From positions 186,001-250,000 of the forward strand of contig NZ_LT635455.1 in NCBI RefSeq assembly GCF_900119915.1: a stretch of 64,000 nt of DNA, written 5' to 3'. This DNA is from Olsenella timonensis. Its GTDB lineage: Bacteria > Actinomycetota > Coriobacteriia > Coriobacteriales > Atopobiaceae. A model generated the notes under the pieces. The model ran no database searches, was not told the DNA's origin, and saw only the letters and a program-made list of their open reading frames with translations. Shown here in pieces: positions 1-64,000 of this stretch; position 1 is the first letter of the stretch; every line of letters begins with the position of its first letter. Position numbers and translations under genes: made by a program.

Positions 1-2
1 GG

Positions 3-158
3 TGCTGGCTGGGCGGCGGCGTCATTGTCTTGCCGGGCGTGACGATCGGCGACGGCAGCGTCATTGGTGCCGGGAGCGTTGTCACGAGGGACATCCCCGC
101 AAACTCCGTCGCCGTTGGGAACCCGTGCAGGGTCATACGGACGATCAACGGGGCATAG
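3..158 (+). CDS. Sugar O-acetyltransferase, C-terminal part (cut by window edge)
   Basis: Only the last 51 residues are in the window. They show left-handed beta-helix hexapeptide repeats ([18 protein letters not shown]) and the family ending [19 protein letters not shown], as in maltose/galactoside acetyltransferases that move acetyl from acetyl-CoA to a sugar hydroxyl. The stop lies 22 bases before the start of a second, clearly paralogous acetyltransferase, so the two look like a tandem duplication in one transcript. The N-terminal part and substrate cannot be judged. Confidence 0.85.
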
Positions 159-180
159 GCGCAGCGATCAGAGGGGGCAC

Positions 181-807
181 ATGGACCTGTCAGAAGTCAG
201 GCGGCGCATGGCAGACGGGCGACTCTACGCCTGCAACAGCCCGGAGCTCTTCGCCGAGCAGGGGCGTCGTCGCGACGTGCTGGATGCCTACAACGCGCTG
301 CCCTTCAGCAGCTCTGCGGAGCGCGACGCGCTTCTTGCCCGGCTGGTCGCCGAGGTGGGCGAGAACTGCATGATCGAGCCGCCGTTCCATGCAAACTGGG
401 GCGGGGCGAACCTGCACCTGGGCAGCAACGTCTATGCCAACATGGGCCTCACGCTGGTGGACGACGCCGACGTCTTCATCGAGGACGACGTCATGATCGG
501 TCCCAACGTGACCATCTGCACGGGCACGCACCCCGTCTCGCCGCGGCTTCGCGCAAAGGGGCTCCAGTACAACAAGCCCGTTCGCATCTGCGCCGGCGCG
601 TGGCTCGGCGCGTGCTGCGTGGTGCTGCCGGGCGTGACGGTCGGCGCGGGGTCGGTGGTGGGCGCGGGGAGCGTGGTCACGCGCGACGTGCCCGCAGGGG
701 TGGTCGCGGCGGGCAATCCCTGTCGCGTGCTGCGCGTGATCGACGAGAAGGACGAGCGCGTGTACGACCGAGACAAGCCCGTGGACGCGGCTTGGCTCGA
801 CGCGTGA
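181..807 (+). CDS. Maltose/galactoside-type O-acetyltransferase
   Basis: A 208-residue cytoplasmic acetyltransferase of the LacA/Maa family. The N-terminal helical Mac domain is seen at about residues 1-55 (LYACNSPELFAEQGRRRDVL), followed by the hexapeptide beta-helix, with the catalytic histidine in the ICTGTHPVSP segment. Length is normal for the family (about 185-210). The start was chosen at ATG 181 because AGAGGGGG stands just before it; the reading frame stays open upstream but without family similarity. It follows a truncated paralogue by 22 bases. The sugar acceptor is unknown; the next gene, a glycosidase, suggests carbohydrate metabolism but has its own promoter and operator. Confidence 0.88.
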   Translation: MDLSEVRRRMADGRLYACNSPELFAEQGRRRDVLDAYNALPFSSSAERDALLARLVAEVGENCMIEPPFHANWGGANLHLGSNVYANMGLTLVDDADVFIEDDVMIGPNVTICTGTHPVSPRLRAKGLQYNKPVRICAGAWLGACCVVLPGVTVGAGSVVGAGSVVTRDVPAGVVAAGNPCRVLRVIDEKDERVYDRDKPVDAAWLDA

Positions 808-840
808 CGCCGACGCGGCGCGCGCCTGCGCCGTCCCGCC

Positions 841-917
841 TTCGCCGAGACGGAGCAACTACGGAAAATGGCCGGGTTTTCGGGGGCGGTTTTCCGTAGA
901 CGCTCCGTCTCGGCGAA
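841..917. repeat. 77-bp long inverted repeat (two-part hairpin)
   Basis: A perfect 16-bp arm (841-856, TTCGCCGAGACGGAGC) is matched by its complement at 902-917; inside it a perfect 10-bp arm (859-868, CTACGGAAAA) is matched at 890-899, leaving a 21-base loop. The two stems are separated by a 2-base internal mismatch. It lies between the acetyltransferase stop and the next promoter and has no following T run on the + strand. It may terminate, protect an RNA end, or be a mobile palindromic repeat. Confidence 0.75.
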
Positions 918-965
918 TTGGCACCGGTCGCCGTTTTTTTCAGTGTGAGGGCAGCGAACATGTTG

Positions 966-995
966 TACAATCGCCCCAGACTGGAAACGTTTCCA
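966..995 (+). promoter_or_regulatory. Promoter -10 and LacI-family operator for the GH13 gene
   Basis: TACAAT at 966-971 can serve as a -10 box; no convincing -35 is visible. The perfect 14-bp palindrome TGGAAACGTTTCCA at 982-995 matches the form of LacI/GalR-family operators (dyad about a central CG). It sits just after the likely transcription start, a usual position for repression. No lacI gene lies next to it, so the repressor must act from elsewhere, perhaps one of the two in this window. Confidence 0.7.
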
Positions 996-1026
996 ACTAT
1001 GGGAACGAGAGCAGAAAGGGGAGCCC

Positions 1027-2586
1027 ATGAGCACGTGGCTCGACGACGCGGTCTTCTACGAGATCTACCCGCAGAGCTTCAACGACACCAACGACGATGG
1101 CATCGGTGACCTCCAGGGCATCATCGAGAAGCTCGACTACGTGCGCGAGCTGGGTGCTAACGCCCTCTGGCTCAACCCGTGCTTCGCGTCCCCCTTTGGC
1201 GATGCGGGCTACGACGTGGCGGACTACTGCCGGGTGGCGCCGCGCTACGGCTCCAACGAGGACCTCGAGCGCCTCTTTGCCGAGGCGCATGCCCGCGACA
1301 TGCACGTTCTTCTCGACCTCGTGCCCGGGCACACCTCCATCGAGCATCCCTGGTTCAAGGAGTCCTGCCGCGCCGAGCCCAACGAGTTCTCGGGCCGCTA
1401 CGTCTGGACCGACGACGTCTGGACCCCGGTGGGTGACGTCCCGGGCGTGAACGGCGTGCTGCGCGGCATCGCGGAGCGCAACGGGGCCGTGGCCGTGAAC
1501 TTCTTTGCCTTCCAGCCGGCTCTCAACTACGGCTTCTACCGCGTGACCGAGCCCTGGCAGAGTGCGATGGACTCGCCGGAGGCCCTCGCCACGCGCCAGG
1601 CCATGAAGGACGTGATGGCGTTCTGGCTGGACCGCGGCTGCGACGGCTTCCGCGTGGACATGGCCGGCTCGCTCGTGAAGGACGACCCCGAGCAGGAAGG
1701 CACGATCGCCCTCTGGCAGGACATGCGCGCCTTCCTGGACGAGCGCTACCCCAACGCCGTCCTCATCTCCGAGTGGGGCGAGCCGGACAAGACCATACGA
1801 GCGGGCTTCCACATGGACTTCCTGCTGCAGTTTGGTACGTCGCACTACATGGACCTCTTCCGCTGCGAGCACCCGTGGTTCGCGCGCGAGGGCGCGGGCG
1901 ACGCGAGCGAGTTTGTGGCCACGTACCGTCGCAACATGGAGCTCACGGACGGCAAGGGCCTCATGTGCATCCCGTCCGGCAACCACGACATGGACCGCAT
2001 GCGCGCCTTCCTGGACCCGGAGGAGATGAAGCTGGCCTTTGCCTTCATCCTGTCCATGCCGGGCTGCCCGTTTGTCTACGCCGGCGACGAGATTGGCATG
2101 CGCCATCTGGACGTTACCTCCGTCGAGGGCGGCTACCAGCGCACGGGCGCGCGCTCGCCGATTCAGTGGGACGCGGCAGAGCCCAACTATGGCTTCTCCG
2201 GCGCTCCCGCTGACGCGCTCTACATCCCGCAGGACGCGGGCGACGACGCGCCCACGGTTGCCGCCCAGATGGCCGACGAGGCGTCGCTCTGGCGTGAGGT
2301 CCAGCGGCTCGTCGCGCTGCGCCGTTCCACGCCGGCGCTCGGCGTGAACGCGTCTGTGGACTTCGTCTACTGCGAGAAGAACGCGTACCCGCTCGTCTAC
2401 CTGCGCACGGAGCGCGAGGAGGGCGGCCAGCGCGTGCTGGTGGCGCTCAACCCTGCCGCGCGCGAGGTCGAGGTCCCGTGCGACTTTGAGGCCGCGCGCG
2501 TGCTCTATACGCTGGGCGATAAGGCCAAGCTTGCTGACGGCGTGCTGCGAGTGCCCGCCGCGTCTGTCACGTTCTTCGAGCTCTAG
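1027..2586 (+). CDS. Alpha-amylase family (GH13) glycosidase
   Basis: A 519-residue GH13 enzyme without a signal peptide, so a cytoplasmic alpha-glucosidase or glucanotransferase-type protein. The barrel begins at VFYEIYPQSFNDTNDDGIGD. Conserved regions are visible: DLVPGHTS near residue 100, DGFRVDM with nucleophile Asp211, LISEWGE with acid/base Glu249 and GNHD with Asp321. A short C-terminal beta domain ends the protein. The start follows AGAAAGGGGAGCCC. It stands alone behind a LacI-type operator. Residue patterns (FQPALNYGFY) do not match a subfamily I can name, so the substrate (maltose, isomaltose, trehalose or sucrose) is left open. Confidence 0.88.
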   Translation: MSTWLDDAVFYEIYPQSFNDTNDDGIGDLQGIIEKLDYVRELGANALWLNPCFASPFGDAGYDVADYCRVAPRYGSNEDLERLFAEAHARDMHVLLDLVPGHTSIEHPWFKESCRAEPNEFSGRYVWTDDVWTPVGDVPGVNGVLRGIAERNGAVAVNFFAFQPALNYGFYRVTEPWQSAMDSPEALATRQAMKDVMAFWLDRGCDGFRVDMAGSLVKDDPEQEGTIALWQDMRAFLDERYPNAVLISEWGEPDKTIRAGFHMDFLLQFGTSHYMDLFRCEHPWFAREGAGDASEFVATYRRNMELTDGKGLMCIPSGNHDMDRMRAFLDPEEMKLAFAFILSMPGCPFVYAGDEIGMRHLDVTSVEGGYQRTGARSPIQWDAAEPNYGFSGAPADALYIPQDAGDDAPTVAAQMADEASLWREVQRLVALRRSTPALGVNASVDFVYCEKNAYPLVYLRTEREEGGQRVLVALNPAAREVEVPCDFEAARVLYTLGDKAKLADGVLRVPAASVTFFEL

Positions 2587-2599
2587 GGCTTGATTTGTT

Positions 2600-3093
2600 G
2601 TGCCAGGGGGCAGGGCGGCGACAGCGCCCCGTCCCCTTGGCACCCCCGTCTTCATTGCCGACGTCAAGGGCGACATCACCGGCATGTGCGCCCCGGGCAA
2701 GGACTCCGAGGACATGCAGGAGCGCATTGCGCGCTTTGGCATCGAGGGCTTCACCTACGAGGGCTGTCCGTGCCGCTTCTGGGACATGCTCGGCGACCAG
2801 GGCATCCCGGTGAGAATCACGATCTCTGACATAGGCCCCTCGCTCCTCGCGCGCCTGCTCGAGCTCACCGAGGAGGCGGAGAAGGCCGCGGAGCGTGAGG
2901 CCCGGGCGCCGAGAAGCAGCAGGAGCAGCTCATGAAGGGGGTCGGCAAGATTGCCGGTCAGATCATTGGCACCTTCGGCCGTGAGGCAACGCGTCAGATC
3001 ACCCGCAACCTCTTCGGAGGTCGTCGCCGCTATGCCCGATCTTCTCGCACGGTCGTCCACTCACGGAGCAGGGCGCGCCAGCGCGAGGCGTAG
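2600..3093 (+). pseudogene. Remnant of HerA-like (DUF853) helicase
   Basis: The first part reads GTPVFIADVKGDITGMCAPG, then FEGCPCRFWD-like and GIPVRITISDIGPSLLARLLELTEEAEK, which is the typical middle of DUF853/HerA-C ATPases (about 500 residues when intact). It runs into a stop at 2935. One base out of frame, starting near 2910, the reading EKQQEQLMKGVGKIAGQIIG followed by TFGREATRQITRNLFGG continues to 3093 and is the family's C-terminal tail. Thus the N-terminal part is gone, a large central block is deleted, and a frameshift separates the two pieces. The tail overlaps the end of the convergent lysR gene. Confidence 0.75.
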
Positions 3094-3923
3094 CGGCTGC
3101 CGCGCTGCCAGATGAGGGAGAAGTCGTGCTCCATGGCAAAGTCCGCGGGTGTGACGTCGGCCAGCGTGCCCGAGCCCAGCTCGTCCGCTACGGCAACGCG
3201 GTAGAGGAAGCTCACGCCTGCCCCGGCTGCCACGCACGCCTTGATGGCGGGGATGCTCGCGAGCTCGATGACGCCGGCGAAGTCCCCCACGGCGAGGTCG
3301 CGCGCCGCGAGGTGCCGCTCCAGGATCTCTCGCGTGCCCGAGCCCGGCTCGCGAAGGACCAGGCGCATCCTCAGCAGGTCGGTGACGCTCGCGGGCCGCG
3401 CGCCCGCAGCCGCCACCGCCACGAAGGGCTCGCGCGAGAACGTCTCGCTCTCGAACGAGGCGCGGTCGAAGGACCCCTCCACCAGCGCGAGGTCGATCTC
3501 CCCGCCGTCGAGCAGCCCCACGAGCTCGGCCGTGTTGCCCACTCGCATGCGCAGCTGCTCGTTGGGATGGCGGCGTAGGTGGTCCGCCAGGATGCGCGGG
3601 GCCACGAAGTCGCCCACGGTGCGCGTGCAGCCCAGGCGCAGCGGCGGGCGCGCGTTCTTCTCGCCCTTCAGTGCGTCGAGCTCCGCGCGCAGGCGTCCCT
3701 CGTCGCTCTCCATCGCGCCAAGCTCCCGGCGGAGCAGCTCGCCCGCCGCCGTCGGCGTAACGCCGCGCCCGGTCTTGGTGAACAGCCGGCAGCCGTAGTG
3801 TCGCTCGAGCTGGCGTATGTGCTGCGAGACCGCCGGTTGGGTGACGTGGAGCTCGGCGGCGGCCCGCGTGAGGCTGCCCGTGCGACAGACGGTCAGGAAC
3901 GTGTGCGTGCGATAGTCGAGCAT
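3030..3923 (-). CDS. LysR-family regulator, likely of the divergent yeiH gene
   Basis: A 297-residue LysR regulator. The N-terminal winged helix-turn-helix (SLTRAAAELHVTQPAVSQHI) occupies residues 5-65; the rest is the periplasmic-binding-fold effector domain (RLGCTRTVGDFVAPRIL to the C terminus). Start chosen at ATG 3923, preceded by AAGGACGAGG. It is divergent from a YeiH-family transporter, the same pairing as E. coli yeiE-yeiH, so it probably controls that gene in response to an anionic ligand. Its 3' end overlaps a dead helicase gene. Confidence 0.88.
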   Translation of the reverse strand: MLDYRTHTFLTVCRTGSLTRAAAELHVTQPAVSQHIRQLERHYGCRLFTKTGRGVTPTAAGELLRRELGAMESDEGRLRAELDALKGEKNARPPLRLGCTRTVGDFVAPRILADHLRRHPNEQLRMRVGNTAELVGLLDGGEIDLALVEGSFDRASFESETFSREPFVAVAAAGARPASVTDLLRMRLVLREPGSGTREILERHLAARDLAVGDFAGVIELASIPAIKACVAAGAGVSFLYRVAVADELGSGTLADVTPADFAMEHDFSLIWQRGSRYASRWRALLREWTTVREDRA

Positions 3924-3944
3924 CCTCGTCCTTATCAATAAATA

Positions 3945-3984
3945 CTTATGAGTCTATAAGCAACTTGACGTATTTGATTATAAC
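3945..3984. promoter_or_regulatory. Divergent lysR/yeiH control region
   Basis: The 111-base gap between the two divergent starts is AT-rich. It holds the inverted repeat CTTAT-N6-ATAAG at 3945-3960, of the T-N11-A type bound by LysR proteins, and a -10-like TATAAC at 3979-3984 directed toward yeiH. A TTGACG at 3965 is too close to that -10 to be its -35. Confidence 0.5.
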
Positions 3985-4034
3985 GAGCGGCGGTAGCCTC
4001 TTCTGGGACAGAGGGACGCGAGAAGGGCGGACGC

Positions 4035-5069
4035 ATGGAGCTCGTCAGGGACTTTGGGAAGCTGTGGAGGGGAGCGCTGTTTGCGCTGGCCATCGCCGTG
4101 CCGGCATGGCTTTTGGGCAGGCGCTTCGAGGTCGTGGGCGGCCCGGTCTTTGCCATCCTGATCGGGATGGTGCTGGCGCTTCTCGTTCCGGGCGATAAGG
4201 GCGAGCCCCTGGCCCCCGGAGTCAGGTTTACGTCCAAGAAGGTGCTCCAGTGGGCCGTGGTCCTTCTGGGCTTTGGCCTCAACCTCGCGCAGATCGCGCG
4301 AGTGGGCGTCACGTCGCTGCCGATCATCGTCTCGACGATCGCCACGTCGCTCGTCGTGTCCTTCGTACTGTGCCGGGCGCTCGGCATCCCCGGCAAGATC
4401 TCCACGCTCATCGGCGTGGGCTCCTCGATCTGCGGGGGCTCGGCCATCGCGGCGACCGCGCCGGTGATCGAGGCCGACGACGAGGAGATCGCCCAGGCCA
4501 TCAGCGTGATCTTCCTCTTCAACGTGGTGGCGGCGCTCGTGTTCCCCACGCTCGGCGGCATGCTCGGCCTCACGAACGAGGGGTTCGGCCTGTTCGCGGG
4601 CACGGCGGTGAACGATACCTCCTCCGTCACGGCCGCCGCGGCGGCGTGGGACGGCATGCACCCGGGCGCCAACACGCTCGATGCCGCCACCATCGTCAAG
4701 CTCACGCGCACGCTGGCGATCATCCCCATCACGCTCGCGCTTGGGATCTGGCAGGCCCGTCAGGCCCGTCGCGCGGGCGGCGAGTCAAGAAACACGTTCA
4801 GCCTGCGCCGGGCGTTTCCGACCTTCATCGTGTTCTTCGTGCTGGCGAGCGTGGCGACCACGGTGCTCGCGCTCCCGGCGTCCGTGACCGCGCCGATCAA
4901 GGAGCTCTCCAAGTTCCTCATCGTGATGGCGATGGCGGCGATCGGCTTCAACACCAACGTGGTGAAGCTCGTGCGGACGGGCGGCAAGCCGATCCTCATG
5001 GGACTCTGCTGCTGGGTCGCCATCGCTGCCGTGAGCCTGGGCATGCAGCACGCGCTGGGCATCTGGTAG
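4035..5069 (+). CDS. yeiH: YeiH/UPF0324-family membrane transporter
   Basis: A 344-residue integral membrane protein with about ten hydrophobic segments. Family signatures are clear: [46 protein letters not shown] and IGFNTNV. YeiH proteins are described as putative sulfate or related anion exporters; direct transport data are limited. It starts after GAGAAGGGCGG and is divergent from a LysR regulator, the usual arrangement. No downstream partner; the next gene is on the other strand. Confidence 0.88.
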
Positions 5070-5110
5070 GGAGCCCCGAGACGTCCGTGCCCCTCTCGGC
5101 GCCGCCGACG

Positions 5111-5368
5111 CTACTGGGTCATGAGAAGCAGCAAAGCGTTGCTTATCAGCGAGAGGACCGGAGCCAGGAAGCACAGCAGGGTCCCCGTGATCGAGCAGAG
5201 CATGCCGATCGCGGTGGTGAGGCTCTTGCGGTAGTCCGCCCTCTTGGCGCGCCGTGCCAGAACGATCCCGGCGATGCCTATGCAGCCGCCGATGACCTGC
5301 AGCCAGATGAGCGGCGTGAACGCCGTGACCAACGCGAGCGCGCCAAACACGATGGAGAGGATGTCCAT
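5111..5368 (-). CDS. Small hypothetical membrane protein
   Basis: An 85-residue protein, start at ATG 5368 with GGAGG nine bases upstream. It has two hydrophobic N-terminal segments (DILSIVFGALALVTAFTPLIW-like and VIGGCIGIAGIVLA), a basic loop RRAKRADYRKS and a further hydrophobic hairpin near the C terminus, giving three to four membrane spans. It resembles generic DUF4190-like small membrane proteins of Gram-positives but I cannot assign a function. It stands alone between convergent yeiH and divergent crr. Confidence 0.75.
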   Translation of the reverse strand: MDILSIVFGALALVTAFTPLIWLQVIGGCIGIAGIVLARRAKRADYRKSLTTAIGMLCSITGTLLCFLAPVLSLISNALLLLMTQ

Positions 5369-5469
5369 GAGACCTCCGAGAAAAGCGGCTGACCTGCAAC
5401 CATCATAGGGCATGCACGCTCTTGTCACGCTATGATTGCTTTGACGTTCGTTGGAGGAGAGGAGCCCCC

Positions 5470-6000
5470 ATGGCATTGTTCGACAAGTTCACCAAGAAGG
5501 ACGCCCCGGCCATCGAGCCGCCCGCCAGCCTTTCGATCGACGCCCAGCCGGGCATCGGCTATGCCCCGGTCTCTGGTCGCGTTATCCGCATGACCGACGT
5601 CCCCGACAAGGTCTTCTCCACCGAGGTCCTGGGAAAGGGGTGCGCGCTCTGGCCCGACGGCGACGTCGTCTATGCCCCCGCCAACGGCTGGGTCGGCACG
5701 GTCATGGGCCACGCCGTGACCATCAAGTCCGACGGCGGCGTCGAGGTGCTCATCCACGTGGGCGTCAACACCGTCAACCTCAAGGGCAAGGGCTTCACCA
5801 GCTTCGTCTCCGAGGGCGAGCGCGTGGTGGCCGGCCAGCCCATCATCCAGATGGACCGCAAGGTCATCACCGAGGCGGGCTACCAGGACTGCGTGGTCTT
5901 TGCCGTCTCCAACTCCGACCAGCTGGCCGACGTTGAGCTCACGGCCGGCTTCAGCGAGAAGGTCGAGGCGGGCGCGCCCGTCCTCAAGGTGATCTTCTAG
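5470..6000 (+). CDS. crr: PTS glucose-type IIA component
   Basis: A 176-residue EIIA-Glc domain protein without fused IIB/IIC. The phosphorylated histidine is His96 in VEVLIHVGVNTVNLKGKGF, and the supporting His81 is in MGHAVTI. It accepts phosphate from HPr and passes it to the IIB part of sugar permeases in the membrane. Start at ATG 5470 with GAGGAG upstream; the frame is open earlier but without similarity. It is monocistronic and followed by an intrinsic terminator. No PTS permease or HPr gene is nearby, so it probably serves permeases encoded elsewhere. Confidence 0.93.
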   Translation: MALFDKFTKKDAPAIEPPASLSIDAQPGIGYAPVSGRVIRMTDVPDKVFSTEVLGKGCALWPDGDVVYAPANGWVGTVMGHAVTIKSDGGVEVLIHVGVNTVNLKGKGFTSFVSEGERVVAGQPIIQMDRKVITEAGYQDCVVFAVSNSDQLADVELTAGFSEKVEAGAPVLKVIF

Positions 6001-6023
6001 GCTTCTGCGACGATCGTCCGGCG

Positions 6024-6059
6024 GCGCCGCGGCGGGGCAACTCGCTGCGGCGCGTTTTG
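6024..6059 (+). terminator. Intrinsic terminator after crr
   Basis: GCGCCGCGGCG (6024-6034) pairs with CGCTGCGGCGC (6043-6053), with one G-T position, and is followed by GTTTTGTT. It ends the crr transcript. Confidence 0.8.
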
Positions 6060-6123
6060 TTGCGCGAGACTGTCTGCCTACAGGTCGGGACGACGAACTC
6101 GACTCGTATCCACGTGCCGCTGC

Positions 6124-6363
6124 GTGCCGCTTATGCGCGCCCAGGGCCACGAGGAGCCAAACGGCCTCGCCAAGGTCACGCGCGGCTACAACCTGCCGGC
6201 CGCCCACGTCATCCATACCGTGGGACCCATCGTGCGCGGCATCATGCCCACCGCGCGCGAGACGTGCGCGTTTCTCGACGCCGGCACCACGTCCGTCGAG
6301 CGCGTGGTCTTTGACGTCTTCACGGACGAGGACCTTGCGATCTATCGGGACCTGCTGGGCTGA
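6124..6363 (+). pseudogene. Remnant of macrodomain ADP-ribosyl hydrolase
   Basis: The frame encodes [20 protein letters not shown] then [14 protein letters not shown], a hallmark of the zinc-type macrodomain proteins linked to SirTM sirtuins. After [14 protein letters not shown] it jumps to [20 protein letters not shown], the family's last residues. An intact protein is about 260 residues; here only some 79 remain, with the N-terminal half and the region between the two motifs deleted. No Shine-Dalgarno site fits. In known SirTM loci this enzyme removes ADP-ribose that the sirtuin places on a lipoylated GcvH-like carrier. Confidence 0.75.
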
Positions 6364-6416
6364 GCCGCCGTGCGGGCGCACCCGCCACGTTCTTCTCGCC
6401 TGCGAGGCCTCCTCCG

Positions 6417-6491
6417 ATAACATGCAGAATCCGGTTTCGTTTCATATAACCGCAGGTTTGGGTTTATGGAGACCCTGATTTTGCGTGTTAT
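6417..6491. repeat. 75-bp inverted-repeat element, copy 1
   Basis: Arms ATAACATGCAGAATC (6417-6431) and GATTTTGCGTGTTAT (6477-6491) are inverse complements except for two positions that would be G-U pairs in RNA. A second copy with the same arms, length and CCGGT after the left arm lies at 53657-53731. The right end covers the 5' region of the decayed sirtuin gene. Confidence 0.75.
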
Positions 6492-7227
6492 TTGGAGCTG
6501 GCGGCGAGAAGAGAGTCAGGCGATAAGAACGGCGGACGGTCGAGAGGTCGCCCGCATCGACCGGGCGCTCGACGGGATGGACCTCGCCGTCTTTGGCGGG
6601 CACTCCAACGTGGACCACCAGTTCCAGCTTGCCGGGTTCGACCGCCGACGCCTCTTCTACACACAGGGCGACTACGGCCTGCTGCAGTGCGGCGTTCCGT
6701 GCCACAGGCGTACCTATGACAACAAGCGCCTGGTCAGGGCCATGATTGAGGCGCAGGGCTTTGTGATCGGCGAGAAGGGCGAGATCGTGCCGCCGCCTGG
6801 CGCGCGCCCCGCCATGAGCGCCCCGCCGGAGCTCGTGCCCCGCTGCCCGGTCTGCGGACGGCCCATGGCCATGAACCTGCGCTCGGACGACACCTTCGTG
6901 GAGGACGAGGGCTGGCACGCGGCGGCGGCGCGCTACCAGGACTTCCGCCGTCGCCACGACCGTGGTCGTGTGCTCTACCTGGAGCTCGGCGTGGGTTGGA
7001 ACACGCCGGTCATCGTCAAGTTCCCGTTCTGGCAGGCGGTCGAGGCGAACCCCCGGGCCACCTACGCCTGCGTCAACCTCGGCGAGGCCGTCGCGCCCGC
7101 GGCGATCGAGCGCCGCAGCGTGCTCGTTGACGGCGACATCGCCACCACGCTGCGCGCGCTTCTCACCCCTGGCGGACGCCTCCGCGCCTTTCGGCCGCGT
7201 CGCCCCGTCCTCGTCGACATGTCGTGA
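6466..7227 (+). pseudogene. Decayed SirTM-type sirtuin (protein ADP-ribosyltransferase class)
   Basis: Residues from NVDHQFQLAGFDRRRLFYTQ onward match class M sirtuins: the Cys zinc ligands QCGVPCH and CPVCGRPM, then LRSDDTFVEDEGWH, ELGVGWNTPVIVKFPFW and TYACVNLGEAV. Upstream, EVARIDRALDGMDLAVFGG looks like the start of the Rossmann NAD site, but it is joined directly to NVDHQF: the GAGAGLS loop and about 100 residues are missing. The only start lies inside a repeat element. NAD binding should be lost, so I treat it as a pseudogene although the frame remains open to 7227. The neighbouring macrodomain partner is also broken. Confidence 0.75.
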
Positions 7228-7293
7228 AGGTGACCGGAGTGTCACGTGACGGGCGACGGGCCCCTCGGTAGGATGGCGGCGGGAGGTGGTCCG

Positions 7294-8016
7294 ATGGGCG
7301 GGACGGTCCTTGTCGTCGAAGACGACGCCGACATCGTGGAGCTGCTCGAGCTCTATCTCACGGGCGGGGGCTATGACGTGATCTCGGCGAAAGACGGCGT
7401 CGAGGCGCTCGAGCTGCTGCGCGAGCGCACCGCCGACGTGGCGCTCGTCGACATCATGATGCCCCGGATGAACGGATACGACTTCATCAGGGAGCTGCGC
7501 CGGACGAGCTCGATGCCCGTGCTCGTCGTCTCGGCGCGTACGCAGACGGCCGACAAGATCGTGGGGCTCGATGCCGGGGCGGACGCCTTCATCGCCAAGC
7601 CGTTCGACCCGCTCGAGGTCGCCGCCCACATTCGCGCCGTGCTCCGCCGCGCCGGGGCGACCGACCCCGCGCCGGTCGTGCCGCCGGCCGCGACCGGCGA
7701 CTCCGTCATCGTCGTGGGCGCGCTCGCCTTTGACACCGAGCGCCTCGTCCTCACCAGGTCCGGCGAGCCCGTGCCGCTGACGGCGGCCGAGCTCAAGATC
7801 ATGGCGGCGTTCATGTCGTCCCCGGGGAGGGTGTTCTCCAAGGAGCAGCTCTACGCATGCGTGAGCGGCGACCCGGTCGCGCTCGGGGGGAGCGGGGTGG
7901 CGAGCAGCGTGATGATGCACGTCTCCAACATCCGGGCCAAGCTCGAGGACGACCCGCTGAGCCCGCGCTTCATCAAGACCGTCCGCGGCCTGGGATACGC
8001 CCTTGACGGCTCGTGA
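7294..8016 (+). CDS. OmpR/PhoB-family response regulator
   Basis: A 240-residue regulator. The receiver domain (1-120) has acidic Glu9-Asp10-Asp11, phospho-acceptor Asp53 (VDIMMP) and Lys102 (FIAKPFDP). A 25-residue linker rich in Pro/Ala leads to the OmpR winged helix, with LTAAELKIMAAFMSSPG and RFIKTVRGLGYAL. Start at ATG 7294, seven bases after GGGAGG. It overlaps the kinase gene by 14 bases, so the pair is co-translated. Direct repeats before the next operon may be its targets. Confidence 0.92.
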   Translation: MGGTVLVVEDDADIVELLELYLTGGGYDVISAKDGVEALELLRERTADVALVDIMMPRMNGYDFIRELRRTSSMPVLVVSARTQTADKIVGLDAGADAFIAKPFDPLEVAAHIRAVLRRAGATDPAPVVPPAATGDSVIVVGALAFDTERLVLTRSGEPVPLTAAELKIMAAFMSSPGRVFSKEQLYACVSGDPVALGGSGVASSVMMHVSNIRAKLEDDPLSPRFIKTVRGLGYALDGS

Positions 8017-9643
8017 CGGGGCCGGGGGGCGTCGCCGATCGTCGGGGGGCGCCCTGCGCGGGCTGTTCGGCAGCCTCGCCGTGCGCTGCCTCGCGGTCCT
8101 CGCCGCCTATGCGCTCGCGCTCGTGGGCGTGCTCATGGGGGCGGGAGCGCTCTCGGAGGCCGTGTTCGAGGGGGCCTTCCCGTCGATGGAGACGGTGCTC
8201 GAGCGCCAGGGCGACCTCTCACGCGACCGCTTCGGGGCCCTGACGGGGGGCGACCTCTCCAACTGCCTCGTCGTGGTCTTCGACTCGGACGGTCGCCGCC
8301 TGTACGCCTCGAGCCGGGAGGCTGCCGAGAAGATCCGCGCCTCCGACCTCGACGTCATCGGGGACGCGAGCGACGGCCTCTTCTACGAGGTCTTTGAGGA
8401 GCCCGCGGGTGACGGCGTGCGTCACCGCGTCATGCTCTGCGGCTACGACGCCGAGGACGACTCCAAGGTCGTGAGCTCGTGGTGCGTGCTCGACGAGAGC
8501 CTCAAGGTGGTCGAGGGGCCGCTGTTCTCGGGGCGCGGCTCGCTCACCCCGCGCGAGTTCGGCCTCATCAAGGGCGTCTATGACGGGCGCATGAGCATTT
8601 CCCGCCTGGACTACGAGAACGACGGCGGCGACCCGCGCACCCTCGTGCTCGCCGCCCCGATCGTGAGCGATGCCGGCTACGCTCGGGTGGCGGACGTCGC
8701 AAGCCGCCTGTGGATGCTCGCGGTCCCCCTGGTGCTGCTCCTGACCGCGGCCGCCGCGCTCGCCCTCGGCCGCCTCGTCCGACGCTCCGCGCGCCCGCTC
8801 GACCGCGCGATCGCCGCCTGCCGCGACGCGGACGCGAGGGGAGGCGCCGAGCCGGTCGAGAGCTCGCGGGCCGCCGGCGTGCCGGCCGAGCTCGCCGTCG
8901 TCTACGACAACTTCCTCGACCTGATGAGCCGGCTGCGCGCGGTGCGCGACGACCAGCGGCGCATGGTCGCGAGCGTCTCGCATGACCTCAAGACCCCGCT
9001 GACCGTGATCCGCGGCTACGCGCAGGCGCTCTGCGAGGGCCTCGTCCCGCCGGATCGCGTCGACGCCTACCACCGGGTCATCCACGAGCGCGCGCTCGCG
9101 GCCGCCGACCTGCTCGAGGAGTTCTCCGCATACGCTCGGATGGAGCACCCGGAGCACTCGCTCGAGCTCGTGCGGGCCGACGTGCGCGACCTGGTGGCGG
9201 CATCCGTCGACGAGGCGCGCCCCCTTGCCGAGCAGCGGGGCTGCCCGCTCGAGACGAGCGTCGGCACAAGGGGGCTCCCGGCCCTCGTCGACGAGGCCCT
9301 CCTCAGGCGCCTGCTGCTCAACCTCGTGGGAAATGCCGTCGAGCACAACCCCTCCGGCACGCGCGTGCGCGTGAGCTGCACCGCCGAGGGCGGCCGCGTG
9401 CGCGTGGTGGTCGCCGACTCCGGCGTCGGCATCCCTCCCGACCTGGCGCCCCACGTCTTTGAGCCCTTCGTCACTGAGAACACCGCGCGCTCGACGGACG
9501 GCGGCACGGGGCTCGGCCTCACCATAGCCCGGCGCGCAGCCGAGCTCATGGGCGGCTCCGTCGGCCTCTCCACGACCCCGGAGGCCCCCTGGGTGACGGA
9601 GTTCGTGGTCGACCTGCCCCTCGACGCCGAGGGAGAGGGGTAG
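8003..9643 (+). CDS. Sensor histidine kinase
   Basis: A 546-residue membrane kinase, apparently starting at TTG 8003 inside the regulator gene. Membrane spans lie at about 27-50 and 233-255, enclosing a sensory domain of about 180 residues with several Cys. A HAMP-like linker is followed by the dimerisation domain with phospho-acceptor His327 (SVSHDLKTPLTVIRGYAQAL), then the ATPase domain with N box NLVGNAVEHN, DSGVGI and GGTGLGL. The extracytoplasmic domain matches nothing I know. Position before a surface-modification operon suggests sensing of envelope stress. Confidence 0.9.
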   Translation: MTARDGAGGRRRSSGGALRGLFGSLAVRCLAVLAAYALALVGVLMGAGALSEAVFEGAFPSMETVLERQGDLSRDRFGALTGGDLSNCLVVVFDSDGRRLYASSREAAEKIRASDLDVIGDASDGLFYEVFEEPAGDGVRHRVMLCGYDAEDDSKVVSSWCVLDESLKVVEGPLFSGRGSLTPREFGLIKGVYDGRMSISRLDYENDGGDPRTLVLAAPIVSDAGYARVADVASRLWMLAVPLVLLLTAAAALALGRLVRRSARPLDRAIAACRDADARGGAEPVESSRAAGVPAELAVVYDNFLDLMSRLRAVRDDQRRMVASVSHDLKTPLTVIRGYAQALCEGLVPPDRVDAYHRVIHERALAAADLLEEFSAYARMEHPEHSLELVRADVRDLVAASVDEARPLAEQRGCPLETSVGTRGLPALVDEALLRRLLLNLVGNAVEHNPSGTRVRVSCTAEGGRVRVVVADSGVGIPPDLAPHVFEPFVTENTARSTDGGTGLGLTIARRAAELMGGSVGLSTTPEAPWVTEFVVDLPLDAEGEG

Positions 9644-9654
9644 CCTCAAGGAAT

Positions 9655-9702
9655 CCTTAGGAACTCAGGGAACCTTTAGCCCCTCCTCAGGTCTCCCTTA
9701 GG
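9655..9702 (+). promoter_or_regulatory. Repeated CCTTAGG-like boxes before the Dlt-like operon
   Basis: In the 105-base gap between the kinase stop and the ligase start, boxes CCTTAGG (9655), CTCAGG (9664), CCTTTAG (9673), CCTCAGG (9685) and CCTTAGG (9696) follow one another at 8-12 base steps. Such head-to-tail repeats are the usual target form of OmpR/PhoB-family regulators. Binding by the adjacent regulator is inferred from position. Confidence 0.55.
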
Positions 9703-9748
9703 CCGGCCCCGTAGGCTGGGGTTCGGTCAAGGGGAGACAGGAGGAGAC

Positions 9749-11362
9749 ATGGCCGAGACCGTTCTGAGGCTCGTGGGCGACGCGTCGCCCGCAGGGTCGC
9801 CGCGGCGGGCGACCTACGCCCGCACCGCGCTCGCGTTCCTCGAGCGCGGCGCGCTCGACCATCCCGCGCGCGTCGCGGTGACGGACGAGGGCGGGTCGTA
9901 CGGGTATGGGTGGCTCTTCGAGCGGAGTCGCCGGATCGCGAGCGGGCTTCTCGCCCGCGGCGTCGGCGGGCGTCCGACAATCGTGTGCATGGAGAAGGGC
10001 GCCGAGGCCCTCGCCGCCTTCTTCGGCGTGCTCATGGCCGGGGGGTTCTACGTGCCCGTCGACCCGGGCGCCCCGGCGGGCAGGGCCGCGCGCTGCGAGG
10101 CGCGCCTCGGGCGTCCCGTCGTGCTGTCGGACGCGCGGGGCATCGGCTCAGCCCGCGGCCTCTTCCCCGACGCCCCGGTCCTCTCGACCAGCGAGCTGGG
10201 AAGGTCGGTCGTCGCGGAGGGGGAGCTCGCGCTCATCGCCCGTCGAATCGCCCCGTCCGACGTCGCCTACGTGCTCTTCACGTCGGGGTCCACGGGCGAG
10301 CCCAAGGGCGTCGCCGTGAGCCACGCCGCCATTCTCGAGTTTGTCGCGACGTTTGTGGAGACCTTCGGCATACGTCCCGACGACGTGCTCGGGAGCCAGG
10401 CGCCGCTCGACTTTGACGTCTCGGTCAAGGACGTCTACGGCGCGCTCGCCGCGGGCGCCACCGTGGCGCTGCTGCCGCGCAGGCTCTTCTCGGCCCCCGC
10501 GAGGCTCGTGGAGGCGCTCGAGGAGCGACGGGTCACGGTGCTCGTGTGGGCCGTGGCGGCGCTCTGCCTGGTGAGCGGCCTGCGGGCGCTCGAGGGCGCA
10601 CGGCTCGACCGCGTCCGACTGGTGCTGTTCAGCGGGGAGGTCATGCCGGCAGGGCATCTGCGGCGCTGGATGGAGCGGCTCCCCCGGGCGACGTTCGCGA
10701 ATCTCTACGGGCCCACGGAGGTCACCTGCAACTGCCTCTACCACGTGGTGGAGCGCGACCGCGCGTACGAGGAGGGCCTGCCGCTCGGCGAGCCGCTCCC
10801 GGGGAGGCGCGTGCTGCTCCTCGACGGGGAGACGCCCGTGACGGAGGAGGGCTCCGTCGGGGAGATCTGCGTGGGGGGATCGGCCCTGGCCCGCGGGTAC
10901 TACGCCGACCCCGATCGCACGGCTCGCTCGTTCGTCCAGAACCCGCTCTCGGGGGCGCTCCCCGAGACGCTGTACCGCACCGGCGACCTCGCGCGGATCG
11001 GGGCGGGCGGCGAGCTCTACTTCTGCGGGCGCGTGGACAACCAGGTCAAGCTCCAGGGCCATCGCGTCGAGCTGGAGGAGGTCGACGCCGCCCTCGAGGC
11101 CCAGCCGGGCGTCGAGCGCTGCCGCTGCGCGTACGACGCGCCCCGTCGCCGCGTCTGCGCCTTCTACGAGGGGGACGCCGCCCCGGGGGAGCTCAGGCTC
11201 GCCGCGGCGCGCCTCGTCCCGGGCCCCGCGGTGCCCGCCGTCATCGAGCGGGTAGACGCGATGCCGCTCACGCGAAACGGGAAGGTGGACCGGTCCGCCC
11301 TGCTCGAGGCTCACCTCGGGCGCGCTCGCCGCGGACGTGCCGGGGGGAGGCGGACATGCTGA
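9749..11362 (+). CDS. DltA-like amino acid adenylating ligase
   Basis: A 537-residue AMP-forming ligase that activates an amino acid and should load it on the carrier protein two genes on. Motifs: YVLFTSGSTGEPKGVAVSH (A3), LDFDVSVKD with the amino-group-binding Asp, NLYGPTE (A5), LYRTGDLA (A7), GRVDNQVKLQGHRVE (A8) and Lys512 in TRNGKVDR (A10). DltA proteins carry a Cys in FCGEV that helps select D-alanine; here the same place reads LFSGEV (Ser295), so the substrate may differ from D-Ala. Start follows GGAGGAGAC. First gene of a five-gene operon; overlaps the next start by 7 bases. Confidence 0.85.
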   Translation: MAETVLRLVGDASPAGSPRRATYARTALAFLERGALDHPARVAVTDEGGSYGYGWLFERSRRIASGLLARGVGGRPTIVCMEKGAEALAAFFGVLMAGGFYVPVDPGAPAGRAARCEARLGRPVVLSDARGIGSARGLFPDAPVLSTSELGRSVVAEGELALIARRIAPSDVAYVLFTSGSTGEPKGVAVSHAAILEFVATFVETFGIRPDDVLGSQAPLDFDVSVKDVYGALAAGATVALLPRRLFSAPARLVEALEERRVTVLVWAVAALCLVSGLRALEGARLDRVRLVLFSGEVMPAGHLRRWMERLPRATFANLYGPTEVTCNCLYHVVERDRAYEEGLPLGEPLPGRRVLLLDGETPVTEEGSVGEICVGGSALARGYYADPDRTARSFVQNPLSGALPETLYRTGDLARIGAGGELYFCGRVDNQVKLQGHRVELEEVDAALEAQPGVERCRCAYDAPRRRVCAFYEGDAAPGELRLAAARLVPGPAVPAVIERVDAMPLTRNGKVDRSALLEAHLGRARRGRAGGRRTC

Positions 11363-12555
11363 GCGACGACGAGCTCCTTCGCCTGGCGGACGACCATGGC
11401 ACGCCCCTCTATGCGTTCGACACGCGCGACCTCGCCCCCCGCGTGGCCCGTCTGCGCGCCGCGCTGCCGCGCGACGTCGCGCTCTGCTACGCCGTGAAGG
11501 CGAATGCCTTCGTGCTCCCGGCGCTCGAGCCCCTGGTCGAGCGCCTCGAGGTCTGCTCCCCCGGGGAGCTCCGCATCTGCCGCGCCCTCGGCGTTCCTGG
11601 CGAGAAGGTCGTCCTCTCGGGGGTCAACAAGGACGAGCCGACGGTCGACGACGCGGTCGGGGCCGCCGGGGTGCCGTCGGTCGTCACGGTGGAGTCGGCC
11701 TCTCAGCTCGCGCTCGTGCGGCGCGTCGCTCGCGCCCGCGGCCTGCGCGTGCCCGTGCTGCTGCGGCTGTCGAGCGGCAACCAGTTCGGCCTCGACCGGG
11801 CCGACCTCGAGCGCGCCGCCCGCGAGGCGACGGGCGACCCCTTCCTCGAGCTCAGGGGCGTCCAGTTCTTCTCGGGGACCCAGAAGGGCTCGGTCAGGCG
11901 GATCCGCCGCGAGGTGGCGCGCCTCGGCGAGCTCGCATGCGAGCTCCGTGACGGGTGCGGCCTGGAGACGGCGGAGGTGGAGTACGGCCCCGGGCTGCCC
12001 GTCGCGTACTTCGAGGGGGACGAGACGGACGAGGGGGCGCTGCTCGAGGGGCTCGCCGAGGCGATCGACGACCTGCCCCGCACCGCCCGCGTGACCCTTG
12101 AGCTCGGGCGAAGCCTCGTCGCGGCCTGCGGGACCTACCTCACGCGCGTGGTGGACGCCAAGGAGGTCGCCGGCCAGCGCTACGCCATCGTGGACGGCGG
12201 GGTGCACCAGCTCGTGTACTACGGGCAGTCCATGGCCATGCGCCGTCCGCCCGTTCGGCTGCTGGGAGGTCGGTCGGGGGCGAGCGGCGCGGGCGAGGCC
12301 CCCTGGAACGTGTGCGGCTCGCTCTGCACGGCGAACGACATCCTGGCCAAGCAGCTGCCGCTCGCGGGCCTTGCGGAGGGCTCGCTGCTCGCCTTCTCCC
12401 GCTCCGGCGCCTACTGCGCGGCCGAGGGGATGGCGCTCTTCCTGAGTCGCGACCTTCCGCGCGTGGTGCTCGTGGGCGCGGACGGCGCCCCCGAGCTCGC
12501 TCGCGAGGGCGTGCGAACCGACCGGTTCAACGCCCCGTCCGTCAGCGCGCGCTGA
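11356..12555 (+). CDS. Fold-type III PLP decarboxylase (LysA/BtrK-like) in Dlt-like operon
   Basis: A 399-residue enzyme of the alanine racemase N-domain/DAP decarboxylase fold. Lys48 in CYAVKANAF binds PLP; SGNQFGLD, GVQFFSGTQKGS, LELGRSLVAACGTYL and Cys324 in CGSLCTANDIL follow in family order, and GAYCAAEGMALF ends the barrel domain. The GxxFFSGTQ and ELGR variants resemble enzymes acting on carrier-protein-bound amino acids (BtrK of butirosin synthesis, exosortase-A-associated decarboxylases) more than free-substrate LysA. Start ATG 11356 overlaps the ligase gene. It lies between ligase and carrier, which supports a tethered substrate. Not a normal dlt component. Confidence 0.78.
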   Translation: MLSDDELLRLADDHGTPLYAFDTRDLAPRVARLRAALPRDVALCYAVKANAFVLPALEPLVERLEVCSPGELRICRALGVPGEKVVLSGVNKDEPTVDDAVGAAGVPSVVTVESASQLALVRRVARARGLRVPVLLRLSSGNQFGLDRADLERAAREATGDPFLELRGVQFFSGTQKGSVRRIRREVARLGELACELRDGCGLETAEVEYGPGLPVAYFEGDETDEGALLEGLAEAIDDLPRTARVTLELGRSLVAACGTYLTRVVDAKEVAGQRYAIVDGGVHQLVYYGQSMAMRRPPVRLLGGRSGASGAGEAPWNVCGSLCTANDILAKQLPLAGLAEGSLLAFSRSGAYCAAEGMALFLSRDLPRVVLVGADGAPELAREGVRTDRFNAPSVSAR

Positions 12556-12616
12556 GGAGGACTCGCGCGCCCCGAAACGATGTCCCCGGGCCGAGCCCGG
12601 GGGGAAGGGAGTACCC

Positions 12617-12850
12617 ATGGACACGATTCTTGACATTCTTGACGAGCTCAAGCCGGGCGTCGACTGGCGCGGGCGCAACGACCTCGTGGACAGTCGCGAG
12701 CTCGACTCGCTGACCATCATCTCGCTCGTCGCAGAGCTCGAGGATGCCTTCGACGTCGTCGTGCCCGCCGTGGAGATCGTGCCCGAGAGCTTCAACTCGC
12801 TCGACGGCATCTGGTCGCTCGTGTGCCGCCTGCGCGAGCAGGACCTCTAG
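12617..12850 (+). CDS. Acyl/aminoacyl carrier protein (DltC-like)
   Basis: A 77-residue acidic four-helix carrier protein. The phosphopantetheine site is Ser31 in ELDSLTIISLVAELEDAF. Length equals DltC and small ACPs. Start at ATG 12617 with GGGGGAAGGGAG upstream. It sits 61 bases after the PLP enzyme and 3 bases before the MBOAT gene, so it should carry the activated amino acid from the ligase to the membrane acyltransferase. Confidence 0.88.
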   Translation: MDTILDILDELKPGVDWRGRNDLVDSRELDSLTIISLVAELEDAFDVVVPAVEIVPESFNSLDGIWSLVCRLREQDL

Positions 12851-12853
12851 CCC

Positions 12854-14440
12854 ATGGACCTGGACATGAGCTCGTACTTCTCGGCGGCGTTCCTGCTCGC
12901 CCTTCTTCCCGCGACGGTCGTCTGCTACCAGGTCGTGCCGCGCCGGGCGCGCTGGGCGGTGCTCCTGGCGGCGAGCTATGCCTTCTTCTGGGCGCTGAGC
13001 GGTCCGCTCCTCGCCTTTGCGGTCGGCTCGACGGTCACGGTCTGGGGGACGGGGCTCGCGCTCGGCGCCCTGGCGGAGCGACGTGCGGCCGACCTCGCGC
13101 GGCCGGGGGTCGACCGGCGGCGCGCGCGGCGCGCCTGGGGGCGTCGGATGCGCCTCGTGCTCGCGGCGGGCGTGGCGGTCAACCTCGGCATCCTCGGCGT
13201 CCTCAAGTACGCGGGCTTCGTCTGCGGACTTCTGTCGCCGCTGGGGCGCGCGTCTGCCCCCGCCCTCTCGGTCGGTCTGCCGATCGGGATCTCGTTCTAC
13301 ACGCTTCAGGCGGTGTCCTATCTGGTGGACGTCTACCGCGGAAGCGTCCGAGCCGATCGCAACCTGGCGCGCCTCGCCCTCTACCTCGTGTTCTTTCCCC
13401 AGATCATGGAGGGCCCCATCTGTCGCTACGACCAGACGGCACCGGCCCTCTGGGCCGGGGCGCCCGTCACGGCGGAGGGCCTCTTCTCGGGAGGCGTGCG
13501 GGTGCTCTGGGGGTTGGCCAAGCGCATGGTGGTGGCCAATCGCCTCAACCTGTTCGTCCGCACGGTCTTCGACGACCCCGGCTCCTATGACGGGGGCATG
13601 GTCGCGCTCGCGGCGGCCCTCTATACCCTGCAACTCTACTGCGACTTCTCGGGGACGATGGACGTCGCGTGCGGGATGGGGCGCGTCTTTGGGGTGAGCC
13701 TGCCCGAGAACTTCCGTCAGCCGTTCTTCTCGCGCACCGCCTCCGAGTTCTGGCAGCGCTGGCACGTCACGCTGGGCGCCTGGTTCAGGGACTACGTGTT
13801 CTACCCCGTCTCGCTGAGCGCCCCTGTCAAGCGGCTCACCTCGTGCGCGCGAAGGGCGCTCGGCAACCGCGTGGGGCCGGCGGCGGCGAGCGGCGCGGCG
13901 CTGCTGTGCGTGTGGCTGGCGAACGGCCTGTGGCACGGCGCCGGGACGCAGTACCTGCTCTTTGGCCTGTACTACTTCGTCCTCATCTGGGCCGGGGGCC
14001 TTCTGGCCCCCGCCTCGGAGGCCGTCTGCGAGCGGCTGGGCGTCGCTCGCGACGGCGCCCTCTGGCGCTCGTTCCAGCATGCGAGGACGCTGCTGGCGGT
14101 GATTGCCGGCGAGCTGCTGTTCCGCTCGTCGGGCGCCCTCGAGGGCCTGCGGCTGCTCCGGCGCGCCACCCTCGGCTTCAGGGCGGAGTCGCTCGTGGAC
14201 GGGACCGCCCTCACGGCGGGGATGGACGCGGCCGACTTTGCCGTGGTCGCCGCGTTCGTGGTCGCGCTGCTCGTCGTGGGGGCGCTGAGGGAGCGCGGGG
14301 TGCGCCCGGTCGAGGCCGTCTGGCGTCGCGGGGCGGTGCCGCGCTGGGCGGCGTGCTGCGCGCTGCTCGTGCTCACGGTGGTCTTTGGGGCCTACGGAGC
14401 GGGGTACGTCCCCGTGGACCCCATGTATGCGTCGTTCTAG
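12854..14440 (+). CDS. MBOAT membrane acyltransferase (DltB/AlgI-like)
   Basis: A 528-residue polytopic protein with about 11-12 membrane spans. MBOAT signatures: GISFYTLQAVSYLVDVYRG, FPQIMEGPICRY, QLYCDFSGTMDVACG, FRQPFFSRTASEFWQRWHVTL and catalytic His361 in LANGLWHGAGTQY. It is longer than DltB (about 400) and closer in size to AlgI/PatA-type enzymes. It should pass the acyl group from the carrier protein across the membrane to a surface polymer. It starts three bases after the carrier gene; a second ATG (12866) is possible. Confidence 0.88.
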   Translation: MDLDMSSYFSAAFLLALLPATVVCYQVVPRRARWAVLLAASYAFFWALSGPLLAFAVGSTVTVWGTGLALGALAERRAADLARPGVDRRRARRAWGRRMRLVLAAGVAVNLGILGVLKYAGFVCGLLSPLGRASAPALSVGLPIGISFYTLQAVSYLVDVYRGSVRADRNLARLALYLVFFPQIMEGPICRYDQTAPALWAGAPVTAEGLFSGGVRVLWGLAKRMVVANRLNLFVRTVFDDPGSYDGGMVALAAALYTLQLYCDFSGTMDVACGMGRVFGVSLPENFRQPFFSRTASEFWQRWHVTLGAWFRDYVFYPVSLSAPVKRLTSCARRALGNRVGPAAASGAALLCVWLANGLWHGAGTQYLLFGLYYFVLIWAGGLLAPASEAVCERLGVARDGALWRSFQHARTLLAVIAGELLFRSSGALEGLRLLRRATLGFRAESLVDGTALTAGMDAADFAVVAAFVVALLVVGALRERGVRPVEAVWRRGAVPRWAACCALLVLTVVFGAYGAGYVPVDPMYASF

Positions 14441-14473
14441 GGCCGCCGGGGCGGTCCCGTCGATTGGGGTCTC

Positions 14474-15433
14474 ATGATGAAGCGCATCACGCACGTACTG
14501 GCCGGGCTGCTCAAGGTGGCCCTGTCCGCGGTCGCGACCGTCGCGGTCTTCCTCGCCATCTCGCATGTGCTCGCGCCCAAGAACAACCAGGAGGCGTTCG
14601 GGCAGCACGACGAGCGCGCCCACGGGGTGGCCGGCGAGCCCGCGGGCAGCATAGACGTGCTCTTCCTGGGCGACTCAGAGATCTACACCTCCGTGTCGCC
14701 GCTGCAGCTCTGGGACGAGCGGGGCGTCACGTCGTACGTGCTGGGCACGGCCGCCCAGAAGCTCCCCTACACGCGGTCCCTTCTCGCCGGCGCCCTCGAG
14801 GGGCAGGACCCGCGGGTGGTGGTGCTCGAGACCAACTGCCTCTTCCGCCCCTTCACGACGGGGGAGGCGCTTCTGCGCGCCGGTAGCGACGCGCTGCCCG
14901 CGATCGAGTACCACGACCGCTGGAAGAGCCTGACCGTCCAGGACCTCGTCGCCCCCGTGCGCGCCACGTGGACCGACGAGGAGAAGGGATTCGCACCCGG
15001 GAGGGGGACGCGAGCGGCTGACGCCTCCGGGCACATGGCGCCGAGCGACAAGGTCGCGGCGCTGCCTCGCCTCAACCGCCTCTACCTCGAGGAGATCAAG
15101 CGGATGTGCGACCGCGAGGGCGCGCGCCTGGTGCTCCTGAGCACGCCGAGCACCAGGAACTGGAGCACGGCGCGACACAACGGGGTGGAGCGGGTCGCCC
15201 GGGAGCTGGGCCTGGACTACGTCGACCTCAACGTGGGCGACGACCTCGTGGAGATCGACTGGGCGACCGACAGCTACGACGCCGGCGACCACCTCAACGT
15301 CTCCGGCGCGCGCAAGGTCACCACCGCCGTGGGCTCGCTGCTCGCCGGACGCTACGACGCGCCCGACCATCGCGGCGACGACGCCTACGACGCATGGGCG
15401 GAGGCGAGCGCCCGCTCTCGGGGGAGACGGTGA
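14474..15433 (+). CDS. Membrane-anchored SGNH-like protein of Dlt-like operon
   Basis: A 319-residue protein with one N-terminal membrane segment (about 8-32) and an outward domain of SGNH-hydrolase type. Block I is FLGDSEIYTSVSP with Ser68; the C-terminal DAGDHLN supplies the Asp/His (His273). Proteins of this form (AlgJ/AlgX, DltD) finish transfer of the acyl group to the acceptor polymer or edit it. It is the last gene of the operon, 33 bases after the MBOAT gene. Confidence 0.82.
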   Translation: MMKRITHVLAGLLKVALSAVATVAVFLAISHVLAPKNNQEAFGQHDERAHGVAGEPAGSIDVLFLGDSEIYTSVSPLQLWDERGVTSYVLGTAAQKLPYTRSLLAGALEGQDPRVVVLETNCLFRPFTTGEALLRAGSDALPAIEYHDRWKSLTVQDLVAPVRATWTDEEKGFAPGRGTRAADASGHMAPSDKVAALPRLNRLYLEEIKRMCDREGARLVLLSTPSTRNWSTARHNGVERVARELGLDYVDLNVGDDLVEIDWATDSYDAGDHLNVSGARKVTTAVGSLLAGRYDAPDHRGDDAYDAWAEASARSRGRR

Positions 15434-15460
15434 GCGGGCGTCCTTGCGCTGCCAGCCGCG

Positions 15461-15799
15461 CTATGCCAGTCGCTTGCCGCTCTCCCAGGCCTGGCCGACC
15501 TTCTCGCCCATGGCGTAGTAGCCGCTCTGGAACTGGTCGAAGGCAAAGGCGTTCAGCCTGGCGGGGTCGACCCTGCCGCTCTCGTCGAGCACGGCGTCGT
15601 CGGCCAGCACGTTCTCGATGCGGCCGAGCACGCGCAGGCCGTAGGGCTGGTCCTGCATCTCGACCACGCTGCACTCGAGCGTGATCGGGTACTCCTGCAC
15701 CACCGGGGCGTCCACGCGCTCGCTCCTCACGGCGGTCATGCCGGTGCGCTCGAACTTGTCGGCCACCTTGTTGCCGCTCGCGATGCCGAAGTAGTCGCG
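15461..15799 (-). pseudogene. Flavin reductase-like gene lacking its N-terminal part
   Basis: The frame gives RDYFGIASGNKVADKFERTG, then PITLECSVVEMQ and FDQFQSGYYAMGEKVGQAWESGKRLA, the last two thirds of an FMN-binding split-barrel flavin reductase (about 160-190 residues when whole). The first 50 or so residues are missing; upstream of 15799 the sequence abruptly becomes an alcohol dehydrogenase gene on the opposite strand. A short product from ATG 15766 is possible but would lack part of the flavin site. Confidence 0.72.
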
Positions 15800-15801
15800 G
15801 C

Positions 15802-16071
15802 GAGCTCTTCTGGGCGAGCGCCATGGCCGAGAACGGCATCCTCAAGATCGGCAAGGCCACGGCCTTCCAGGCGCACATGATCGAGCACCAGCTCGGCGCC
15901 TACACCGACTGCAACCACGGCTTCGGCCTGGCCGTCATCCACCCCACGATGTACCGGCACATGATGGGCGGCGCGCCCGAGAAGTTCGCGCGCTTCGCGA
16001 CCGAGGTCTGGGGCGTCGAGGCCGAGGGCAAGACCATGGACGAGCTCGCCGCGGCCGGCGCCCGCCGAGTG
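15802..16071 (+). pseudogene. Internal fragment of iron-containing alcohol dehydrogenase
   Basis: ELFWASAMAENGILKIGKAT, IEHQLGAYTDCNHGFGLAVI and FARFATEVWGVEAEGKTMDEL match the middle of YqhD/butanol-dehydrogenase-like enzymes (about 385 residues), including the metal-ligand histidines of IEHQ and CNHG. Both ends are gone: the N-terminal NAD(P)-binding half stops at 15802 where a truncated flavin reductase begins on the other strand, and the C terminus stops at about 16071 just before trmL. Confidence 0.75.
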
Positions 16072-16092
16072 CGCGCGCCGGCCCTCTCGCCC

Positions 16093-16677
16093 TCACATGC
16101 CCGGGAAGCCAGTCTGACGCAGGGCCTCGTAGAGCACGACGGCAACGGCGTTGGAGAGGTTGAGCGCGCTGATGCGGTAGTCCTCGGGGTCGACGAAGTT
16201 GCCGCAGACGTCCCGGGCGAGAAGGGCGGCATGGTCGCTCCTCTCGCCCGGAGCGCCCCAGCTTTGCGCGTTCTCGAGCGACGCCGCGTCTGGCAGCATG
16301 GGGATGCGCTCGCAGCGGTCCGCGTGATCGGCGAGCAGCGCCTCCGGCAGCCCCACGCTCTCGCACCCAAAGACGAGGAAGTCGCCGTCTCGGTACGTGG
16401 CCTCGGCGTAGGTGCGCCGCGCCTTCTTGGTGAGGAGGTGCAGCCGTGCCTCGGCGCCGGCGAGGCCGCTCTTCTCGACGAACTCGTCCCAGTCTGCGTA
16501 CACGGCCACGTCGAGGCTCTCCCAGTACCCGAGGCCCGCGCGCCGGAGGGAGCGCTCGTCCAGCGAGAAGCCGAGCGGCCCCACGAGGTGCAGGCGCGAG
16601 CCCGTGACCACGCACGTGCGTCCTATGTTCCCCGTGTTGGCCGGTATCTCCGGCGCCACGAGCACGACGTTGAGCAT
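16093..16677 (-). CDS. trmL: tRNA (cytidine/uridine-34-2'-O)-methyltransferase
   Basis: A 194-residue SPOUT methyltransferase. The N-terminal VVLVAPEIPANTGNIGRTCV, the central LVFGCESVGLPEALL and the C-terminal RISALNLSNAVAVVLYEALRQ are the TrmL/SpoU motifs that form the knotted SAM site. It methylates the wobble-base ribose of certain leucine tRNAs. Start ATG 16677 with GAGGGAGG upstream. It is divergent from a deformylase-like gene. Confidence 0.92.
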   Translation of the reverse strand: MLNVVLVAPEIPANTGNIGRTCVVTGSRLHLVGPLGFSLDERSLRRAGLGYWESLDVAVYADWDEFVEKSGLAGAEARLHLLTKKARRTYAEATYRDGDFLVFGCESVGLPEALLADHADRCERIPMLPDAASLENAQSWGAPGERSDHAALLARDVCGNFVDPEDYRISALNLSNAVAVVLYEALRQTGFPGM

Positions 16678-16709
16678 GTTCGCCTCCCTCGCCCGCGGTT
16701 GCGGCCCGC

Positions 16710-16715
16710 TATAAT
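16710..16715 (+). promoter_or_regulatory. -10 box before the deformylase-like gene
   Basis: A perfect TATAAT lies 36 bases before the start codon, in the 74-base gap between divergent genes. No good -35 is seen at 16-18 bases upstream. Confidence 0.6.
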
Positions 16716-16751
16716 TGCCTGAGCAGCATAGCCCAATCCGAAGGGAACCAC

Positions 16752-17171
16752 ATGATCAAGGAACTGGTCCACGACGAGGCCATCCTCTCCACGCCGTGCG
16801 AGCCCGCAACCGCCGAGGATGCCGCGCTCGCGGCGGACCTCGTTGACACGCTCGCGTCGATCGACGATGCGGTCTGCCTCGCCGCCAACCAGATCGGCGT
16901 GACCAAGTGCGTCGTCGCCTACCAGGACGACGCCGGCAACGCCCACGTGATGTACAACCCCAGGGTTCTTGCCGGGTTCGGCGCCGCCAAGGTCGAGGAG
17001 AGCTGCCTCACCCACGAGGAACCCGTGCGCGTGACGCGCTTCGCCAAGATCAAGGTCTCCTTCGACGAGCTCGTCGACGGGGAGCTCAGGGCGCGCCGCC
17101 GCGACTACACCGGCTGGACCGCGGAGATGATCCAGCACATGGTCGACCACTGCAAGGGCAAGCTGGTCTAG
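16752..17171 (+). CDS. Peptide deformylase-like protein with altered active site
   Basis: A 139-residue member of the deformylase family. Motif I is AVCLAANQIG (GxGxAAxQ form), motif II VEESCLTHEEP (EGCLS form, metal Cys kept) and motif III IQHMVDHCKG. The two metal histidines, His129 and His133, remain, but the catalytic Glu of HExxH is Met130. Such a change should abolish or greatly lower normal deformylation. Length is short but within the family. It is followed after one base by a uvrA-like gene, so the two are probably co-translated. It may be a diverged accessory copy, with a standard def elsewhere. Confidence 0.8.
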   Translation: MIKELVHDEAILSTPCEPATAEDAALAADLVDTLASIDDAVCLAANQIGVTKCVVAYQDDAGNAHVMYNPRVLAGFGAAKVEESCLTHEEPVRVTRFAKIKVSFDELVDGELRARRRDYTGWTAEMIQHMVDHCKGKLV

Positions 17172-17172
17172 C

Positions 17173-19686
17173 GTGGTCGAGCGCGGCGGCGAGGCGGCGC
17201 CGGACCACGTCGAGGTGCGCGGCGCGCGCGTCCACAACCTGAGGGGCGTCGACGTCGACGTCCCGCTGAACAGGCTCGTGGGGGTCGCCGGCGTCTCGGG
17301 CTCGGGGAAGAGCTCGCTCGCCCTCGGCGTGCTCTACGCGGAGGGCAGCCGCCGCTACCTCGAGTCGCTCTCCACGTACACGCGTCGTCGCATGACGCAG
17401 GCGAGCCACGCTGCGGTTGACGACGTGCGCTATGTCCCCGCGGCGCTCGCCCTGCACCAGCGCCCCGCCGTTCCCGGCGTGCGCAGCACCTTCGGCACGA
17501 TGTCCGAGCTGCTGAACAGCCTGCGCCTGCTCTTCTCGCGCGTGGCGAGCCATCGCTGCCCGCACTGCGGCGCCTACGCCCCTCCCTCGATGTCGGTGGC
17601 GACCGACCAGCCGATCGTCTGCCCGGGGTGCGGCGGCTCCTTCTTTGGGCCCGGGGCGGAGGACCTCGCCTTCAACAGCGCCGGCGCCTGCCCCACCTGC
17701 GGCGGGACCGGCATCGTGCGCGTGGTCAACGAGGCCTCGCTCGTTCCGGACGAGTCCGTCTCCATCGACGACGGCGCGGTCCTGCCCTGGGGAAGCCTCA
17801 TGTGGGACCTCATGAAGCAGGTCTGCGGCGCCATGGGGGTGCGCACCGACGTGCCCTTCCGCGAGCTCACCCCCGAGGAGCGCGACATCGTCTTCCACGG
17901 CCCCGCGGTCAAGAAGCACATCCTCTACAAGGCCAAGAAGGGCGACAACTTCGCCGAGCTGGACTTCACCTACTACAACGCGGTCTACACCGTGGAGAAC
18001 GCCCTCGCCAAGGCAAAGGACGAGAAGGGCCTCAGGCGCGTGAGCCGCTTCCTCACGGAGGGCCCCTGTCCCGACTGCGGGGGCACGCGCCTCTCGGACG
18101 CGGCGAGGGCGCCGCGCGTGGCGGGGATCGGCCTCGCCGACGCCGCGGCCATGACCCTCGCCGACGCCGTGGCCTGGGTCGCCGCGGTGCCGGCCACGCT
18201 GCCCCCCGAGCTGCGCCCCATGGCGCGGAGCATCTGCGAGTCCTTCCAGCACACGGCGCGGCGCCTGCTGGACCTGGGCCTCGGCTACCTCTCGCTCGAC
18301 CGCGCGGCGTCCACGCTCTCCACGGGGGAGCGCCAGCGCGTGCAGCTGGCGCGCGCGGTCCGAAACCGCACGACGGGCGTCCTCTACGTGCTCGACGAGC
18401 CCTCCATCGGGCTTCACCCCGCCAACGTGGACGGGCTCCTCGGCGTCATGCGCGACCTGCTGGCGGACGGCAACTCCGTCGTGATGGTCGATCACGACGC
18501 GCGCATCCTCGCGGAGGCCGACCACCTCATCGAGCTCGGGCCCGGCGCCGGCGCGGACGGCGGTCGCGTGATCTGCCAGGGAACGGTCGCCGAGGTCGCC
18601 GCCGACCCCGCCTCGCGCATCGGCGGCTTTCTCACGGGCGAGAGGGACGTGCTCTCGCGGCCGCGCGCGTGTGCCGACGAGCTGTTCGACCTGGGCGCCA
18701 TCTCGTTGGAGGCCGAGGCGCTCCACACCGTCCGCCCGCTCCGCGTGGAGGTCCCGCGCGGGAGGCTCGTCGCCGTGACGGGCGTCTCGGGCTCGGGCAA
18801 GACCACGCTCGTGCTGGAGACGCTCGTGCCCGCGCTGGCCGCTGCCGCGGCGGGCGAGGCGCTCCCGTCCCACGTGCGCTGGGTCGACGCCGAGGGGGTG
18901 CGCCGCGCCAACCTGATCGACGCGACGCCGATCGGCGTCAACGTGCGCTCGACCGTCGCCACCTACGCGGGCGTCCACGACGAGCTGCGCCGCGCCTACG
19001 CCCGGACGGAGGACGCGCGCGCCGCCGGCCTGCGCGCGGGCGACTTCTCGTACAACACGGGGCGCCTGCGCTGCCCGACCTGCGACGGCACCGGCGAGGT
19101 CTCGCTCGACGTGCAGTTCCTGCCGGACGTGGACGTTCCCTGCCCGGACTGCCGGGGGTCTCGCTACGCCCCGCAGGCCGACACGGTGCGCCGCCCGCGC
19201 AGGGGCGAGCCGGCGGGCACGGGGCTGACGCTTCCCCAGCTCATGGCGCTCTCCGTCGACGAGGCGCTCGACGCATGCTCCGACCTGCGGCGCGTTGCGT
19301 CGCGACTCCAGGTCCTCCACGACCTGGGGCTGGGCTACCTCACGCTCGGCGAGGCGACGCCGGCCCTCTCGGGCGGGGAGGCGCAGCGCCTCAAGCTCGC
19401 GAGCGAGATGGGCCGCGCCCAGGACGACGCCGTGTTCGTCTTCGACGAGCCCACGATCGGGCTGCACCCGCTCGACGTGCAGACGCTGCTGGCGGTGTTC
19501 CAGCGGCTCGTGGAGGCGGGCGCCACGGTCGTCGTGATCGAGCACGACCTCGACGTCATCAGGAACGCCGACTACGTGATCGACATGGGCCCCGGCGGCG
19601 GCGAGGAGGGCGGCCGCATCGTCTGCGCCGGAACCCCCGAGGAGGTCGCGGCCTGCCCCGACAGCGTCACCGGCCGCTACCTGTGA
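17173..19686 (+). CDS. UvrA2-like ABC ATPase (class II UvrA)
   Basis: An 837-residue UvrA homologue, about 100 shorter than UvrA (about 940), which fits class II proteins lacking the UvrB-binding insertion. It has two ABC modules: Walker A GVSGSGKSS and GVSGSGKTT, signatures LSTGERQRVQLARAV and LSGGEAQRLKLASEM, and Walker B with LDEPSIGLHP and FDEPTIGLHP. Zinc-finger Cys pairs CPHCG/CPGCG, CPTCG, CPDCGG, CPTCDG and CPDCRG are present. Start GTG 17173 is one base after the previous stop. Class II UvrAs have been linked to DNA-binding drug tolerance; the role here is inferred. Confidence 0.87.
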   Translation: MVERGGEAAPDHVEVRGARVHNLRGVDVDVPLNRLVGVAGVSGSGKSSLALGVLYAEGSRRYLESLSTYTRRRMTQASHAAVDDVRYVPAALALHQRPAVPGVRSTFGTMSELLNSLRLLFSRVASHRCPHCGAYAPPSMSVATDQPIVCPGCGGSFFGPGAEDLAFNSAGACPTCGGTGIVRVVNEASLVPDESVSIDDGAVLPWGSLMWDLMKQVCGAMGVRTDVPFRELTPEERDIVFHGPAVKKHILYKAKKGDNFAELDFTYYNAVYTVENALAKAKDEKGLRRVSRFLTEGPCPDCGGTRLSDAARAPRVAGIGLADAAAMTLADAVAWVAAVPATLPPELRPMARSICESFQHTARRLLDLGLGYLSLDRAASTLSTGERQRVQLARAVRNRTTGVLYVLDEPSIGLHPANVDGLLGVMRDLLADGNSVVMVDHDARILAEADHLIELGPGAGADGGRVICQGTVAEVAADPASRIGGFLTGERDVLSRPRACADELFDLGAISLEAEALHTVRPLRVEVPRGRLVAVTGVSGSGKTTLVLETLVPALAAAAAGEALPSHVRWVDAEGVRRANLIDATPIGVNVRSTVATYAGVHDELRRAYARTEDARAAGLRAGDFSYNTGRLRCPTCDGTGEVSLDVQFLPDVDVPCPDCRGSRYAPQADTVRRPRRGEPAGTGLTLPQLMALSVDEALDACSDLRRVASRLQVLHDLGLGYLTLGEATPALSGGEAQRLKLASEMGRAQDDAVFVFDEPTIGLHPLDVQTLLAVFQRLVEAGATVVVIEHDLDVIRNADYVIDMGPGGGEEGGRIVCAGTPEEVAACPDSVTGRYL

Positions 19687-19713
19687 GGCGGGCGGGCTCG
19701 CCCCTGCCCTGAG

Positions 19714-20376
19714 CTAGCAGCGATGGGCGCTCGGGCAGATGTCCTCCAGCACGCAGCCCGCGCAGCGCGGCCCGCGCGCCGTGCACGTGTCGCGCCCGTG
19801 GCGGATCCACTGGTGGTTCACCGGCCCCCAGAGCTCGCGCGGCAGCAGGCGCAGCAGGTCCTGCTCGGTCTTGAGCGGCTCCTTCTCGTGCGTCTTGGGC
19901 GAGAGCGCCAGCCGGTGCGCGATGCGGTTCACGTGCGTGTCGACCGCGATGCCCTCCACGATGCCAAAGCCCACGTTCATCACGATGTTGGCGGTCTTGC
20001 GCCCCACGCCGGGCAGTCGCGTGAGCTCGTCCATCGTGTGCGGCACCTCGCCGCCGAACTCCGAGACGATCATCTGCGCGCATTCCACGCAGTGTCGCGC
20101 CTTCGACTTGTAGAAGCCGAGGCTGTGGATGTACTCGGAGACCTCCTCGGGAGACGCCGACGCCATGGCCTCGGGCGTGGGAAAGCGCTCGAAGAGCGCC
20201 GGTGTGACCTTGTTGACCTGGGCGTCGGTCGTTTGCGCGGAGAGCAGGACGGCGATCGTCAGCCTGAACGGATTCGCGTGGTCGAGGAAGCACTCGACGG
20301 GCCCGTACTTCTCGTCCAGGCGCCGGCATACCTCGACCGCGCGCTCGACCTTGGCCCTCTTGGTCTCTCGCGGCAT
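19714..20376 (-). CDS. nth: Endonuclease III
   Basis: A 220-residue base-excision repair glycosylase/AP lyase that removes oxidised pyrimidines. The helix-hairpin-helix LPGVGRKTANIVM contains the catalytic Lys, VDTHVNRI the catalytic Asp, and the C-terminal Cys-x6-Cys-x2-Cys-x5-Cys (CTARGPRCAGCVLEDIC) binds a 4Fe-4S cluster. Start at ATG 20376 after AGAGGAGGG. Convergent with the uvrA2-like gene. Confidence 0.95.
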   Translation of the reverse strand: MPRETKRAKVERAVEVCRRLDEKYGPVECFLDHANPFRLTIAVLLSAQTTDAQVNKVTPALFERFPTPEAMASASPEEVSEYIHSLGFYKSKARHCVECAQMIVSEFGGEVPHTMDELTRLPGVGRKTANIVMNVGFGIVEGIAVDTHVNRIAHRLALSPKTHEKEPLKTEQDLLRLLPRELWGPVNHQWIRHGRDTCTARGPRCAGCVLEDICPSAHRC

Positions 20377-20525
20377 CCGTGCCCTCCTCTCTGCGACCTT
20401 TCGACTGATGATAGGGCGACCGGTCGGGGGAGAAAAGGGGCTTCTCATTCTTGGGTGCCTCCCGCATGTGGTAGCGTCGTTGCTGAAATCGCCACAGGGG
20501 CGAGAAGAGCATGTGAGGAGGGGCG

Positions 20526-21839
20526 ATGTTCTGCCTGAGGTGCGGCGCCCAAAACCTGGATGGCGCCAAGTTCTGCAACCAGTGCGGCGCGCCGCTGACA
20601 GACGGCGCCCTGTCCGCTCTCGACGGGTCTCCCGCCGAGGCGGCCGCCCCCGAGCCGGCGACGGAGGAGGCCCCGCAGGCGGGGCCCCAGGCGGAGCCGG
20701 AGCCCGAGGACGAGCCGGAGCCCGAGGACGAGCCGAGGCCCGAGGACGGCGCCGAGCCGGAGGGGCCGGAGCCTGCGCCCGGGACCGACGGCGGCGCCGA
20801 GGGCGAGCCCGCGCCCGGCGAGGAGCCCGTCCCCGCGCCCGGTGCCGACCCGGTGCCGGAGGGCTCTCCCGCCCCTCCCGAGTCCTGGGGTAGCCCCGTG
20901 ACCGAGGTCCCGCCGCAGGAGTGGCCGGACGGAGACGGGCAGGCCCCGTTCCAGGAGGGCGGCAAGTCCGGAGGGGGTCTCGGCACCGGCGCGATCGTCG
21001 GCATCATCGTGGGAGGGGTCGCGGTCGTCGCGCTCATCGTGGCGGCGGTGCTCTTCCTCGGCGGCTCTCCGACCGCCGACGCACCCTCCGACGAGCCGGC
21101 CGCCAAGGAGGACGTCGACTCCGACGTCAAGGTCGATGGCATCGGGGAGGGTCTCACCGGCGTCGGCAAGGGGGACGGCGACACGGGCTCCGATGTCGCC
21201 GCGGCCACCGACCTCGGCGGCACGGTCTTCGACCTGTCCCGCTACGAGGGGACGCCGTCAGAGGTCGAGGACTTCCTCCAGTCGAGCGGTCTCGAGCTCA
21301 GCGACTCCTGGGCGAGCGACGGCGGGGGCTTCGGCGACGCGTACGCGAACGTCTCCTTCGCCGGCCCATACGGCGGGGCGACCCCCATCGAGGGCACCGG
21401 GGAGGAGCTCATGGTCACGGTCGAGGTGTCCCTCGGCTCCACCGCCGTCACGTGGGACGAGGACGGCTACGCCGAGGACCTGGTCTCCTCCCTCGACGAG
21501 CTCGCGTCGGACGCCGAGGTCACGGGCGTGACGATCGACTTCGACTCGCCCGTCGCCCCGTCGGACTTCCCCTCTGCCGCCCGTGCGATCTACACCGCCA
21601 TGGACCTGCCCGCCGGCAGCTACGTCTCGGCAAGCAGCGACGAGCTCCTCTCGAGCGCCCTCGCCGAGTTTGGCATCAGCGCCGACAACGGCGACGTCAC
21701 CGACTACATCGGCGACGTCCTGTTCGTGGACGGGGCCTCGTTCGCGTTCAGGGGCCGCGACGCGTACTGCCAGGTCAGCCTCATGGGCGGCGAGGAGTTT
21801 GGCAACACCACGATGGTGACGGTCGACATCAACTCGTAG
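20526..21839 (+). CDS. Zinc-ribbon, single-pass membrane protein of unknown function
   Basis: A 437-residue protein. Residues 1-25 are a zinc ribbon (FCLRCGAQNLDGAKFCNQCG). Residues 35-150 are a low-complexity stretch rich in Pro, Glu, Ala and Gly with repeats of EPEDEP. A single membrane span (IVGIIVGGVAVVALIVAAVLFL) lies near 158-180, and an acidic outward domain of about 240 residues follows with no known family. This N-in, C-out design is common among Gram-positive membrane proteins of unknown role. Start follows GAGGAGGGGCG. A hairpin lies after its stop. Confidence 0.8.
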   Translation: MFCLRCGAQNLDGAKFCNQCGAPLTDGALSALDGSPAEAAAPEPATEEAPQAGPQAEPEPEDEPEPEDEPRPEDGAEPEGPEPAPGTDGGAEGEPAPGEEPVPAPGADPVPEGSPAPPESWGSPVTEVPPQEWPDGDGQAPFQEGGKSGGGLGTGAIVGIIVGGVAVVALIVAAVLFLGGSPTADAPSDEPAAKEDVDSDVKVDGIGEGLTGVGKGDGDTGSDVAAATDLGGTVFDLSRYEGTPSEVEDFLQSSGLELSDSWASDGGGFGDAYANVSFAGPYGGATPIEGTGEELMVTVEVSLGSTAVTWDEDGYAEDLVSSLDELASDAEVTGVTIDFDSPVAPSDFPSAARAIYTAMDLPAGSYVSASSDELLSSALAEFGISADNGDVTDYIGDVLFVDGASFAFRGRDAYCQVSLMGGEEFGNTTMVTVDINS

Positions 21840-21879
21840 GCGAGGGGCCGTGGCGCGACCAGCGACTCTCGGAACCGCC

Positions 21880-21941
21880 GGAGCCAGGGAACCGAGCCCC
21901 CGGACGTTGACGACGCCCGGGCGGCCACGGGCCCTGGCTCC
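21880..21941 (+). terminator. GC-rich stem-loop after the zinc-ribbon gene
   Basis: GGAGCCAGGG (21880-21889) is perfectly complementary to CCCTGGCTCC (21932-21941), with further CCCGGG-type pairing inside. No T run follows, so termination is only probable. Confidence 0.5.
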
Positions 21942-21954
21942 CCGCGTTCTCGGC

Positions 21955-22037
21955 GAGTTCAATTGTGTAATGTGATAGAGTGGCTAAAATTGAACTTCAT
22001 GATCGGGTAAGTTCAATATTGGCCGCAAATTGAACTC
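21955..22037. promoter_or_regulatory. Four GTTCAA/TTGAAC operator half-sites before the HTH-aminotransferase gene
   Basis: GAGTTCAATT (21955), AATTGAACTT (21988), AAGTTCAATA (22009) and AATTGAACTC (22028) alternate in orientation within 83 bases, in an otherwise AT-rich gap. TTGAAC at 21990-21995 and CAATAT at 22014-22019 could be -35 and -10 boxes with an 18-base spacer, so binding would block transcription. The HTH domain of the next protein is the likely binder. Confidence 0.65.
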
Positions 22038-22047
22038 AGGGGGCACG

Positions 22048-23559
22048 ATGGCTCAGGAGACCTTCGCCGACCGGCTGCGCACGACCATGGCAGAGAGGGG
22101 CCTCAAGCAGGCCGACCTCGTGCACGCCGCGTCCGCGCGCGGCGCGAGGCTCGGGAAGAGCCAGGTCAGCCAATACGTGAGCGGCAAGGTCGTGCCGCGC
22201 CCCAACGTTGCCGACCTGCTCGCCGACCTGCTCGACGTCGATGCCGCCTGGCTCTCCACGGGCGAGGGCGCGCGAGCTGCCGCGCGGCCTGAGACCGCGA
22301 GCCAGCCCGTCCCGACCGTCACCGCCACAGGGAGTGTCACCATGCGAGAGTTCAAGAAGTCCACCAAGCTCGACAACGTCCTCTACGACGTCCGCGGCCC
22401 CGTGGCCGACGAGGCCGCTCGGATGGAGGACGAGGGGCTGCGCATCCTCAAGCTGAACATCGGCAACCCCGCGCCCTTCGGCTTCCGCACGCCCGACGAG
22501 GTCGTCCACGACATGCGCCAGCAGCTGCCCGACTGCGAGGGCTACTCCGACTCGCGCGGCCTCTTCTCCGCCCGCAAGGCGATCATGCAGTACGCGCAGC
22601 TCAAGCACCTGCCCAACGTGACCATGGATGGCATCTACACGGGCAACGGCGTCTCCGAGCTCATCCAGCTCTGCATGAACGTCCTGCTCAACACCGGTGA
22701 CGAGATTCTCATCCCTGCGCCCGACTACCCGCTGTGGACCGCCTGCGCCACGCTCGCCGGCGGCACGCCCGTCCACTACCTCTGCGACGAGCAGGCCGAG
22801 TGGACGCCGGACCTCGCCGACATGGAGGCGAAGGTCACGAGCAACACCAAGGCGCTCGTCATCATCAACCCCAACAACCCCACCGGCGCCGTCTACCCGC
22901 GCGAGGTCCTCGAGCAGATCGTGGAGATCGCGCGCCGCCACCAGCTCATGATCTTCTCGGACGAGATCTACGACCGCCTGTGCATGGACGGCAACGAGCA
23001 CGTCTCGATTGCCTCGCTCGCCCCCGACCTGCCCTGCGTCACGTTCTCCGGCCTCTCCAAGAGCCACATGGTGGCGGGCTATCGCATCGGCTGGATGATC
23101 CTGTCGGGCAACAAGCGCTGCATGAGCGACTTCATCTATGGCGTCAACATGCTCTCCAACATGCGCCTGTGCTCCAACGTGCCCGCGCAGTCCATCGTGC
23201 AGACGGCGCTCGGCGGCTACCAGAGCGTGGAGCGCTACGTGGAGCCGGGCGGCCGCATCTACGAGCAGCGCAACTACGTCTACGAGGCGCTCAACGACAT
23301 CGACGGCATCACGGCCGTCAAGCCCAAGGCGGCGTTCTACATCTTCCCCAAGATCGACGTCAAGAAGTTCAACATCACTGACGACGAGCAGTTCGCGCTC
23401 GACCTGCTACATGAGAAGCACATCCTGATCACGCGCGGTGGCGGCTTCAACTGGCCGGAGCCGGACCACTTCCGGATCGTCTACCTGCCGCGCATGGGCG
23501 TCCTGCGCGAGGCCATGGTCGACCTCGCGGACTTCTTCGCCCACTATCGTCAGGGTTAG
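22048..23559 (+). CDS. XRE-type HTH fused to alanine aminotransferase
   Basis: A 503-residue fusion. Residues 1-75 form a Cro/CI-type DNA-binding domain (FADRLRTTMAERGLKQADLV, GKSQVSQYVSGKVVPRPNVA). After a 25-residue linker comes a full fold-type I aminotransferase of the AlaA/AlaT group: GYSDSRGLFSARKAI, NPNNPTGAVY, FSDEIYDRL and PLP Lys338 in SGLSKSHMVAGYRIGW. The enzyme should interconvert pyruvate/glutamate and alanine/2-oxoglutarate. Start ATG 22048 follows AGGGGG. The four inverted sites just upstream suggest the protein represses its own gene according to substrate or PLP state; that link is inferred. Confidence 0.9.
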   Translation: MAQETFADRLRTTMAERGLKQADLVHAASARGARLGKSQVSQYVSGKVVPRPNVADLLADLLDVDAAWLSTGEGARAAARPETASQPVPTVTATGSVTMREFKKSTKLDNVLYDVRGPVADEAARMEDEGLRILKLNIGNPAPFGFRTPDEVVHDMRQQLPDCEGYSDSRGLFSARKAIMQYAQLKHLPNVTMDGIYTGNGVSELIQLCMNVLLNTGDEILIPAPDYPLWTACATLAGGTPVHYLCDEQAEWTPDLADMEAKVTSNTKALVIINPNNPTGAVYPREVLEQIVEIARRHQLMIFSDEIYDRLCMDGNEHVSIASLAPDLPCVTFSGLSKSHMVAGYRIGWMILSGNKRCMSDFIYGVNMLSNMRLCSNVPAQSIVQTALGGYQSVERYVEPGGRIYEQRNYVYEALNDIDGITAVKPKAAFYIFPKIDVKKFNITDDEQFALDLLHEKHILITRGGGFNWPEPDHFRIVYLPRMGVLREAMVDLADFFAHYRQG

Positions 23560-23572
23560 GGCCCCGACGTCA

Positions 23573-23696
23573 TTATCTGGGTACTTTTTTGGGCACCTCG
23601 TAAGTACGACCTGCGAGGTGCCATTTTTCTACCTGCGGCTTTGCGGGCGGTTTCCACGCGTCTACTCGGAGGGCATGCCAAAAAGTACCCAGATAA
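23573..23696. repeat. 124-bp inverted-repeat element (MITE-like)
   Basis: TTATCTGGGTACTTTTTT at the left end (23573-23590, then GGGCA) is matched inversely by TGCCAAAAAGTACCCAGATAA at 23676-23696, with one extra T and one extra G on the left. The inside contains an intrinsic terminator and no gene. No target duplication could be seen in the flanks. Confidence 0.65.
23592..23630 (+). terminator. Intrinsic terminator after the aminotransferase gene
   Basis: GGCACCTCG (23592-23600) pairs with CGAGGTGCC (23614-23622) around a 13-base loop and is followed by ATTTTTCT. It lies inside a larger inverted-repeat element. Confidence 0.85.
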
Positions 23697-23731
23697 CGGT
23701 TTGACGCGTGCACGGGCCGGCGTAGGGCCGG

Positions 23732-24061
23732 TCACAGCGGCCGTACGCTCCACACGTCGTCGAAGCGGATGCGCCGGCGTACGACAGCGAGCTCGCGCCC
23801 CACGGGGTCGACGCGCGTCACGACGCCCTCGGTCGTGACGTAGGCGTCGCACTCGTAGTGGGTCACGCGGACGAGCTGACCCCTGCGCACGCCGGCCAGC
23901 TCGCCCGAGATGCGCTCGGCCTCCTCCTCGGAGGGCTCGCGCCGCGGCTCGCTCACCCGCTCGCGTTCCCGCACGAGGTCGTAGTAGCCAGTGAGCGCCG
24001 CGAACGGCATGAACTGGGCCGCGCGGTCGGCGCGGCCGCGCGGGAGGTCCGCCCTACTCAT
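23732..24061 (-). CDS. YolD-like protein
   Basis: A 109-residue protein with the YolD-like core: GRADRAAQFMPFAALTGYYDLV near the N terminus and a C-terminal beta domain ending RRRIRFDDVWSV. YolD-like proteins usually accompany Y-family polymerases in Firmicutes and related bacteria and are thought to regulate or assist them, as UmuD does for UmuC. The start (ATG 24061) overlaps the polymerase stop by 8 bases, so translation is coupled. Confidence 0.85.
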   Translation of the reverse strand: MSRADLPRGRADRAAQFMPFAALTGYYDLVRERERVSEPRREPSEEEAERISGELAGVRRGQLVRVTHYECDAYVTTEGVVTRVDPVGRELAVVRRRIRFDDVWSVRPL

Positions 24062-25382
24062 GGTGGCCCCCGACCTGCTCGTTGCGGTCGCGCCCGGTCG
24101 CGGCGCCTCGGTAGCTGATGCCGCGCACGAGCGCGTTCTTGCCAAACTTGCGCTTCACGGCCATCGTGGCGCGCGCGAGGCTCTTCTCGGCCGTGTCGGC
24201 GGCGGGATCAGAAAAGAGCGTGAGCTCGGCGTACTCCTCGGGCACGAGCTCGCCCACGGCTATGTTGACGCGCCGAAGCGCCCGGTTTGGGTCCACGATC
24301 TCCGCGAAGAGCGAGAGGAACGCGGCCGTGAGCCTCGTGCGCGAGCTGGTCGCCTCGTCGAGCCTGCGCGAGGCGTTGGCCCCCTCGCCGCGTCGGCCCA
24401 CCACGCGCGTGCCGTGCTCCCCGGTGAAGAGCCGGTCCCCCGCGCCCTCCTCGCCCGCGGCGGTCCGCTCGCGCGCATAGCCCACGAAGAGCGAGACGTG
24501 GCCGCAGACCAGGCCCTTGTCCACGAGGTCGAGCACAAGGGCGTCCACCATCTCGCGCAGGACGACCTGCGCCTCCTCGAAGTCGTAGTCGCGCATGAGG
24601 ACCTGGCCGGAGCCCATGGAGTGCGCGCGCGGCCGGTAGGCGTGAATCTGCGCCATCGTGCAGGGCTCGATGCCCCAGGCGTGGTCGATCAGCAGCTCGG
24701 CGTTGACGCCAAACTCGTCGTAGAGGGCCCGCTCGGGGAGAAGCGCCACGCCCCCCATGTCATGGGCGCCCATGGCGGCCAGGCGCCGCGCGATGCCCGG
24801 CCCGATGCCCCAGATGTCGGTTATCGGGCGATGGGGCCAGATCAGGCACTTGTAGCGCTCCTCGTCCAGCTCGCCGATGTTGTCGGGCGCGTGCTTGGCC
24901 GTGACGTCGAGCGCGACCTTGGCCAGGAACAGGTTGGTTCCGATGCCGGCGGTGGCGCAGATGCCCGTCTCGCGACGGATCATCTCCACGAGGCGCTCCG
25001 CCAGCCCGCGCGGGGTCGTCTCGTAGAGCGCAAGGTAGGGCGTCACGTCGATGAAGACCTCGTCGACCGAGTAGACGTGGATGTCCTCGGGCGAGAAGTA
25101 CCTGAGGTAGCGGGCGTAGATGTCCGCGGAGACCTCCATGTAGCGACGCATGCGGGGCTTGGCCATCTCGTAGTCGATGCCGTCCGGGATCTCGAAGACG
25201 CGGCAGCGGTTGCGCACCCCGCGGGCCTTCATGGCCGGCGAGACGGCGAGACAGATGGTCGTGCGCCCGCGGTCCGGGTCCGCCACCACGAGCCGGTGCT
25301 CGAAGGGGTCGTACCCCCGGTCCACGCACTCGACCGAGGCGTAGAAGCACTTGAGGTCTATGCAGAGATAGGATTGCCCCAT
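24054..25382 (-). CDS. Y-family translesion DNA polymerase (UmuC/DinB type)
   Basis: A 442-residue error-prone polymerase. The palm metal-site residues are in CIDLKCFYASVE (N terminus) and VYSVDEVFID near residue 107; fingers and thumb follow, with the helix-hairpin-helix GIGPGIARRLAAMG near 195 and a little-finger domain to the end. It should insert bases opposite damage. Start ATG 25382 with GGAAGAGAG upstream; a LexA-like site lies in its promoter region. It forms an operon with the YolD-like gene and resembles the YqjW/UvrX group of Gram-positives. Confidence 0.92.
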   Translation of the reverse strand: MGQSYLCIDLKCFYASVECVDRGYDPFEHRLVVADPDRGRTTICLAVSPAMKARGVRNRCRVFEIPDGIDYEMAKPRMRRYMEVSADIYARYLRYFSPEDIHVYSVDEVFIDVTPYLALYETTPRGLAERLVEMIRRETGICATAGIGTNLFLAKVALDVTAKHAPDNIGELDEERYKCLIWPHRPITDIWGIGPGIARRLAAMGAHDMGGVALLPERALYDEFGVNAELLIDHAWGIEPCTMAQIHAYRPRAHSMGSGQVLMRDYDFEEAQVVLREMVDALVLDLVDKGLVCGHVSLFVGYARERTAAGEEGAGDRLFTGEHGTRVVGRRGEGANASRRLDEATSSRTRLTAAFLSLFAEIVDPNRALRRVNIAVGELVPEEYAELTLFSDPAADTAEKSLARATMAVKRKFGKNALVRGISYRGAATGRDRNEQVGGHHE

Positions 25383-25393
25383 GGCTCTCTTCC

Positions 25394-25423
25394 AAACATC
25401 TGTTCTATGATGGTCCCATCATA
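25394..25423 (-). promoter_or_regulatory. LexA-like site and palindrome before the polymerase gene
   Basis: On the minus strand GAACAGATGTTT (25394-25405) matches the Gram-positive LexA box GAAC-N4-GTTC except for the last base. Next to it lies the 18-bp palindrome TATGATGGTCCCATCATA (25406-25423). Both are in the 73-base gap between the divergent polymerase and thpR genes. Confidence 0.55.
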
Positions 25424-25794
25424 GCCGAGAGGGAGGGCGAATTCGAGGAGGCGTCATGCGGGCGTTCGTCGCGCTGGAGCTGCCGGAGGCGTTCGCCGAC
25501 GAGGTGGCCGCGCTGTCGCGACGGCTCGCGTTCGTCTGCGAGGGACGCTTTGTCCGGCCTGGGGGCCACCACCTCACGCTGGCGTTTCTCGGCGAGGTGG
25601 GGGAGGCGGACGCCCGGCGTGCGATGGACGCGCTCGACGCGGCGTGCGTGGGCATAGGGCCGCTGGAGCTCGCGCCGGAGGGCCTCGGCACCTTTGGCCG
25701 CGGCCGCGACGTGACCCTCTGGCTGGGCATCGAGAAGGGCCCCGCGCTCGAGGTGAACTGCGCCCCAAAACTTGGACGCGATAAATCATAACCG

Positions 25795-26709
25795 CTAGGC
25801 GGCCTCCCGAAGGGCCTGCTCCCGGAACTCCACCGGGGTCAGGCCCTTCAGCCTGACCTGGCGCCTCACGTGGTTCCAGTGGTGGATGTAGGCCTCGAGG
25901 TCCGCCTTGAACTCCTCGAACGTGTCCCAGTCGCGCCCGCGGAGGAACTCGTCCTTGATGTGCCCGAACACCTGCTCGGTGGCGCCGTTGTCGATGCAGT
26001 TGCCCTTGCGCGACATGCTCTGGGCGATCCCCATCCCCTCGAGCGCGGCGACGAACTCGGCGTGCTGGTACTGCCAGCCCATGTCCGTCTGCATGACCGG
26101 GCTGGCCCACCCGGGCTTGGCCTCCGCGAGCATGGAGAGCATCTCGCGCTGCTGCTCGAGGTCGGGGTGCTCCGAGATCGAGTGCGCCACGATCTCCTTG
26201 CTCCCGAAGTCGTACACCGGCGCGAGGTAGGCCTTGCCGAAGGAGAGCCTGAACTCGGTGACGTCGGTGCCCATCTTCTGCCACGGGCCGTCCGCGGAGA
26301 AGTCGCGCCCGAGCACGTTCTCGAAGGTCTCGCCGACGACGCCCCTGTACGAGTTGTACCTGTGGTAGTCGGTCTCGCGGCGGATGCCGCAGCGCAGGCC
26401 CATCTCGCGCATCATCTTGAGGACGGTCTTGTCGGCTACGCGGGCGCCGTCCACGGCCCGCAGCTCCATCGCGACCTGGCGGTGGCCGACGCCGTTCGGG
26501 AGCCTCCCGAAGATCTCGGCGACCCTGTCCCGGAGCTCCGGCCTGGTCGGGGCCTTGGGGTGCGCGAGCGCGTAATAGTACGTGGACCTGGCGAGGCCGG
26601 CGGCCTCCAGCAGGTCGGCCAGGTCGTGCCCCAGCCCTGAAAGCTCGGCGACCGCTAGGGCCTTCTCCCGCCTCGGGAGCGCAGCTCCGCCTTCAGGGCT
26701 ATCGATTTT
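25795..26709 (-). CDS. IS3-family transposase OrfB (made by -1 frameshift from OrfA)
   Basis: The catalytic part of the transposase. An HTH_21 domain (STYYYALAHPKAPTRPELRD) is followed by an rve/DDE core with Asp in MGTDVTEF, Asp in MQTDMGWQYQ and Glu in NCIDNGATEQVFGHIKDE, and the end NHVRRQVRLKGLTPVEF. No good start exists in its own frame; it is read after slippage on the A7 run at 26706-26712, joining OrfA residues to KKIDSPEGGAALPRREKA. The frame is intact, so the element may be active. Confidence 0.88.
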   Translation of the reverse strand, partial: KIDSPEGGAALPRREKALAVAELSGLGHDLADLLEAAGLARSTYYYALAHPKAPTRPELRDRVAEIFGRLPNGVGHRQVAMELRAVDGARVADKTVLKMMREMGLRCGIRRETDYHRYNSYRGVVGETFENVLGRDFSADGPWQKMGTDVTEFRLSFGKAYLAPVYDFGSKEIVAHSISEHPDLEQQREMLSMLAEAKPGWASPVMQTDMGWQYQHAEFVAALEGMGIAQSMSRKGNCIDNGATEQVFGHIKDEFLRGRDWDTFEEFKADLEAYIHHWNHVRRQVRLKGLTPVEFREQALREAA

Positions 26710-27170
26710 TTTAGGTACGCCACCTGCGCCTCGAGCTTGCGGACGCGCTCCTCGAGCTCCTGCTCGCGGGTCCTCGGCGCGCCCGTCGCGCCGGACCCCC
26801 TCGGCCTGCCCCTGGGCCTCGGCCTGAGCGCCTCGGCGCCGCCCTCGCGGTACAGCCTGCACCACTGCCTCAGCGGCGTCGCGCTCGCGATGCCGAAGCG
26901 CTCCATCGCCTCGGGCCCGGCCATCCCGCCGTCGACCACGGCGCGCGCCGCGGCGACCTTGGTCTCGTAGTCGTACCTCGCCTGTTTCCCGCCCATCTTG
27001 AGGAGCAGCTCCGTCCCGCCGGCCCTGTACTTCTCCAGCCATCTTCTCACGGCCTCGTGGGGCACGCCAAGCGCGGCGCCGATCGCGCGGCGGCCGAGGC
27101 CCGCGTCGTGGAGCCGGGCGGCCTCGAGGCGGAGCGACTCGTCGTGCCTGCATCTCAGATCCAATGCCAT
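26655..27170 (-). CDS. IS3-family transposase OrfA
   Basis: A 171-residue DNA-binding protein. It has two helix-turn-helix units of the HTH_28/HTH_Tnp type (DAGLGRRAIGAALGVPHEAV and MERFGIASATPLRQWCRLYR), an Arg/Pro-rich linker and a C-terminal leucine-zipper-like coiled coil (ELEERVRKLEAQVAYLKKS). It binds the element's ends. Its last codons overlap the OrfB frame. Confidence 0.88.
   Translation of the reverse strand: MALDLRCRHDESLRLEAARLHDAGLGRRAIGAALGVPHEAVRRWLEKYRAGGTELLLKMGGKQARYDYETKVAAARAVVDGGMAGPEAMERFGIASATPLRQWCRLYREGGAEALRPRPRGRPRGSGATGAPRTREQELEERVRKLEAQVAYLKKSIALKAELRSRGGRRP
26706..26712 (-). other. Programmed -1 frameshift site of the IS
   Basis: A run of seven A on the minus strand (CCTAAAAAAATCG) lies where the OrfA frame (TAC CTA AAA AAA TCG) and the OrfB frame (CCT AAA AAA ATC) overlap. 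This is the usual slippery type in IS150-like elements. Confidence 0.75.
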
Positions 27171-27486
27171 AAAAAGCCTCCCATTCCTCGGACTTCAATT
27201 TCCATGTCCAAGAAATGGGAGGCAGTTCAAGGCCCTGGCGGGGCGCCTGCGCGGGGAGCTCGCGGCCCGCGGGCTTTGCCTTGACGAGAGGCCCTTCCTG
27301 CCGCACGTGACGCTCGCGCGCCGCGCCCGCCTGCCGCGGGCGGAGCTGGAGGGGCTCGTCTTCCCGCAGCCCGGCGAGGCCTCGCGCGTCACGCTCTTCC
27401 GCAGCATCCTGGGGCCGGAGGGCGCCCGCCACAAGCCGCTCTACACGGCGGAGCTGTCCTGACGCGCCGCTCGGCGGCGCGCGGCC

Positions 27487-29403
27487 TCACGCGCCCGTCG
27501 CCTCGGCGATCCGCGCCAGGAAGAGCTCGCCGTAGCGCTCTGCCTTCTTGGTGCCCACGCCCGAGACGCCGAGGAACTCCTCGCGCGTGCACGGCCGCCT
27601 GGCGCACATGTCCACGAGGGTGGCGTTGCTGAAGATGAGGTAGGCCGGCACGCCCTGCTTCCGTGCCAGCTCGGCCCGCAGCGCGGCGAGGCTGGCGTAG
27701 AGACCCTGTCCGGCCTCGTCGAGCTCGGAGACGTCGGTGGCGGACCGCGCCCTGCTCGGCACGGGGGCGACGCGCCTCGCGCGCGGCTCCCCGCGCGCCA
27801 CCTTGAGCACGAACGGCTCGTCCCACGGGGCCTCGCGCCTCAGGAACGCGCCCGAGGAGACGGTGAGCGAGATCACCGGGTAGTCGCCCGGCGAGCGCGA
27901 GAGCACGCCGCGGAAGACGAGCTCGTCGAGGAGGGCCCGCACGCGCCGCGCCGGGACATCCGCCATGATGCCGTAGGTCGAGAGCGTGTCGAAGCCGCGT
28001 CGCAGGATCCTCTCGCCCCGTGACCCGCGCAGCACGTCGACGATCGCCGCCGCGCCCGCGCTCTGGTGCCGCTGGGCGATGCGCGCCACGCAGCTCACCA
28101 CCTTGAGCGCGTCCTCGGTGGCGTCCACCTCGTCGAAGTCGGTGAGGCAGTTGGAGCAGTTCCCGCAGTACGCGGGCGCCTCCTCGCCGAAGTAGCGCAG
28201 GATGTGGGCGCGAAGGCACTCGGTCGTGGTGGCGTAGAAGACCATCTGCCGCAGCCGCTCCGCGTCGCGCGCGGCGAGCGTGTCGCGCTGCTCGGGGGTG
28301 AGGTCCTCGCGCGGCTCGGAGCGCGAGAGCAGGAACTCGGCGGTGTGGACGTCGCCGGGGGAGTAGAGCAGCAGGCACTCGGCGCGCGTGCCGTCGCGCC
28401 CGGCACGACCGGCCTCCTGGTAGTAGTTCTCCAGCGAGAGCGGGAGGTTGTAGTGGACCACGCAGCTCACGTTGGACTTGTCGATACCCATGCCAAAGGC
28501 GTTGGTGGCCACCATCACGCGCCGGCGGTCGTGGAGGAAGTCCCCCTGGTTGCGCTCGCGCTCCTCGGCCGACAGGCCGGCGTGGTAGCGCGTGGCGAGA
28601 AGGCCCTCGCCGCACAGCAGCTCGCAGACCTCCTCGACGGCACGCCGGCTCGAGCAGTAGACGATGCCGCTCCTCTCGGAGCGCTGGCGGCAGAAGGCCG
28701 CGAGCGCGCGGTCCCTCTCGGCGGCCCCGTGCGGGCGGGCCACGGCAAAGCTCAGGTTGGGGCGGTCAAAGCTGGCGAGAACCACGAGCGGGTCGCGCAG
28801 CGCCAGCGCATCGCGGATGTCGCGCCGCACCGCGCGCGTGGCCGTGGCCGTGAGCGCCATCACGGGCGGGCGGTGGGGCAGGGCCTCGAGGAAGTCGACG
28901 ATGCGCTGGTAGCTGGGCCTGAAGTCGTTTCCCCACTGCGAGATGCAGTGGGCCTCGTCCACGGCGACGAGACTCACGCCGCGCGCGGTCACGGCCTGCG
29001 CGAAGACGGGGTCGTCGAGCCGCTCGGGCGCCACGTAGACGAGGCGCAGTGCCCCGGAGGAGACGCCGTGGAGCACGTCGGCGCGCTCGGCGGCGGAGAG
29101 GGCGGAGTTGAGGCAGGCCGCGGCGACGCCCATCTGGCGCAGGGCCCCCACCTGGTCGGCCATGAGCGAGATGAGCGGCGAGACCACCACCGTGAGCCCC
29201 TCGAGCACGAGCGCCGGCACCTGGTAGCAGACGGACTTCCCGGCCGACGTGGGCATCACGGCCAGCACGTCGCGCCCCGCGAGCGCGGCGTCCACGACCT
29301 CGGCCTGGTGCGGCCGAAAGCTCTCGTAGCCAAAGGTCTGGCGCAGTATGTCGAGCGGCGTGGGCATGGCCTCCCGGGCGGACGGGGCTTCTCGCCCCTC
29401 CAT
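27487..29403 (-). CDS. recQ: ATP-dependent DNA helicase RecQ
   Basis: A 638-residue RecQ helicase for recombination and fork repair. The helicase core shows Walker A MPTSAGKSV, motif II VDEAHCISQWGNDFRP, motif III TATATR and motif VI YYQEAGRAGRDG. The RecQ zinc Cys (CxNCSNC) follows in YCGNCSNCLTDFD, then the winged helix and a C-terminal HRDC domain (VDMCARRPCTREEFLGVSGV). Either ATG 29403 or 29367 (MPTPLDILRQTFGY) could start it; the second matches the usual family N terminus better. Convergent with the split thpR. Confidence 0.93.
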   Translation of the reverse strand: MEGREAPSAREAMPTPLDILRQTFGYESFRPHQAEVVDAALAGRDVLAVMPTSAGKSVCYQVPALVLEGLTVVVSPLISLMADQVGALRQMGVAAACLNSALSAAERADVLHGVSSGALRLVYVAPERLDDPVFAQAVTARGVSLVAVDEAHCISQWGNDFRPSYQRIVDFLEALPHRPPVMALTATATRAVRRDIRDALALRDPLVVLASFDRPNLSFAVARPHGAAERDRALAAFCRQRSERSGIVYCSSRRAVEEVCELLCGEGLLATRYHAGLSAEERERNQGDFLHDRRRVMVATNAFGMGIDKSNVSCVVHYNLPLSLENYYQEAGRAGRDGTRAECLLLYSPGDVHTAEFLLSRSEPREDLTPEQRDTLAARDAERLRQMVFYATTTECLRAHILRYFGEEAPAYCGNCSNCLTDFDEVDATEDALKVVSCVARIAQRHQSAGAAAIVDVLRGSRGERILRRGFDTLSTYGIMADVPARRVRALLDELVFRGVLSRSPGDYPVISLTVSSGAFLRREAPWDEPFVLKVARGEPRARRVAPVPSRARSATDVSELDEAGQGLYASLAALRAELARKQGVPAYLIFSNATLVDMCARRPCTREEFLGVSGVGTKKAERYGELFLARIAEATGA

Positions 29404-29456
29404 TGTGCGCCTTTTGCGGCCGGTCGGCGGCGGGCGAGAGGGGCCTCGGCCCGGGA

Positions 29457-30602
29457 CTAGAACAGCTCCGAGAGCCCCTTTGCCCCCGCACGCGCAGCCG
29501 ACGCGGCGAGCTTGCCGAGCGCGGGCAGCAGTACGTCGCGCGACTCCCTGTCAAGGTTGCGCGCTGCCTCGGCGAGCAGCGCCGGCGCGTCCGCCCCGCT
29601 GAAGATCACGGCCCCCACGCTCTGCGCGCCCGACGCCTCGAGCGCGCGGAAGAGGGCGTCCACCACGCGCGGCGCCTCCTCGGGCGCGAGCGACGAGAGC
29701 CAGTCGTCCATCAGCTCGTGCGTGAAGGCGGCCGACGGCGCGAGCGCGTCCGCGTAGGCGAAGTCGTTTCCGTCGACCTCCCAGGTGAACACGCTGTGCT
29801 GGTCGATGCCGTGCGCGGAGCTCCTGACCACCCGCGGCTCGATTGGCGTGTCCATGAGCATCCCCACGACGGACTCCTCGGGGACGGTGCGGTGGATCAG
29901 GGCGCGAACCGGCCCGAAGTCACTCTCGCCCAGAAACCCCGCCTTGAAACCGGGGCCGTCGTGGTCGAAGACGCGCTCGATGCGCGACCGGACCCCCTCC
30001 GACGCGCGTAGCGCCGCGTAGGTGGCGAGGTTGCCGCCCTTGGAGTGCCCGCCGACGTAGAGGCGCCTCGGCAGGTAGCGGGCGACGGACTCCAGATAGT
30101 CCGCGGCCATGCGCTGTGCCGGCACGGGTGGGTCGAGTGCCATGTCGAAGTTCTCCCGCCAGCCGGTGAAGGTGTCGTCGGTGCCTCGAAAGCCCACGTA
30201 GGCGAAGTCGCGGTCCCTGCCGGCGGGAGAGCGCCACACGAAGGTGGTCGCGGAGAACTGCACGTGCTCGGCCTCGTCGAAGCGGGAGGCGTAGTCCCTG
30301 AGCTCGAGGCCGCGGAAGCGGGGGCTCGCCGCGAGCGCCGCCAGCTCGCGCTTGACGCCGTCGGGGGCAAGGCCGCAGAAGAGCCCGTCATAGCGCTCCG
30401 CCCGGAGCAGGTCCGAGAAGCGCGCCGGTCGGCTGACCCAGGCGCGGAGGCGCGCGATCGCGCTGCCGCGCCACAGCGCCGCCGGGATGACCCCCTCGCC
30501 GCGGACCATGCAGAACTGCGACAGCGCCGCCGAGTCCACGGGTCCCAGCGGCCGCTCGTCGAAGGTGTCGAGGGCGGTTTCCAGATAGTCGAAGAGGTTC
30601 AT
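29457..30602 (-). CDS. Mbeg1-like (DUF2974) alpha/beta hydrolase
   Basis: A 381-residue predicted lipase/esterase-like protein of the DUF2974 family. FAYVGFRGTDDTFTGWRENF is the oxyanion strand region, GGHSKGGNLATYAAL the nucleophile elbow (Ser of GHSKGG), and VFDHDGPGF the acid region. No signal peptide is visible, so it is cytoplasmic. Substrate unknown for the family. The start, ATG 30602, has AAGGCGACGC upstream. Confidence 0.82.
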   Translation of the reverse strand: MNLFDYLETALDTFDERPLGPVDSAALSQFCMVRGEGVIPAALWRGSAIARLRAWVSRPARFSDLLRAERYDGLFCGLAPDGVKRELAALAASPRFRGLELRDYASRFDEAEHVQFSATTFVWRSPAGRDRDFAYVGFRGTDDTFTGWRENFDMALDPPVPAQRMAADYLESVARYLPRRLYVGGHSKGGNLATYAALRASEGVRSRIERVFDHDGPGFKAGFLGESDFGPVRALIHRTVPEESVVGMLMDTPIEPRVVRSSAHGIDQHSVFTWEVDGNDFAYADALAPSAAFTHELMDDWLSSLAPEEAPRVVDALFRALEASGAQSVGAVIFSGADAPALLAEAARNLDRESRDVLLPALGKLAASAARAGAKGLSELF

Positions 30603-30700
30603 GCGTCGCCTTTCTCGCTTCCCTTGAGATACCCGGAAAGCGCGTCCGGGAGACCGGGGCGCCCGCCGTCGTGGGGGAACCGTGATGAGGCCCGCGCAAA

Positions 30701-30745
30701 TGTTGACAGCGTAACAACTTGCCGCCTACTGTTAACGCGTCAACA
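30701..30745. promoter_or_regulatory. Promoter with twin MarR operators
   Basis: Two 16-bp near-palindromes, TGTTGACAGCGTAACA (30701-30716) and TGTTAACGCGTCAACA (30730-30745), have centres 29 bases apart, just before marR. The TTGACA within the first (30703-30708) is a consensus -35, and TACTGT at 30727-30732 a possible -10 at 18 bases. Binding by the MarR protein would shut its own promoter. Confidence 0.75.
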
Positions 30746-30762
30746 TGTGAGGGGGAGGCGTC

Positions 30763-31209
30763 GTGGGGGAGACCCGCTTCGAGGACTTCGTGGGCATCAT
30801 CGGTGCCCTGAACAAGGAGATTCAGCGCATCAAGAACGCCGAGGCCCGCCGCCTGGGCTTTCGCGGCGCCGACGTCATGTGCCTCTACTACCTCGTCAAG
30901 TATCCCGACGGCATCACCGCCTCCGAGCTCGCGCGCCTGGCCGACGTGAGCCGCGCCGCCATGTCGAGGACCGTCGCGCGCCTCGCCGAGGACGGTCTCG
31001 TCGAGGTGGGGTCGGAGGAGGACGAGAGCTCTCGCTACCGCGCGCCCATTCGCCTCACCGAGAGGGGCTACGAGGCCGCGCGCCCGCTCGACGACATCAT
31101 TCACCGAGTCCTCGACGAGGTCGGCGGGGAGCTTGCCGCGCGCCAGCGACTCCAGATGTACGATTCGCTCAACCACATTCTCGAAAAGCTCCGGACCATA
31201 GGGCGCTAG
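30763..31209 (+). CDS. MarR-family regulator
   Basis: A 148-residue winged-helix repressor. The DNA-binding core is GITASELARLADVSRAAMSRTVARLAEDGLVE with the wing SSRYRAPIRLTERG. It begins at GTG 30763 after GGGGGAGGCG. Twin operators overlap its promoter, indicating autoregulation. The next gene, degV, follows by 34 bases and is likely in the same transcript, which is unusual and suggests lipid-related signals. Confidence 0.9.
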   Translation: MGETRFEDFVGIIGALNKEIQRIKNAEARRLGFRGADVMCLYYLVKYPDGITASELARLADVSRAAMSRTVARLAEDGLVEVGSEEDESSRYRAPIRLTERGYEAARPLDDIIHRVLDEVGGELAARQRLQMYDSLNHILEKLRTIGR

Positions 31210-31243
31210 GCACTGGTCCGCGCGACTCCAGAGGAGAAGAACC

Positions 31244-32089
31244 ATGGCAGTCCGCATCATCACCGACTCCGGCTTCGACGTCCCCGACGCGAGCGACGCT
31301 CGTCTCACGGTGCTCCCGCTCAGCATCACCTTTGGCGACACGACCTACGCAGACGGCGTCGACCTCACGAACGACCGCTTCTTCGAGCTGCTGATCGAGA
31401 GCGACGAGCTGCCCAAGACGAGCCAGGCGACCCCGTACGCCTACGCGCAGATCTTCGAGCGGGTCCGCGCCGCGGGCGACGAGGCGGTCGTGATCACGCT
31501 CTCGTCGGGGCTCTCCGGGACCTATCAGAGCGCGGTCACCGCGGCGGCGGACTACCCCGAGGTGCACGTGGTCGACAGCAAGAACGTCACGATCGGCCAG
31601 GGCGTCCTCGTCCAGTACGCGCTGCGCCTGGCGGACGAGGGCCGCGGCGCCGCCGAGATCGCGTCGATGGTGGAGTCCGCCCGCGAGCGCCTGGTCCTTC
31701 TCGCCCTGCTCGATACGCTCGAGTACCTCAGGCGCGGCGGGCGCATCCCCAAGAGCGTGGGCGCCATCGGCGAGCTGCTCTCCATCAAGCCCGTGGTCGG
31801 CGTGCGCGACGGCGAGGTCGTGATGCTGGGCAAGGCCCGCGGCTCCAAGAACGGCCGCAACCTCCTCCACCAGGAGGTCGAGAAGAACGGCATCGACTTC
31901 GCGATGCCGGTGCTGATCGGCTACTCGGGCCTGTCCGACAAGCTGCTGCGCAAGTACCTCGAGGACAACCGCGTCCTCTGGGAGGACAAGGTGGCCGAGG
32001 AGGACCTTCCGATCACCTCCGTCGGCGCCACGGTGGGCACGCACGTGGGACCCAACGCCATCGCGCTCGCGTTCTTCCGCAGGGGGTAG
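31244..32089 (+). CDS. DegV-family fatty-acid-binding protein
   Basis: A 281-residue DegV protein. The N-terminal domain begins RIITDSGFDVP, holds KTSQATP and SSGLSGTYQSA (fatty acid carboxylate-binding Thr/Ser), and the second domain has LEYLRRGGRIPK and a C-terminal GTHVGPNAIALAF. FakB proteins of this family present fatty acids to the FakA kinase for phospholipid synthesis; no fakA is nearby. RBS GAGGAGAAG. It follows a MarR gene and ends in a strong terminator. Confidence 0.92.
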   Translation: MAVRIITDSGFDVPDASDARLTVLPLSITFGDTTYADGVDLTNDRFFELLIESDELPKTSQATPYAYAQIFERVRAAGDEAVVITLSSGLSGTYQSAVTAAADYPEVHVVDSKNVTIGQGVLVQYALRLADEGRGAAEIASMVESARERLVLLALLDTLEYLRRGGRIPKSVGAIGELLSIKPVVGVRDGEVVMLGKARGSKNGRNLLHQEVEKNGIDFAMPVLIGYSGLSDKLLRKYLEDNRVLWEDKVAEEDLPITSVGATVGTHVGPNAIALAFFRRG

Positions 32090-32153
32090 GCGTCGGGCTC
32101 CGCACGACGGCTCTTCTCGCCTGCGCACTCGCGTAAACGCGCGTTTGCAGAAG

Positions 32154-32199
32154 CCTCCGATTACGCATTCCCGAGAAGGACGCGTAATCGGAGGTTTTT
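32154..32199 (+). terminator. Intrinsic terminator after degV
   Basis: CCTCCGATTACGC (32154-32166) is perfectly complementary to GCGTAATCGGAGG (32182-32194) and is followed by TTTTT. Confidence 0.93.
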
Positions 32200-32314
32200 C
32201 GTTTGCGCGTGCAGATCTGCCAAGAAGGCGCGTCTACGTATCATAAAGATGCAACTATCACCCGCGTATTCGACCGTTGCTGGAGAAGCGCGAATGCGCG
32301 TCCATCCGGCACCG

Positions 32315-32860
32315 CTATCGCACGATGCGCATGACGAGCTGGATGAGCTGGTCGATGGGCATGGGGTCCTCGTCGGCCGTCCAGGTACGGATGATTGCGA
32401 GGATGCCGGAGAGGTAGAACTCGCGCACGATGTCGCTCGCCTGCTCGTCGAGCTGGACCTCGGGCAGGAAGAAGCGGTCCACGAGCGGGCTGATGATCTG
32501 CTTGAGGCGGTCCGAGAACGCGGGGTCTCCGTGCGGGCCCAGGAGGACGCGCGTGTAGTCGCGCGAGCGCTGTGCGAGGCGCAGGATGAGGCCCATGTGC
32601 TGCGAGAAGTCGAGCGTGTCTCCTTGGAGCAGTCGCCCCTGCACCAGACGCTCGATGTTGCCGAGCACCGTGCTCTCGATCTCGTCGAGCAGCTCATAGA
32701 CGTCGTGGTAGTAGAGGTAGAAGGTGGCGCGGTTGTAGCCGGCGCGGTCGGTGATCTCGCGCACGGAGATCCTCTCGATCGGCCGCTCGGCGTAGAGGTC
32801 CCAGAACGCCTCGCGAAGGTTGGCGCGCGTCTGCTCGGTCACCTGCGGCTGCCTCTTCAT
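32315..32860 (-). CDS. TetR-family regulator of the divergent ABC exporter
   Basis: A 181-residue TetR regulator. The HTH is at residues 8-54 (RISVREITDRAGYNRATFYLYYHDVYELLDEI); the C-terminal ligand domain is of the TetR_C type seen in Gram-positive stress regulators. Start ATG 32860 follows GGAGGCATC. The divergent gene pair 135 bases away encodes an ABC exporter; dyads in the gap are likely operators. It probably represses the exporter until a compound is bound. Confidence 0.88.
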   Translation of the reverse strand: MKRQPQVTEQTRANLREAFWDLYAERPIERISVREITDRAGYNRATFYLYYHDVYELLDEIESTVLGNIERLVQGRLLQGDTLDFSQHMGLILRLAQRSRDYTRVLLGPHGDPAFSDRLKQIISPLVDRFFLPEVQLDEQASDIVREFYLSGILAIIRTWTADEDPMPIDQLIQLVMRIVR

Positions 32861-32894
32861 GATGCCTCCAGATTTGTGGACGCGCCAAGGAGCG

Positions 32895-32978
32895 CTCGAC
32901 AATTGCGGGCCGCGTGTCGAGAGGTTCATGCTCCGTTGACCTGCTGCCAGTATACTTCCGGTTAGACAACACGTTGTC
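32895..32978. promoter_or_regulatory. Operator dyads between tetR and the ABC exporter
   Basis: GACAACACGTTGTC (32965-32978) is a 14-bp dyad 17 bases before the ABC gene. A second, wider dyad CTCGACA-N13-TGTCGAG (32895-32921) lies near the tetR start. Both share the GACA/TGTC core. TATACT at 32951-32956 can serve as a -10 on either strand. Confidence 0.65.
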
Positions 32979-32995
32979 GAGTAATCGGAGCCGCG

Positions 32996-33697
32996 ATGTC
33001 ATACATCGAGTTCTCGGACGTCGTGCGCAGCTACGGCTCGGGGTCCGCCAAGATAAACGCGCTGGACGGCGCGAGCTTCGTGGTGGAGAAGGGCGAGCTC
33101 GCCGTGATCTTGGGGCAGTCCGGCGCGGGCAAGACCACCGCGCTCAACATCCTGGGCGGCATGGATAGCGCCACCTCGGGCACGGTCGTGGTGGACGGGC
33201 ACGACATCAGCTGCGCGGGCGAGAGCGACCTCGTGCTGTACCGCCGCGCGGACGTGGGCTTCGTCTTTCAGTTCTACAACCTCGTGCCCAACCTCACGGC
33301 GCTCGAGAACGTGGAGCTGGCGACGCAGATCTGCCCCGACTCGCTCGACCCGGAGGAGACGCTCGCCAAGGTGGGCCTCGCCGAGCGGCTCGCCAACTTC
33401 CCGGCGCAGCTCTCGGGCGGCGAGCAGCAGCGCGTCTCCATAGCGCGCGCCCTGGCCAAGAACCCCAAGCTGCTTCTGTGCGACGAGCCCACCGGCGCGC
33501 TCGACTACCAGACGGGCAAGCAGATCCTGCAGCTCCTGCAGGACATGTGCCGCGTCGAGGGCATCACGGTCGTGATCGTCACGCACAACGCGGCGCTCGC
33601 GGACATGGCCGACAGGCTCATCCGCTTCAAGAGCGGGCGCGTCACCTCGATGACGGTGAACCCCGACCCCACGCCGATTGCGGAGATCGAGTGGTAG
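32996..33697 (+). CDS. ABC transporter ATP-binding protein (MacB/LolD type)
   Basis: A 233-residue ATPase. Walker A is GQSGAGKTT, the Q-loop [10 protein letters not shown], signature [15 protein letters not shown], Walker [13 protein letters not shown] and H-loop VIVTHN. It powers the FtsX-type permease encoded three bases downstream. Families of this pair handle export, lipoprotein or peptide-antibiotic relief. Control by the divergent TetR is likely. Confidence 0.93.
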
Positions 33698-33700
33698 GCC

Positions 33701-36700
33701 GTGGCCGGCCGTCGCGACACGTCAGCCTTTGCCAGGGGGATCCTTCGCACGGTGCGGGGGAGCCTCAAGCGCTTCGTGGCGCTGGCCACGATCACGGCGC
33801 TCGGCGTGACGATGCTCGTGGGGCTGCGCGCCGCCTGCGTCGACCTGCGCAACTCCGCCGACGCGTTCTTTGACGGGCAGAGCCTCTTCGACGTGCGCGT
33901 GCAGTCGACGCTCGGCCTCACCGACGATGACGTGGCCGCGCTCGCGGCGCTCGACGGCGTCGAGGCGGCGGAGGGCGGCTGGTCGGAGACGGTCTACACG
34001 GCGGTGGGCTCCGCCTCGGAGAAGGTGGACGTCAAGGCGCTCTCGTCGAGCGGGATGAACGAGCCGCTCGTGCTCGAGGGGCGCCTGCCCGAGGCCCCGG
34101 GGGAGATTGCCGTCACCCAGCGCTACCTCAAGGACTCCGGCGCCGCGATCGGCGACACGGTGAGCTTCCACGGTGACGACGAGTCGGGTGACGCGGTCGG
34201 GGGTGACGAGGGAACCGCCGCGACGGACTCCGCGTCGACCGAGGTCTTCGAGCGCGGGGAGTACACGATCGTGGGCTCCGTGCTCGACCCGATGGAGATC
34301 AACGCGGGCGAGGGCACGATGTCGTTCCGCTCGAGCGGGGGCTCGCAGTACTCGTTCTTCGTGCTCGAGGACGATGTGGTCGACACGAGCGTCTACACCG
34401 TGGCGTACATCGTGGTCGAGGGTGCCGACGGGCCGCTGTGCTACTCCGCGGAGTACGAGGGCGTCGTCGACGACGTCCTCCAGAGCGTGGAGGACGCGCG
34501 CGCCGAGCGCGAGAGCGCCCGCGGCGAGCAGCTCCGTGCCGACGCGTCCGCAGAGGTGGACGATGCCGAGTCCGAGGCGCTCGCCGAGCTGGCGGATGCC
34601 GAGGCCGAGCTCGACGACGCCCAGCGCGAGCTCGACGAGGGCCGCGCCGAGGTTGCCGACGGCCAGCGCGAGCTGGACGCGCAGCGCGAGGACGCCCTGG
34701 GTCAGCTCGACGACGCGCAGGCAACGATCGACGAGAGCCGCCGCGCGCTCGAGGAGGGCGCGGCAGAGTACGAGGAGGGGCTCGCCGACTACGAGGCGGG
34801 ACTCGCCGCGTACGAGGAGGCGCTCCCCGCCGCCGAGCAGCAGCTCCGCGACGGCCAGGCCGCGCTCGACGCGGCGCGGGAGAGCATCGGGCAGATCGTG
34901 GTCGACGAGGGGAGCGGCACGACGATCGCCGACCTCGAGGCGATGCGGGATGAGGCCCAGGAGGCGGTGGACTCGCTGCCCGGGGTCATAGCGGGCATGG
35001 ACGAGCAGGTCGCAAGCCTCATGGACGGCATGGGAGCCCTGGCAGGGGGGCTCGCGGGCGCCGGGCTCGACGACGGCGGCCTCGGCACGGCGACCCAGGC
35101 CGTGCGTGACGCCTGGGCGGCGGTCCAGGCCGTGGACCCGAGTGACCAGGGCGCCGTCGATTCGGCGTCCGAGCGGCTGGGCTCCTCCCTGTCGGAGGCC
35201 TCGTCCGCGCTCGGCGCCGTCCTGAGCGGCCTGGACGAGAAGATCGCGGCGCTCGAGGCGACCAACCCGGAGAGCTCCCAGCTCGAGACGCTTCGAGGCT
35301 TCCGCGACCAGGTGGCGCCCCTCGCCGAGGCCGTCTCCGGGGTGGACGCCGCGAGCCTCGTGTCCGGTCGGGCCCAGGCCTCCCTGGCCCTCGCGCAGGC
35401 GGAGGCCTCGCTCCCGCAGCTGAGCGCCGCCGCCGAGCAGGCGAGAGACGCCGCGGAGACCGAGCTCGACCGTCGGCAGGAGACCATCGACCAGGGGTGG
35501 CGTGACCTCCGGGACGCCTACGACCAGCTAGAGGCCGCACGCGCCCTTCTCGCCCAGAGCGCGGACGAGATCGCGGACGGGCGCGCCCGGCTCGCCGAGG
35601 GCCAGGCAGAGCTCGACCGTCAGCGTGCCGACGCGCTGGTCCAGCTCGCGGACGCCCAGGCCCAGCTCGACGACGCGCTCGCCGAGATCGAGGACGGCCA
35701 GGCCGAGCTCGACGAGGGCCGGGCGACCTTCGAGGCCGAACGTGCCGACGCGCTGCAGCAGATCTCCGACGCCCGCGCCGAGGTCGAGGACATCCCCGAC
35801 GCAACCTGGTACGTGCAGGACCGCTCCAGCCTCTCGAGCTACGCGAGCGTGGACTCCGACGCCTCCTCGATCGAGGCCCTCGGGACCGTCCTGCCCATCG
35901 TCTTCTTCGTGGTGGCGGTGCTCATCAGCCTCACGACGATGACGCGCATGGTCGAGGAGGAGCGCGGGCTCATCGGCGTCTACAAGGCGCTCGGCTACGG
36001 GCGCGGCCGCATCCTCTCCAAGTACGTGCTCTATGCGCTCGCGGCGTGCGCGATCGGCTGGCTCGCGGGAACGGCGCTCGGCTTCGTCGTGCTCCCGGCC
36101 ATCATCTTCACGATCTTCTCGACCATGTACGCGCTTCCGGGCTTTGTCTACGGCTTCGACGCGGCGTACTCCGTCGTGTCGCTCGCGCTCTTCGCCGCGG
36201 GCATCGTGGGCGCGACGGCGCTCACCTGTCGCCACGAGCTGCGCGAGACCCCGGCGTCGCTCATGCTGCCCAAGGCCCCCAAGGCCGGATCGCGCATCTT
36301 CCTCGAGCACGTCGGTCCCGTCTGGCGGCGCATGAGCTTCCTGAACAAGGTCACGGCGCGCAACCTCTTCCGCTACAAGCAGCGCTTCCTCATGACCACG
36401 CTCGGCGTGGCGGGCTGCGTGGCGCTGCTCGTCACGGGCTTTGGCATCCGCGACACGGTGCTGTCGCTCTCGCCCCGGCAGTACGGGGACGCCGGCGTGA
36501 TCGGCTACGACCTCATGGCCGTGACCTCCGCCGACGACCTCGACGCCGTGACAGACGACCTCCTCTCCGGCGACGAGGTCGGCGACCTCGCGCAGATCTA
36601 CGTGGACAGCGTGACCGTCACGTGGGGCGACAGCAAGGAGAGTGCCCAGCTCTACGTGGTGCCCGACGGCACGGACCTCTCGGCGTACGTGAGCCTGCGA

Positions 36701-37465
36701 GACGACGCCGGCAACCAGATAGACCTCGACGAGGCCGGCATCGTGGCGACCAAGGCGCTCGAGCAGGTCATGGGCCTCGCCGAGGGCGACGAGATCAGCC
36801 TGCAGGACTCCACGCTCGCCGTGGGCAGCGCGCGGGTCGGCGCGGTGGGGGTGAGCTACCTGGGCGACGCGGTGTACATGAGCGAGCGCGCCTACGAGGA
36901 GGCGTTCGGGACGACGCTCGAGCCCAACGCCCTTCTCGCCCACCTGACGGGCTCCGCGGACGAGCAGGTGTCGCACGCGGAGAGCCTCACCGAGGACGGC
37001 CGGCTGCTGTCCGTCTCCGCCACGCAGAAGCTGGTGAACGACTTCTCGAGCGCGTTCACGCTGATCAACACCGTGGTCTACGTGGTCATCGTGCTGGCGG
37101 CGGCACTGGCGTTCACCGTGGTCTTCACGCTCTCCAACACCAACATCTCCGAGCGCGAGCGCGAGCTCGCCACCCTCAAGGTCCTGGGCTTCAAGAGGCC
37201 CGAGGTCCACCGCTACATCAACACCGAGACGCTCATCCTCACGGCGATCGGCGTGGTCATGGGCCTGCCGCTGGGCTACGCGCTGGCGCGCAGCCTCACC
37301 TGGATCCTGCGGATGCCGTCGCTCTACTTCGACGTGGTCGTGGACCCGCTCACGTACGTGATCGCTGCTGCGATGGCGTTTGCGTTCACGCTGGTGGTGA
37401 ACCTCATCACCAACCGTGCGCTCGACCGCGTAGACATGGTCGGGGCGCTCAAGTCCGCGGAGTAG
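33701..37465 (+). CDS. FtsX-type ABC permease with very large extracytoplasmic coiled coil
   Basis: A 1254-residue permease. One membrane span near 25-45 is followed by a beta-rich region (to about 265), then about 440 residues of heptad-rich coiled coil ([20 protein letters not shown] repeats, about 270-540 and 570-705). Three spans come next ([58 protein letters not shown]), then LLVTGFGI, a second outward domain, and three C-terminal spans. Ordinary FtsX permeases have 400-850 residues. Start is GTG 33701, after GTAGGCC. The coil probably forms a long stalk through the wall; substrate unknown. A bidirectional terminator follows. Confidence 0.88.
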
Positions 37466-37470
37466 GAATT

Positions 37471-37510
37471 CCTGCCAAAGGGGTCAGACCCCTTTGGCAG
37501 GTCTTTCTAG
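37471..37510. terminator. Bidirectional terminator, GGGGTCAGACCCC-type palindrome
   Basis: CCTGCCAAAGGGG (37471-37483) and CCCCTTTGGCAGG (37489-37501) form a perfect 13-bp stem with loop TCAGA, followed by TCTTTCT. It separates the convergent FtsX permease and ABC ATPase genes. The same style of palindrome occurs at 38946. Confidence 0.85.
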
Positions 37511-38283
37511 CATCCCTCGCGCTGGGCGAGGAACGCGCGGGTGCGCTCCTCGCGCGGGTGGTCGATGACCTGCTCGGCCGGGCCCTCCTCCACGATCACG
37601 CCACCGTCCATGAAGATCACGCGGTCCGCGACCTCCCGCGCGAAGCCCATCTCGTGCGTCACGATCACGAGCGTCATGTTCTCGGCGGCGAGCTCCTTGA
37701 TGACGCGCAGGACCTCGGCCGTGAGCTCGGGGTCGAGGGCGCTCGTGGGCTCGTCGAAGTAGACGATGTCGGGGTGCATGGCCAGGGCGCGGGCGATGCT
37801 CGCGCGCTGCTGCTGCCCGCCAGAGAGCTGGCAGGGCACCTTGTCCTCGCTGCCGGCGAGCCCCATCTTGGCGAGAAGCGCGCGGGCCTCCGCCTCGGCC
37901 TCGGCGCGCGGGCGCCCCTGTACGCACACCGGCGCGTCCATGACGTTGCGCAGGACCGAGAAGTGCGGGAACAGGTTGTAGTTCTGGAACACCAGGCCAA
38001 AGCGGGCACGTGCCGCGGCCAGAACGCCCTTGTCGCCGTAGGTGCCGCCCGTGGCCACGGCGACGTCCTCGTAGGAGAGGTCGCCGCCGTCCAGGCGCTC
38101 GAGCAGCGTGAGGCAGCGCAGCAGCGTGGACTTGCCGCCGCCGGAGGGACCGATGATGGCGACGACCTCGCCGGGCGCGACGGAGAGCGAGATGTCGTGC
38201 AGGACCTCGTTGGCGCCGAAGCTCTTGCGCGCGTGCGCGAGGCTGACCACGGGACGAGCGACGTCCTTCTCGGCGTTAGTCAT
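37507..38283 (-). CDS. glnQ: Polar amino acid ABC transporter ATPase
   Basis: A 258-residue ATPase of the GlnQ/HisP class: Walker [30 protein letters not shown], signature [26 protein letters not shown] and [10 protein letters not shown]. It is the last gene of an operon read binding protein, permease, ATPase; its start overlaps the permease stop by 8 bases. Substrate is probably glutamine, cystine or another polar amino acid. Confidence 0.92.
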
Positions 38284-38929
38284 GGTAGTAGCTCAGCTTT
38301 CTCTCGATGCGCCCGGCGACGAAGTCGATGAGCAGGTTGAAGATCCAGTAGAACGCGGCGGCGATGGCGAAGGGGGCCATGGAGACCTGGCTCGCCACGA
38401 GCTGCTTTGCCACGGTGAACATCTCGATGACGCCGATGGAGAAGGCGAGCGACGTGTCTTTGACCAGCGTGATGACCTCGTTGGTCATGGCAGGCATGAT
38501 GCGCTTGACCACCTGCGGCAAGACGATGCGCACGAACGTCTGCGCGCGCGAGTACCCCAGGACCTCGGCTGCCTCGTGCTGGCCGCGCGGGATGGACTGG
38601 ATGCCGGAGCGGTAGATCTCGGCGAAGTAGGCCGCGTAGTTGACGATGAAGGCGACGACCGTGGCGTACCACTTGCTGTCGGTGGTGAGGCGGATGCCGA
38701 AGACGTAGTACGGCACGAAGTAGATGGCAAACATCTGCAGCATGAGCGGGGTGCCGCGCATGATGGAGATGTAGAGCCGGGCGAGCAGCGCGAGCGGCTT
38801 GAAGCGGCTCATGCGTGCGAAGGCCACGAGCATGCCGAGCGGCAGCGACCCCAGCAGCGTGAGGGCGAAGATCTGGAGGCTGACGAGAAAGCCCTCGGAG
38901 AGCATTCCGGTCATGGTGAGGAGGTCCAC
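38276..38929 (-). CDS. Polar amino acid ABC transporter permease
   Basis: A 217-residue permease of the HisM/GlnP type, with five spans and the EAA loop [21 protein letters not shown] that docks the ATPase. MRGTPLMLQ is the family's N-terminal motif. It likely begins at GTG 38929, seven bases after AAGGG; ATG 38914 is an alternative. A palindromic hairpin separates it from the upstream binding-protein gene. Confidence 0.92.
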
Positions 38930-38945
38930 GGTGTTCCCTTCATGA

Positions 38946-38982
38946 AATGAGTCAAAAGGGGACAGTCCCCTTTTGACTCATT
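38946..38982 (-). repeat. Intercistronic palindrome in the amino acid ABC operon
   Basis: AATGAGTCAAAAGGGG (38946-38961) and its complement (38967-38982) form a perfect 16-bp stem with loop ACAGT. It lies between the binding protein and the permease, where it could stop or stall part of transcription or protect upstream mRNA, leaving more binding protein than permease. Confidence 0.8.
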
Positions 38983-39003
38983 GGGAGGATTGGCTAGCCT
39001 GGG

Positions 39004-39870
39004 CTACTCAAGGCACCAGTTGTCATAGGAGATGCCGTCGGCGGCGTACTTGTTGCAGAGCTCGGCGACGAAGCCGTCCTCGTCCATCGCGCGCAGGGCC
39101 TCGGTCACCGCCTCGGCCGTTGCGTCGTCGCCCTTCTTGAAGCCGACGGCGTAGTGCTCCTCGGAGAGGAACTCGTCGAGCTGGACGTAGGCGTCGGGCT
39201 TGGCGGCGAGCTGGTAGGCGGCGATGGAGAGGTCGCAGGCTACGGCGTCCACCGCTCCGGACTCGAGCTGCATGAAGGCGGTGTTGTACTCGCCGATGGT
39301 CTCGAGGCTGGCAAAGGTGGCGGCAAGATCGGCCTGGGTGGCGTCCTCACCGGCGAGGACGTTGTAGGCGGCGGAGTCGACCTGCGTGATCACGGCCTTA
39401 CCGGCGAGGTCGTCGAAGCTCGCGATGCCGGAGTCGGCGCGCACGACGACGACCTGGCCGTTGAGCATGTACGGCTCGGAGAAGGTGTAGTCGTCCTCGC
39501 GACCCTCCATCGTGAAGCCGTTCCAGATGCAGTTGATGGCGCCGCTGTCGAGCATGGTGTCCTTGGCGTCCCAGTCGATGGGCTCGAGCTGGACCTCCCA
39601 GTCGTTGCGGGTCGCGACCTCCTGGGCGAGCTCGAGGTCAAAGCCGGTGTACTCGCCGTCGTCGCCCACGTAGCCGTAGGGCGGGTAGGAGGAGTCGAAG
39701 CCGACGATCAGGGTGCCGGTGTCGACGGCGCCGGTGCCGGCCTCGCCGGTGGGCTCGGTGGTGGCGGCGTCATCGCTCGCGGCGGGCGTGCCGCCGCATC
39801 CGGCAAGCGTGCCGGCTGCGACTGCGGCGGCGGCGAGCGAGGAGAGAACGAACGACCTTCTGTTCAGCAT
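39004..39870 (-). CDS. Polar amino acid ABC substrate-binding lipoprotein
   Basis: A 288-residue binding protein. The signal peptide (MLNRRSFVLSSLAAAAVAAG) ends at lipobox LAGC, and the mature part is SBP_bac_3: LIVGFDSSYPPYGYVGDDGEYTGFDLEL at the start, TMEGREDDYTFSEPYM in the middle, NWCLE at the end. Start ATG 39870 with AAAGGAAC upstream. First gene of the operon. The promoter region has a 13-bp direct repeat that may bind a regulator. Confidence 0.92.
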   Translation of the reverse strand: MLNRRSFVLSSLAAAAVAAGTLAGCGGTPAASDDAATTEPTGEAGTGAVDTGTLIVGFDSSYPPYGYVGDDGEYTGFDLELAQEVATRNDWEVQLEPIDWDAKDTMLDSGAINCIWNGFTMEGREDDYTFSEPYMLNGQVVVVRADSGIASFDDLAGKAVITQVDSAAYNVLAGEDATQADLAATFASLETIGEYNTAFMQLESGAVDAVACDLSIAAYQLAAKPDAYVQLDEFLSEEHYAVGFKKGDDATAEAVTEALRAMDEDGFVAELCNKYAADGISYDNWCLE

Positions 39871-39912
39871 GGGAGTTCCTTTCGGGAGGACCGGGCGGTC
39901 GGGTGCTTTACT

Positions 39913-39959
39913 CTGATAAAGTGCATGGTCGAATATACGCTTTAGCCTGATGGAGTGCA
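39913..39959 (-). promoter_or_regulatory. Direct repeat before the amino acid ABC operon
   Basis: CTGATAAAGTGCA (39913-39925) and CTGATGGAGTGCA (39947-39959) are 34 bases apart in the region before the binding-protein gene. Eleven of thirteen bases agree. It is likely a regulator site; which one is unknown. Confidence 0.5.
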
Positions 39960-40025
39960 AGGTAGTTTTCAAGCTGGAAACGCTGGGGGAGGGCGCTGTG
40001 CGCGACGATGCGCGGTCGCGCATGG

Positions 40026-40164
40026 TATGATGGCCCGACACGAGGGAGTAGTGGCACGTCTGACGGACGTGTGGCGCGTCAACATGCTGGCGGAGACGCC
40101 TGGCGCGCCTTAATCAACGAGACTCGCGGCGAGGGCATGCCCCCCGCCGCGAGTCTCTTCTTTT
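40026..40164 (+). promoter_or_regulatory. yybP-ykoY manganese riboswitch with terminator
   Basis: A -10 box TATGAT (40026-40031) precedes a structured leader. It holds the yybP-ykoY landmarks: GAGGGAGTAG after the start, CAACATGCTGGC in the middle, and TCAACGAGAC at the 3' side. An overlapping terminator follows: GACTCGCGGCG (40121-40131) pairs with CGCCGCGAGTC (40145-40155), then TCTTCTTTT. Mn2+ binding should favour read-through into mntP, as in known members of the class. Confidence 0.85.
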
Positions 40165-40186
40165 GGCGCCGTGGAGAGGGGACGTC

Positions 40187-40762
40187 ATGGGAATCGCGGA
40201 GCTTCTGCTCATCGCCGTGGGACTTTCGATGGACGCGTTTGCCGTCTCGATCTGCCGAGGCCTGGGGATGCGTCGCCTCAACCTGCGCACGGCGGCCGTG
40301 CTCGCGCTCTTCTTCGGGTGCTTCCAGGCGCTCATGCCGCTCGTCGGCTGGGCGCTCGGCAGCCAGCTCATGTGGCTCATCGCCCCGGTCGACCATTGGG
40401 TCGCCTTCGTGCTGCTCGCCTTCATCGGGGGCAAGATGCTCTGGGAGGCGTTCCACGAGGACGACGAGGGCTGCGGCTGCGAGGACACGAGCGCGATTGA
40501 CCTGCGAGAGTTCCTGGTGCTGGCGGTGGCGACCTCGATCGACGCGCTTGCGGCCGGCATCTCGTTCGCGGCGCTGAACGTGGACATCGTGGCGTCCGTC
40601 TCGCTGATCGGCGTCATAACCTTCGCGCTGTCGTTCGTCGGCGTGGCGGTGGGTCACTTCTTCGGCGCGCGCTACGAGAGGCCCGCGAGCGTGGTGGGCG
40701 GCGTGGTGCTCATCCTGATCGGCCTCAAGGTGCTGCTGGAGCACCTCGGAGTGCTGGCGTAG
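40187..40762 (+). CDS. mntP: Manganese efflux pump
   Basis: A 191-residue membrane protein with six spans in two repeated halves, each opening with the conserved acidic motif (LSMDAFAVSI near residue 15 and TSIDALAAGI near 120). This is the MntP/DUF204 family that exports Mn2+. Start ATG 40187 follows GAGAGGGG; it lies directly behind a Mn2+ riboswitch, which supports the assignment. Confidence 0.94.
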   Translation: MGIAELLLIAVGLSMDAFAVSICRGLGMRRLNLRTAAVLALFFGCFQALMPLVGWALGSQLMWLIAPVDHWVAFVLLAFIGGKMLWEAFHEDDEGCGCEDTSAIDLREFLVLAVATSIDALAAGISFAALNVDIVASVSLIGVITFALSFVGVAVGHFFGARYERPASVVGGVVLILIGLKVLLEHLGVLA

Positions 40763-40789
40763 GCGGCCCGTTCGGGCGCCGCCGGTCCC

Positions 40790-41377
40790 CTATAGGCACG
40801 CCTCCGCGATGCGGCGGCGGAGCTCGTCGATGCCCATGCCGGTCTCGGAGGACGTAATCACCATCTGCTCGCGGTCGACCCCGAGCTGTCGTGCGATGGC
40901 GGCCGCCTGCTGCGTCTGCTTCGAGCGGCCGAGCTTGTCCGCCTTCGTGAGCGCAACCACGAAGGGAAGGTCGCTCTCGCGCAGGAAGCCGACCATCTCG
41001 TGGTCGAGGCGCTGGGCGTCGTGGCGGATGTCAACGAGCGCGATCACGAGGTTGAAGCTGCGCTCCTGCGCGAAGTATCCGGAGATGAGGTCGGCCCAGC
41101 GCTGCTTCTCCCTCTGCGACACCTTGGCAAAGCCGTAGCCGGGCAGATCGACGAAACGGATGCCGTCCACCTCGAAGAAGTTGATGTTGGCGGTCTTGCC
41201 GGGCGTGGCGGAGACCTTCACGAGTCCCTTGCGCCCGAAGAGCTTGTTGAGCAGCGATGACTTGCCCACGTTGGAGCGCCCTGCCACAGCGACCTCGGGT
41301 GTGGTGGATGCGGGGAGCTGGGCAACCGTGCCGTAGGAGGCCTCGAAGCGCGCGGTCTGGTAGTTGATGCCTGCCAT
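40790..41377 (-). CDS. engB: Ribosome biogenesis GTP-binding protein
   Basis: A 195-residue GTPase (YihA/YsxC). G1 GRSNVGKSSLLN, G2 SATPGKTANINFF, G3 DLPGYGFAKV, G4 TKADKLG and G5 SSETGMG are all present. It helps assemble the 50S subunit. Start ATG 41377 with AAAGGACACCC. Stands alone between convergent mntP and a divergent regulatory region. Confidence 0.95.
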   Translation of the reverse strand: MAGINYQTARFEASYGTVAQLPASTTPEVAVAGRSNVGKSSLLNKLFGRKGLVKVSATPGKTANINFFEVDGIRFVDLPGYGFAKVSQREKQRWADLISGYFAQERSFNLVIALVDIRHDAQRLDHEMVGFLRESDLPFVVALTKADKLGRSKQTQQAAAIARQLGVDREQMVITSSETGMGIDELRRRIAEACL

Positions 41378-41705
41378 GGGTGTCCTTTCGGGTGGACTGC
41401 GTTAGGCAATTCTAGCGTGCGCACGACCGTGGGGTGGCCAAGGCACGAGAGGGCCTTTAACGTGCAAAACAATCGCTCGTGTGATGATTCGCTCGTTCGG
41501 AGGACAAAACGTGCTCCCGTGTGATGAGTTTTGACACCAAGATGAGAATATAGTTCAAACATACATATCGAATCCTGCGCAAATGCGAATTACGCTATTT
41601 TGTGTTGTGCCTCGGCGAGTAATTCCTATCGCACAAGCGGGCGTTTTGCGCTCGTGACGGGCAAAATATCACACGAGTGACGATTCTGCACAATCAGGGG
41701 AGCAT
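41378..41705. repeat. AT-rich gap with three degenerate 26-28-bp repeats
   Basis: The 328-base gap between engB and the next gene has lower GC than its surroundings. It contains GCAAAACAATCGCTCGTGTG-type repeats at 41464-41490, 41503-41530 and 41661-41686, sharing (G)CAAAA and GTGA(T/C)GA. The last also forms a dyad CTCGTG-N14-CACGAG with sequence at 41651. No gene is seen; it may be an extended operator array or house a small RNA. Confidence 0.5.
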
Positions 41706-42518
41706 ATGGGAGACACGTTCGTGAAGACCGCTGGATACGGCGACAACCTTCCGGGGGAGGCGGCGGCGCTGCGCTGGCTTGCCGCGGCGGAGCCGGCGGG
41801 CGGCATCCGCATTGTCCGTGTGCTCGACGTGACAAGAGACCAGCTCGTCGAGGAGCGCGTGGCGACCGGCTCCCCGTCGGCCGCCGCCGCGCGACGCATG
41901 GGGGCGGGCCTTGCGCGCATGCACGCGGCCGGGGCCTCCTGGTATGGGTGCGCCCCGGACGGCTGGGAGGGCGACCCCTGGTGCGGGCGTGCCCGGACGC
42001 CGTACGTGGCGCGCGAGGATGCCGCATCGAGTTGGGGTGAGTTCTTTGCCGAGCACCGCATCATGAACTATGTGCGCGCCCTTGTGGACCGGGGCGACTT
42101 CGGGCCTGAGGAGGGGGAGCTGTTCGGGCGCGTCGCGTCGAGGCTGGCGGCGGGGGAGTTCGACGCTCCCCAGCCGCGCCTCGTCGAGGAGGCGGGGGTG
42201 CCGTGCGCCCGCCTGCACGGGGACCTCTGGGCGGGCAACGTCCTATGGGACGCCGACCCGGAGGCTCCGACGGGCGGCGTCCTCATCGACCCCATGGCAT
42301 ACGGGGGACACGCCGAGACCGACCTCGCCATGCTCGCGCTCTTTGGCTATCCGTTCCTCGACGAGGTGCTGCGCGGCTACGACGAGGTGTCGTCGATCGC
42401 GGACGGCTGGCGGGAGCGCGTCGCACTCCACCAGCTCGCCCCGCTGCTCCTGCACTGCGTCCTCTTCGGCGGCTGGTATCTCGGCGAGGCGGTCTCGGCC
42501 GCGCGCCGCTACGCCTGA
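41706..42518 (+). CDS. Fructosamine kinase family protein
   Basis: A 270-residue protein of the fructosamine/ribulosamine kinase family (aminoglycoside phosphotransferase fold). The N-terminal FVKTAGYGDNLPGEAAALRWL holds the ATP Lys and Glu; the catalytic loop is LHGDLWAGNVLW and the metal Asp is in LIDPMAYGGHAETDLAM. Such kinases phosphorylate ketoamines on glycated proteins or free amines and so promote deglycation. RBS AGGGGAGCAT. Repeats upstream suggest specific control. Confidence 0.88.
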   Translation: MGDTFVKTAGYGDNLPGEAAALRWLAAAEPAGGIRIVRVLDVTRDQLVEERVATGSPSAAAARRMGAGLARMHAAGASWYGCAPDGWEGDPWCGRARTPYVAREDAASSWGEFFAEHRIMNYVRALVDRGDFGPEEGELFGRVASRLAAGEFDAPQPRLVEEAGVPCARLHGDLWAGNVLWDADPEAPTGGVLIDPMAYGGHAETDLAMLALFGYPFLDEVLRGYDEVSSIADGWRERVALHQLAPLLLHCVLFGGWYLGEAVSAARRYA

Positions 42519-42525
42519 CCTCCCG

Positions 42526-44169
42526 CTATCCCGCGAGTCCGCCCACCACGGATGCGAGCGCGATCACCACGCCCACGATGGACTCGCCGCCGAGCACGCC
42601 CGAGGCAACCACGATGCCGCGCTCCTCGGCGTCGTCAACGCCGCGCGCCGCGCACGCGCGGTCGTAGACCCACTTGGCGAGCGCGCCGAGCGCAGCCGTG
42701 AGCGACATGTAGAACGGCAGGTAGACGCCCAGGCCAAACATCATCGCCGGCAGTCCGAGGCAGTAGAGGGCAACGCCTCCGAGAAGCCCCGCCACGAAGG
42801 CCGGCACGCTCGGGATGCCAGACACCATCGTCGCCACGACGCTGGCCTGTGCCGAGACGAACATCTGACCCGGCCCGAAGGCCCCCGTCCCGTAGGCTCC
42901 CACGAGCGTCACGAGCACCGCCACGGCGACCACGGTGCCGAGCAGCGCCCCGATGGCCTGCCCCACCCACATGGCGCGCGGGCTCGTCCCGATGATCGAG
43001 CCGGTCTTGAAGTCGCTCATCACGTCGCCTGCCAGCCCGCATGCGACGGCGACGACGCCGGCAACGTAGAAGAGCTGGACCCGGCCCGTGTCGGAGAAGG
43101 CCGCGACGGCGAGCAGCACGATCAACCCGAAGATCTCCATCGGGTCGATGCCGGTCTGGCCAACGGACTGCGCGCTCATGATCGTGGTCACAAAGGCGAG
43201 GAGCACCACGACCACGGCGACGACCGGGCCGAGCCCGAGCCCCATGCACACGAGCAGCGCCGCCGCGGCGACCATGAGGGCGAGCACGCCGAAGTCCCGG
43301 CGGCTGCCGCGGTCCCCCTCGCCCGACCAGGCGCCGCGGCCACGGAGCACGCGCGCCGCGTGCGGCAGGATGTCCTTGAGCACCACGCCGGCGCCCGACC
43401 CCATCATGAGGCCCATGCCCAGGCTGGAGACGATCCCCTGTGCCGTCGGCACGTCCCAGAACCCGGCCGCGGACCCTCCGGCGATGATGCCGAAGTTGCC
43501 CGCCACGGCCCCCGCGAACCAGAACGCCACGGACACGCCGCCCACGAGAAAGCCCACCGAGAGCATCTGCGGCGAGTTGTAGATCGCGAAGCTCACTCCC
43601 GGGATGGGCAGCTGCGCAAGCAGCGTGGGCATCAGCCCCAGCGCGTCGCGCGCCACGCACCACAGCCCGGCCAGGCCCATGGAGCCGAAGAGGCGCCGGC
43701 CCGTGACCCCGCCCGTCTCCGTGGCCATGAGGGTCTCGGCCGCGGCGGTCCCGATGGGGTACTCGAGGTCGGACTCGTCGACGAAGCGCCGGCGGATGGC
43801 CGCCGTGCACACGAGTCCGAGCAGCGTGCCGGCGAGTGCCACGAAGAGCATCTCGACCCAGCTCACCTCGTCGGCGAGCCCGAGCATCCAGATGCCGGGG
43901 ATGGTGAAGGCGAGCCCGCCCGCAACCATGGAGCCCGCCGACATCACGATCTGGGTGACGTTCGCCTCGTTGAGGCTTCGACGGCCAAAGGCCCGCAGCA
44001 GGAACAGCGCGACGATGGAGGTGAAGATCGTGGGCCACGGCAGCGCGCCCAGCCTGAGGGCGGTGTAGACCGAGGACGCCGTGATGATGACGCAGCCGAC
44101 GCACCCGATGGCAATGCCCACGGGGCTCAGCTGCCCGCGCCAAGAGGCGCGAGAGCTCTTCTCGCTCAT
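42526..44169 (-). CDS. OPT-family oligopeptide transporter
   Basis: A 547-residue membrane protein with about 14 spans. OPT features: TALRLGALPWPTIFTSI near the N terminus, LEYPIGTAAAETL, GSGAGVVLKDIL, GLAGDVMSDFKTG and GQAIGALLGTVVAV. OPT carriers import small peptides or metal-chelates by proton symport. Start ATG 44169 follows AAGGAG; the frame is open further upstream but without similarity. It stands alone. Confidence 0.88.
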   Translation of the reverse strand: MSEKSSRASWRGQLSPVGIAIGCVGCVIITASSVYTALRLGALPWPTIFTSIVALFLLRAFGRRSLNEANVTQIVMSAGSMVAGGLAFTIPGIWMLGLADEVSWVEMLFVALAGTLLGLVCTAAIRRRFVDESDLEYPIGTAAAETLMATETGGVTGRRLFGSMGLAGLWCVARDALGLMPTLLAQLPIPGVSFAIYNSPQMLSVGFLVGGVSVAFWFAGAVAGNFGIIAGGSAAGFWDVPTAQGIVSSLGMGLMMGSGAGVVLKDILPHAARVLRGRGAWSGEGDRGSRRDFGVLALMVAAAALLVCMGLGLGPVVAVVVVLLAFVTTIMSAQSVGQTGIDPMEIFGLIVLLAVAAFSDTGRVQLFYVAGVVAVACGLAGDVMSDFKTGSIIGTSPRAMWVGQAIGALLGTVVAVAVLVTLVGAYGTGAFGPGQMFVSAQASVVATMVSGIPSVPAFVAGLLGGVALYCLGLPAMMFGLGVYLPFYMSLTAALGALAKWVYDRACAARGVDDAEERGIVVASGVLGGESIVGVVIALASVVGGLAG

Positions 44170-44281
44170 ATGTACTCCTTCGTATATCCGCTCCCCCTGA
44201 CGGGGAGTCGGGTTACGGCATGGACTGATACAGTATAGAGAACGCGAGGGACGAGATGGATGACAGGCTTTCGGAGGCCAC

Positions 44282-45070
44282 ATGAGCGACAACGCCGAGA
44301 AGAACGTGCTCGTCGTCGACGTAGGCAACACCGTGACGAGGCTCGGCCTCTTTGGCGGCGCGGGCGATCCGGGCACCTGGAGCCTCACGACGCCCGAGCG
44401 CCTCACCGCAGACGAGGCGTGGCTCATGCTCGAGGGGGTCCTCGCCGCGCTCGGGGCGGGCGCGCTCGACGGAGCCATCCTGGGCTGTGTGGTCCCGCCC
44501 CTCTCCGACGCGTGGCGCGACGCGCTCGCCCGCGTCAGCGACACGAGGCCGCTCGTCGTGGGGCCCGGGCTCAGGACCGGGGTGCGCATGCGCTACGACG
44601 ACCCCTCCGAGGTCGGGGCGGACCGCGTGGCGGACGTCGTCGCCGCCCGGGAGACCTATGGCGCCCCCGTGGTGGTGGTCGACCTCGGAACGACCACGAA
44701 CTTCGACGTCGTCGACGAGGGCGGGGCCTTCGTGGGCGGCATCATCGCGCCGGGCGTCGCGCTCGGCGCCCGCTCGCTCAGCGCCGCCGCCGCGCGCCTC
44801 CCGCTGATCGAGCTGCGCGCGCCCGCCACGGTGGTCGGCCGCAGCACCCGCGCCGCGATGGAGTCCGGCGTCGTGCTGGGGGAGGTCGCCCGCATCGACG
44901 GCCTGCTCGACGCCATCGCCGCCGAGACGGGGCTCGACGCCCCCGTCGTGCTGACGGGCGACGGGGCGCGGGAGGTGGCGGGGCTGCTGCGCCATGACGC
45001 ACGGGTCGACGACACCCTCACGCTGCGAGGCCTGTGGATGCTCTGGCGGACGAATCACCGTGAACGTTAG
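44282..45070 (+). CDS. coaX: Type III pantothenate kinase
   Basis: A 262-residue CoaX. VVDVGNTVTRLGLF is the ATP-binding N terminus, GADRVADVVAA binds pantothenate and VVDLGTTTNFDVV holds the catalytic Asp. It makes 4'-phosphopantothenate, the first step to CoA, and needs K+. The usual T in DLGTATTxD appears as GTTTNFD, a small change. A possible -10 TATAGA lies about 46 bases upstream. Followed by a long non-coding region. Confidence 0.93.
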   Translation: MSDNAEKNVLVVDVGNTVTRLGLFGGAGDPGTWSLTTPERLTADEAWLMLEGVLAALGAGALDGAILGCVVPPLSDAWRDALARVSDTRPLVVGPGLRTGVRMRYDDPSEVGADRVADVVAARETYGAPVVVVDLGTTTNFDVVDEGGAFVGGIIAPGVALGARSLSAAAARLPLIELRAPATVVGRSTRAAMESGVVLGEVARIDGLLDAIAAETGLDAPVVLTGDGAREVAGLLRHDARVDDTLTLRGLWMLWRTNHRER

Positions 45071-45465
45071 CTAAACACATCTAAACAATCTCTCAAAAAT
45101 GCGTTGAAAAGCGCATGAACAATTACTAAACAGTCCGTTTACAGGAGATTACGGGCCGCTCGGCGGAGTAGGGCGGCGACCTCCTGTAAGCAAGGCGTAA
45201 AACTAAACCATCGAAAAACAGAAGAGGGGAAAGCGCCCCATAGCTGGACCTGCGCACTTGTCGTCCTTAGTACCAGTTTAATACCTGTCGAAACGGATGT
45301 TTTGTGCGCCCAGACGCGCGAAGAGGGGGCAGTCGGAGCACGTCGGCGTTCACGGAGGAGAGGAACGTCACTGACCTAGGTAGTAAGTAAACATTTTCAG
45401 ATTGTTTACTTATGGTTTGTAGGCTGTCGTAAGACAGGACAGTGTTTTAGGAAGGGGAAAGGGAC
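45071..45465 (+). promoter_or_regulatory. 395-base leader/promoter region of the sugar importer operon
   Basis: No gene. CTAAACA occurs three times (from 45072, 45082 and 45127). TTACAGGAG (45139-45147) pairs perfectly with CTCCTGTAA (45181-45189) around a 33-base GC-rich stretch. Nearer the gene, AAGTAAACA (45385-45393) and TGTTTACTT (45403-45411) form a perfect 9-bp dyad with a 9-base spacer, the likely operator. The stem and the CTAAACA boxes are far upstream and may mark a structured leader or further binding sites. Confidence 0.6.
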
Positions 45466-46473
45466 ATGAGCATTTCGAGAAGGAACTTCCTGAAGGGCGC
45501 CGGTCTCGCTGGTGGCACGCTCGCGCTCGTCGGCTGCGGCGGTGGCGGCAACGACGCCGCGACCACCGACGAGGGCACCGATCAGGCCAGCGGCGAGCTC
45601 ATCTCCGTCGGCATCATCAACAACGACCCGAACGAGTCCGGCTACCGCACCGCCAACGACAAGGACATGAAGGAGACCTTCACTGAGGAGAACGGCTTCG
45701 CGGCCGAGTTCGCCTACAGCATGAAGAACGAGGAGCAGATCGCCTCCGCGCAGCAGTTCATCCAGAACGGCGTGAAGTACCTGCTCGTCTCCGCCGCCGA
45801 CACCGCCGGCTGGGACACTCCGCTCCAGGACGCCCAGGACGCCGGCACCCAGACCATCCTGTTCGACCGCGTCGTCGACGCCCCCGAGGACCTCTACGTC
45901 GCCGCCGTCGTCTCCGACATGGACGCCGAGGGCCAGACCGCCGTTGACTGGCTGACCGACCAGGGCCTCGACGAGTACAACATCATCCACATCCAGGGCG
46001 TCATGGGCTCCGCCGCCCAGGTCGGCCGCACCGGCGCCCTCGACGACGCCGTCGCCGCCAACGGCTGGAACCTCGTCGTCCAGCAGACCGCCGACTGGAA
46101 CGCCGAGACCGCCCAGCAGATCACCCAGTCCGTGATCGACTCCGGCCAGTCCTTCAACGTCATCTACGCCGAGAACGACGACATGGCTCGTGGCGCCGTG
46201 GCCGCCCTCGATGCCGCCGGCATCACCCACGGCAAGGACGGAGACGTCATCATCATGGGCTTCGACCACAACACGTGGGCCCTCGAGGAGGTCTTGAACG
46301 GCAACTGGAACTACGACGGCCAGTGCAACCCCTACCAGGCCTCCACGATCCTCGACATCATCAACACCCTCGAGGAGGGCGGCACCATCGAGGAGAAGAC
46401 CGTCATCATGGAAGAGGGCTACGCCGACTGCGACACCATCACCCAGGAGTACATCGACGAGAACGGCATCTAA
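45466..46473 (+). CDS. Sugar ABC transporter substrate-binding lipoprotein (YtfQ-like)
   Basis: A 335-residue periplasmic-binding-protein-like lipoprotein. The Tat-like SRRNFLKGAGLAGGT leads to lipobox LVGC. The mature type I binding fold (VGIINNDPNESGYRTAND, NGVKYLLVSAADTAGWDT, FDRVVDAPEDLY, GFDHNTWALEEVL) matches the YtfQ galactofuranose/arabinose/ribose-binding group. It opens an operon with ATPase and two permeases. Genes for L-arabinose use follow, so arabinose or an arabinose-containing sugar is the likely ligand. RBS AAGGGGAAAGGG. Confidence 0.9.
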   Translation: MSISRRNFLKGAGLAGGTLALVGCGGGGNDAATTDEGTDQASGELISVGIINNDPNESGYRTANDKDMKETFTEENGFAAEFAYSMKNEEQIASAQQFIQNGVKYLLVSAADTAGWDTPLQDAQDAGTQTILFDRVVDAPEDLYVAAVVSDMDAEGQTAVDWLTDQGLDEYNIIHIQGVMGSAAQVGRTGALDDAVAANGWNLVVQQTADWNAETAQQITQSVIDSGQSFNVIYAENDDMARGAVAALDAAGITHGKDGDVIIMGFDHNTWALEEVLNGNWNYDGQCNPYQASTILDIINTLEEGGTIEEKTVIMEEGYADCDTITQEYIDENGI

Positions 46474-46510
46474 GCCGCCTCGATAGCCTCATGGCTGACT
46501 GAGATCGCTC

Positions 46511-46553
46511 AAGGGGCACGGCGCGACTGAACAACGTCGGTGCCGTGCCCCTT
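46511..46553 (+). repeat. Intercistronic stem-loop after the binding-protein gene
   Basis: AAGGGGCACGGC (46511-46522) is perfectly complementary to GCCGTGCCCCTT (46542-46553). It lies between the binding protein and the ATPase and lacks a proper T run, so it more likely protects or partly terminates the upstream message. Confidence 0.8.
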
Positions 46554-46579
46554 CCCATGAACAAGGAGGTGAACTACCG

Positions 46580-48097
46580 GTGAACGAGAACCATCTCGTT
46601 GAGATGCGTGGCATCTGCAAGTACTTCCCTGGCGTGAAGGCGCTGCAGAACGTCGACTTCACGCTGCGCCCGGGCGAGGTCCATGCCCTCATGGGCGAGA
46701 ACGGCGCGGGCAAGTCCACGCTCATCAAGGTTCTGACCGGCGTTTACGAGAAGGACGGCGGTGACATCTACCTCCAGGGCAACGATGGCGCCGTCTCCAT
46801 CCGCTCGCCGCAGGATGCCCAGGACCTGGGCATCGCCACGGTGTACCAGGAGATCACGCTCTGCCCCAACCTCACGGTGGCGGAGAACATGTACATCGGC
46901 CGCGGCCACAAGAAGACCGAGAACTGGAAGAAGATGTACGCCGACGCGGACGCCATTCTCCAGAACCTCGGCATCCCCGTCAGCGCCAAGCAGCAGCTCG
47001 GCAGCTGCTCGATCGCCATGCAGCAGATGGTGGCCATCGCGCGCGCGGTGGACATGGACTGCAAGGTGCTCATCCTCGACGAGCCCACCTCGTCGCTCGA
47101 CGAGTCCGAGGTCGAGAAGCTCTTCGGCATGATGCGCCAGCTCAAGGAGCGCGGCGTCGGCATCGTCTTCGTCACGCACTTCCTCGACCAGGTCTATGAG
47201 ATCTGCGACCGCATCACCGTCATGCGCGACGGCCAGCTCGTCGGCGAGTACGAGATCGAGAAGATGCCCCGCGTCGACCTCGTCGCCGCCATGCTCGGCA
47301 AGCAGATGGATGACATGGCCGACATCAAGGGCGACTACACGACCTACTCCGACGAGGACGCCGACGAGCTCGTCTACGAGGCGGAGCAACTCAAAAGCAA
47401 CGCCGCCGTCTACCCCTTCGACTTCCACATCAAGAAGGGCGAGGTCACGGGCTTCACGGGTCTTCTCGGTTCCGGTCGCTCCGAGTGCGTGCGCGCCATC
47501 TTTGGCGCCGACCGCGTGACGGGCGGCAAGGTCAAGAAGGCCGGCAAGGACGTCAAGATCACCAAGCCGCTCGACGCCATGAAGCAGGGCATCGCCTACC
47601 TGCCCGAGGACCGCAAGGGCGACGGCATCATCGGCGACCTCTCGGTGCGCGAGAACATCATCCTCGCCGCCCAGGTGCTCCGCGGCTTTGTCAAGCCCTT
47701 CTCCAAGGCCGAGACCTACAAGATCGCCGACGAGTACATCAAGCTCCTCGACATCAAGACGGCGTCCGCCGACACGCCGATCGCGTCGCTCTCGGGCGGC
47801 AACCAGCAGAAGGTCATCCTGGCGCGCTGGCTCTTCACGCACCCGGACTACCTGATCCTCGACGAGCCCACGCGTGGCATCGACATCGGCACCAAGGTCG
47901 ACATCCAGAAGCTCGTCCTGCAGCTCGCCTCGGAGGGCATGAGCGTCACGTTCATCTCCTCCGAGCTCGACGAGATGATCCGCACCTGCTCGCGTCTCGT
48001 CGTCATGCGCGACCGCCACGTGGTCGGAGAGCTCACGGGCGACGACCTCAACCAGAACAAGATCATGAGCACCATCGCGGGAGGTGAGGCAAAGTGA
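46580..48097 (+). CDS. Sugar ABC transporter ATPase, tandem domains (YtfR/MglA-like)
   Basis: A 505-residue protein with two ABC domains, as in MglA, RbsA and YtfR. The first has Walker A GENGAGKST, YQEITLCPNLTVAENM and LDEPTSSLDE; the second has the degenerate Walker A GLLGSGRSE typical of the family, ALGGNQQK-like LSGGNQQKVILARW and LDEPTRGIDIG. Starts at GTG 46580 after AAGGAGGTG. Overlaps the next gene by 4 bases. Confidence 0.93.
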   Translation: MNENHLVEMRGICKYFPGVKALQNVDFTLRPGEVHALMGENGAGKSTLIKVLTGVYEKDGGDIYLQGNDGAVSIRSPQDAQDLGIATVYQEITLCPNLTVAENMYIGRGHKKTENWKKMYADADAILQNLGIPVSAKQQLGSCSIAMQQMVAIARAVDMDCKVLILDEPTSSLDESEVEKLFGMMRQLKERGVGIVFVTHFLDQVYEICDRITVMRDGQLVGEYEIEKMPRVDLVAAMLGKQMDDMADIKGDYTTYSDEDADELVYEAEQLKSNAAVYPFDFHIKKGEVTGFTGLLGSGRSECVRAIFGADRVTGGKVKKAGKDVKITKPLDAMKQGIAYLPEDRKGDGIIGDLSVRENIILAAQVLRGFVKPFSKAETYKIADEYIKLLDIKTASADTPIASLSGGNQQKVILARWLFTHPDYLILDEPTRGIDIGTKVDIQKLVLQLASEGMSVTFISSELDEMIRTCSRLVVMRDRHVVGELTGDDLNQNKIMSTIAGGEAK

Positions 48098-49191
48098 CGA
48101 TCGAGAAGAACAAGGAGGACAACGTCCTCAAGCGGCTGCTGCATAGCCAGATGATCATCCCGATCGCGGCGCTCCTCGCGCTCGTCGTGTTCAACCTCGT
48201 CGCTGACCCGTCGTTCTTCGCCATTACGCTCGGCCAGGACAGCGCCGGGAACCCGGTCCTCTCGGGCCAGCTGATCTCCATCCTCAACAACGGCTCCGAG
48301 CTGGCCATCCTGGCAATCGGCATGACGCTCGTCACGGCGGCCACGGGCGGGCAGGACATCTCCGTCGGCGCCACCATCGCCGTGGCCGGCTCGGCCATGC
48401 TCGCCATGCTCTGCGGGGGCAACATGCGCCCGGAGGCCCTTGCGGTGCCGATCATCGTCGCCTTTGCGGTCGGCGTGCTCGTCGGCATGGTCTGCGGCGC
48501 GTTCAACGGCGTCATGGTCGCCGTCTTCAAGGTCCAGCCGATGGTCGCCACGCTGATCCTCTACACGGCCGGCCGCTCCATCGCCGCCTGGATCAACAAC
48601 AACGCCCTGCCGATCATCCCGGCGGACACCGGCTTCGGCATCTTCGGCGGGTTCATCCCCGGCATCCCGGTGCCCACGCCTGTGTTCATCGCCATCGCCT
48701 GCTTCGTGGTCATCTTCCTCGTGCTCAAGTTCACGAGCCTGGGCCTCTACGTCCAGTCCGTGGGCATCAACGAGCGCGCCGCCCGCCTCAACGGCCTCAA
48801 CCCCACGTTCATCAAGTGGCTGACGTTCGTCATCCTCGGCGTGTGCGTGGCCGTGGCCGCCCTCATCAAGGTGAGCCGCATCTCCACGATCAACTACCAG
48901 ACGATCGCGGCCGACATCGAGATGGACGCCATCCTGGCCGTCGCCCTCGGCGGCAACGCCCTGTCCGGCGGCAAGTTCAACATGGGCTCCTCCATCCTCG
49001 GCGCCTACGTGATCCAGTTCCTCACCACCACGCTCTACAAGTTCAACGTCGCCTCCGCCGCCCTTCCGGCGTACAAGGCCGTCGTCGTCATCGCCCTCGT
49101 GGTGCTGAGCGCCCCGATCGTGCGCGACAAGCTCTCCGCGCTGTGGAAGAAGTTCCGCAGCCCCAAGACCGAAGTGGAGGTGGCGAAATAA
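48094..49191 (+). CDS. Sugar ABC transporter permease (YtfT-like)
   Basis: A 365-residue permease of the BPD_transp_2/RbsC family with about ten spans. GQDISVGATIAVAGS, FNGVMVAVFKVQPMVATL, GINERAARLNGLN and ALGGNALSGGKFNMGSS are family motifs. Start GTG 48094 overlaps the ATPase stop. A second permease follows one base after its stop, so the importer is a heterodimer as in the YtfT-YjfF system. Confidence 0.92.
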   Translation: MTIEKNKEDNVLKRLLHSQMIIPIAALLALVVFNLVADPSFFAITLGQDSAGNPVLSGQLISILNNGSELAILAIGMTLVTAATGGQDISVGATIAVAGSAMLAMLCGGNMRPEALAVPIIVAFAVGVLVGMVCGAFNGVMVAVFKVQPMVATLILYTAGRSIAAWINNNALPIIPADTGFGIFGGFIPGIPVPTPVFIAIACFVVIFLVLKFTSLGLYVQSVGINERAARLNGLNPTFIKWLTFVILGVCVAVAALIKVSRISTINYQTIAADIEMDAILAVALGGNALSGGKFNMGSSILGAYVIQFLTTTLYKFNVASAALPAYKAVVVIALVVLSAPIVRDKLSALWKKFRSPKTEVEVAK

Positions 49192-49192
49192 G

Positions 49193-50224
49193 ATGGCAGA
49201 GCTCAAGAAGGCTGTTGGTAAGCGCAGCATCACCGATACGAACCTCCTGCTTACCATTACTATCGTCGTGTTCGCCGCCATGTACCTCTTTGCCATGTTC
49301 GGACTCGGACGCGGCTTCCTGCGCTGGCAGACGTTCTTCAACATCCTCAACACCAACGCGTCGCTCATCATCACGGCCATCGGCCTGTCGATCGTCATGA
49401 TCTGCGGCAGCATCGACATCTCAGTCGGCGGCGTGGTGGGCCTCGTGACCATGTGCTGCGCGGTGAACCTCGACTACCAGGGCGGCGATCCCGTCACGGC
49501 GCTCGCCATCGCCCTCTGCATCGGCCTCGCGTTCGGCGTGGTTCAGGGCTTCCTGGTGGCGTATCTGGAGATCCAGCCGTTCATCGTCACGCTCGCAGGC
49601 ATGTTCTTCGCCCGCGGCCTGACCACGATCATCCACGCCGAGCCCTTCAACGTGCAGAACGAGGCGTTCCTCGCCCTCAAGGACACGCGCATCACGATTC
49701 CGTTCCTCGGGTCTCTTAATAACTCGGGCAACTTCACGCCCGCCTACATGGAGATCGGCGTCGCCGTGGCGCTCGTCCTCGTGGTCCTGGCGTTCGTGCT
49801 GCTGCGCTGGACGAGCCTGGGCCGCAGCTTCTACGCCCTCGGCGGCAACCGCCAGAGCGCCCTCATGCTCGGCATCAACACCAAGCGCTCGCTGTTCCTC
49901 GCGCACCTGATCAGCGGCCTGCTCGCGGGCATCGCCGGCTACGTCTACATCATGCACTCCGCCTCCGGCGCCGTCACCAACGCCGATGGCATGGAGATGA
50001 ACGCCATCGCGGCGTCCATCATCGGCGGAACGATGCTCTCCGGCGGCGTGGGCAACATCATCGGCACGTTCTTCGGCGTGCTGTCCCTCGGCACCATCCA
50101 GAACATCGTCTCCTCCGCCGGCTTCACCGACGCCTGGTGGGCCAAGATCACCGTCGCTGCGATGATCTGCCTGTTCCTGGTCATCCAGAGCATCGTGCTG
50201 GCCCGCAAGAAGCAGGTCGAGTGA
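49193..50224 (+). CDS. Sugar ABC transporter permease (YjfF-like)
   Basis: A 343-residue permease with about ten spans. CGSIDISVGGVVGLVTM, FLVAYLEIQPFIVTLAGMFF, GGNRQSALMLGIN and GGTMLSGGVGNIIGT are typical. It completes the importer. The stop is 113 bases before araA. Confidence 0.92.
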   Translation: MAELKKAVGKRSITDTNLLLTITIVVFAAMYLFAMFGLGRGFLRWQTFFNILNTNASLIITAIGLSIVMICGSIDISVGGVVGLVTMCCAVNLDYQGGDPVTALAIALCIGLAFGVVQGFLVAYLEIQPFIVTLAGMFFARGLTTIIHAEPFNVQNEAFLALKDTRITIPFLGSLNNSGNFTPAYMEIGVAVALVLVVLAFVLLRWTSLGRSFYALGGNRQSALMLGINTKRSLFLAHLISGLLAGIAGYVYIMHSASGAVTNADGMEMNAIAASIIGGTMLSGGVGNIIGTFFGVLSLGTIQNIVSSAGFTDAWWAKITVAAMICLFLVIQSIVLARKKQVE

Positions 50225-50336
50225 CGACCCCAGGTCCCCTGTGGGGAGCTTGCGCTCCCGCGTGAGCTCCCCCTTTCCCTCCCCGGCGCACCCCGCAGAC
50301 GTGTTCATGCCCTCTCACCTCCAGAAAGGATCAGGC

Positions 50337-51833
50337 ATGCTTGAGATAAGGAAGTACCGCTTCTACTTCTGCCCGTGCACCCAGGACCTCTACGGTGACG
50401 AGGTGCTCCAGCATGTGGCTGAGCACTCTGCCGAGGTCGTCGCCGCGCTCAACGCCTCCGACAAGATTCCCTTCGAGGTGGTGCTCAAGCCCAACCTCCT
50501 CACGAGCGACGTGATCCAGGCCACCTTCAACGAGGCCAACATGGACCCCGACTGTGCGGGCATCATCACCTGGGCGCACACCTTCTCGCCGTCCAAGAAC
50601 TACATCGCCGGCCTGCGCGACCTGCGCAAGCCGCTGTGCCAGTTCGCGACGCAGTACAACGAGGAGATCCCGTACGACACCATCGACATGGACTTCATGA
50701 ACGAGAACCAGGCCGCGCACGGCGAGCGCGAGCTCGGGCACATCTTCGCCCGCATGCGCTGGGACCACAAGGTGGTCTTCGGCTACTGGAAGGACGAGTC
50801 CGTCGTCGCCGAGCTCGGCGCGTGGATGCGCGTCGCCGTGGGCGTGAACGAGTCCCGCAACATCCGCGTCTGCCGCTTCGCCGACACGATGCGCAACGTC
50901 GCGGTCACCGACGGCGACAAGGTCGAGGCGCAGCAGGTCTTTGGGTGGACCGTGGACGCCTGGCCTGTGAACGAGCTCGTGCCGTACGTCGACGCGGTCA
51001 CGCCCGCCGAGGTGAAGGCCCTCACCGACGAGTACTACGACACCTACGACCTCGTGCTCGACGGTCGCGACCCCGCCGAGTTCCGCGCTCACGTGGAGGT
51101 CCAGGCCGCCCAGGAGATCGGCATCGAGCGCTTCCTCACGGAGCACAACTACAACGCCTTCTCCGACCACTTCGGCGACCTCGGCGGCCTCAGGCAGCTC
51201 CCGTCGCTCGCCATCCAGCGCCTCATGCAGAAGGGCTACGGATTTGGCCCCGAGGGCGACTGGAAGACCCCGGCGATGGTGCGCCTCATGAAGGTCATGA
51301 CCGCCGGCGACCCGAACGCCAAGGGCTCCGCCCTCATGGAGGACTACACCTACAACCTGGTCCCGGGCAAGGAGGGCATCCTCGAGTCCCACATGGCGGA
51401 GGTCGACCCCTCCATGGCCGACGGCAAGGTCGCCATCCGCGCCACGCCGCTCTCCATGGGCGACCGCGAGGACCCCGCGCGCCTGATCTTCACCTCCAAG
51501 ACCGGACCCGCGATCGCCACGTCCCTGATCGACCTGGGCAACCGCTTCCGCCTGATCGTCCAGGACGTGGACTGCAAGAAGGTCGAGAAGCCCATGCCGA
51601 TGCTCCCCACCGGCACCATGTTCTGGACCCCGCGCCCCAACCTCAAGGTGGGCACCGAGGCCTGGATCTACGCGGGCGGCGCGCACCACACGGCGGTCTC
51701 CTTCGACCTCACGGCCGACCAGATGGTCGACTGGGCGGATGCCATGGGCATCGAGTGCGTGGTCATCGACGCCAACACCAACATCCGCGACTTCAAGCGC
51801 GACCTCAGGCTCGGCGAGGTCTACTACCGCTAG
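50337..51833 (+). CDS. araA: L-arabinose isomerase
   Basis: A 498-residue enzyme, normal length for AraA, converting L-arabinose to L-ribulose. The metal site residues appear in GPEGDWKT, MEDYTYNLVPG, ESHMAEVDPS and YAGGAHHTAVS, matching the two Glu and two His ligands of AraA. The N-terminal CPCTQDLYGDEVLQHVAEHS is also typical. Start ATG 50337 after AAAGGATC. It lies behind the importer genes and before a terminator. Confidence 0.9.
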   Translation: MLEIRKYRFYFCPCTQDLYGDEVLQHVAEHSAEVVAALNASDKIPFEVVLKPNLLTSDVIQATFNEANMDPDCAGIITWAHTFSPSKNYIAGLRDLRKPLCQFATQYNEEIPYDTIDMDFMNENQAAHGERELGHIFARMRWDHKVVFGYWKDESVVAELGAWMRVAVGVNESRNIRVCRFADTMRNVAVTDGDKVEAQQVFGWTVDAWPVNELVPYVDAVTPAEVKALTDEYYDTYDLVLDGRDPAEFRAHVEVQAAQEIGIERFLTEHNYNAFSDHFGDLGGLRQLPSLAIQRLMQKGYGFGPEGDWKTPAMVRLMKVMTAGDPNAKGSALMEDYTYNLVPGKEGILESHMAEVDPSMADGKVAIRATPLSMGDREDPARLIFTSKTGPAIATSLIDLGNRFRLIVQDVDCKKVEKPMPMLPTGTMFWTPRPNLKVGTEAWIYAGGAHHTAVSFDLTADQMVDWADAMGIECVVIDANTNIRDFKRDLRLGEVYYR

Positions 51834-51876
51834 GGGCGCCCCGCGCGAGAGCGCACGTCACAGGTTTGAGAATCGT

Positions 51877-51909
51877 GGCGGCCGAGTCCCCTGGGCGCGG
51901 CCGCCTTTT
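51877..51909 (+). terminator. Intrinsic terminator after araA
   Basis: GGCGGCCG (51877-51884) pairs with CGGCCGCC (51898-51905), followed by TTTT. It stands 20 bases before the kinase start, so it may attenuate rather than end the transcript. Confidence 0.75.
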
Positions 51910-51929
51910 ACACAGATAGGATGAGAGCC

Positions 51930-53534
51930 ATGACCAAAGAACAGATCGTCGCCGACATCGAGTCGGGCAACACCGCGCTCGGCATCGAGTACGGCTCCAC
52001 CCGCATCAAGGCGGTGCTGGTGTGCTCCGACAACGAGCCGGTCGCCATCGGCGCCTTCGACTGGGAGAACTCCCTCGTCGACGGCTACTGGACCTACGGG
52101 GACGACGAGATCTTCGCCGGACTCGCCGCCGCGTACGCCTCGATGAAGAAAGACGTGGCAGAGAAGTACGGCGTCACGCTCAGGCGCGTGGGCGCGCTCG
52201 GCATCTCCGCCATGATGCACGGCTACCTGCCCTTCGACGCCGACGGCAACCTGCTCGTGCCGTTCCGCACCTGGCGCAACACCACCACCACGCAGGCGGC
52301 CCACGAGCTCTCCGAGCTCTTCGCCTTCCACACGCCCGAGCGCTGGAGCGTGTCCCACATCTACCAGGCGGTCCTGAACGGCGAGGAGCACGTGCCCCAC
52401 ATCGCCTTCTTCACCACGCTCGCCGGCTACGCGCACTGGCGCCTCACGGGCGAGAAGGTCCTCTCCATTGGCGACGCCTCCGGCATGTTCCCGATCGACT
52501 CCACCACGCATGACTACGACGCTCCCATGATCGCGAAGTTCGACGAGCTCGTCGCCTCCAAGGGCGTCTCCTGGAAGGTCGAGGACCTGCTGCCCAAGAT
52601 CCTGGTCGCGGGCGAGTGCGCCGGGCACCTCACCGCCGAGGGCGCGGCCCTTCTCGACGCCGACGGCGACCTCGAGCCGGGCTGCCCGCTCTGCCCGCCC
52701 GAGGGTGACGCTGGGACCGGCATGATCGCCACCAACTCCGTCGCCCCGCGCACCGGCAACGTCTCCGCGGGCACCTCGGTCTTCTCCATGGTCGTGCTCG
52801 AGCACGCGCTCAAGGATGCCACCGTGCCCGAGATCGACCTCGTGACCACGCCGGTCGGCGACCCGGTGGCCATGGTCCACTGCAACAACTGCACCTCCGA
52901 CATCAACGACTGGGTCGACCTGCTCTGTGACTTTGCCGAGCTCATGGGCACCAAGCTCGACAAGGGCGACGTCTACGTCAAGCTCTTCAACGCCGCGCTC
53001 GCGGGCGACAAGGACGCGGGCGGCCTCGTCTCCATCCCGTTCATCTCGGGCGAGACGGTCATGGGCGTCCAGACGGGCTACCCGCTGGTGGTCCGCGGCC
53101 AGAACGCGAACTTCTCGATCGCCAACTTCATGCGCATGAACATCATGGCCGCCTTCGGGGCGCTCGCCGCCGGCAACGAGGCCCTGCGCGCCGAGGACGT
53201 GAAGATCGACAAGCTCTACGGCCACGGCGGCATCTTCAAGACGCCGAAGGTCGCCCAGAGCCTGCTCGCCGCCGCGCTCGAGGCGCCCGTGACCGTCATG
53301 GCCACGGCGGGCGAGGGCGGCGCCTGGGGCCAGGCCGTCGCCGCGGCGTACATGAAGAACCGCGAGGAGGGCGAGAGCCTGGCGGACTACCTGACCAACA
53401 AGGTCTTTGCCGGCATGGAGGGCACGACGCTCGAGCCCGACGCCGCCGACGTCGAGGGCTACCGCGCCTTCCTCGCCGCGTTCCGCAAGGCCAACGAGGC
53501 CGAGAAGGCCGCCGAGGCCGCCTTTGCCGAGTAG
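51930..53534 (+). CDS. FGGY-family pentulose kinase (probable L-ribulokinase)
   Basis: A 534-residue sugar kinase. The N-terminal ATPase half has GIEYGSTRIKAVL and FRTWRNTTTTQAAHELSELF; the catalytic Asp is in PEGDAGTGMIATNSV, with GTSVFSM and KLYGHGGIFKTP for nucleotide binding. FGGY kinases of this subgroup are often labelled xylulokinase, but location between araA and araD points to L-ribulose phosphorylation. Start ATG 51930 has AGGATGAG upstream; ATG 51921 is possible. Confidence 0.85.
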   Translation: MTKEQIVADIESGNTALGIEYGSTRIKAVLVCSDNEPVAIGAFDWENSLVDGYWTYGDDEIFAGLAAAYASMKKDVAEKYGVTLRRVGALGISAMMHGYLPFDADGNLLVPFRTWRNTTTTQAAHELSELFAFHTPERWSVSHIYQAVLNGEEHVPHIAFFTTLAGYAHWRLTGEKVLSIGDASGMFPIDSTTHDYDAPMIAKFDELVASKGVSWKVEDLLPKILVAGECAGHLTAEGAALLDADGDLEPGCPLCPPEGDAGTGMIATNSVAPRTGNVSAGTSVFSMVVLEHALKDATVPEIDLVTTPVGDPVAMVHCNNCTSDINDWVDLLCDFAELMGTKLDKGDVYVKLFNAALAGDKDAGGLVSIPFISGETVMGVQTGYPLVVRGQNANFSIANFMRMNIMAAFGALAAGNEALRAEDVKIDKLYGHGGIFKTPKVAQSLLAAALEAPVTVMATAGEGGAWGQAVAAAYMKNREEGESLADYLTNKVFAGMEGTTLEPDAADVEGYRAFLAAFRKANEAEKAAEAAFAE

Positions 53535-53543
53535 GGCACCTGC

Positions 53544-53577
53544 GGGGAGGCCGTCACCCTTTCCCGGCGGCCTCCCC
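53544..53577 (+). terminator. GC-rich stem-loop after the kinase gene
   Basis: GGGGAGGCCG (53544-53553) pairs perfectly with CGGCCTCCCC? at 53568-53577; the 14-base loop is TCACCCTTTCCCGG-like. No T run follows, so termination is not certain. Confidence 0.5.
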
Positions 53578-53656
53578 GACCGCGTCCCTCCCGACCGCCG
53601 GCGTCCGTCCCGGCCCTGGCGTCGCCACAGGTGACCCTTCGCCGCCCCTCCGCCGA

Positions 53657-53731
53657 TTAACATGCAGAATCCGGTATGATTTCGCATATCCCCATATGAA
53701 TTTCGATATAAACCTCGATTCTGCGTGTTAG
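53657..53731. repeat. 75-bp inverted-repeat element, copy 2
   Basis: TAACATGCAGAATC (53659-53672) and GATTCTGCGTGTTA (53718-53731) form the ends, inverse complements apart from one G-T position. Copy 1 lies at 6417-6491 with the same arms, total length and the following CCGGT; the middle differs. It sits between the kinase and the epimerase genes. Confidence 0.78.
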
Positions 53732-53785
53732 TTGATTGGCGGGCGCCGTCATTCGTTCCGTTCGTCCGAGAGTCTGGAGTCAAAC

Positions 53786-54496
53786 ATGATGCTCAAGGAG
53801 CTGCGCGAGAAGGTCTACGAGGCCAACATGGACCTCCCCAGGCACGGCCTGGTCGTCTTCACGTGGGGCAACGCCTCCGAGCTCGACCCGGAGACGGGCC
53901 TGTTCGTCATCAAGCCGTCCGGCGTGGACTACGACGAGCTCACGCCCGAGAGCCTCGTCGTCTGCGACCTCGACGGCAACGTCGTGGAGGGCGACCTCAA
54001 CCCCTCGTCCGACACGCCCACCCACGCCGCCCTCTACCGCGCGTGGGGCGAGAAGGTCCGCGGCGTCGTGCACACCCACTCCTCCTGGGCGGTGTCCTGG
54101 GCGCAGGCGGGCCGCGACGTGCCCGCCTACGGCACCACGCACGCCGACTACTTCTACGGCCCGGTTCCCTGCATGCGCGGCCTCACCGAGGCCGAGATCG
54201 AGGAGGCCTACGAGGCGAACACCGGAAAGGTGATCGTCGACGGATTCGCCGAGCGCGAGATTGACCCGGTCGCCGTCCCGGCCGTGCTCGTGCGCAACCA
54301 CGGGCCCTTCTCCTGGGGCAAGGACGCGGCGCAGGCCGTCTACCACGCCGTGGTGCTCGAGGAGGTCTGCAAGATGGCCACGCGCACCGAGGCGCTGCGC
54401 CCGGGCGTCGAGCCCGCCCCGCAGTACCTGCAGGACAAGCACTACCTGCGTAAGCACGGCCCCAACGCCTACTACGGCCAGGGGGGCGCACACTAG
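53786..54496 (+). CDS. araD: L-ribulose-5-phosphate 4-epimerase
   Basis: A 236-residue class II aldolase-fold enzyme giving D-xylulose-5-phosphate. Phosphate- and metal-binding motifs GNASELDPETG, KPSGVDYDEL, SSDTPTHAALY, VHTHSSWAVSWA and NHGPFSWGK are those of AraD; His pairs HTH plus a later NHG His bind Zn. Start ATG 53786 (a second ATG follows directly) after TGGAGT. Separated from the kinase by a repeat element. Confidence 0.9.
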   Translation: MMLKELREKVYEANMDLPRHGLVVFTWGNASELDPETGLFVIKPSGVDYDELTPESLVVCDLDGNVVEGDLNPSSDTPTHAALYRAWGEKVRGVVHTHSSWAVSWAQAGRDVPAYGTTHADYFYGPVPCMRGLTEAEIEEAYEANTGKVIVDGFAEREIDPVAVPAVLVRNHGPFSWGKDAAQAVYHAVVLEEVCKMATRTEALRPGVEPAPQYLQDKHYLRKHGPNAYYGQGGAH

Positions 54497-54507
54497 GGCC
54501 GACCGGT

Positions 54508-54541
54508 GCCGGGGGCGGGGCCTCGATGGCCCGTCCCCGGC
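54508..54541 (+). terminator. Stem-loop after araD
   Basis: GCCGGGGGCGGG (54508-54519) pairs with CCCGTCCCCGGC (54530-54541), one G-T position, 10-base loop. It is followed only by ATTCGTGG, so termination may be weak. Confidence 0.55.
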
Positions 54542-54603
54542 ATTCGTGGTAGGTTGGCGACGGCCCCGGCCCCTGCCGGGGGATGCAGGCCGAGAGGGGG
54601 AGC

Positions 54604-55629
54604 ATGACGGGAAAGGTGACGCTTCGCGACATCGCGCGTGACGTGGGACTCTCCACGACGGCCGTCTCCCTCGTTCTCAACGACCGGCCCTGCAAGATCT
54701 CCGAGGAGAGCAGGCGGCGCATCAAGGAGGCCGCTCGGCGGAAGGGCTACATCCCCAACCAGATCGCGCGCAGTCTCGTCACCCGTCGGTCCCAGACGAT
54801 CGGCCTCATCATCCCCAACATCGAGAGCAGGTTCTTCTCGTCGCTGGCACGCCGGCTCGAGCTGGGGTGCCGCGAGCGCGGGTACGTCCTCTTGATCACC
54901 AACTCCGACGACGCCGCGGAAAACGACGCCGGGCTCGCGCGGCTCCTGGTCAACCGCGGGGTGGACGGGCTGTTCGTCGTTGCCTCGTCGGGGACGGGCG
55001 ACGACGGCTCGCTGGCGTCGGTCCTCACGGGGCTCCCGGTCCCCTGCGTGCTGGTGGACCGTCTGCTCCCCGACGTGCTCTGCGACAAGGTCGCCTTTGA
55101 CAACGAGGCGGGCGGCTACCTTGCCTGCCGACACCTCCTGGACGCCGGCCACGAGCGCATCGCGTGCCTCGTGAACGTGGCCTCGAACACCGGCCGAGAG
55201 CGCCTGGCGGGCTACGAGCGAGCCCTTCGCGAGCGGGGCGTCGAGCCTGACCCGACGCTGGTCTTCCCCTGCGCGTACTACATCACCGTGGCGCACGAGG
55301 TGTCGGCTCGCGTGCTGGAGACCGACGCCACCGCCGTGTTCGCGAGCAGCGACAACATCGCCCTGGGCTTCCTCAAGCGGCTCTACGAGCGGGGGATGCG
55401 CGTGCCGCGCGACTACTCGGTGGTGAGCTACGACAACTCCACGGCAGACGTCCTCTTCGAGCCGGCGCTCACGTCGATCGAGCAGAACGTCGACGAGCTC
55501 GCCGCCGTGGCGCTGGATGTGATGTTCCGGAGGGTGGCGGAGCGCGAGCGCGGTGACCTGGGCGAGCCGGAGGAGCGCGTCCTCATGCCGCGCCTCGTGG
55601 TCAAGGACAGCGTGCGCGAGGCGTCCTAG
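54604..55629 (+). CDS. LacI-family regulator, probably of the arabinose genes
   Basis: A 341-residue LacI/GalR regulator. The HTH is TLRDIARDVGLSTTAVSLVLN with hinge IPNQIARSLVTRRS; the effector domain is IGLIIPNIESRFFSSLARRL to the end. Start ATG 54604 after GAGAGGGGG. It follows araD by 107 bases. L-arabinose loci of this bacterial group commonly have a LacI member in place of AraC; binding to the AAGTAAACA dyad before the importer is only a guess. Confidence 0.88.
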   Translation: MTGKVTLRDIARDVGLSTTAVSLVLNDRPCKISEESRRRIKEAARRKGYIPNQIARSLVTRRSQTIGLIIPNIESRFFSSLARRLELGCRERGYVLLITNSDDAAENDAGLARLLVNRGVDGLFVVASSGTGDDGSLASVLTGLPVPCVLVDRLLPDVLCDKVAFDNEAGGYLACRHLLDAGHERIACLVNVASNTGRERLAGYERALRERGVEPDPTLVFPCAYYITVAHEVSARVLETDATAVFASSDNIALGFLKRLYERGMRVPRDYSVVSYDNSTADVLFEPALTSIEQNVDELAAVALDVMFRRVAERERGDLGEPEERVLMPRLVVKDSVREAS

Positions 55630-55683
55630 CCTCTCGCGCCCCGGGCGTGAAAGCAAACGTTAAGCTAACGAAAATCCCAAGAA

Positions 55684-55707
55684 GTAAAACGTTTTACCCA
55701 ATATACT
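55684..55707 (+). promoter_or_regulatory. xfp promoter with LacI-type operator
   Basis: A perfect 14-bp palindrome, GTAAAACGTTTTAC (55684-55697), lies immediately before the -10 box TATACT (55702-55707). Position in the spacer is typical for repression. The same AAAACGTTTT core appears before the lacI gene after xfp (58458-58469). Confidence 0.78.
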
Positions 55708-55770
55708 TGAAACCGATCGGAAACACCGCGGGCCCGGCAGGCGGACCCGCGAGGGCAGAAGGGAACAGGC

Positions 55771-58248
55771 ATGGCAAACCCCGTTATCGGCACCCCGTGG
55801 AAGAAGCTCAACGGACCCGTCTCGGAGGACGAGCTCAAGGGCGTTGACCGCTACTGGCGCGCCGCGAACTACCTCTCCGTGGGCCAGATCTACCTCCGCT
55901 CCAACCCGCTCATGAAGGACGGCTTCTCCCGCGAGGACGTGAAGCACCGCCTCGTGGGCCACTGGGGCACCACGCCGGGCATCAACTTCCTCTTTGGTCA
56001 CGTCAACCGCCTCATCGCCGACCACCAGCAGAACGCGATCTTCCTGATGGGCCCCGGCCACGGCGGACCCGCCGGCACCGCGCAGTCCCTGCTCGACGGC
56101 ACCTATCGCGAGGTCCGTCCCGACATCACCGATGACGAGGCCGGCCTCCAGAAGTTCTTCCGCCAGTTCTCCTACCCCGGCGGCATCCCCAGCCACTATG
56201 CGCCCGAGACCCCCGGCTCCATCCACGAGGGCGGCGAGCTCGGCTACACGCTCTCTCACGCCTACGGCGCCGTGCTCGACAACCCGAGCCTGCTCGCCGT
56301 GGCCGTCGTGGGCGACGGCGAGGCAGAGACCGGCCCGCTCGCCACGTCCTGGCAGACCAACAAGTTCATGGACCCGCTGACCGACGGCATCGTCCTGCCG
56401 ATCCTGCACCTCAACGGCTACAAGATCGCCAACCCCACGATTCTCGCCCGCATCTCCGACGCCGAGCGCGACGAGTTCTTCCGCGGCATGGGCTACCACC
56501 CCTACAACTTCGTCGCCGGCTTCGACGACGAGGACCATGCCTCCATCCACCGTCGCTTCGCGGCGCTGCTCGAGGCCGTCTTCGACGAGATCTGCGACAT
56601 CAAGGCGCGCGTCGCCGCCGGCGAGGCCTCCCGCCCGTTCTACCCGATGATCGTCTTCCGCACTCCCAAGGGCTGGACGTGCCCCAAGGAGATCGACGGC
56701 AAGAAGACCGAGGGCTCCTGGCGCGCGCACCAGGTGCCGCTGGCGTCCGCCCGTGACACCGAGGCCCACTTCCAGACCCTCAAGGGCTGGATGGAGTCCT
56801 ACAAGCCCGAGGAGCTCTTCGACGAGAACGGCGCCATCCGTCCCGAGGTCAACGGCTGGATGCCGAAGGGCGAGCTCCGCATCGGCGCCAACCCCAACGC
56901 CAACGGCGGCCTGATCCGCAACGAGCTCACCCTGCCCGACACCCGCAAGTACGAGGTTCCGGTGGCCGAGAAGGGCCACGGCTTCGGCGCCGTGGAGGCG
57001 ACGCGCGTCCTCGGCGAGTACACGGCCGAGCTCATCAACAACAACCGCGACGCCTTCCGCATCTTCGGCCCGGACGAGACGGCCTCCAACCGTCTGCAGC
57101 CGTCCTACCAGGTGACCGACAAGCAGTGGTTCGGCGAGGGGAACTACGACGACCCCGCCAACGACGAGCACCTCTCGCCCGTGGGCAACGTCATCGAGCA
57201 GCTCTCCGAGCACCAGTGCGAGGGCCTGCTGGAGGGCTACATCCTCACCGGTCGCAACGGCCTGTGGAGCTCCTACGAGTCGTTCGTCCACATCGTCGAC
57301 TCCATGGTCAACCAGCACTGCAAGTGGCTCGAGGCCACGGTGCGCCACATCGACTGGCGCAAGCCCATCTCCGGCCTCAACATGCTGCTCTCCAGCCACG
57401 TCTGGCGCCAGGACCACAACGGCTTCTCCCACCAGGACCCCGGCTTCGTCGACGTCCTGCTCAACAAGAACTTCAACAACGACCACGTGGTGAACATCTA
57501 CTACCCGGCAGACGCCAACCTGCTGCTGGCCGTCGCCGAGCGCGCCTACAAGTCCACCAACTGCGTGAACGCCATCTTCGCCGGCAAGCAGCCCGCGCCG
57601 ACGTGGCTGACGCTCGACGAGGCGCGCGCCGAGCTCGAGGCCGGCGCCGCCGAGTGGAAGTGGGCCTCCAACACCGCCGACGGCGAGGAGCCCGACGTCG
57701 TGCTCGCCTGCTGCGGCGACGTTCCCACCGGCGAGGCCGTGGCCGCGCTCGACCTGCTCGACAAGCTCGGCGTCAAGGTGCGCCTGGTCAACGTCGTCGA
57801 CCTGCTCAGCATCCAGAACGTCTCCGAGAACGATCGCGCGATGTCCGACGAGAAGTTCGTCGAGCTTTTCACGGCCGACAAGCCCGTCCTCTTTGCGTTC
57901 CACGCCTATCCCGGCACGATTCGCCGCCTTATCTGGGACCGCCCGAACCACGACAACTTCAACGTCCACGGCTACCAGGAGCAGGGCTCCACGACCACCC
58001 CGTACGACATGGTCCGCGTGAACGACATGGACCGCTGGGCGCTCGCGGCCGACGCGCTGCGCATGGTCGACGCCGACAAGTGGGCCGACCAGATCGCGGA
58101 GTGGGAGCAGTTCCGCCTCGACGCGTTCCAGTTCGCCGTCGACAACGGCTACGACCACCCGGCGTTCACCGACTGGAAGTGGCGTGACGCCTCCGACGCG
58201 GGCGAGGACATCTCCGCCACGCAGATGACCGCGGGCGACAACGAGTAA
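55771..58248 (+). CDS. xfp: Xylulose-5-phosphate/fructose-6-phosphate phosphoketolase
   Basis: An 825-residue thiamine-diphosphate enzyme, close to the normal 790-830. It cleaves xylulose-5-P (and often fructose-6-P) with phosphate to acetyl phosphate and an aldose phosphate. Motifs: [56 protein letters not shown]-like region, [14 protein letters not shown] (ThDP) and the C-terminal [31 protein letters not shown]. It stands alone between two lacI genes and completes the pentose route set up by the ara genes. Confidence 0.95.
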
Positions 58249-58274
58249 GTAGCGCTTGCCGCATCCACCCGTCT

Positions 58275-58348
58275 GGGCCGGCCGGCCCTTCTCCCCAGCC
58301 CACTGCGCCTTGCGCAGAAGTCGCCGGGCGAGAAGGACCGGTCGGCCC
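58275..58348 (+). terminator. Long stem-loop after xfp
   Basis: GGGCCGGCCGGCCCTTCTC (58275-58293) pairs with GAGAAGGACCGGTCGGCCC (58330-58348), with two G-T positions; a small GCGC hairpin lies in the loop. It ends the xfp transcript or protects it; no T run follows. The rest of the gap to 58457 shows no gene. Confidence 0.6.
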
Positions 58349-58457
58349 GGTCTCATGCGCCGAAGGTCGTCCCAGAGCATCGCGCGACGGGGCGCGATTT
58401 CAGGGCCCCACCCCCATTTTTGTACCGGCCGGCGAAAACACGCCTCCGTCGTCGATG

Positions 58458-58469
58458 CAAAACGTTTTG
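58458..58469 (+). promoter_or_regulatory. LacI-type operator before the second lacI gene
   Basis: CAAAACGTTTTG is a perfect 12-bp palindrome, 49 bases before the lacI start, with the same core as the xfp operator. It suggests that this regulator controls itself and xfp. Confidence 0.75.
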
Positions 58470-58518
58470 TAGTGTTAAATGGGGAACTGTTTACAAGACG
58501 AGAAGGGCGGCGCGTACG

Positions 58519-59532
58519 ATGAGAAACGTCGGGGTTCGAGAGATAAGCAGGAAAACGGGGTTCTCTCCCGCCACGGTGTCAAACGCCCTCAACCATAAAC
58601 GCGGCGTGAACAAGGATACGGCCGCCCTCATCATGCGCGCGGCGCACGAGCTCGGCTACGACCGACCCAGTCGCGTGACGCACGTCAACTTCATCCTGGC
58701 GCGCAAGACGGGGCAGATCCTTGACGAGGGAACGTTCCACACCGGCGTCATCGAGGGCGTCGAGAGGGCTGCGAGCGCCCAGGACATGAGCACGATCTTC
58801 ACGACGCTCGAGCTCTCCGACCGCGCCGCCGCGATGCGTCAGGCCCACGACATCATCCACGACGCCTCCAACGCCGCGGTCCTGCTCGGCACCGAGATGG
58901 ACGAGGGGGACTACGACCTCTTCCGCGGCTCCGAGATCCCCCTCGTGGTCGTGGACGGCTGGAGCGACCACCTCTTCCTCGAGTGCATCGTCACCTCGAA
59001 CGAGAACTCCGCGTTCAGGGGGGTGAGCTACCTCATCGGCATGGGTCACCGAGAGATCGGCTACATCGCCGGGTCGTGCCGCATCAAGAACTTCCCCCTG
59101 CGCGAGCGCGGCTACCGGCGCGCCATGCGCGAGGCCAACCTCCCCATCAGCGCCGACTTTCGCGTCGAGGTCGGGACGACGGTCAACACCGCCTACGAGT
59201 CCATGTGCGCCTGGCTGGCGACCAACCCCGTGCTGCCCACGGCCTTCTTCGTGGAGAACGACATCATGGCGCTCGGCTGCATGCGCGCGATGACGGAGCG
59301 CGGCATCCGAATCCCCGAGGACGTCTCGATGCTCGGGTTTGACGACCTCTCCTTCGCCAGCATCTCCAACCCGCCGCTCTCGACCATGCGCGTCCCTAAC
59401 CGAGAGATGGGCGAGCTCGCCGTTCGCACGCTGGTGGACCGCATGCGGGAGCCGCGCGACTATACGAGCGTCGTGCACCTCTCGACGACGTTCGTCGAGC
59501 GCCAGAGCGTCCTGCGGCTCAGCGCGCGCTAG
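58519..59532 (+). CDS. LacI-family regulator, probably of xfp
   Basis: A 337-residue LacI regulator. HTH GVREISRKTGFSPATVSNALN with hinge region after HELGYDRPS; effector domain from HVNFILARKTGQILDEGTFH to the end, including FFVENDIMALGCMRAM and DVSMLGFDD. Start ATG 58519 follows GAAGGGCGG; the open frame upstream crosses its own promoter. The shared AAAACGTTTT palindromes before xfp and this gene make xfp the likely target. Its stop overlaps the convergent serine hydrolase by 4 bases. Confidence 0.88.
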   Translation: MRNVGVREISRKTGFSPATVSNALNHKRGVNKDTAALIMRAAHELGYDRPSRVTHVNFILARKTGQILDEGTFHTGVIEGVERAASAQDMSTIFTTLELSDRAAAMRQAHDIIHDASNAAVLLGTEMDEGDYDLFRGSEIPLVVVDGWSDHLFLECIVTSNENSAFRGVSYLIGMGHREIGYIAGSCRIKNFPLRERGYRRAMREANLPISADFRVEVGTTVNTAYESMCAWLATNPVLPTAFFVENDIMALGCMRAMTERGIRIPEDVSMLGFDDLSFASISNPPLSTMRVPNREMGELAVRTLVDRMREPRDYTSVVHLSTTFVERQSVLRLSAR

Positions 59533-60503
59533 GGCGCCTCGTAGTAGGCGACCTCGTCCCCGCACATCGTGTCGTGCGCGGCGTCGAGCGCCGTTACGAG
59601 CGGCGCGAGCGCATCCAGGTCAGAGCTGATGTCGGTCATGATCACCATGACGTAGGCCCCGGTGTCGGAGAACACGACGCCTGCGTCGTTGGTCGCCTCG
59701 AGCCCGCTGCCGTCGGCGGGGTACCAGCCCGGCTTGCTCCAGACCTCGCAGACGTCGCGCAGCCCCGCGGCGATCGGCGAGTGGTTCGTCTGGGCGAGGT
59801 AGCCGGCGAGCTCACTCGCGCCCGCCTCTCCGGAGGTGCCGTAGCGGTGGATCTCCTCCCAGAGGGAGGCGAGCTCGTTGGCCGTGGTGTCGGGGTAGAA
59901 GTAGAGCCCGCCCTCCTCGGCGGCCCGGGGGGCGCCGTGCGCGCCGAGCCACGAGGCATAGGCGGAGAGGCCGTAGGCGTCCAGCAGCGTGTGATAGGCG
60001 TCGTTGTCTGAGTTGACCAGGCAGTTCGCGACCGTTCCGGAGAGACTGCCCGCCCCTCCGTTGGTCTCGTAGATCCACGTGCAGTATGCGGCCTTGATGC
60101 TGCTCGCAGGATACATGAGCTCGTCGGCGTTGTACCAGAGCCCCCGGCGCGTCTCGAGGTCGAGGAGGGCAACGCAGACGGTGCTGCCCCTGTCCTCGAG
60201 GGCGTCGATCTGCTCGCGGACGGCGGCGAGCTCGGGGCGATCGAGAAAGGCATCAGGCACGGTGAGCGTCATGCCGTCCTCGGTGGTGGAGGTGTAGACG
60301 GGCGCCTCGGCCATGGTCACGGGGACGACCGGCTCGTCCTCGATGACGGGGCGCTCCTCCGTCTCGTCCCGCTGCTCCGCGACGGGTGCGGGCTCGGTCT
60401 CGGCGGGCGCGCCGGTGAGTCGGGGCAGCAGCGTCACGGTTGCGGTGACGGCGCCTGCGACGAACAAAACGACGGCAAGGGCGATGACGATGCGCCTTCT
60501 CAT
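59529..60503 (-). CDS. Beta-lactamase-like serine hydrolase, membrane anchored
   Basis: A 324-residue protein with an N-terminal membrane segment (IVIALAVVLFVAGAVTATVTLL), a Glu/Pro-rich linker (about 30-65) and a class A beta-lactamase-fold domain. The active-site SxxK is PASSIKAAY and the SDN motif is VNSDNDAY. The KTG strand is not obvious (SDTGAYVMVIMTD stands there), so it may be a peptidoglycan-related hydrolase rather than a resistance enzyme. Start ATG 60503 after GGGAGG. Confidence 0.83.
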   Translation of the reverse strand: MRRRIVIALAVVLFVAGAVTATVTLLPRLTGAPAETEPAPVAEQRDETEERPVIEDEPVVPVTMAEAPVYTSTTEDGMTLTVPDAFLDRPELAAVREQIDALEDRGSTVCVALLDLETRRGLWYNADELMYPASSIKAAYCTWIYETNGGAGSLSGTVANCLVNSDNDAYHTLLDAYGLSAYASWLGAHGAPRAAEEGGLYFYPDTTANELASLWEEIHRYGTSGEAGASELAGYLAQTNHSPIAAGLRDVCEVWSKPGWYPADGSGLEATNDAGVVFSDTGAYVMVIMTDISSDLDALAPLVTALDAAHDTMCGDEVAYYEAP

Positions 60504-60633
60504 GATGGACCTCCCAACTGCTCCATTCTCGCATGACGCCGCGCCGTATGGGCCGCTCTTCTCGGCGCCCGGGCATGGCGGGTGCGGGGGGGCGCCCGCG
60601 GCCGCGTGGAGATGTTGTGCCAGCTCTCGTTTC

Positions 60634-60648
60634 TGCACAGGTTGTGCA
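60634..60648. promoter_or_regulatory. Operator palindrome before tetR
   Basis: TGCACAGGTTGTGCA is a dyad of TGCACA/TGTGCA with a 3-base centre, 40 bases before the tetR gene. A related TTGTGC lies at 60614. Likely autoregulatory. Confidence 0.55.
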
Positions 60649-60687
60649 ATACTACGCACGCTGTGAAAGAACCGGGGAAAGGCACCC

Positions 60688-61365
60688 ATGCAGGAATGCG
60701 TGCTCAGCACCGATAGGCGCAGCGTCCGCACCCGCCAGGCGCTGCGGGCGGCGCTCGCCCGCGAGATTGACGAGACGGGCGACCTCTCCCGCGTCACCGT
60801 GACCGCGGTGACCGAGCGCGCGGGCGTCACGCGCCGCACCTTCTACTCCCACTTCAGGGACATTCCCGACCTCGTGAACCAGATCGAGGAGGAGACCCTG
60901 GCGGAGCTTCGCGGCCCCCTCGCCCGCCTGGCCTCGTGCCACCTCGACGACCTGCGCGAGGCGCTCGGTCACGGCGACCCCGCCCCCGGCGCGGCGGAGC
61001 TGCTCCGCTGCGTCCGCGAGCGCGGCGACTACCTGCGCCCGCTGCTGGGAGACGGCGGCGACCCGGCCTTTGCCGAGCGCATCAAGAGGCTTGCGTACGA
61101 GGTCATCGGCGTGCGCGCCCTTGACGGCCTCAACCTGCGCGCCCTGGGCCCGCTCTTCGACTACTACCTCACCTTCTGCATCTCCGCCGAGGTCGGCGTG
61201 CTGCTGCGCTGGCTCGACGGCGGCATGCGCGAGGGCGTGGGCGTGATGGCCCGCCTCATGACCGCGCTCATGTTCGTGCGCCCCGGCGACCTCTACGACA
61301 ACCCGATCGACCTTGACCTGCCCAGCTTCGCCCTTGCCGCGATGTGCTCCGAGGAGGACAACTGA
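60688..61365 (+). CDS. TetR-family regulator
   Basis: A 225-residue TetR regulator. HTH RVTVTAVTERAGVTRRTFYSHFRDIPDLVNQI at about 35-66; the C-terminal half has the TetR_C form of Gram-positive DhaS-like regulators. RBS GGGGAAAGG. The stop overlaps the next start (TGATG), so it is co-translated with, and likely controls, the CoA-dehydratase activase. Confidence 0.9.
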   Translation: MQECVLSTDRRSVRTRQALRAALAREIDETGDLSRVTVTAVTERAGVTRRTFYSHFRDIPDLVNQIEEETLAELRGPLARLASCHLDDLREALGHGDPAPGAAELLRCVRERGDYLRPLLGDGGDPAFAERIKRLAYEVIGVRALDGLNLRALGPLFDYYLTFCISAEVGVLLRWLDGGMREGVGVMARLMTALMFVRPGDLYDNPIDLDLPSFALAAMCSEEDN

Positions 61366-64000
61366 TGACCAAGACAGCCGATTCCATCCAGGCCGAGAAG
61401 GGCGCGCGCAAGCCGCTCGAGCTCAAGGCGGAGGGCGCCGAGCTCTCCCCGGCGCACGCGACCGACTTCTCCCACGCGCACCTGCGCCTGGGCATCGACG
61501 TGGGCTCCACCACCGTCAAGCTCGCCGTCATCGACGACAACGACAACCTCGTCTACGCCAACTACGAGCGTCACCACACCGACATCCGCGCCACGGCCAA
61601 GGAGCTCTTCGCCCGTGCGCGCAAGGTGATCGGCGCGGCGCCGATGCGCGTCTCGATCACCGGCTCCGGCGGCATGCTGCTCGCCAGCTGGCTCGACCTC
61701 GAGTTCGTGCAGGAAGTCATCGCCTCCAAGCGCGCCGTCGAGACGCTCATCCCCCAGACCGACTGCGCCATCGAGCTCGGCGGCGAGGACGCCAAGATCA
61801 TCTACTTCGACAATGGCATCGAGCAGCGCATGAACGGCACGTGCGCCGGCGGCACGGGCGCCTTCATCGACCAGATGGCGAGCCTGCTGCACACCGACGC
61901 CTCCGGCCTCAACGAGCTCGCCAAGGGCGCCACGCAGATCCACCCCATCGCGAGCCGCTGCGGCGTCTTCGCTAAGTCGGACGTCCAGCCGCTGCTCAAC
62001 GAGGGCGCCAAGCCCGCCGACATCGCCGCCTCGATCTTCCAGGCGGTGGCAAACCAGACGGTCTCGGGTCTGGCGTGCGGCCACCCCATCCGCGGCCACG
62101 TGGCGTTCCTCGGCGGCCCGCTCCAGTACCTCTCCGAGCTGCGCAAGCGCTTCTACCTCACGCTCGACCTCGACGACGAGCACATCATCGTGCCCGAGAA
62201 CGCGCACCTCTTCGTGGCGACGGGCGCCGCGCTCGCCGGCGAGTCCGAGAAGTACGTCACCTTCGACGAGGTCATCCGGCTGCTGGAGAACCTGCGCGAC
62301 GTCCAGGGCTCCGAGGTCGCGCGCCTCGAGCCGCTCTTCGAGTCGGAGGAGGACTACCGGGAGTTCAAGGAGCGACACGACGCCCAGGTCGTGCCCAAGG
62401 GCGACCTGGCCAGCTACCAGGGCCGCGTCTTCATCGGCATCGACGCCGGCTCGACCACGATGAAGTGCGCCGTGGTCGGGGAGGGCGGGGAGCTGCTCTA
62501 CACCTGGTACGGCAACAACAACGGAGACGTGCTCGGCACCGCCCGCTCCATCATGGACGGCATCTACGACCGCCTGCCCGAGGGGTGCACGATCGGTCAC
62601 GTGACCACCACCGGCTACGGCGAGCAGATCCTCATCGAGGCGCTGCGCGCCGACTCCGGCGAGATCGAGACCGTGGCGCACCTGCGCGGCGCCAAGGCCT
62701 TCGTCCCCGACGTCCAGTTCATCCTCGACATCGGCGGCCAGGACATGAAGTGCCTGCAGGTGAGGAACGGCGTCATCGAGCACATCATGCTCAACGAGGC
62801 GTGCTCGTCCGGCTGCGGCAGCTTCATCGAGAGCTTCGCCGTGTCCATGAACATGTCCGTTCAGGAGTTCGCGCAGGCGGCGGTGGGCGCCAAGAGCCCC
62901 GTCGACCTCGGCAGCCGCTGCACCGTCTTCATGAACTCCCGCGTCAAGCAGGCGCAGAAGGAGGGTGCGACCATCGGCGACGTCGCCGCGGGCCTCTCCT
63001 ACTCCGTCATCAAGAACGCCCTCTTCAAGGTCATCAAGCTGCGCGACTTCGATGAGATCGGCCAGTGGTGCGTCGTGCAGGGTGGCACGTTCATGTCCGA
63101 CGCCACGCTGCGCGCCTTCGAGCTGCTCACCGGGCGCGACGTGATCAGGCCCGACATCGCGGGCTGCATGGGCGCCTACGGCGCGGCGCTTCTCGCCCGC
63201 GACCGTGCGGGGGCGGGCGGAACCTCGGAGGTCCTCTCGCGCGAGGAGATCGACAACCTGCAGGTCAGGCACACCAACGTCCACTGCGGTCGCTGCTCCA
63301 ACAACTGCCTGCTCACGATCAACGACTTTGGCGGCGGCCGTCGCTTCATCACGGGCAACCGCTGCGAGAAGGGCGCGGGCGGCAGCCATGCCAAGAGGAA
63401 CGACGCGCCCAACCTCTTCGAGTTCAAGAACAAGCTGCTCTTTGACCGCCCGGTTCTGGACCCCGATGAGGCGCCGCGCGGCACGGTGGGCATCCCGCGC
63501 GCGCTCAACATGTACGAGAACTACCCGTTCTGGCACGCGTTCTTCACCAGGCTCGGCTTCTCGGTCGTGCTCTCCGACCAGACGTCGGCCAAGACATACG
63601 ACGCCGGCATCGAGTCCATGCCGTCCGAGAGCGTGTGCTACCCGGCCAAGCTCTCCCACGGCCACATCATGAACCTCATCTCCAAGGACCCGGACTTCAT
63701 CTGGATGCCCTGCATCCGCTGGGAGCGCCAGGAGGACGACGGGGCGACGAACCACTACAACTGCCCGATCGTCATGAGCTACCCGCAGGCGCTGGGGCTC
63801 AACGTCGACGAGCTCGGCTCTGGCTCCAAGATCGAGTTCCTCTCGCCGTTCATTCCCTACGACAAGAAGAAGGAGCTGAAGCGCCGCCTCTACGAGCTCG
63901 TCTCCGAGCAGCGCGAGAAGGACGCGGCGGCCGGCCGCGGGCGAGTTCGCGGCGCCCACATCACCCGCTCCGAGATAGACGAGGCGGTGAACGCCGCCTG
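61365..64000 (+). CDS. Two-domain acyl-CoA dehydratase activase (BcrAD/BadFG ATPase), cut by window edge
   Basis: At least 878 residues are present. Two ASKHA ATPase domains, each like HgdC, open with LRLGIDVGSTTVKLAVID (about 41) and VFIGIDAGSTTMKCAVVG (about 357). Each has the two Cys that hold a bridging 4Fe-4S cluster: NGTCAGGTG with SRCGVFAKSD, and NEACSSGCG with SRCTVFMNS. A further Cys-rich CGRCSNNC and a DUF2229 region (VGIPRALNMYENYPFWHAFF) follow. Such giant proteins, about 1400 residues when whole, are widespread in anaerobes; activation of a 2-hydroxyacyl-CoA dehydratase or related radical chemistry is inferred. Starts in the tetR stop. Confidence 0.9.
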   Translation, partial: MTKTADSIQAEKGARKPLELKAEGAELSPAHATDFSHAHLRLGIDVGSTTVKLAVIDDNDNLVYANYERHHTDIRATAKELFARARKVIGAAPMRVSITGSGGMLLASWLDLEFVQEVIASKRAVETLIPQTDCAIELGGEDAKIIYFDNGIEQRMNGTCAGGTGAFIDQMASLLHTDASGLNELAKGATQIHPIASRCGVFAKSDVQPLLNEGAKPADIAASIFQAVANQTVSGLACGHPIRGHVAFLGGPLQYLSELRKRFYLTLDLDDEHIIVPENAHLFVATGAALAGESEKYVTFDEVIRLLENLRDVQGSEVARLEPLFESEEDYREFKERHDAQVVPKGDLASYQGRVFIGIDAGSTTMKCAVVGEGGELLYTWYGNNNGDVLGTARSIMDGIYDRLPEGCTIGHVTTTGYGEQILIEALRADSGEIETVAHLRGAKAFVPDVQFILDIGGQDMKCLQVRNGVIEHIMLNEACSSGCGSFIESFAVSMNMSVQEFAQAAVGAKSPVDLGSRCTVFMNSRVKQAQKEGATIGDVAAGLSYSVIKNALFKVIKLRDFDEIGQWCVVQGGTFMSDATLRAFELLTGRDVIRPDIAGCMGAYGAALLARDRAGAGGTSEVLSREEIDNLQVRHTNVHCGRCSNNCLLTINDFGGGRRFITGNRCEKGAGGSHAKRNDAPNLFEFKNKLLFDRPVLDPDEAPRGTVGIPRALNMYENYPFWHAFFTRLGFSVVLSDQTSAKTYDAGIESMPSESVCYPAKLSHGHIMNLISKDPDFIWMPCIRWERQEDDGATNHYNCPIVMSYPQALGLNVDELGSGSKIEFLSPFIPYDKKKELKRRLYELVSEQREKDAAAGRGRVRGAHITRSEIDEAVNAA

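Follow-up and report, generated by a model that had tools for sequence, protein, structure and literature searches.

A Dlt-like operon of Olsenella timonensis with a PLP decarboxylase of the carrier-linked type and a probable role in attaching a decarboxylated amino acid to the cell surface

Results and Discussion

Positions 9749 to 15433 of the window, the 64,000-nucleotide stretch of Olsenella timonensis DNA analysed here, carry five plus-strand genes in the open reading frame (ORF) list: a ligase, a LysA/BtrK-fold PLP enzyme, a carrier protein, an MBOAT and an SGNH protein. We propose, with a probability of roughly 0.64, that they encode a Dlt-like, carrier-based surface acylation system in which D-alanine is replaced by a decarboxylated amino acid, most likely beta-alanine. 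The gene set, its conservation, the enzyme classes, the tree position and the conserved residues are established by computation.

In the proposed mechanism, the substrate would be an acidic amino acid, aspartate being the most likely one. The ligase would adenylate this acid at the side chain and load it onto Ser31 of the carrier; in the ligase pocket, Asp223 would bind the amino group and Lys227 the alpha-carboxylate left free. Decarboxylation at the alpha position by the PLP enzyme would then take place on the carrier and give a beta-alanyl thioester (gamma-aminobutyryl if glutamate were loaded). The MBOAT would pass the acyl group across the membrane onto Tyr525, a residue of its own C-terminal end, and the SGNH protein would take it on Ser68 and esterify an extracellular polymer. 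Since the product would bear a free amine, the surface would gain positive charge, an effect that the adjacent two-component system presumably controls. Substrate, product, acceptor polymer, regulation and physiological role are inferred.

Operon layout and distribution

The first-pass annotation had described this gene order with overlaps or short gaps, and the ORFs and family matches confirm it: the ligase and PLP enzyme frames overlap by 7 nt, and the remaining gaps are 61 nt (PLP enzyme to carrier), 3 nt (carrier to MBOAT) and 33 nt (MBOAT to SGNH protein). The O. timonensis genome encodes a single MBOAT and has no DltA at E 1e-100.

Looking for the same order in other Coriobacteriia, as had been suggested, recovered it there and well beyond. 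Among 40 order-level neighbourhoods, 25 hold the five genes in order, one (L052) is rearranged, one (L071) runs into a contig end, and the remaining 13 show a second layout around ligase-PLP-carrier, in which the ligase was seen in 12 and an upstream MBOAT in 10. A separate scan of 80 loci, which overlaps the former set in some genomes, found the order kept in 75 (mostly Coriobacteriia and Clostridia), the second layout in one and a contig end in four. The five-gene order is thus conserved across phyla, beyond chance.

Of the 297 genomes of the order, 55 encode an orthologue of the PLP enzyme at more than 100 bits, leaving out G224, whose match is a contig-end fragment of 45% identity. DltA at E 1e-100 or better occurs in 81 genomes and both occur in 11, with no sign of mutual replacement (Fisher p 0.24); Streptococcus suis SSHP-D encodes a classical DltA besides this system. 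Six Clostridia genomes gave PLP matches of 209–227 bits, and the PLP loci of the four inspected showed no MBOAT or SGNH match; two of these four (L192 and L193) resemble biosynthetic clusters. The titles and opening lines of abstracts consulted contained no description of the five-gene system.

The PLP enzyme

The second gene (P0003, 11356–12555, plus strand, 399 aa; PF02784 and PF00278) encodes a PLP decarboxylase of the carrier-linked type, with Lys48, Cys324-Thr325-x-x-Asp328 and Tyr353. Its CTAND box has the CTxxD form of BtrK and VinO-like enzymes, in contrast to the CExxD of LysA, as read on ten LysA rows. In the tree, all 14 LysA rows split off with support 100/99, the nearest outgroup is a VinO-like pair, sister at 95/95, and the enzyme groups with carrier-linked VinO/BtrK-type decarboxylases. 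L161 was called VinO-like because of the genes around it and because its neighbour matches 3wvn at 627.9 bits, an entry that is VinN according to an excerpt of PMC11253843. The carrier-linked side also holds a siderophore-locus enzyme (L165) on a long branch with no carrier gene nearby. Of eleven plasmid loci opened, two carry annotated lysA, and in seven of the other nine the PLP gene has a neighbouring gene for an AMP-ligase, a carrier or both.

Among the outcomes that the first-pass annotation had named as speaking against its reading, two can be computed: grouping with LysA and the gene being the genome's only lysA. The 100/99 split is at odds with the first; as to the second, a separate LysA-like gene exists, scoring 263.9 bits with TIGR01048 against 162.3 for the operon gene, both below the cut-off of 297.9. 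Moonlighting by LysA was rejected on the separate gene, the tree and the active-site box. Membership of the exosortase-A-associated decarboxylases (TIGR03099) was likewise rejected, at 187 bits against a cut-off of 478.45 and 579.6 for the S. meliloti member.

Two other roles for this enzyme were weighed. It might decarboxylate free aspartate to beta-alanine, which the ligase would then activate directly. We regard this as improbable: many free-substrate decarboxylases share the fold family, but the tree places the enzyme with carrier-linked ones, for which VinO is a precedent, and the invariant pocket Lys of the ligase would have no partner on beta-alanine, while a sister clade devoid of the PLP gene keeps Lys/Arg. 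It might also be a racemase supplying D-alanine or another plain amino acid for attachment, in keeping with the overall Dlt-like set and a PF01168 (alanine racemase N domain) match of 38.5 bits over a cut-off of 24.1. That match is a matter of shared fold. PF02784 scores higher, the protein has both the Cys324 box and the C-terminal sheet domain of decarboxylases (PF00278), the ligase stands apart from DltA, and S. suis SSHP-D already has DltA, all of which make a racemase very unlikely.

The ligase and its pocket

The ligase (P0002, 9749–11362, plus strand, 537 aa) is a standalone amino-acid adenylation enzyme, matching TIGR01733 at 343.5 bits (cut-off 317.4), and its AlphaFold model (pLDDT 91.9) has the adenylation fold. 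With the DltA model TIGR01734 it reaches 235.6 bits against a cut-off of 559.85. This cut-off is passed in 2 of the 297 genomes of the order, though 81 have DltA at E 1e-100; as most coriobacterial DltA also fall below it, the tree, in which the 19 DltA rows separate at SH-aLRT 100, weighs more than the score.

A motif alignment placed Asp223, Val224, Lys227, Ser295 and Asn328 at A-domain positions 235, 236, 239, 301 and 331, respectively. Lys227 is present in every ligase ORF covering the region (38/39 and 79/82, the others being fragments), and position 239 is basic in none of the 19 DltA controls. Earlier emphasis had fallen on Ser295 (LFSGEV) as opposed to a Cys in DltA. That residue was correctly identified and the contrast is real, but it is not clean: 15 of the 19 controls have Cys and the other four V, S, A and D. 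Lys227 separates the ligase from DltA better than Ser295 does.

The earlier proposal of decarboxylation on the carrier is supported, with the tree apart from LysA, but it needs a correction. Removal of an alpha-carboxyl on the carrier needs a free alpha-carboxylate, so an acidic amino acid must be loaded through its side chain, a mode that Lys227 and the racemase-linked sister clade fit. In aminoadipate-type A domains, Arg239 holds the free alpha-carboxylate; the literature consulted on side-chain A-domain codes contained no statement on residue 239 that would confirm this role. The ligase loop EVTCNC is longer than in VinN-like rows, and the shortened beta13-beta14 loop with VinN-type K330/R331 is absent. 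The VinN solution is thus not used, and the side-chain mode is read from one Lys and the clade context. Val at 236 and Ser at 301 resemble beta-amino-acid A domains, for which the excerpt of PMC11253843 gives VinN F231/S299 and TycA A236V.

The sister ligase clade without the PLP gene has Lys/Arg at position 239 in 25 of 25 members, and an Asp/Glu-type racemase lies near the ligase at 17 of these loci and is absent from eight. The single sister-clade racemase scanned scored 179 with TIGR00035 (cut-off 93.1), 155 with the cysteate racemase model (cut-off 190) and no more than 40 with the equivalog models for glutamate or aspartate/glutamate racemase. The basic residue together with an aspartate-type racemase points to aspartate as the substrate, and hence to beta-alanine. 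Lys239 also occurs outside decarboxylase and racemase operons, in four of five GNAT-type ligases.

The same logic could run on glutamate, loaded via its gamma-carboxyl and converted to a gamma-aminobutyryl unit as in the BtrJ/BtrI/BtrK route, where glutamate is loaded and gamma-aminobutyryl is the product. BtrK (2j66) ranks high among the solved structures related to the PLP enzyme (89.7 bits), the PDB name of 7ru7 is L-glutamyl-[BtrI] decarboxylase, and Lys227 would suit either acid. Even so, the residues of a small pocket (V224, S295, and A or S at position 278 of the alignment) fit Asp better, as does the VinO-like nearest neighbour, and the one scanned sister-clade racemase scored far higher with aspartate-type than with glutamate racemase models; we consider glutamate rather unlikely.

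Carrier, MBOAT and SGNH protein

The carrier (P0004, 12617–12850, plus strand, 77 aa) matches PF00550 at 21.9 bits (cut-off 20.8), and Ser31 in its LDSL motif is the phosphopantetheine site, a Ser in 119 of 119 aligned carriers. It scores 26.4 with the DltC model (cut-off 68), and the MBOAT acyltransferase (P0005, 12854–14440, plus strand, 528 aa; PF03062) 137.7 bits with that of DltB (cut-off 375). In the MBOAT, His361 and Tyr525, the latter within a C-terminal PMYASF, are each conserved in 111 of 111 aligned sequences. The strict FXYXXF motif is not matched: the first position is Pro in 102, Phe in 8 and Leu in 1, and the last is Phe in 108 and Tyr in 3. These residue counts leave out the partial MBOATs L060 and L069 and, within the second set of loci, any MBOAT scoring below 600 bits or shorter than 480 aa and any carrier scoring below 80 bits or shorter than 60 aa. 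Tyr525 is a putative acyl shuttle on the MBOAT itself, and an excerpt of PMC12148441 provides acyl-Tyr shuttle precedent for MBOAT-SGNH systems.

The last gene (P0006, 14474–15433, plus strand, 319 aa) encodes a predicted SGNH-fold surface acyltransferase. No Pfam or NCBIfam family exceeded its cut-off; the AlphaFold model (mean pLDDT 96.6) has an SGNH fold. Structure comparison (VIA) gave Z 14.3 to 4rsh and 13.0 to PatB (7tjb), and Foldseek returned DltD (6o93) at E 1e-4, rank 30; the absence of DltD from the best 50 rows of the VIA list says nothing on kinship. The protein has an N-terminal helix, and Ser68, Asp269 and His273 are invariant in 51 rows.

Comparison with known systems

With Dlt (DltA, DltB, DltC, DltD and DltX) the operon shares the ligase, carrier, MBOAT and SGNH protein, and here too the expected outcome is a surface polymer esterified with an amino acid that carries an amine. 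It differs in the added PLP decarboxylase, the Lys at 239 and the shuttle Tyr fused to a 528-aa MBOAT. Of the 19 loci of the DltA controls, 18 have DltB-like proteins of 384–414 aa that lack a C-terminal shuttle motif, and seven have separate DltX-like ORFs. The operon gaps are too small to hold a separate DltX, and the Tyr motif sits at the MBOAT C-terminus. Classical Dlt membership was rejected: the DltA, DltB and DltC models are not passed, the tree stands apart and there is no DltX.

In beta-amino acid macrolactam pathways, according to an excerpt of PMC11284099, VinN loads 3-methyl-Asp on VinL, VinO decarboxylates the loaded form, and FlvN recognises Asp. Side-chain loading on a standalone carrier and decarboxylation there by a related PLP enzyme would be the common elements. 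VinN has a shortened loop with Lys/Arg instead of the Lys239 of the operon ligase, and these pathways feed a polyketide synthase, whereas the operon has an MBOAT-SGNH pair. BtrK and the exosortase-A-associated decarboxylase share the CTxxD carrier-side PLP enzyme but have different partners. PatA-PatB and other acyl-Tyr shuttle systems share the MBOAT His, the C-terminal Tyr hexapeptide and the SGNH partner; here the acyl donor would be the carrier protein, not acetyl-CoA, and the first motif residue is mostly Pro.

Upstream regulators and neighbourhood

Upstream on the plus strand lie an OmpR/PhoB-type response regulator (7246–8016; PF00072 and PF00486), the probable operon regulator, and its partner sensor histidine kinase (8003–9643; PF00512 and PF02518). 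Both are found upstream on the same strand at 45 of 105 type I loci, with one of the two at four more; the full pair was not found, within the stretch examined, at 60 of the 105, and a two-component system lies upstream at none of 13 type II loci. Before the ligase start, a candidate regulator site (9655–9701, plus strand) has CYTTAG at 9655, 9674 and 9696, with CCTCAG between the last two copies in 11-base steps, as judged by eye. By eye, similar spacing precedes the ligase in six near relatives, weakest in L078.

Clustering of neighbouring genes yielded mainly two-component system genes plus scattered genes. One cluster, common to 16 loci, resembles an ABC exporter by eye. This make-up gives no pointer to the acceptor polymer. 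The triad of ligase, PLP enzyme and carrier might instead make a small molecule or lipid headgroup, as related sets serve macrolactams and exosortase-linked loci; yet 75 of 80 loci carry the MBOAT and SGNH protein with acyl-shuttle residues, and no biosynthetic cluster is prominent among the 30 largest neighbour clusters, many of whose printed representatives are spurious long frames of GC-rich DNA. We give this alternative hardly any weight, and retain the surface ester as the preferred reading.

Biological implications

D-alanylation sets surface charge, cationic peptide resistance and host recognition in Gram-positive bacteria. We regard the operon as a new and widespread version of the Dlt type, which may be a single branch of a family that uses several tailoring enzymes; it would join carrier-bound decarboxylation, known from antibiotic pathways, with envelope acylation. 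If our reading is correct, a beta-amino acid ester awaits discovery on the polymers of gut commensals, and this second widespread chemistry would mean that the surfaces of many of them are misread from dlt genes alone.

At slightly under even odds, we further suggest that Dlt is itself one branch of a larger carrier-MBOAT-SGNH surface aminoacylation family of gut Bacillota and Coriobacteriia with a tailoring enzyme per branch, the PLP decarboxylase giving beta-alanine, the aspartate-type racemase D-aspartate and the GNAT an N-acylated unit. Were this so, cells would mark their surface polymers with groups that are positive, negative or neutral.

Gene Order and Domain Composition of the Operon

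The five-gene operon (9749–15433, + strand) encodes, in order, a ligase, a PLP enzyme, a carrier protein, an MBOAT and an SGNH protein, with the first two genes overlapping by 7 nt and the later junctions measuring 61, 3 and 33 nt. The window covers 186001–250000 of a single 2,176,737-base contig. A profile search found four of the five proteins consistent with curated families, while the SGNH protein matched no curated family over its cut-off. The model of the latter (pLDDT 96.6) displayed an SGNH fold, superimposing on a GDSL protein at Z 14.3 and on PatB at Z 13.0, and DltD was found with this model by Foldseek at E 1e-4 (rank 30). Its residues Ser68, Asp269 and His273 are invariant across 51 aligned rows. 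The gene assignments of the first-pass annotation were thus borne out, by family matches for four proteins and by the predicted fold for the fifth. Among the papers listed by a literature search, preprints and most subscription papers aside, none describes this five-gene set.

Downstream of the operon, the stretch 15461–16060 holds short, broken-looking frames, presumably a flavin-reductase-like piece (− strand) and a piece resembling the end of an iron alcohol dehydrogenase (+ strand).

The PLP Enzyme Is Distinct from LysA

The top NCBIfam models for the PLP enzyme were the exosortase-A decarboxylase (187, with 478 bits needed) and LysA (162, with 298 needed). In a tree of 58 rows, all 14 LysA rows split off with support of 100/99, in keeping with the earlier proposal of a carrier-type enzyme. 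Sequences from loci with the five-gene order of the window (type I) formed one group (100/99), those from a second layout around ligase, PLP enzyme and carrier (type II) another (99/96), and the two were joined at 100/100; the tree contains long branches (L001, L157, L158, L165, L167, L184), and its grouping of the exosortase rows with those of Paracoccus could be spurious. Nearest to both types were two Streptomyces genes (95/95), one of which adjoins a methylaspartate mutase gene and a ligase matching VinN (3wvn) at 627.9 bits. LysA differs in its active-site box: the ten LysA rows read in frame have CExxD, and the rows of the window family share C-T/S-xxD with BtrK and with the exosortase and VinO-like enzymes. 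Besides the operon gene, the genome of the window carries one LysA-like gene of this PLP fold, which sits on a long branch and, at 263.9 bits, falls short of the curated 297.9.

Among 60 plasmid matches listed, 11 loci were opened. Nine of them lack a lysA annotation, and in seven of these the PLP gene adjoins a ligase gene, a carrier gene or both. One Rhizobium locus and one Vibrio locus have neither neighbour.

Distribution and Conservation of the Gene Order

The PLP protein had matches at E 1e-20 or better in 88 of the 297 Coriobacteriales genomes searched. Best scores exceeded 100 bits in 55 of them (174.8–859.5), and the remaining 33 (72.8–89.9 bits) were LysA-like, save one contig-end fragment (45% identity). 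Neighbourhoods were retrieved for 40 of the 54 genomes other than the window's own. By homology, the five-gene order was present in 25 of the 40 (two with a split ligase frame), one was rearranged, one was truncated where its contig stops, and the other 13 were type II. A broader scan of species genomes gave at least 595 stretches, at least 569 of them confirmed; the best 80 retained included 75 with the five genes in order, one type II locus and four at contig ends. The suggestion to look for this order in other Coriobacteriia was therefore answered positively. The best 80 came mainly from Coriobacteriia and Clostridia, and also from Erysipelotrichia and one Streptococcus suis (SSHP-D); the nearest named records among the matches listed were Thermophilibacter, Atopobium, Olsenella and other Atopobiaceae.

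In type II loci (L058–L070, L128), the MBOAT and an SGNH-like gene come first where seen. Among the 13 from the order, the upstream MBOAT was seen in 10 and the ligase in 12, and an SGNH-like gene lies between them in all six loci inspected for it and in L128. These SGNH-like genes mostly encode GSS or GTS in place of GDS. A second MBOAT follows the carrier in three type II loci (L065, L066, L068).

Among 291 evenly sampled genomes from the class of Catenibacillus, 9 have the PLP gene at >440 bits and 6 more have a match at 209–227 bits; a like sample of 147 streptococci has it in one genome. Four of the six lower-scoring genomes were inspected and gave no MBOAT or SGNH match. Across all these searches, the distribution of the PLP set is patchy yet broad.

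Response regulator and histidine kinase genes lie upstream of the window ligase. Of 105 type I loci, 45 have both genes ahead of the ligase in the same orientation and 4 have a single one of them there; this collection was not de-duplicated and includes loci cut by contig ends. The pair was upstream in none of 13 type II loci. By eye, the 105-base gap before the ligase holds repeats in 11-base steps that recur in near relatives.

Ligase Specificity and Proposed Side-Chain Loading

A PLP decarboxylase requires a free alpha-amino and a free alpha-carboxyl group of its substrate. If the PLP enzyme acts on the carrier, the thioester would have to be on the side chain, because the alpha-carboxyl must stay free. 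The ligase would accordingly load the amino acid through its side-chain carboxyl, and the PLP enzyme would act on the loaded carrier. A published precedent is VinN-VinL-VinO, in which the ligase loads 3-methylaspartate and VinO decarboxylates the loaded form; FlvN is described there as recognising Asp (PMC11284099).

A motif alignment placed Asp223, Val224, Lys227 and Ser295 of the window ligase at code positions 235, 236, 239 and 301, respectively. Lys227 is found in every ligase ORF covering the region (38/39 and 79/82, the exceptions being fragments). As controls we used 19 DltA proteins picked by TIGR01734 score, 18 from the order and one from S. suis; position 239 was Tyr, Phe, Met or Thr in these and basic in none, and the stretches around them gave no PLP match. 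In place of Lys239, the VinN-like and exosortase-type ligases carry Arg on a shortened loop. In aminoadipate-type domains, we take Arg at 239 to read the alpha-carboxylate. For these domains, the published account states only that the side-chain carboxyl has to be activated (PMC7147772). Val236 and Ser301 of the window ligase resemble features of beta-amino-acid ligases (PMC11253843).

A control brought up an Anaerocolumna set of racemase, ligase, carrier, MBOAT and SGNH genes without the PLP enzyme. With its ligase as query, 50 of the 291 genomes matched at E 1e-90, 27 of them at ≥570 bits; 24 of the 27 and the Anaerocolumna set made up our sample (n = 25), leaving out three partial matches. 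These sister operons (L196 3412–8690; L246–L266, L283–L285) mostly comprise racemase, ligase, carrier, MBOAT and SGNH genes and have no PLP gene, and their ligases carry Lys (23/25) or Arg (2/25) at position 239. An Anaerocolumna-like racemase gene is directly upstream of the ligase in 15 of 25 (Anaerocolumna included) and one gene further in two; none was found near the ligase in the other eight. The Anaerocolumna racemase, the sole one scanned, matched PF01177 (105.7 bits) and the aspartate-type model TIGR00035 (179; cut-off 93.1), with 155 for cysteate racemase (cut-off 190) and ≤40 for the glutamate and aspartate/glutamate racemase equivalogs. A quick tree of 84 ligase rows set the 19 DltA rows apart at SH-aLRT 100; with the same support, the 20 rows of PLP ligases form one group and the 25 rows of racemase-clade ligases another.

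Going by these sister operons, the substrate read by the basic residue is probably acidic when activated, and the racemase sets offer an independent pointer to aspartate. Five other Dlt-like sets (L267, L269, L270, L273, L278) count against a simple rule: where the window has its PLP gene, flanked by ligase and carrier, they encode a GNAT acetyltransferase, and their residue 239 is Lys in four and Gln in one.

Two further observations concern these relatives. In the sister clade, a membrane-anchored protein encoded upstream had Ig-like and transglutaminase-like domains in both of two scanned. In Dlt-like sets with two ligases in tandem (L275, L276, L277, L279), the MBOAT resembles DltB and is short, at about 380 aa.

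Possible Acceptor Polymer and Predicted Acyl Transfer

In the window's genome one MBOAT was found and no DltA match reaches E 1e-100; the operon ligase is its top TIGR01734 match. DltA is present in 11 of the 55 order genomes with a PLP orthologue, and in S. suis SSHP-D (L147, L215) a classical DltA/dlt locus lies about 25 kb from the PLP operon; classical dlt and the PLP set can therefore share one cell. One classical dlt set elsewhere adjoins a second MBOAT (L209 3728; 508 aa, C-terminal FIYFQF).

The sole sulfatase-family (PF00884) gene found in the window's genome (G000:C1:1318907–1319842, L195) has a frame of 727 aa that includes several hydrophobic spans and could encode a lipoteichoic acid synthase. 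Given this candidate and no PF04464 (CDP-glycerol transferase) match in the same genome, lipoteichoic acid is no more than a fair guess for the acceptor polymer.

Bacterial MBOATs are described as passing the acyl group to a Tyr of a C-terminal FXYXXF hexapeptide, which belongs to DltX in the Dlt system and to the MBOAT in other systems (PMC12148441). In our alignment of 111 MBOATs (not de-duplicated, partial ones excluded), His361 and Tyr525 were each kept in 111/111; the hexapeptide starts with Pro (102), Phe (8) or Leu (1) and ends with Phe (108) or Tyr (3). The carrier Ser was kept in 119/119. The shuttle-type motif of the window, PMYASF, is located on the MBOAT, in contrast to Dlt with its separate DltX. 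Judged from this motif and the carrier protein, the window set combines a carrier acyl donor with a putative Tyr shuttle fused to the MBOAT.
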